Part shown: piece after piece, positions 1 to 11,876 of the stretch
Position numbering within the stretch: the first letter of the stretch is position 1
Layout of the letters: the number at the start of each line of letters is the position of its first letter
Source: an uncultured Lachnospiraceae bacterium
GTDB taxonomy: Bacteria > Bacillota > Clostridia > Lachnospirales > Lachnospiraceae
NCBI GenBank assembly: GCA_905236545.1
Contig: CAJOQO010000099.1
Span: 1 to 11,876 of the forward strand
Direction: 5' to 3'
DNA length: 11,876 nt
Notes under the pieces: generated by a model
What the model was told of the DNA's origin: nothing
Database searches by the model: none
What the model saw: only the letters and a program-made list of their open reading frames with translations
Translations under genes and position numbers: made by a program

Positions 1-19
1 CTTCTTCTTATCTGTCAGA

Positions 20-1096
20 TTATCTGTCAGTCATACTGTATGTAAACACCTCGGATATTTCCCTGTCGTAACCGTCATAAAAACCGCTCGGCATCCCAAG
101 TATGATCCTCGCGCCTCTGTTATACAGAAGAAGCAGACTGCCTGTATCCTTATCAAAGGTCAGGCCTTCGATTTCTCCCTGCTTTGTCACATCATCGAAG
201 GTCCTCTCCAGCGTAACGGTGCAGAAGGTACTGTTATCCGTGATCTTTGTCCGGTACAGATGATCGGGTTCATTGTCATCGGCAGTTCCGTCATCCGCCG
301 TCATATAGAGATAACCATCATAGTATGCGATTCCCTGCAGCCACTGAGGCGGCATCTGCAGGTGAACCTTTCCAAGATACTTTCCCGTTTCCAGATCGTA
401 CCTGTACAGATAGCGGCCGCTTTCCTCTCCGACCCAGGAACACATCCAGACAGACTTTGTATCCGGATCCACCGCGATTCCGGAGCACTCAAGCTGTCCG
501 CTTTCCTCGTTAAAGGAGAAGGTCCTTTTCAGTTTAAGCGTATCGCCATCGTAAACGGCGATCTGGATATTCTTGCCGACGCCATCCATGAAATACTCGG
601 CGCCGATATACAGTTCATTCTCGTATACATCGATATCCGCGATGTGATTGACCTCCATCTCATAGCCCTCAAAGGGGGATTCATTTTTCAGAATCAGATT
701 CCAGTCCTTATCATATTTTGCAAGGGTGGTGGAACCGCTCACCCAGTAATACCCGCCCTCGGCGCATACGCCCTGTCTTCCCTCAACCTCCACAGAACCG
801 GTCAGGGTATACGCATGTACCGGCAGCAAAGCGGCAGGGTCATCCTCCGGCCTTGACGACGCGGCTGCCTCCGTCTCCTCTCCCTGCGTCCGGCCGTCCG
901 CATCATCAAATGCGTCATCCGCACCATCAAACGCGTCATCCGCATCATAAAGATCCTTCTGGTTCTCTTCCTCATCATACGCTTTATGAGTTTCCCGCTG
1001 TATCTTCCCGCCGGCATCCTTGCCATAAGCAATCGATACGCAGCCAAGCATCAGCGTACCGGCAAGCAGCCCAATCGTGGTCTTTCTAAGCAGCAT
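20..1096 (-). CDS. exported beta-propeller-like protein with acidic repeat linker
   Basis: A 358-residue protein that I recognise only as a likely extracellular beta-propeller. The start at 1096 is chosen because AAGGAG lies a few bases upstream; a TTG start 18 bases further out would place that site inside the gene. Residues 1-25 are a signal peptide (MLLRK, then a hydrophobic core). LMLGC at 15-19 fits a lipoprotein lipobox, so the protein may be lipid-anchored; signal peptidase I cleavage near AYG is the alternative. Residues 26-90 are a low-complexity acidic linker holding DADDAFDGADDAFDDADG. From about 95 to the end there are repeating short strand patterns such as KYDKDWNL, GIAVDPDTKSVWMCSW, YRYDLETGKYLG, GIAYYDGYLYM and GLTFDKDTGSLLLLY. 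These are typical of propeller or SdiA-regulated/YjiK-like folds. No catalytic residues can be assigned. It is divergent from the exported protein at 1339 and the promoter at 1161-1190 reads into it. Confidence 0.8.
   Translation of the reverse strand: MLLRKTTIGLLAGTLMLGCVSIAYGKDAGGKIQRETHKAYDEEENQKDLYDADDAFDGADDAFDDADGRTQGEETEAAASSRPEDDPAALLPVHAYTLTGSVEVEGRQGVCAEGGYYWVSGSTTLAKYDKDWNLILKNESPFEGYEMEVNHIADIDVYENELYIGAEYFMDGVGKNIQIAVYDGDTLKLKRTFSFNEESGQLECSGIAVDPDTKSVWMCSWVGEESGRYLYRYDLETGKYLGKVHLQMPPQWLQGIAYYDGYLYMTADDGTADDNEPDHLYRTKITDNSTFCTVTLERTFDDVTKQGEIEGLTFDKDTGSLLLLYNRGARIILGMPSGFYDGYDREISEVFTYSMTDR
900..948. repeat. 21 bp tandem repeat, about 2.3 copies, inside the acidic linker
   Basis: Units at 900-920 and 921-941 differ at only two positions, and a partial third unit starts at 942. 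The unit is a multiple of three and encodes a seven-residue acidic repeat (DDAFDGA / DDAFDDA) in the linker of the exported protein on the minus strand. Such in-frame repeats commonly expand or contract by slippage; that behaviour here is inferred. Confidence 0.85.
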
Positions 1097-1160
1097 AATT
1101 CTCTCCTTACACAATAATGAGCAATCGTATCCACCCTATCCTGTTGAATCGGCTCATTCG

Positions 1161-1190
1161 ATTATAGCACACAGGACGCTCACAGGTGAA
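1161..1190 (-). promoter_or_regulatory. sigma-A type extended -10 promoter for the 20-1096 gene
   Basis: On the minus strand a perfect TATAAT (1161-1166) is preceded by TGC, giving an extended -10. A weak -35, TTCACC (1185-1190), lies 18 bp upstream. The predicted 5' leader is about 60 bases and ends in the AAGGAG ribosome binding site. The -35 overlaps one half of a GTGAACA/TGTTCAC inverted pair. Confidence 0.65.
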
Positions 1191-1248
1191 CAAAATATGC
1201 CGCCTGGTGATCAGACAGAAAAATGATCCATGGACACAATATGTTCAC
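1186..1248. promoter_or_regulatory. inverted heptamer pair in the divergent promoter region
   Basis: GTGAACA at 1186-1192 and its exact inverse TGTTCAC at 1242-1248 are separated by 49 bp. Both continue into AT-rich tails that resemble each other (AAATATG and, on the other strand, TATTG). The left copy overlaps the -35 of the leftward promoter, so a repressor or looping protein could act here. The match is short and the role is a guess. Confidence 0.3.
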
Positions 1249-1338
1249 ATTATTGATCTATGATTGTCACGCATTATTCGCAGTATTCACTGTGAAACTC
1301 ACTGTAAATCCATAATCTGAACTGGAGGAATGTATTCT

Positions 1339-2301
1339 ATGAGAAGAACAATTGCGGCAGCTGCAACTGCCATATTTGCAGTATCGATGGTTACCACCGC
1401 TTTTGCAGATGATGTTACCGTCAGAACTTCGGTCGGCTCCGGAGAGGTCGTTTTCACGGAGACATCGGAAAAAGCGGAGATCTCCGAAGCAGATCTGACC
1501 AGCCTCGTAAAGAATGGCATCAAATCCCTGAATGAGAGTGAAGCGTTCAACGCATTCGTGGATGCGGAAGCATCCGTTACACTGAATCTCAGTGAAAAGA
1601 ATGCGATCAATCTCGTTGGAAGCGCCATCGGCACCTTCAATCGGAACCAGAATGACGGATATGCCTCTTTTTCCTATTCTCTGGAAGGAATCGGCGATCC
1701 TCAGAACGGGAAATATGAATCGTATCACTGGGTAAAGGATGATACCCATTATACTGCCGAATCATCCGGAAACGGCTGGACTGTAAAGGAAGAGGATCTC
1801 ATCTCTAAGGTTCTCGAACAGCTGGAGGACTCAATGGATGCGGAAGAGGTCAAGGATGTCTCTCTGGAAGGACTGCTTCCGAATCTTTACGAGGAGAACG
1901 GAGAGAAATACTATGTCTGCCTGTACAACAAGGACACGCTGATGAAGTCTGTCAGCAACATCCCCGGAGCGGAGCTGTATACCGCCATGGCGGAAGGTTA
2001 CCTGGAAGACAACGATATTAAGCTGATCGCGGTCGTGAACGCCAAAACCGGTCTTCTTCGTGCCTTCTCCCTGGATGCTTCCGGCGCCAGGGGCCAGCTT
2101 CCCGGAGAACTGTTAGGCGCAGAAGGCTCGATGAGCTACAGTGCCGGCGACCTCTATGCCACGATCCTCCTGGATACGGATGCGCAGACGATCGAGATTC
2201 CGGAAGAAGTCCTGAACACTCCGGTAACCAGGGAAGAGGGACTTGATCTGGATCTCAACTCGCTGCTGGGCAGCCTCGGTGTTGAGGGTGGCAACGAGTA
2301 A
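1339..2301 (+). CDS. exported acidic protein of unknown function
   Basis: A 320-residue secreted protein that I do not recognise. GGAGG at 1324-1328 sits 10 bases before the ATG at 1339. Another ATG at 1330 directly abuts the GGAGG and is too close to be used. Residues 1-23 form a clear signal peptide (MRR, alanine-rich core, AFA before D24); no lipobox cysteine follows. The mature part is acidic, rich in Glu, Asp, Ser and Leu, and has no membrane segment. It alternates helix-like stretches (SEADLTSLVKNGIKSLNES, EEDLISKVLEQLEDSMDAEE) with strand-like ones (YASFSYSLEGI, LIAVVNAKTGLLRAFSLD). A periplasmic half-barrel fold of the LolA/LppX or DUF6612 kind is conceivable, but this is only an impression. 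It is transcribed divergently from the other exported gene and ends at a terminator. Confidence 0.8.
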   Translation: MRRTIAAAATAIFAVSMVTTAFADDVTVRTSVGSGEVVFTETSEKAEISEADLTSLVKNGIKSLNESEAFNAFVDAEASVTLNLSEKNAINLVGSAIGTFNRNQNDGYASFSYSLEGIGDPQNGKYESYHWVKDDTHYTAESSGNGWTVKEEDLISKVLEQLEDSMDAEEVKDVSLEGLLPNLYEENGEKYYVCLYNKDTLMKSVSNIPGAELYTAMAEGYLEDNDIKLIAVVNAKTGLLRAFSLDASGARGQLPGELLGAEGSMSYSAGDLYATILLDTDAQTIEIPEEVLNTPVTREEGLDLDLNSLLGSLGVEGGNE

Positions 2302-2309
2302 GGAGAACC

Positions 2310-2333
2310 GGTTCATCAGAGGGATGAATCTTT
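2310..2333 (+). other. small 8 bp hairpin after the stop codon
   Basis: GGTTCATC (2310-2317) pairs with GATGAATC (2323-2330) through one G-T wobble, with a five-base loop, followed by only three T residues. It may stabilise the 3' end or act with the stronger terminator just downstream; on its own it is weak. Confidence 0.4.
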
Positions 2334-2340
2334 GATCATG

Positions 2341-2394
2341 AGCTGTGAAGAAACGGGATCAGGTCAATCCCGCGCTTCACAGCTTCTTCATTTG
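2341..2394 (+). terminator. intrinsic terminator-like hairpin downstream of the 1339-2301 gene
   Basis: AGCTGTGAAG (2341-2350) pairs perfectly with CTTCACAGCT (2375-2384). Inside this a second stem, CGGGAT (2354-2359) with ATCCCG (2367-2372), closes a seven-base loop. An AAA/CG internal loop separates the two stems. The tail TCTTCATTTG is T-rich but interrupted, so termination may be incomplete and could let transcription continue into the downstream dehydrogenase gene. Confidence 0.75.
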
Positions 2395-2399
2395 TAATG

Positions 2400-2458
2400 A
2401 TTCAGCACCCCCACACAGCAAAGAGCACGAAGTGTTCTGAGCAATGGGGGTTCTGAAT
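2400..2458 (+). promoter_or_regulatory. structured RNA leader before the dehydrogenase gene
   Basis: Two nested helices can form. The outer one pairs ATTCAG (2400-2405) plus ACCCCCA (2407-2413) with TGGGGGT (2445-2451) plus CTGAAT (2453-2458), broken only by a C/T mismatch. Inside it, AGAGCAC (2422-2428) pairs with GTGTTCT (2432-2438) around a GAA loop. It ends 7 bases before the AAAGGAG ribosome binding site at 2465-2471. It does not match a riboswitch class I know. It may be a regulatory leader, a protein-binding site or an mRNA-stabilising structure. Confidence 0.45.
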
Positions 2459-2479
2459 GCTGTCAAAGGAGCAGGCGGC

Positions 2480-3259
2480 ATGAAAATCGCTGTCATAACC
2501 GGAGCATCCAGCGGCCTCGGAAAAGAATATGTGAAAGAGCTGGGCCGGACGGAAACCGGAATAGAGGAAATCTGGGCAATTGCCAGACGAAAGGACCGCC
2601 TTCAGGAACTCAGTGCCCTGTCCGGGATACCGGTCAGGGCGCTGTCCTGTGATCTGGTTGAAAAAAGCAGCATTGATGAGCTGTCAAAGCTGATGTCGGA
2701 AGAAAAACCCGAGATCAGGATCCTCATCAATGCCGCCGGTTTCGGAAAGATCGGAAGCAGCGTGGACATCGGCCTGGAAGAAACAGACAGAATGATCGAT
2801 CTGAACTGCCGCGCCGCGGTAGATATGACATACATCTGCATCCCTTATATGAGTGCAGGCTCCAGGATCATGGAGATCTGCTCCACTTCCGGTTTTCAGC
2901 CGTTCCAGTACCTGAACGTATACGCCGCGTCCAAGGCTTTCCTGTACCGGTTTTCCAGAGCGCTGAGAGTAGAGCTGTTTTCCGCGGGGATTAAAGTGAC
3001 AGCGGTCTGCCCCTATTGGATCAAAGATACGGAATTCATTCCTTTCGCGGAAAATGCGGGAGCCGGTCGTAAGAAAAAGATCCGGCATTATCCGCTTTCC
3101 TCCAGCGTGCATTCCGTAGCGGTGCATTCCCTTCTGGATTCGAGGCTGGGGCTTGCGGTATCCACTCCCGGAATCATGTGCACCATCCACAGGATTGCGG
3201 CAAAGGTGATTCCCGCGGAACTGATGATGGGAATCTGGGCAGTTCTCCGGCGGATCTGA
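2480..3259 (+). CDS. short-chain dehydrogenase/reductase (SDR), probably NADP-dependent
   Basis: A 259-residue classical SDR, an oxidoreductase that interconverts an alcohol and a carbonyl using NAD(P)H. Start 2480 is chosen because AAAGGAG lies 8 bases upstream; an in-frame ATG at 2444 lies within a hairpin and lacks such a site. The Rossmann glycine motif TGASSGLG is at residues 7-14. ARR at 35-37, after the second strand, suggests a preference for NADP(H). NAAG is at 84-87. The catalytic set is complete: Asn109, Ser135 and YAASK with Tyr148 and Lys152 (Ser-Tyr spacing 13, as usual). The C-terminal substrate loop (about 165-230) is variable and the substrate cannot be named. The tail after about 230 is hydrophobic and basic (PAELMMGIWAVLRRI) and may touch the membrane. 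The gene follows a terminator and structured leader and converges on the minus-strand genes. Confidence 0.92.
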   Translation: MKIAVITGASSGLGKEYVKELGRTETGIEEIWAIARRKDRLQELSALSGIPVRALSCDLVEKSSIDELSKLMSEEKPEIRILINAAGFGKIGSSVDIGLEETDRMIDLNCRAAVDMTYICIPYMSAGSRIMEICSTSGFQPFQYLNVYAASKAFLYRFSRALRVELFSAGIKVTAVCPYWIKDTEFIPFAENAGAGRKKKIRHYPLSSSVHSVAVHSLLDSRLGLAVSTPGIMCTIHRIAAKVIPAELMMGIWAVLRRI

Positions 3260-3271
3260 CGCACAGGAAAA

Positions 3272-3321
3272 CAGCCCCCGCCCTGATCAGATGGATCCGC
3301 GTTCCAGGTAAGTGGGGGCTG
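3272..3321. terminator. shared convergent terminator
   Basis: CAGCCCCC (3272-3279) pairs with GGGGGCTG (3314-3321). An inner CCTG/CAGG (3282-3285 with 3305-3308) can shorten the large loop. It starts 13 bases after the dehydrogenase stop and lies 5 bases beyond the stop of the leftward membrane-protein gene. On the minus strand it is followed by GTTTTCC and on the plus strand by a broken T-rich tail, so it can serve both directions and probably works better for the minus strand. Confidence 0.7.
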
Positions 3322-3326
3322 AATCG

Positions 3327-3608
3327 TTACCTTTCTTTTCTCCTTCTGCATCGCTGGATTACCTTCTTTAAAAACAGGGTGATCACCACACACAATGGGA
3401 AGAACGGAGTAAACGGACCGGCCCAGAACAGAAGGTACGCTGTCGCTGCCGCAAAGCACCACTTCCATCCGAAAATGGCATAAAACAGGTATCCGCCCCA
3501 TACCGGAAAATACATAACCGCAACAACCAGGGCAAACAGAATGACTGTTTCCCTGTTGCCGCACTCGTCTTTTATCCGTTTCAGAAAACGAATCGCCTTT
3601 TCCTTCAT
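3327..3608 (-). CDS. small multi-pass membrane protein
   Basis: A 93-residue protein with a basic, cytoplasmic-looking N terminus (MKEKAIRFLKRIKDECGNRE). It has two or three hydrophobic spans at about 21-44, 48-64 and 66-81, rich in aromatic residues (FPVWGGYLFYAIFGWKWCF, FWAGPFTPFFP). The C terminus, KKVIQRCRRRKER, is very basic. I recognise the type as a conserved hypothetical of Clostridia but know no function. The ATG at 3608 is used because its A is the last base of the stop codon of the upstream 49-residue gene (TGATG overlap). This implies translational coupling, and no separate strong ribosome binding site is seen. The gene ends just before the shared convergent terminator. Confidence 0.8.
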   Translation of the reverse strand: MKEKAIRFLKRIKDECGNRETVILFALVVAVMYFPVWGGYLFYAIFGWKWCFAAATAYLLFWAGPFTPFFPLCVVITLFLKKVIQRCRRRKER

Positions 3609-3757
3609 CACGCCACGTTCTTCTGGCCAAAAAACTCCGGTATCTTATCCTTACAGGATGCGCCCAGCCATTCCATCATCTCCTGCATGCTCGGCGCGAT
3701 ACCGTACAAATTGATATACGTCTGGATACACATCCTGATCTGCTGTTCTTTTTCCAT
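3608..3757 (-). CDS. 49-residue protein resembling the first half of a LexA-type helix-turn-helix
   Basis: A small gene that is easily missed. It reads MEKEQQIRMCIQTYINLYG and continues IAPSMQEMMEWLGASCKD to end in GQKNVA. Support comes from a near-perfect ribosome binding site AAAGGAGGTG (3765-3774) 7 bases before the ATG, and from a TGATG overlap with the next gene. The pattern of hydrophobic residues, then G19, P22-S23, E26 and L31-G32, resembles the N-terminal helices of LexA (segments such as GYPPSVREIGEAVGL). The region after G32 is too short for the full recognition helix and wing. It may bind DNA as an oligomer, or keep only the fold. Coupling to the membrane protein suggests the two act together, for instance as a regulator or antitoxin-like partner; that is inference only. 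Confidence 0.75.
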   Translation of the reverse strand: MEKEQQIRMCIQTYINLYGIAPSMQEMMEWLGASCKDKIPEFFGQKNVA

Positions 3758-3764
3758 TCGGGCA

Positions 3765-3774
3765 CACCTCCTTT
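3765..3774 (-). promoter_or_regulatory. strong ribosome binding site of the 49-residue gene
   Basis: On the minus strand this reads AAAGGAGGTG, a ten-base match to the 3' end of 16S rRNA, with 7 bases to the ATG at 3757. It is the main evidence that the very short gene is translated. Confidence 0.85.
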
Positions 3775-3803
3775 ACTTTGCTCTCATTCTCCTTCAGTTT
3801 AGA

Positions 3804-3833
3804 GGATGTCTGTGTCCACTTTGTGGAGCATCC
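3804..3833. promoter_or_regulatory. inverted repeat upstream of the small-protein pair
   Basis: TCCAC-TTT-GTGGA (3815-3827) is an inverted repeat with a three-base centre, flanked by a second pair GGATG (3804-3808) and CATCC (3829-3833). It sits about 50-75 bases upstream of the 49-residue gene, in the 130 bp gap after the activase gene. It could be an operator for the helix-turn-helix-like product or an RNA hairpin. No convincing promoter hexamers were found in the gap; TATATA near 3850 is a weak -10 candidate. Confidence 0.35.
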
Positions 3834-3887
3834 ATGAAGGAATCATTCATATATACGAAGCAACTTCAAGGAAGGATAACGCAGTGC

Positions 3888-5528
3888 TCAGCCGCGATCC
3901 AGAGCAATGAGCGCCGCCCCCAGCGCACCGCACAGCTGCGCCATGTCCGAAACAAAGATCTGCTCTCCAAGCTTTTCCTCCAGCGCCTTTACAACTCCCC
4001 TGTTCTGAGCCACACCACCCGTCATGATATAGGACGGCTCACCTCCAAGACGATGAACCAGGGATACGGTCTTTCCTGCCACAGCCATATCGAGTCCGTG
4101 AATGATATCCTCCGCGGGAGTGTTCTGAGCAATCAGCGAGACGACCTCAGATTCGGCAAAGACCGTGCACATGCTGGAGATCGCGACCTCGTTCTGCCAA
4201 TGAAGCCCCATTTCACTCATCTGAGACAGGCTGAGCTCCATGGTCCGTGCCATCATGTCCAGAAACCGCCCGGTACCTGCAGCGCATTTATCATTCATCA
4301 CAAAATTGATCACAGCGCCGGTCTCATCGATTCTGATCACCTTGGAATCCTGCCCGCCGATGTCAATCACCGTACGGGCTTCCGGAGAAAGAAAATGGGC
4401 GCCTCTGGCGTGGCAGGTAATCTCCGTAACAGAAGTATCGCAGACGCCGGTCGTCTCACGTCCATACCCCGTTGCAACAATGGCATCCAGATCGGACAGG
4501 GACAGGCCCGCCCTTGCGAGGGCGCTGTCCAGGGCTTTCCTTGCGCCGGATGCGGCGCCCTTTCCCGTGGGCAGAACAGCCGAGCCGATCATCCGGCCCT
4601 CCCGGTCCAGGATCACAGCATCGGTGCTGGAGGAGCCGCTGTCCACCCCCGCAACATAGCGAATCCTGTGATTCCTTCCGGACGCAATACCGCCCTGCGC
4701 CTGTATGGTTTCGTTAAATGCATCAAGCCGTGTGTGCAGCTGTCCGCCTGAGAGCGGCGTACTGTCCGTTTCGATCTTCAAGAGAGGCACCTCGCTGTTT
4801 TCCCTGCGCTGCCGGTAGGCAAAGCCGTAGTAATCACAGAATTTCACCGTATGACAGATGATGCCTGCAGCGTAAGGATCGGATTCTTCCCTGCGAAAAA
4901 GCATCCGCATGCAGGGATGCTCCTGTTTCAGGAGCGCACCGGCATAACCGGCATAGAATTCACCCCCCGCCGGTTCCGGAAGCCGGCGGCTGCCGGTACA
5001 GGTACCATCCGTCACCGGAAGGGAAGTCCTTTCACGGATCGTGTTCAGCAGGACTTTTCCGCCATGGGCTCCGGTCAGGAGAATATGCGGTTCTTTCCGA
5101 TCCTCCGCCTGTGCGGACTTATGCCAGGAGGCGAATGCCCTTTCTTCCTTCAGACGGCACCCAAAGGCCCGCTCCAGGGCTTCGCTCAGGCGCCGCAGTT
5201 CTTTTCTGATCAGGGAAACCTCCGCGTTCCCGCATTTATGCGGAAGGGAAAACAGAAAGAGAAACTTCATTCTCCCCTGGTCAAGAAGCACATCGTAGAT
5301 CCGGCGGCAGACATCGCAGCAGTCCACCAGGAGCAGGCTGTCAATTCCTTTTTCCAGAACCTCTTCCAGAACCGCTTTCCCATAGCCGCAGAGATTGGGA
5401 TGCGCGCAGCTGTCGGCGCACTCAAAAGACGCCGGAGCCGGATCCAGCCGTTCCGAGGGAACGCCAAACCCGTCAAGCAGTTCCAGCGGCGTGTATTTGC
5501 AGACATAGTAAACCGTGTCAGTCGTCAT
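3888..5528 (-). CDS. 2-hydroxyacyl-CoA dehydratase-type domain fused to an ATP-dependent [4Fe-4S] activase
   Basis: A 546-residue fusion. Residues 5-280 form a complete dehydratase/benzoyl-CoA reductase-type (HGD-D) domain: KYTPLELLDGFG (11-22), CGYGKAV (47-53), DCCDVCRRIYDVL (69-81), the LLTGAHGGK turn (150-158), YAGALLKQEHPCMRM (195-209), FCDYY (230-234) and LKIETDSTPLSGGQLHTRLD (250-269). C47, C70 or C71 and C231 are likely iron-sulfur ligands. Residues 288-546 form an HgdC/FldI-type activase of the ASKHA ATPase fold: phosphate motifs GVDSGSSSTD (294-303) and DIGGQDSKV (389-397) and the adenosine motif TGGVAQN (503-509). Cys415 (NDKCAAGTG) and Cys454 (SMCTVFAESE) are 39 residues apart, as in the dimer-bridging cluster of HgdC. 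Activases hydrolyse ATP to send a low-potential electron to the dehydratase. Start 5528 overlaps the upstream gene by 11 bases and follows GGAGAAGGGAAAG; a reading start at 5618 would add 30 residues unlike the family. The substrate is unknown; a double-cubane cluster reductase is the alternative. Confidence 0.9.
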   Translation of the reverse strand: MTTDTVYYVCKYTPLELLDGFGVPSERLDPAPASFECADSCAHPNLCGYGKAVLEEVLEKGIDSLLLVDCCDVCRRIYDVLLDQGRMKFLFLFSLPHKCGNAEVSLIRKELRRLSEALERAFGCRLKEERAFASWHKSAQAEDRKEPHILLTGAHGGKVLLNTIRERTSLPVTDGTCTGSRRLPEPAGGEFYAGYAGALLKQEHPCMRMLFRREESDPYAAGIICHTVKFCDYYGFAYRQRRENSEVPLLKIETDSTPLSGGQLHTRLDAFNETIQAQGGIASGRNHRIRYVAGVDSGSSSTDAVILDREGRMIGSAVLPTGKGAASGARKALDSALARAGLSLSDLDAIVATGYGRETTGVCDTSVTEITCHARGAHFLSPEARTVIDIGGQDSKVIRIDETGAVINFVMNDKCAAGTGRFLDMMARTMELSLSQMSEMGLHWQNEVAISSMCTVFAESEVVSLIAQNTPAEDIIHGLDMAVAGKTVSLVHRLGGEPSYIMTGGVAQNRGVVKALEEKLGEQIFVSDMAQLCGALGAALIALDRG

Positions 5529-6792
5529 GCTTTCCCTTCTCCAGCATCTCCAGAAAGGCGTCAAGCCTGGTGGCTGTCTGTCCGTCGGATGCGTTGCGTC
5601 TGTCGCAGCCATCCCCATTGAGGATCAGGGTGGGAAATCCCTGCTTTTCCAGATGCGTTTTCAACACGCCGGATATCCCCATGGTCTGTTTGCAGCCCCA
5701 GTGACAAAAGCAGATCACTCCGTCCGCATTCACTGCCCTGGCAGCCTCCTCCGCCGCCATGACCCGTTCCTGTCCCCCGTTCCAGCGGCTGCAGACAAGC
5801 CGTCTTGCCATACTTTCATAAGGCTGATCCGGATCGATATCCACCAGCCCCTCAAAGGCCATATCGCTGCCTGTGATCTGACACCGGTCATTCAGGTTCA
5901 GAAGCTCCCTCACAGGTTTCTGCCACTGCGGGATGGTATGAAGCCAGAGCAGCTTTGTCCCTTTTGCAGGCGCGGCGTTCCTGAAATCCTGAAGGAGCAT
6001 CTTTGCATACTTCGCAGCCCCTTCCGTGCCCAGAGCGTTGTGGGACAGATAGATTTCATAGAGCTCACTGGTCACATCACCGGGAAGATACCGGCTGCCC
6101 CTGTAATGCATGCACGCGCGGAGGGCTTCGACCGTATCCCTGCTGCGGATCATATTCTCCCGAAGGCGCTCCGGATCCAGCTTCTTCCCTGTACGCTCTT
6201 CCAGAAAAGCGGTCAGCTCCCGGAACTGATCCGCCACATAGCGGATGCTCTCTTCGTTCTGATCCTTTGGAACGTCCACATAATACTGCGGTATGTGATA
6301 ATACTCTGAAAGCTCCCGGAAGGTCAGGTTATTTGCATCGCAGAGCAGGGAGGTATTGACCACCATCGCCGGGGCAGGGAGAACCTTCGCATACGCGCTG
6401 CCGAGAAGAACTTTATGATAAGAACAAAAAGTCTCGGCGATTCCTTCTGCCTCAGCAGCTTCCGCAAAAACGGACTCTGCCCAGGTCCCGCACAGAAAGG
6501 CGGAGTACATTTCGGCGCACATCGGCACGATGTCCATCGCCTCCAGCAGTTCACAGGGCATAAAAACGCTGACCAGAGCCGCTTTTTCCGGATGGGACAG
6601 CATCCTTGTGACGGTACGGTTGATATGCCGGGCGGAGAACTGCCGGGAGGGAGGCAGCTGCCTGTCCGGAGCAAATGCCAGCCTGAGTCCAAAGGCACGG
6701 TAGCCGGCCAGAAGCAGCTTCCGGGTATAAACAGGTTTTTGCAGAGCATTTCTGCAGATGTGCTGCCCAAAGCTCCTGATTATATCAGCCAT
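5518..6792 (-). CDS. 2-hydroxyacyl-CoA dehydratase / benzoyl-CoA reductase family subunit
   Basis: A 424-residue HGD-D family protein, the size of HgdB/FldB-type subunits and of double-cubane cluster proteins (YjiM). Family signposts are MPCELLEAMDIVP (78-90), CSYHKVLLG (123-131), LLCDANNLTF (149-158), YYVDVP (170-175), DGVICFCHWGCK (357-368) and NGDGCDRRN followed by GQTATRLDAFLEML (404-417). Likely [4Fe-4S] ligands are C123, C151 and one of C361, C363 or C367. Such enzymes remove water from 2-hydroxyacyl-CoA by a radical route, or carry out other low-potential reductions, and need activation by an ATP-driven activase. The next gene supplies one, and overlaps by 11 bases. ATG 6792 is preferred over an upstream in-frame GTG at 6801; the ribosome binding site is weak, so translation may couple to the gene ending 41 bp upstream. 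No CoA-transferase or dehydrogenase lies nearby to fix the pathway. Confidence 0.9.
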   Translation of the reverse strand: MADIIRSFGQHICRNALQKPVYTRKLLLAGYRAFGLRLAFAPDRQLPPSRQFSARHINRTVTRMLSHPEKAALVSVFMPCELLEAMDIVPMCAEMYSAFLCGTWAESVFAEAAEAEGIAETFCSYHKVLLGSAYAKVLPAPAMVVNTSLLCDANNLTFRELSEYYHIPQYYVDVPKDQNEESIRYVADQFRELTAFLEERTGKKLDPERLRENMIRSRDTVEALRACMHYRGSRYLPGDVTSELYEIYLSHNALGTEGAAKYAKMLLQDFRNAAPAKGTKLLWLHTIPQWQKPVRELLNLNDRCQITGSDMAFEGLVDIDPDQPYESMARRLVCSRWNGGQERVMAAEEAARAVNADGVICFCHWGCKQTMGISGVLKTHLEKQGFPTLILNGDGCDRRNASDGQTATRLDAFLEMLEKGKHDD

Positions 6793-6814
6793 AAAAACCA
6801 CCGCCGTCCTGCAT

Positions 6815-6852
6815 CAGGGAAACACTGACGGAATCAAAGTTTCCTTTCCCTG
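6815..6852. repeat. inverted repeat spanning the permease-gene stop codon
   Basis: CAGGGAAA (6815-6822) and TTTCCCTG (6845-6852) are perfect inverses separated by 22 bases, spanning the stop codon of the 1469-residue gene and the short gap to the dehydratase. A hairpin here could act as a partial terminator or a processing site that tunes downstream expression. There is no T-run after it on the minus strand, so full termination is unlikely. Confidence 0.4.
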
Positions 6853-9800
6853 TCATCCTTCCTGTTCCAGACCGGCTCCTGCCTTACGCCAATCACTACA
6901 TGGTGGTGGTCACTTTCCCTTGTTTTGATCGTTTGCAGGGAATACGGCACTGTCATACCGTTTTTCTTCCTGCCAAACGTTAAGGCAAGCGTCTCCTCCT
7001 GTTCCGCCAGACGGATCAGGTTTCCTTTGCCGGTTGCCTCACTCACCTTCCGGGCATCAGCGTCGCACACATCCTCCAGCAGCTTCCGCCTTGCGTCTTC
7101 AAAGAAATCCGTTCCGGCAGGGCGGATCTCCAGATCGCCCTCCTTCCCCATGTAGAACTCCAGATAAAAGGCCGTCACGACGTCCACATAGAAGATACTC
7201 TCAAAATCACTGGTCAGCGCCTTGGAGATACTCATATAAGTCTTCTTGACCGCCGGCGTGACTTCGACCTTCTTCTTCGCGCGCTCAACCATAAAGCTGT
7301 CGAATGCTTCAGGCGGCACCGGTTTCGAGAAAAAATACCCCTGCACATAATCGCAGCCCATGGCTTTCAGAACCATATACTGCTCTTCTGTTTCAACGCC
7401 TTCCGCCACAACCGGCACATGCAGATAATCCGCGATATCGATGATCAGCTCGATCATGCGCACATCCCTTGTTTCCCCAAAGGCACTGCGTATAAAGCTC
7501 ATATCCAGCTTCAGCGCATCGATCGGGAGATGCGTCAGCATGCCGAGTGACGAATATCCTGTTCCAAAATCGTCCATCTCGATGCGGAAGCCCATGCCCA
7601 TCCCGCGCAGCTCCTTTGCTGTGGAAATCACCTGATCCGAATCGCCGGTATAAGCCGACTCCGTGATCTCCAGCATCAGGTCGTCCGGGCTGAGATCGTA
7701 TGTCTCCAGGATCTCTTTGAAGATGTTCTTCAGGTTTGGCGTCAGCATATCAATACGGGAAACATTCACCGACACCGGTACCGAAAAGCCGAAGCGGTTC
7801 TTCCAGTCCCGGATCCTTGCCGCCGCCTCGCGCCATACGAACTGATCCAGATCCAGAATCAGGCCATTGTCCTCAAGCAGCGGGATGAATACCCCGGGAC
7901 TGATCATCCCAAGCTCCGGGTGATCCCAGCGCACCAGAGCCTCCGCACTGGCCAGAACAGGATCTTCAGGACGGATATCATATTTGGGCTGGAAGTATAC
8001 CATGAAGCGGTTGTTTTCCAGGGACGGCCTGAAATCTTCCAAAAGACGTTCCCTGAACAGCTCTGCTTCATGCATTTTCGTATCATAGATGCCGATCGCC
8101 TTCCGATAACCGCTTCTTACCGTGTTTGAGGCAATCTTCGCATAGTCAAACCGGCGCTCAATCTGGAGCGACTTGTCAACCAGTGCGTAAACACCCATGC
8201 GAAGGCGGACACGGTTCTTCGACACATCCTCATCCACAAGGCCTTCCGAGGCCTTATCCAGTATGCTCTCATAGTCTTCCTTGTGCGGGCAGTAGATGAG
8301 GAAGGTATCCGCACCGCGGCGGCAGCATACCCCGCCAACCTCACGGGAGATCTGGCGGACGCGTTTTCCGATCCGGGAAAGGACACTGTCCCCGTACTGC
8401 TTGCCATAGCGCTCATTGAGCATATGAAAATGATTGACATCCAGGACAATGGCATCCATCGGCATGTCATGATAATGCTGGTCATACATCCGGACATAGC
8501 GGAGGAAGTAGTCAAGGTTCAGCAGATTCGTCAGGCTGTCGCGCTCCGTGGACTGGATGATGCTGCGCTTTTCCGTAAGCTCGATACACCGGTTGACGCG
8601 GACCTGGACGATCTCAATAGAAGGATACGGCTTGGGAATAAAGTCAATTGCTCCGATCTTCAGGCAGTCGACTTCAGCGCTCTGATCCGCTGTCATCACG
8701 ATGACAGGGATCCCCTTCAGCTCCTCCTCTTCTTTCATCACCTTCAGCACTTCCATACCGCCCATCTGCGGCATCTGCAGATCCAGAAGCACGATCGCCA
8801 GCTCGTCTTTGTGGCTCTTGACCTGCTCCAGTGCCTCGATCCCGTCGGATGCATACAGGATTTCATAATCCCCCTCCAGCATATTTCCCAGAATCATCTG
8901 ATTGATATGCTCATCCTCGACAATCAGGATATGACGCTTAAGGTGCATAATCTCCGCGTCTTCATCCTTCGGGAAGATCGGCTGTGCAGCCACCTCGGCA
9001 TCCTCCCTCGAGACAGCGCCCATTCCTTTGAGCAGCTTCTTTTCTTCATACATGAGTGCGTCTGCACGTTCAAAAGCATCATGGAAGCTGGCGTCCTCAC
9101 CGGATCTGAACTCCGACAGGCCGCCCGAGATGACAACCTCGTTTGTACTGATATGCGCCACGGAACGGTCATGCAGCGCCAGAACCAGTTCCTTCCTGAT
9201 CAGATAATCACGCCCCTGAAGGACCACGACAAACTCATCACCGCCGGTACGGTAAACCGGGCTGTGCTGGAAAATGTCGCAGATCATCTTACTTGCGCTT
9301 CGGATGTATTCGTCGCCTGCCTTATGGCCAAGCGTATCGTTGATTACCTTCAGGCCGTTCACATCACAGACCACAACGGCAAACCCATCCGTCTCTCCGT
9401 CCTGAATGGAGGCATCGATCTCCTTCTGCCGCAAAAGGAAAGCGTGCTTGCTCTTGACTCCGGTCAGGGGATCGACAAGAGCGATTGTCTGAGCCTCGTC
9501 GCGCTCCTGCTCTGCCTTTTTCTCCCACTTTCTCATGGAACGATAGTTATTGAGCATGACGATCAAAGACAGTCCGAATAAACCGACTATCACAAAAACA
9601 CTGGTATTGTCCGCGGCATGAAGCCGCTTCAGCTGCACCGCGAGGAATTCATCCTTGTCCTGCTTCAGAACTTCGGCGTCCGCAGTACCGTCCATGTAGT
9701 CAGAGATTTCTGCTACGATGGTGTTCTCCCTGTCTTCATTTAACCTTTCCGCCCAGGTCATCGCCATCAGTATGATAAATACCAGCAGGGCAAGCCAGAC

Positions 9801-11243
9801 AACGATGGCTTTTCCAAATTTTCTGTCATTGTCCCTGCGGATGACCCAGTTGAAATACACCACCCCGACAAACGACCAGACCGCCATAAGCACATAAGTT
9901 TCCGTCGCGATCGTATAGTCGGAAAAAAAGCTCGGGAAAAGCAGGAAGACTGCAAAGGCGACTAAAATGAACAGGCAGATTCCGCTGATCAGGCGGTTCC
10001 TTCTGGCTCCCTCCTGTCCCGAAGCCTTAAATACAGCTATAGACGCAAAGCCGTAGATCATGGTGGCGCCAAAGGTAGTGGCATCCACGATCCATCCGAT
10101 CGCCGTTCTTCCAAGGAACGGTATCGGCAAAGAGACAATCAAAACCAGAAGGATGGCGTTGACAGGGATCTGCTTCCGATTAAGGTCGGCAAAGCGTTCG
10201 GGCAGAATGCCATCCGACGCCACGGCATAGCAAAGACGGCTCAGCGCGCGCAGCATACCGATCAGGCTGGTAAGAACCAGTGCCAGCAGGGACGCCATCA
10301 GAATGTTGACGCCGGCCTGTCCAAGATAATGGTTTGCCGCATAGAAAGCCGGAAGTCCCGCGATTCCTTCAAATTCATCCAGCCGGCTGATATAATCGAG
10401 CCAGCCTGAACAGCCCTCCGGATAAGCGGTGACGCTCAGAAGGATCACAAAGATGTACAGCGCGGTGGTGACGGTTACGGAAATGACAAGAACACGGAAC
10501 ATATTGCTGTGCTTAAACCGGTATTCCGAAGCGGAGTGAGACACGGTTTCAAATCCGATAAAAGCCCAGGGCGAGATAAAGGCGATGCGGACGACCTGCC
10601 TCAGGACGCCCGTGTCCGGAAGGAAAGCCGGGCTCATGGTCATTCCGGAACGGCTGTGTCCCACCATGGCAGCGACGAAGCAGAAGGTAATGCCCACACA
10701 GAAGACCAGCACCATCCCCACCATGATCCGGGCAGTCATCTTTTTGCTCTTCATGCACAGCAGGCCGACAAGCCACATCACCACGAGGGTGATCAGGGCT
10801 TCCCCCAGGTAGACCTCATAGCCAAAGACGGTGAAGAGATACCACCTCTTAAAAACTGCCTGCAGAAAATACCGCGCGAACAGCGGGATGCTTGTAGCGT
10901 TCGCCCAGAAGATCGATGCGTAGATCAGGAACATGAACCAGGCGATCAGGAAGGCGAAATCATAGCCGAAAAGCTGCTTCACATAGTTGTACAGGCCGCC
11001 GGTACCCGGATAACGGGTCGCCAGAAAATGATAATGGCTGGAGACCATCAGCATCATGGCAAATCCGATCAGCAGCCCCAGAATGGAACCCAGAGGCCCC
11101 GCCTGGGAAAGATAGGATCTGCTGGTGACCACCAGAGAGCCCCAGCCTATGGCCGAACCAACCGACAAGGCCCAGACCGCCAGTGGTGAAAGATAGGGCT
11201 GAATCGGTACTGTATTCCTGGTATCAGATGTTTGTTCCTTCAT
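6834..11243 (-). CDS. APC permease fused to GGDEF-REC-GGDEF-EAL-PAS-like c-di-GMP signalling module
   Basis: A 1469-residue fusion protein. Start 11243 follows GAGGAG; a TTG 24 bases upstream is less likely. Residues 18-468 are an APC-superfamily amino-acid/polyamine permease: about 12 spans, the TM1 break SAIGWGS (30-36), YPGTGGLYNYV (78-88) and TM6 ISPWAFIGFE (223-232). Two more spans (about 478-497 and 548-565) enclose a charged, probably outside loop of 50 residues. A short coiled coil leads to GGDEF1 (588-740): metal residue D627 and intact GGDEF (667-671), but no RxxD inhibition site. REC (770-890) keeps E776-D777, phosphoacceptor D821, T851 and K871. GGDEF2 (900-1055) is degenerate (GADTF, 977-981). 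EAL (1063-1318) keeps EALVRW (1101-1106), N1160, E1192, DDFGTG (1224-1229), K1245, E1281 and QGYFFSKP. The last 140 residues resemble the PAS-like segments of clostridial GGDEF proteins. Both cyclase and phosphodiesterase look competent. The solute is unknown. The next gene begins 41 bp downstream. Confidence 0.93.
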   Translation of the reverse strand: MKEQTSDTRNTVPIQPYLSPLAVWALSVGSAIGWGSLVVTSRSYLSQAGPLGSILGLLIGFAMMLMVSSHYHFLATRYPGTGGLYNYVKQLFGYDFAFLIAWFMFLIYASIFWANATSIPLFARYFLQAVFKRWYLFTVFGYEVYLGEALITLVVMWLVGLLCMKSKKMTARIMVGMVLVFCVGITFCFVAAMVGHSRSGMTMSPAFLPDTGVLRQVVRIAFISPWAFIGFETVSHSASEYRFKHSNMFRVLVISVTVTTALYIFVILLSVTAYPEGCSGWLDYISRLDEFEGIAGLPAFYAANHYLGQAGVNILMASLLALVLTSLIGMLRALSRLCYAVASDGILPERFADLNRKQIPVNAILLVLIVSLPIPFLGRTAIGWIVDATTFGATMIYGFASIAVFKASGQEGARRNRLISGICLFILVAFAVFLLFPSFFSDYTIATETYVLMAVWSFVGVVYFNWVIRRDNDRKFGKAIVVWLALLVFIILMAMTWAERLNEDRENTIVAEISDYMDGTADAEVLKQDKDEFLAVQLKRLHAADNTSVFVIVGLFGLSLIVMLNNYRSMRKWEKKAEQERDEAQTIALVDPLTGVKSKHAFLLRQKEIDASIQDGETDGFAVVVCDVNGLKVINDTLGHKAGDEYIRSASKMICDIFQHSPVYRTGGDEFVVVLQGRDYLIRKELVLALHDRSVAHISTNEVVISGGLSEFRSGEDASFHDAFERADALMYEEKKLLKGMGAVSREDAEVAAQPIFPKDEDAEIMHLKRHILIVEDEHINQMILGNMLEGDYEILYASDGIEALEQVKSHKDELAIVLLDLQMPQMGGMEVLKVMKEEEELKGIPVIVMTADQSAEVDCLKIGAIDFIPKPYPSIEIVQVRVNRCIELTEKRSIIQSTERDSLTNLLNLDYFLRYVRMYDQHYHDMPMDAIVLDVNHFHMLNERYGKQYGDSVLSRIGKRVRQISREVGGVCCRRGADTFLIYCPHKEDYESILDKASEGLVDEDVSKNRVRLRMGVYALVDKSLQIERRFDYAKIASNTVRSGYRKAIGIYDTKMHEAELFRERLLEDFRPSLENNRFMVYFQPKYDIRPEDPVLASAEALVRWDHPELGMISPGVFIPLLEDNGLILDLDQFVWREAAARIRDWKNRFGFSVPVSVNVSRIDMLTPNLKNIFKEILETYDLSPDDLMLEITESAYTGDSDQVISTAKELRGMGMGFRIEMDDFGTGYSSLGMLTHLPIDALKLDMSFIRSAFGETRDVRMIELIIDIADYLHVPVVAEGVETEEQYMVLKAMGCDYVQGYFFSKPVPPEAFDSFMVERAKKKVEVTPAVKKTYMSISKALTSDFESIFYVDVVTAFYLEFYMGKEGDLEIRPAGTDFFEDARRKLLEDVCDADARKVSEATGKGNLIRLAEQEETLALTFGRKKNGMTVPYSLQTIKTRESDHHHVVIGVRQEPVWNRKDDRERKL

Positions 11244-11314
11244 TTCACTCACTCCTCTGTGCAGCAAGCATGCTTCTCACGATCTGTTCAGAAATCGAAT
11301 CCTTTATCCAGATT

Positions 11315-11343
11315 ATGATAGCATACATCCGCAGATTATTCTA
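11315..11343 (-). promoter_or_regulatory. candidate extended -10 promoter for the 1469-residue gene
   Basis: On the minus strand TGCTATCAT provides an extended -10 (TATCAT at 11315-11320). The hexamer 17 bp upstream, TAGAAT (11338-11343), is a poor -35, which fits a promoter that needs an activator. The predicted leader is about 65 bases. Confidence 0.4.
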
Positions 11344-11344
11344 T

Positions 11345-11371
11345 GGAAACACGGATGACAGCAGTGTTTCC
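11345..11371. promoter_or_regulatory. inverted repeat immediately upstream of the permease promoter
   Basis: GGAAACAC (11345-11352) and GTGTTTCC (11364-11371) are perfect 8 bp inverses with an 11 bp centre. The dyad lies just beyond the weak -35, where an activator dimer would bind. The right arm is part of the 13-mer CAGTGTTTCCCTG (11362-11374), whose inverse recurs at 6815-6827 just after the same gene. Confidence 0.45.
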
Positions 11372-11408
11372 CTGTCCCTCCGTTACAGGCCGCACCCTGA
11401 CCGCCGGC

Positions 11409-11440
11409 AAAAAAAAGCGGTCATCACAACCGTGATGACC
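11409..11440 (-). terminator. strong intrinsic terminator, minus strand
   Basis: On the minus strand GGTCATCAC (11432-11440) pairs perfectly with GTGATGACC (11419-11427) around a four-base loop. After two bases follows a run of eight T residues (11409-11416). It ends leftward transcription coming from the coiled-coil gene and shields the permease operon from it. Confidence 0.93.
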
Positions 11441-11538
11441 ACGCTCCTGAGCAGGTATCCTTCTGTTCCCGGCCGCTGCCCGCGAATGAAAGCGCTTCTT
11501 TCACCGGCCGCCTGCCGACCCGGCATCGCCCTGGATTT

Positions 11539-11724
11539 TCAGGACTGATCCCCGCCGCTTTCTTTGATCCTTCTTTTCTCCTCCATAAGCCGCCGCTTCA
11601 GCTGCTTCTCAATCAGTTTCAGCGTCTCAACTTTTGCAGACAGTTTCTCCTGTTCGGCAAGGTTTTTCCTGATCTTTGCTTTCAGAGATTCTTCCCGCGT
11701 TAAGCGAGGTTTCCTGTTCGCCAT
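11539..11724 (-). CDS. small coiled-coil protein, probably mobilization-associated
   Basis: A 61-residue, highly charged protein: MANRKPRLTREES, then a helical stretch of Lys, Glu, Arg and Leu with heptad-like spacing from residue 12 to about 55, ending ESGGDQS. Its composition resembles the short coiled-coil proteins found beside MobQ/MobA-type relaxase genes and DUF3847-like products of Firmicutes mobile elements. This is family resemblance by eye, not a match. Start 11724 is chosen because the open frame further upstream (to 11847) runs through the inverted repeat at 11803-11828. The ribosome binding site is weak (GGAAAGG, 13 bases away), so the start is uncertain. If it is a relaxosome helper, its relaxase must lie beyond the right edge. 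About 100 bases after its stop comes a strong terminator. Confidence 0.55.
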   Translation of the reverse strand: MANRKPRLTREESLKAKIRKNLAEQEKLSAKVETLKLIEKQLKRRLMEEKRRIKESGGDQS

Positions 11725-11802
11725 GGCTTTACCGCTAACCTTTCCCAGCTTATGAAAGAAGCCGCCGTCCTCCAGTAAAATGAAAAATAATTCCACCTGT
11801 GC

Positions 11803-11828
11803 GGTTGGATCACTATCGTGATCCAACC
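11803..11828. repeat. perfect 11 bp inverted repeat, oriT-like
   Basis: GGTTGGATCAC (11803-11813) and GTGATCCAACC (11818-11828) are perfect inverses with a TATC centre. There is no T-run on either side, so it is not a terminator. A perfect dyad next to a relaxosome-like small gene and short repeated TTCGCAAA motifs (11841-11848, 11858-11865) fits an origin of transfer; an operator is the alternative. Confidence 0.55.
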
Positions 11829-11840
11829 CCTCTACCCTCA

Positions 11841-11873
11841 TTCGCAAAACCCGCGCTTCGCAAAGCTCAGCGC
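11841..11873. repeat. short direct and inverted repeats at the right edge
   Basis: TTCGCAAA occurs twice (11841-11848, 11858-11865). GCTT-CGCA-AAGC (11855-11866) and the wider GCGCT (11853-11857) with AGCGC (11869-11873) form overlapping small hairpins. Together with the neighbouring perfect dyad this looks like a protein-binding recombination or transfer region cut by the window end. Confidence 0.5.
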
Positions 11874-11876
11874 TAC

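Follow-up and report, generated by a model that had tools for sequence, protein, structure and literature searches.

A putative APC-fold permease receptor joined to a c-di-GMP control module, with interchangeable outputs among its relatives

The window analysed here, a whole stretch of 11,876 nucleotides from an uncultured Lachnospiraceae bacterium, carries on its minus strand an open reading frame of 1469 amino acids (11243..6834), which starts with an ATG at 11243 just downstream of a GAGG-type ribosome site seen on sequence inspection and ends with a stop codon at 6836-6834. The whole gene (6834..11243, minus strand) encodes an APC permease followed by TM13/TM14, GGDEF, REC, a degenerate GGDEF, EAL and a PAS-like tail. 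Pfam matches above cut-off cover AA_permease_2 (residues 18-440), GGDEF (588-736, in two stretches), Response_reg (772-880) and EAL (1069-1308), so chance domain matches are ruled out. The earlier note on this DNA had given the span correctly and omitted the strand; its description of a single uninterrupted frame is borne out by the ORF, by the Pfam search that it had proposed and by the structure model of the tail.

The permease part occupies residues 1-479 (9807..11243, minus strand), with GSAIGWG in TM1 and PWAFIGFE in TM6. It belongs to the AA_permease_2 sequence family by Pfam and has the 12-TM APC (LeuT-type) fold by structure comparison; an SLC5/SSF domain is absent from it, Pfam giving AA_permease families only. 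Residues 480-589 (9477..9806, minus strand) form a putative transmission module of TM13, an outer loop and TM14 (model helices 480-517 and 530-589), and residues 480-587 find no match in a Pfam set that may have no STAC model. In the structure model TM14 runs as a single helix into GGDEF-1 (9036..9482), which has an intact diguanylate cyclase signature without an RxxD I-site. This domain is followed by a REC receiver with the phospho-acceptor Asp and the conserved Thr and Lys (8604..8930), a degenerate GGDEF-2 with the motif GADTF (8130..8543) and an EAL phosphodiesterase domain placed by Pfam and alignment, with its catalytic residues present (7320..8039), all on the minus strand. The C-terminal tail (6864..7253, minus strand) is without any Pfam match; it is related to the PAS-like repeats of locus L067, and the order of strands and helices listed from the model can be read as PAS-like.

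About 33 nt after the sensor gene lies a gene similar to the D-component of 2-hydroxyglutaryl-CoA dehydratase (5518..6801, minus strand), and the two are possibly co-transcribed. The region 3888-6801 (minus strand) as a whole holds, besides this gene, a BadF/BadG-type activator to which additional stretches of the D-component type are fused. Two putative exported proteins, recognised by eye and without a Pfam match over cut-off, are encoded at 20-1114 (minus strand) and 1330-2301 (plus strand). Rfam gave zero matches at gathering score across the window.

Motif counts cover 158 full-length sequences: 119 database proteins, 38 from the loci described below and the window protein itself. Duplicates of the same gene are possible among them. 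The GGDEF-1 signature is intact in all 158 and preceded by an RxxD I-site in none, while the GGDEF-2 signature is intact in none. In REC the Asp and the Lys are present in 158/158, as is the Thr/Ser (157 Thr, 1 Ser). The EAL triplet is found in every sequence and the remaining catalytic positions in 157/158, one having a gap; the positions scored were those we take to be catalytic, namely EAL, Asn, Glu, DD, Lys, EGVE and Gln. The intactness of the key residues of GGDEF-1, REC and EAL, which the earlier note had read from the single protein, thus holds across the full-length sequences, and from these motifs the window protein is predicted to have both diguanylate cyclase and EAL phosphodiesterase activity. 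Its own genome (G000, 72% complete) contains 39 GGDEF and 18 EAL matches over cut-off. In the same 72% complete genome no PilZ match was found, with positive controls, and no c-di-GMP-I riboswitch match, where the control also gave none.

The protein is a member of a large family. A protein search that scored 7,992 candidates gave at least 900 with E<=1e-3, and all 120 listed (the window's own included) carry the same five Pfam families; source names are given for 9 of the 120, eight being 'amino acid permease' and one 'diguanylate cyclase (GGDEF)-like protein'. Bins labelled as distantly as Blautia, Atopobiaceae and Anaerolineaceae share 83-86% identity among these homologs, so that the bin labels are in question, as is horizontal transfer. 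When a permease alignment was run against species-representative genomes, it found at least 579 relatives, of which the best 79 distinct loci were kept, a set in which rarer architectures may be missed. Ruminant-gut type labels stand in the titles of 67 of the 79 loci (by label alone), and nearly all family members are metagenome bins, with one locus of the 79, L126, from an isolate, Ruminococcus sp. YE71, which encodes a permease-HD-GYP protein there. Of 200 genomes from the window's own family, 29 gave a match; domain scans of 20 regions hand-picked from 37 matches (the frames of G026, G043 and G124 being left out) revealed a signalling fusion in at least 13/200 and the exact order of the window in 3/200. 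In a sample of the phylum 21/299 genomes match, by frame length mostly with stand-alone permeases, and fused ones occur in three genomes. The architecture is found on contigs of other, related genomes.

Several different outputs are attached to the same kind of permease. Among 111 permease-like ORFs, two overlapping ones of L150, which look like pieces of a broken permease-kinase gene, were omitted, leaving a tree of 109 rows. These comprise fusions to GGDEF (40), GGDEF-REC-GGDEF-EAL (39), kinase (20), HD-GYP (4) and PAS-GGDEF (2); the outgroup of two Fe-ADH fusions, a truncated permease and a stand-alone one make up the remainder. With 26 of these proteins checked by Pfam, at least six outputs are seen on one APC-permease clade: GGDEF, GGDEF-REC-GGDEF-EAL, HD-GYP, PAS-GGDEF, histidine kinase-REC(-REC) and PAS-kinase-REC-REC. 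Nearly all of the 20 kinase forms carry REC, the HD and HHExxDGxGYP motifs are complete in 4/4 HD-GYP rows, and 41 of the 42 cyclase-only or PAS-cyclase rows keep GGDEF intact, the motif not being found in the other. The length of 1780 aa for L073, whose frame enters a run of N, is not real. In the later permease tree, from which the cut L136 kinase and the truncated L117 were omitted and to which eleven rows were added, the rows with c-di-GMP outputs fall together in a clade of 86 (SH-aLRT 100), which includes a single kinase, L160. Rooted on the Fe-ADH-type permeases, the tree places the stand-alone permeases first, then the kinase fusions and then the c-di-GMP clade, many forks being weak.

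The window's own genome encodes a second permease sensor, permease-kinase-REC-REC, on contig C294; apart from these two sensors it has no AA_permease_2 match at E<=1e-3 (72% completeness). The gene row with the permease-kinase on this contig (L063:1-10564) adjoins a molybdenum hydroxylase gene of the xanthine/aldehyde oxidase type. The Fe-ADH fusions join an APC permease to an iron-containing alcohol dehydrogenase (PF00465, PF25137) in a single frame of 899-947 aa (L081:5033-7729, minus strand; L082:2533-5373, plus strand); they come from two genomes of the same family, their permease is an outgroup to the sensor clade, and frames of similar length occur in L055 and L057. A distant genome of the phylum has two tandem permease-kinase genes (L170:396-5382, minus strand) of 838 and 820 aa, in neither of which REC is apparent by eye.

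The junction between permease and output is shared. An extra TM13, an outer loop of about 49 residues and TM14 are present in 104/105 fused rows across the outputs, just one of the two helices being detected in the kinase row L154, while the nearest stand-alone permeases (about 480 aa) are without TM13/TM14. Proteins of the 40 permease-GGDEF rows are 728-821 aa long, with 108-153 residues, mostly hairpin, from the permease match to the cyclase match and little sequence after the cyclase; L111 (122 residues past its match) is the exception. Because so little apart from the hairpin intervenes, no input other than the permease is evident in these rows.

The structure check that the earlier note had suggested for TM1 and TM6 found an APC fold with conserved site motifs. 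Gly29, Gly33 and Gly35 of TM1, Gly230 of TM6 and also Tyr108 are invariant in 107 sensors and 8 stand-alone rows, and Trp226 is present in 107/107 and 7/8, respectively. TM6 position 232 is Glu in 85/85 c-di-GMP sensors and 21/22 kinase sensors and Asp in 7/8 stand-alone rows; positions 235-236 are Pro-Gln in 8/8 stand-alone rows and mostly Ser/Thr-His in sensors. From these invariant residues and TM6 shifts, ligand binding by the sensor permeases looks conserved but retuned. Two other marks were tried and rejected. W34 of TM1 is not specific to sensors, since stand-alone relatives have it too. Proton-coupled APCs carry a TM5 lysine, and no Lys/Arg occurs at positions 178-189 in the sensors compared; loss of this lysine was rejected as a sign of lost transport because the stand-alone relatives compared also lack Lys/Arg there.

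The back half of the window protein has counterparts encoded as separate genes. A same-strand REC-degenerate GGDEF-EAL gene adjoins 9 of the 40 permease-GGDEF genes with gaps of 0-59 nt (L106, L118, L125, L128, L131, L140, L143, L148 and L157). Such a gene lies 319 nt upstream of permease-GGDEF in L098 and on the opposite strand in L119; at 30/40 loci no same-strand copy is close by, some of the contigs being short. The separate proteins of these eleven loci share 46-62% identity with the window protein's back half. In a tree of EAL halves, from which L112 was omitted because its contig truncates it, the 38 back halves of fused proteins group in a single clade (support 100) and 14 split ones fall outside, so that one fusion suffices. 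Given the nine loci with an adjoining gene, it looks as if a membrane cyclase and its receiver-controlled phosphodiesterase have been fused in the window protein, a point that the earlier note, whose anatomy was right, had missed. The EAL label needs nine changes on the permease tree, a quick tree with many weak forks, versus one on the EAL-half tree. Losing the back half repeatedly would reconcile the two most simply, although exchange of halves or domains, or tree error, may also account for the nine changes.

Candidate partners for the receiver are encoded near relatives. In L125, L131, L132 and L143 the gene immediately upstream of permease-GGDEF encodes a hybrid kinase, and the inputs of such kinases recognised by Pfam are PAS (L125, L143, L153), a dCache match below cut-off (L131) and a solute-binding domain (L098). 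In the window's own genome L063 has the order kinase-REC, REC-GGDEF-EAL, Hpt (PF01627) and permease-kinase-REC-REC. The order in L111 is the same, continued by permease-GGDEF-REC-GGDEF-EAL and permease-GGDEF, and its small gene clusters with the Hpt of L063. Moreover, permease-kinase is paired with permease-cyclase in L153, L161 and L136. From these arrangements in relatives and in its own genome, it is likely that a phosphorelay feeds the REC of the window protein.

As for the ligand, the dehydratase-pair proteins of the window have no relative among 195 neighbours of 105 other genes or in any ORF there, and a ligand deduced from this 2-hydroxyacyl-CoA dehydratase pair was rejected as weak because the pair is absent from the relatives' loci. 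Seven loci with stand-alone permeases, which share 26-30% identity with the window permease, were inspected (L080, L171, L172, L173, L175, L176 and L177). Sulfonate- or amino-acid-type (taurine/cysteate-type) neighbours are present at four of the seven. For instance, a scan of ten neighbouring proteins of L172, L173, L176 and L177 identified, over NCBIfam cut-off, sulfoacetaldehyde acetyltransferase (Xsc, L172), D-cysteate sulfo-lyase (CuyA, L176) and alanine dehydrogenase (L173), and class III aminotransferases stand beside the permeases of L172, L173 and L177. L173 holds three permeases. The stand-alone permeases of these four loci are candidate amino-sulfonate permeases; L080 adjoins genes that by look are presumably of choline/betaine type, and by eye the neighbours in L171 and L175 gave no ligand hint. 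These neighbourhoods hint at taurine-like amines or amino acids as the ligand, which serves only as a lead.

Taken at the level of sequence and structure model, the window protein is probably a nutrient receptor of the APC fold, of a type whose outputs are interchangeable. Its permease would bind a small amino acid or amine that sets the alternating-access state; binding would shift TM13/TM14, in the manner of a chemoreceptor or sensor kinase, and alter the cyclase activity of GGDEF-1. A separate kinase, in relatives perhaps the hybrid kinase or the permease-kinase with Hpt encoded alongside, would phosphorylate REC and thereby control the EAL enzyme, with GGDEF-2 as regulatory partner. A single molecule may in this way weigh nutrient against phosphorelay in setting c-di-GMP, and it may or may not also transport the solute.

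It is also conceivable, if rather unlikely, that transport and signalling run separately, with the permease as a permanent carrier or membrane anchor while the enzymes obey the PAS-like tail, REC or partner proteins. According to the available part of PMC7096432, CbrA without its transporter domain still signals, the transporter only modulating the kinase, and histidine left its kinase and phosphotransfer activity unchanged; a fused permease therefore need not be an input, and REC and the PAS-like tail do offer the window protein further inputs. However, the permease-GGDEF rows leave little room for any other input between their matches or beyond the cyclase, the junction is kept across outputs, and TM6 departs clade-wide from the stand-alone relatives. 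More improbable still is an ordinary transporter gated by c-di-GMP made or broken locally or by its attached domains, in the way that the K+ importer KimA is bound by c-di-AMP. The complete transporter fold with its kept site motifs would fit such a protein, and the structure matches of the permease part include KimA with c-di-AMP (8b70). Against it, the same clade with the same TM13-loop-TM14 is joined not only to cyclases but also to histidine kinases (20/109 rows) and HD-GYP (4 rows), and c-di-GMP gating fails to account for kinase outputs; the cyclase, moreover, is without a primary I-site (0/158). Added helices and coil typify signal output rather than transport, which again speaks against gating. 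Of the transceptor and the c-di-GMP-gated transporter between which the earlier note had left the choice, the kinase outputs and the junction hence favour the former. That the ORF is a sequencing frameshift or an assembly join, an explanation that the earlier note had raised, has next to no chance: the two halves do occur as adjacent genes in relatives, but 119 other listed homologs have the identical Pfam set at 75-90% identity, 38 further loci rows are fused, and the fused back halves are a single clade.

Sequence relatives of the window protein's back half are found among GGDEF-EAL proteins of the DosP/MucR type, which use other sensors and no permease. Structure matches to CAT, LAT and AdiC (SLC7 type) share 17-19% identity with the permease part, and the matched chains stop short of the TM13/TM14 hairpin. 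SLC5-STAC-histidine kinases, CbrA and MxtR (CrbS), and SLC5-STAC-diguanylate cyclases are described in the available parts of PMC7096432, PMC7918813 and PMC13022988. As far as these parts describe them, these SLC5-STAC proteins resemble the window family in having a whole secondary transporter joined C-terminally to a kinase or cyclase, but their transporter is SLC5 rather than APC (AA_permease_2), their coupling element is a soluble STAC bundle rather than a TM13-outer loop-TM14 hairpin, and the window family has outputs beyond theirs, namely HD-GYP and GGDEF-REC-GGDEF-EAL. The earlier note was right that transporter-sensor fusions exist and missed that the published record already includes fusions of transporters with cyclases (PMC7096432, available part). 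Ks-Amt5, an ammonium transporter-histidine kinase in which transport is lost and the kinase answers to ligand, likewise reuses a transporter fold as receptor; it differs in being an Amt trimer with a kinase only, and no such hairpin is described in the available part of PMC5764959. S-component/5TMR sensor kinases, presented in the available part of PMC11109136 as a large prokaryotic class of transporter-fold receptors, have an ECF S-component fold instead of APC. No APC permease fused to GGDEF, EAL, HD-GYP or histidine kinase appears in titles or abstract starts among the literature matches listed, and by term search a 2022 census of c-di-GMP inputs (PMC8846402) does not use 'permease' in its main text. 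Transporter-kinase and transporter-cyclase fusions are thus known as a kind, while the APC version, the hairpin and the output range are absent among the literature matches listed. The earlier note's remark that it knew of no described APC-GGDEF-REC-GGDEF-EAL protein stands as far as the literature matches listed go, yet the protein belongs to a large family.

A wider reading is possible, though we put it forward tentatively: the family may represent a general bacterial receptor class, in which an APC permease with one TM13-TM14 hairpin serves every common output, from cyclases and EAL or HD-GYP phosphodiesterases to histidine kinases, and in which kinase, Hpt and cyclase make up a circuit in single genomes and operons. 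The circuit loci would be L111, L063, L153 and L161, with permease-kinases, Hpt, REC-GGDEF-EAL and permease-cyclases, and the same or related amines might set both phosphorelay and c-di-GMP, perhaps through mixed oligomers. The receptor role of a fused transporter is open even for CbrA, as far as the available parts of PMC7096432 and PMC13022988 go. One clade with many outputs, small cyclase-only members (728-821 aa) and stand-alone cousins makes a direct test of this role possible. If the receptor reading is true, c-di-GMP signalling would gain a receptor of the permease type, and a signalling system common in ruminant-gut bins (67/79 loci by label) would be named.
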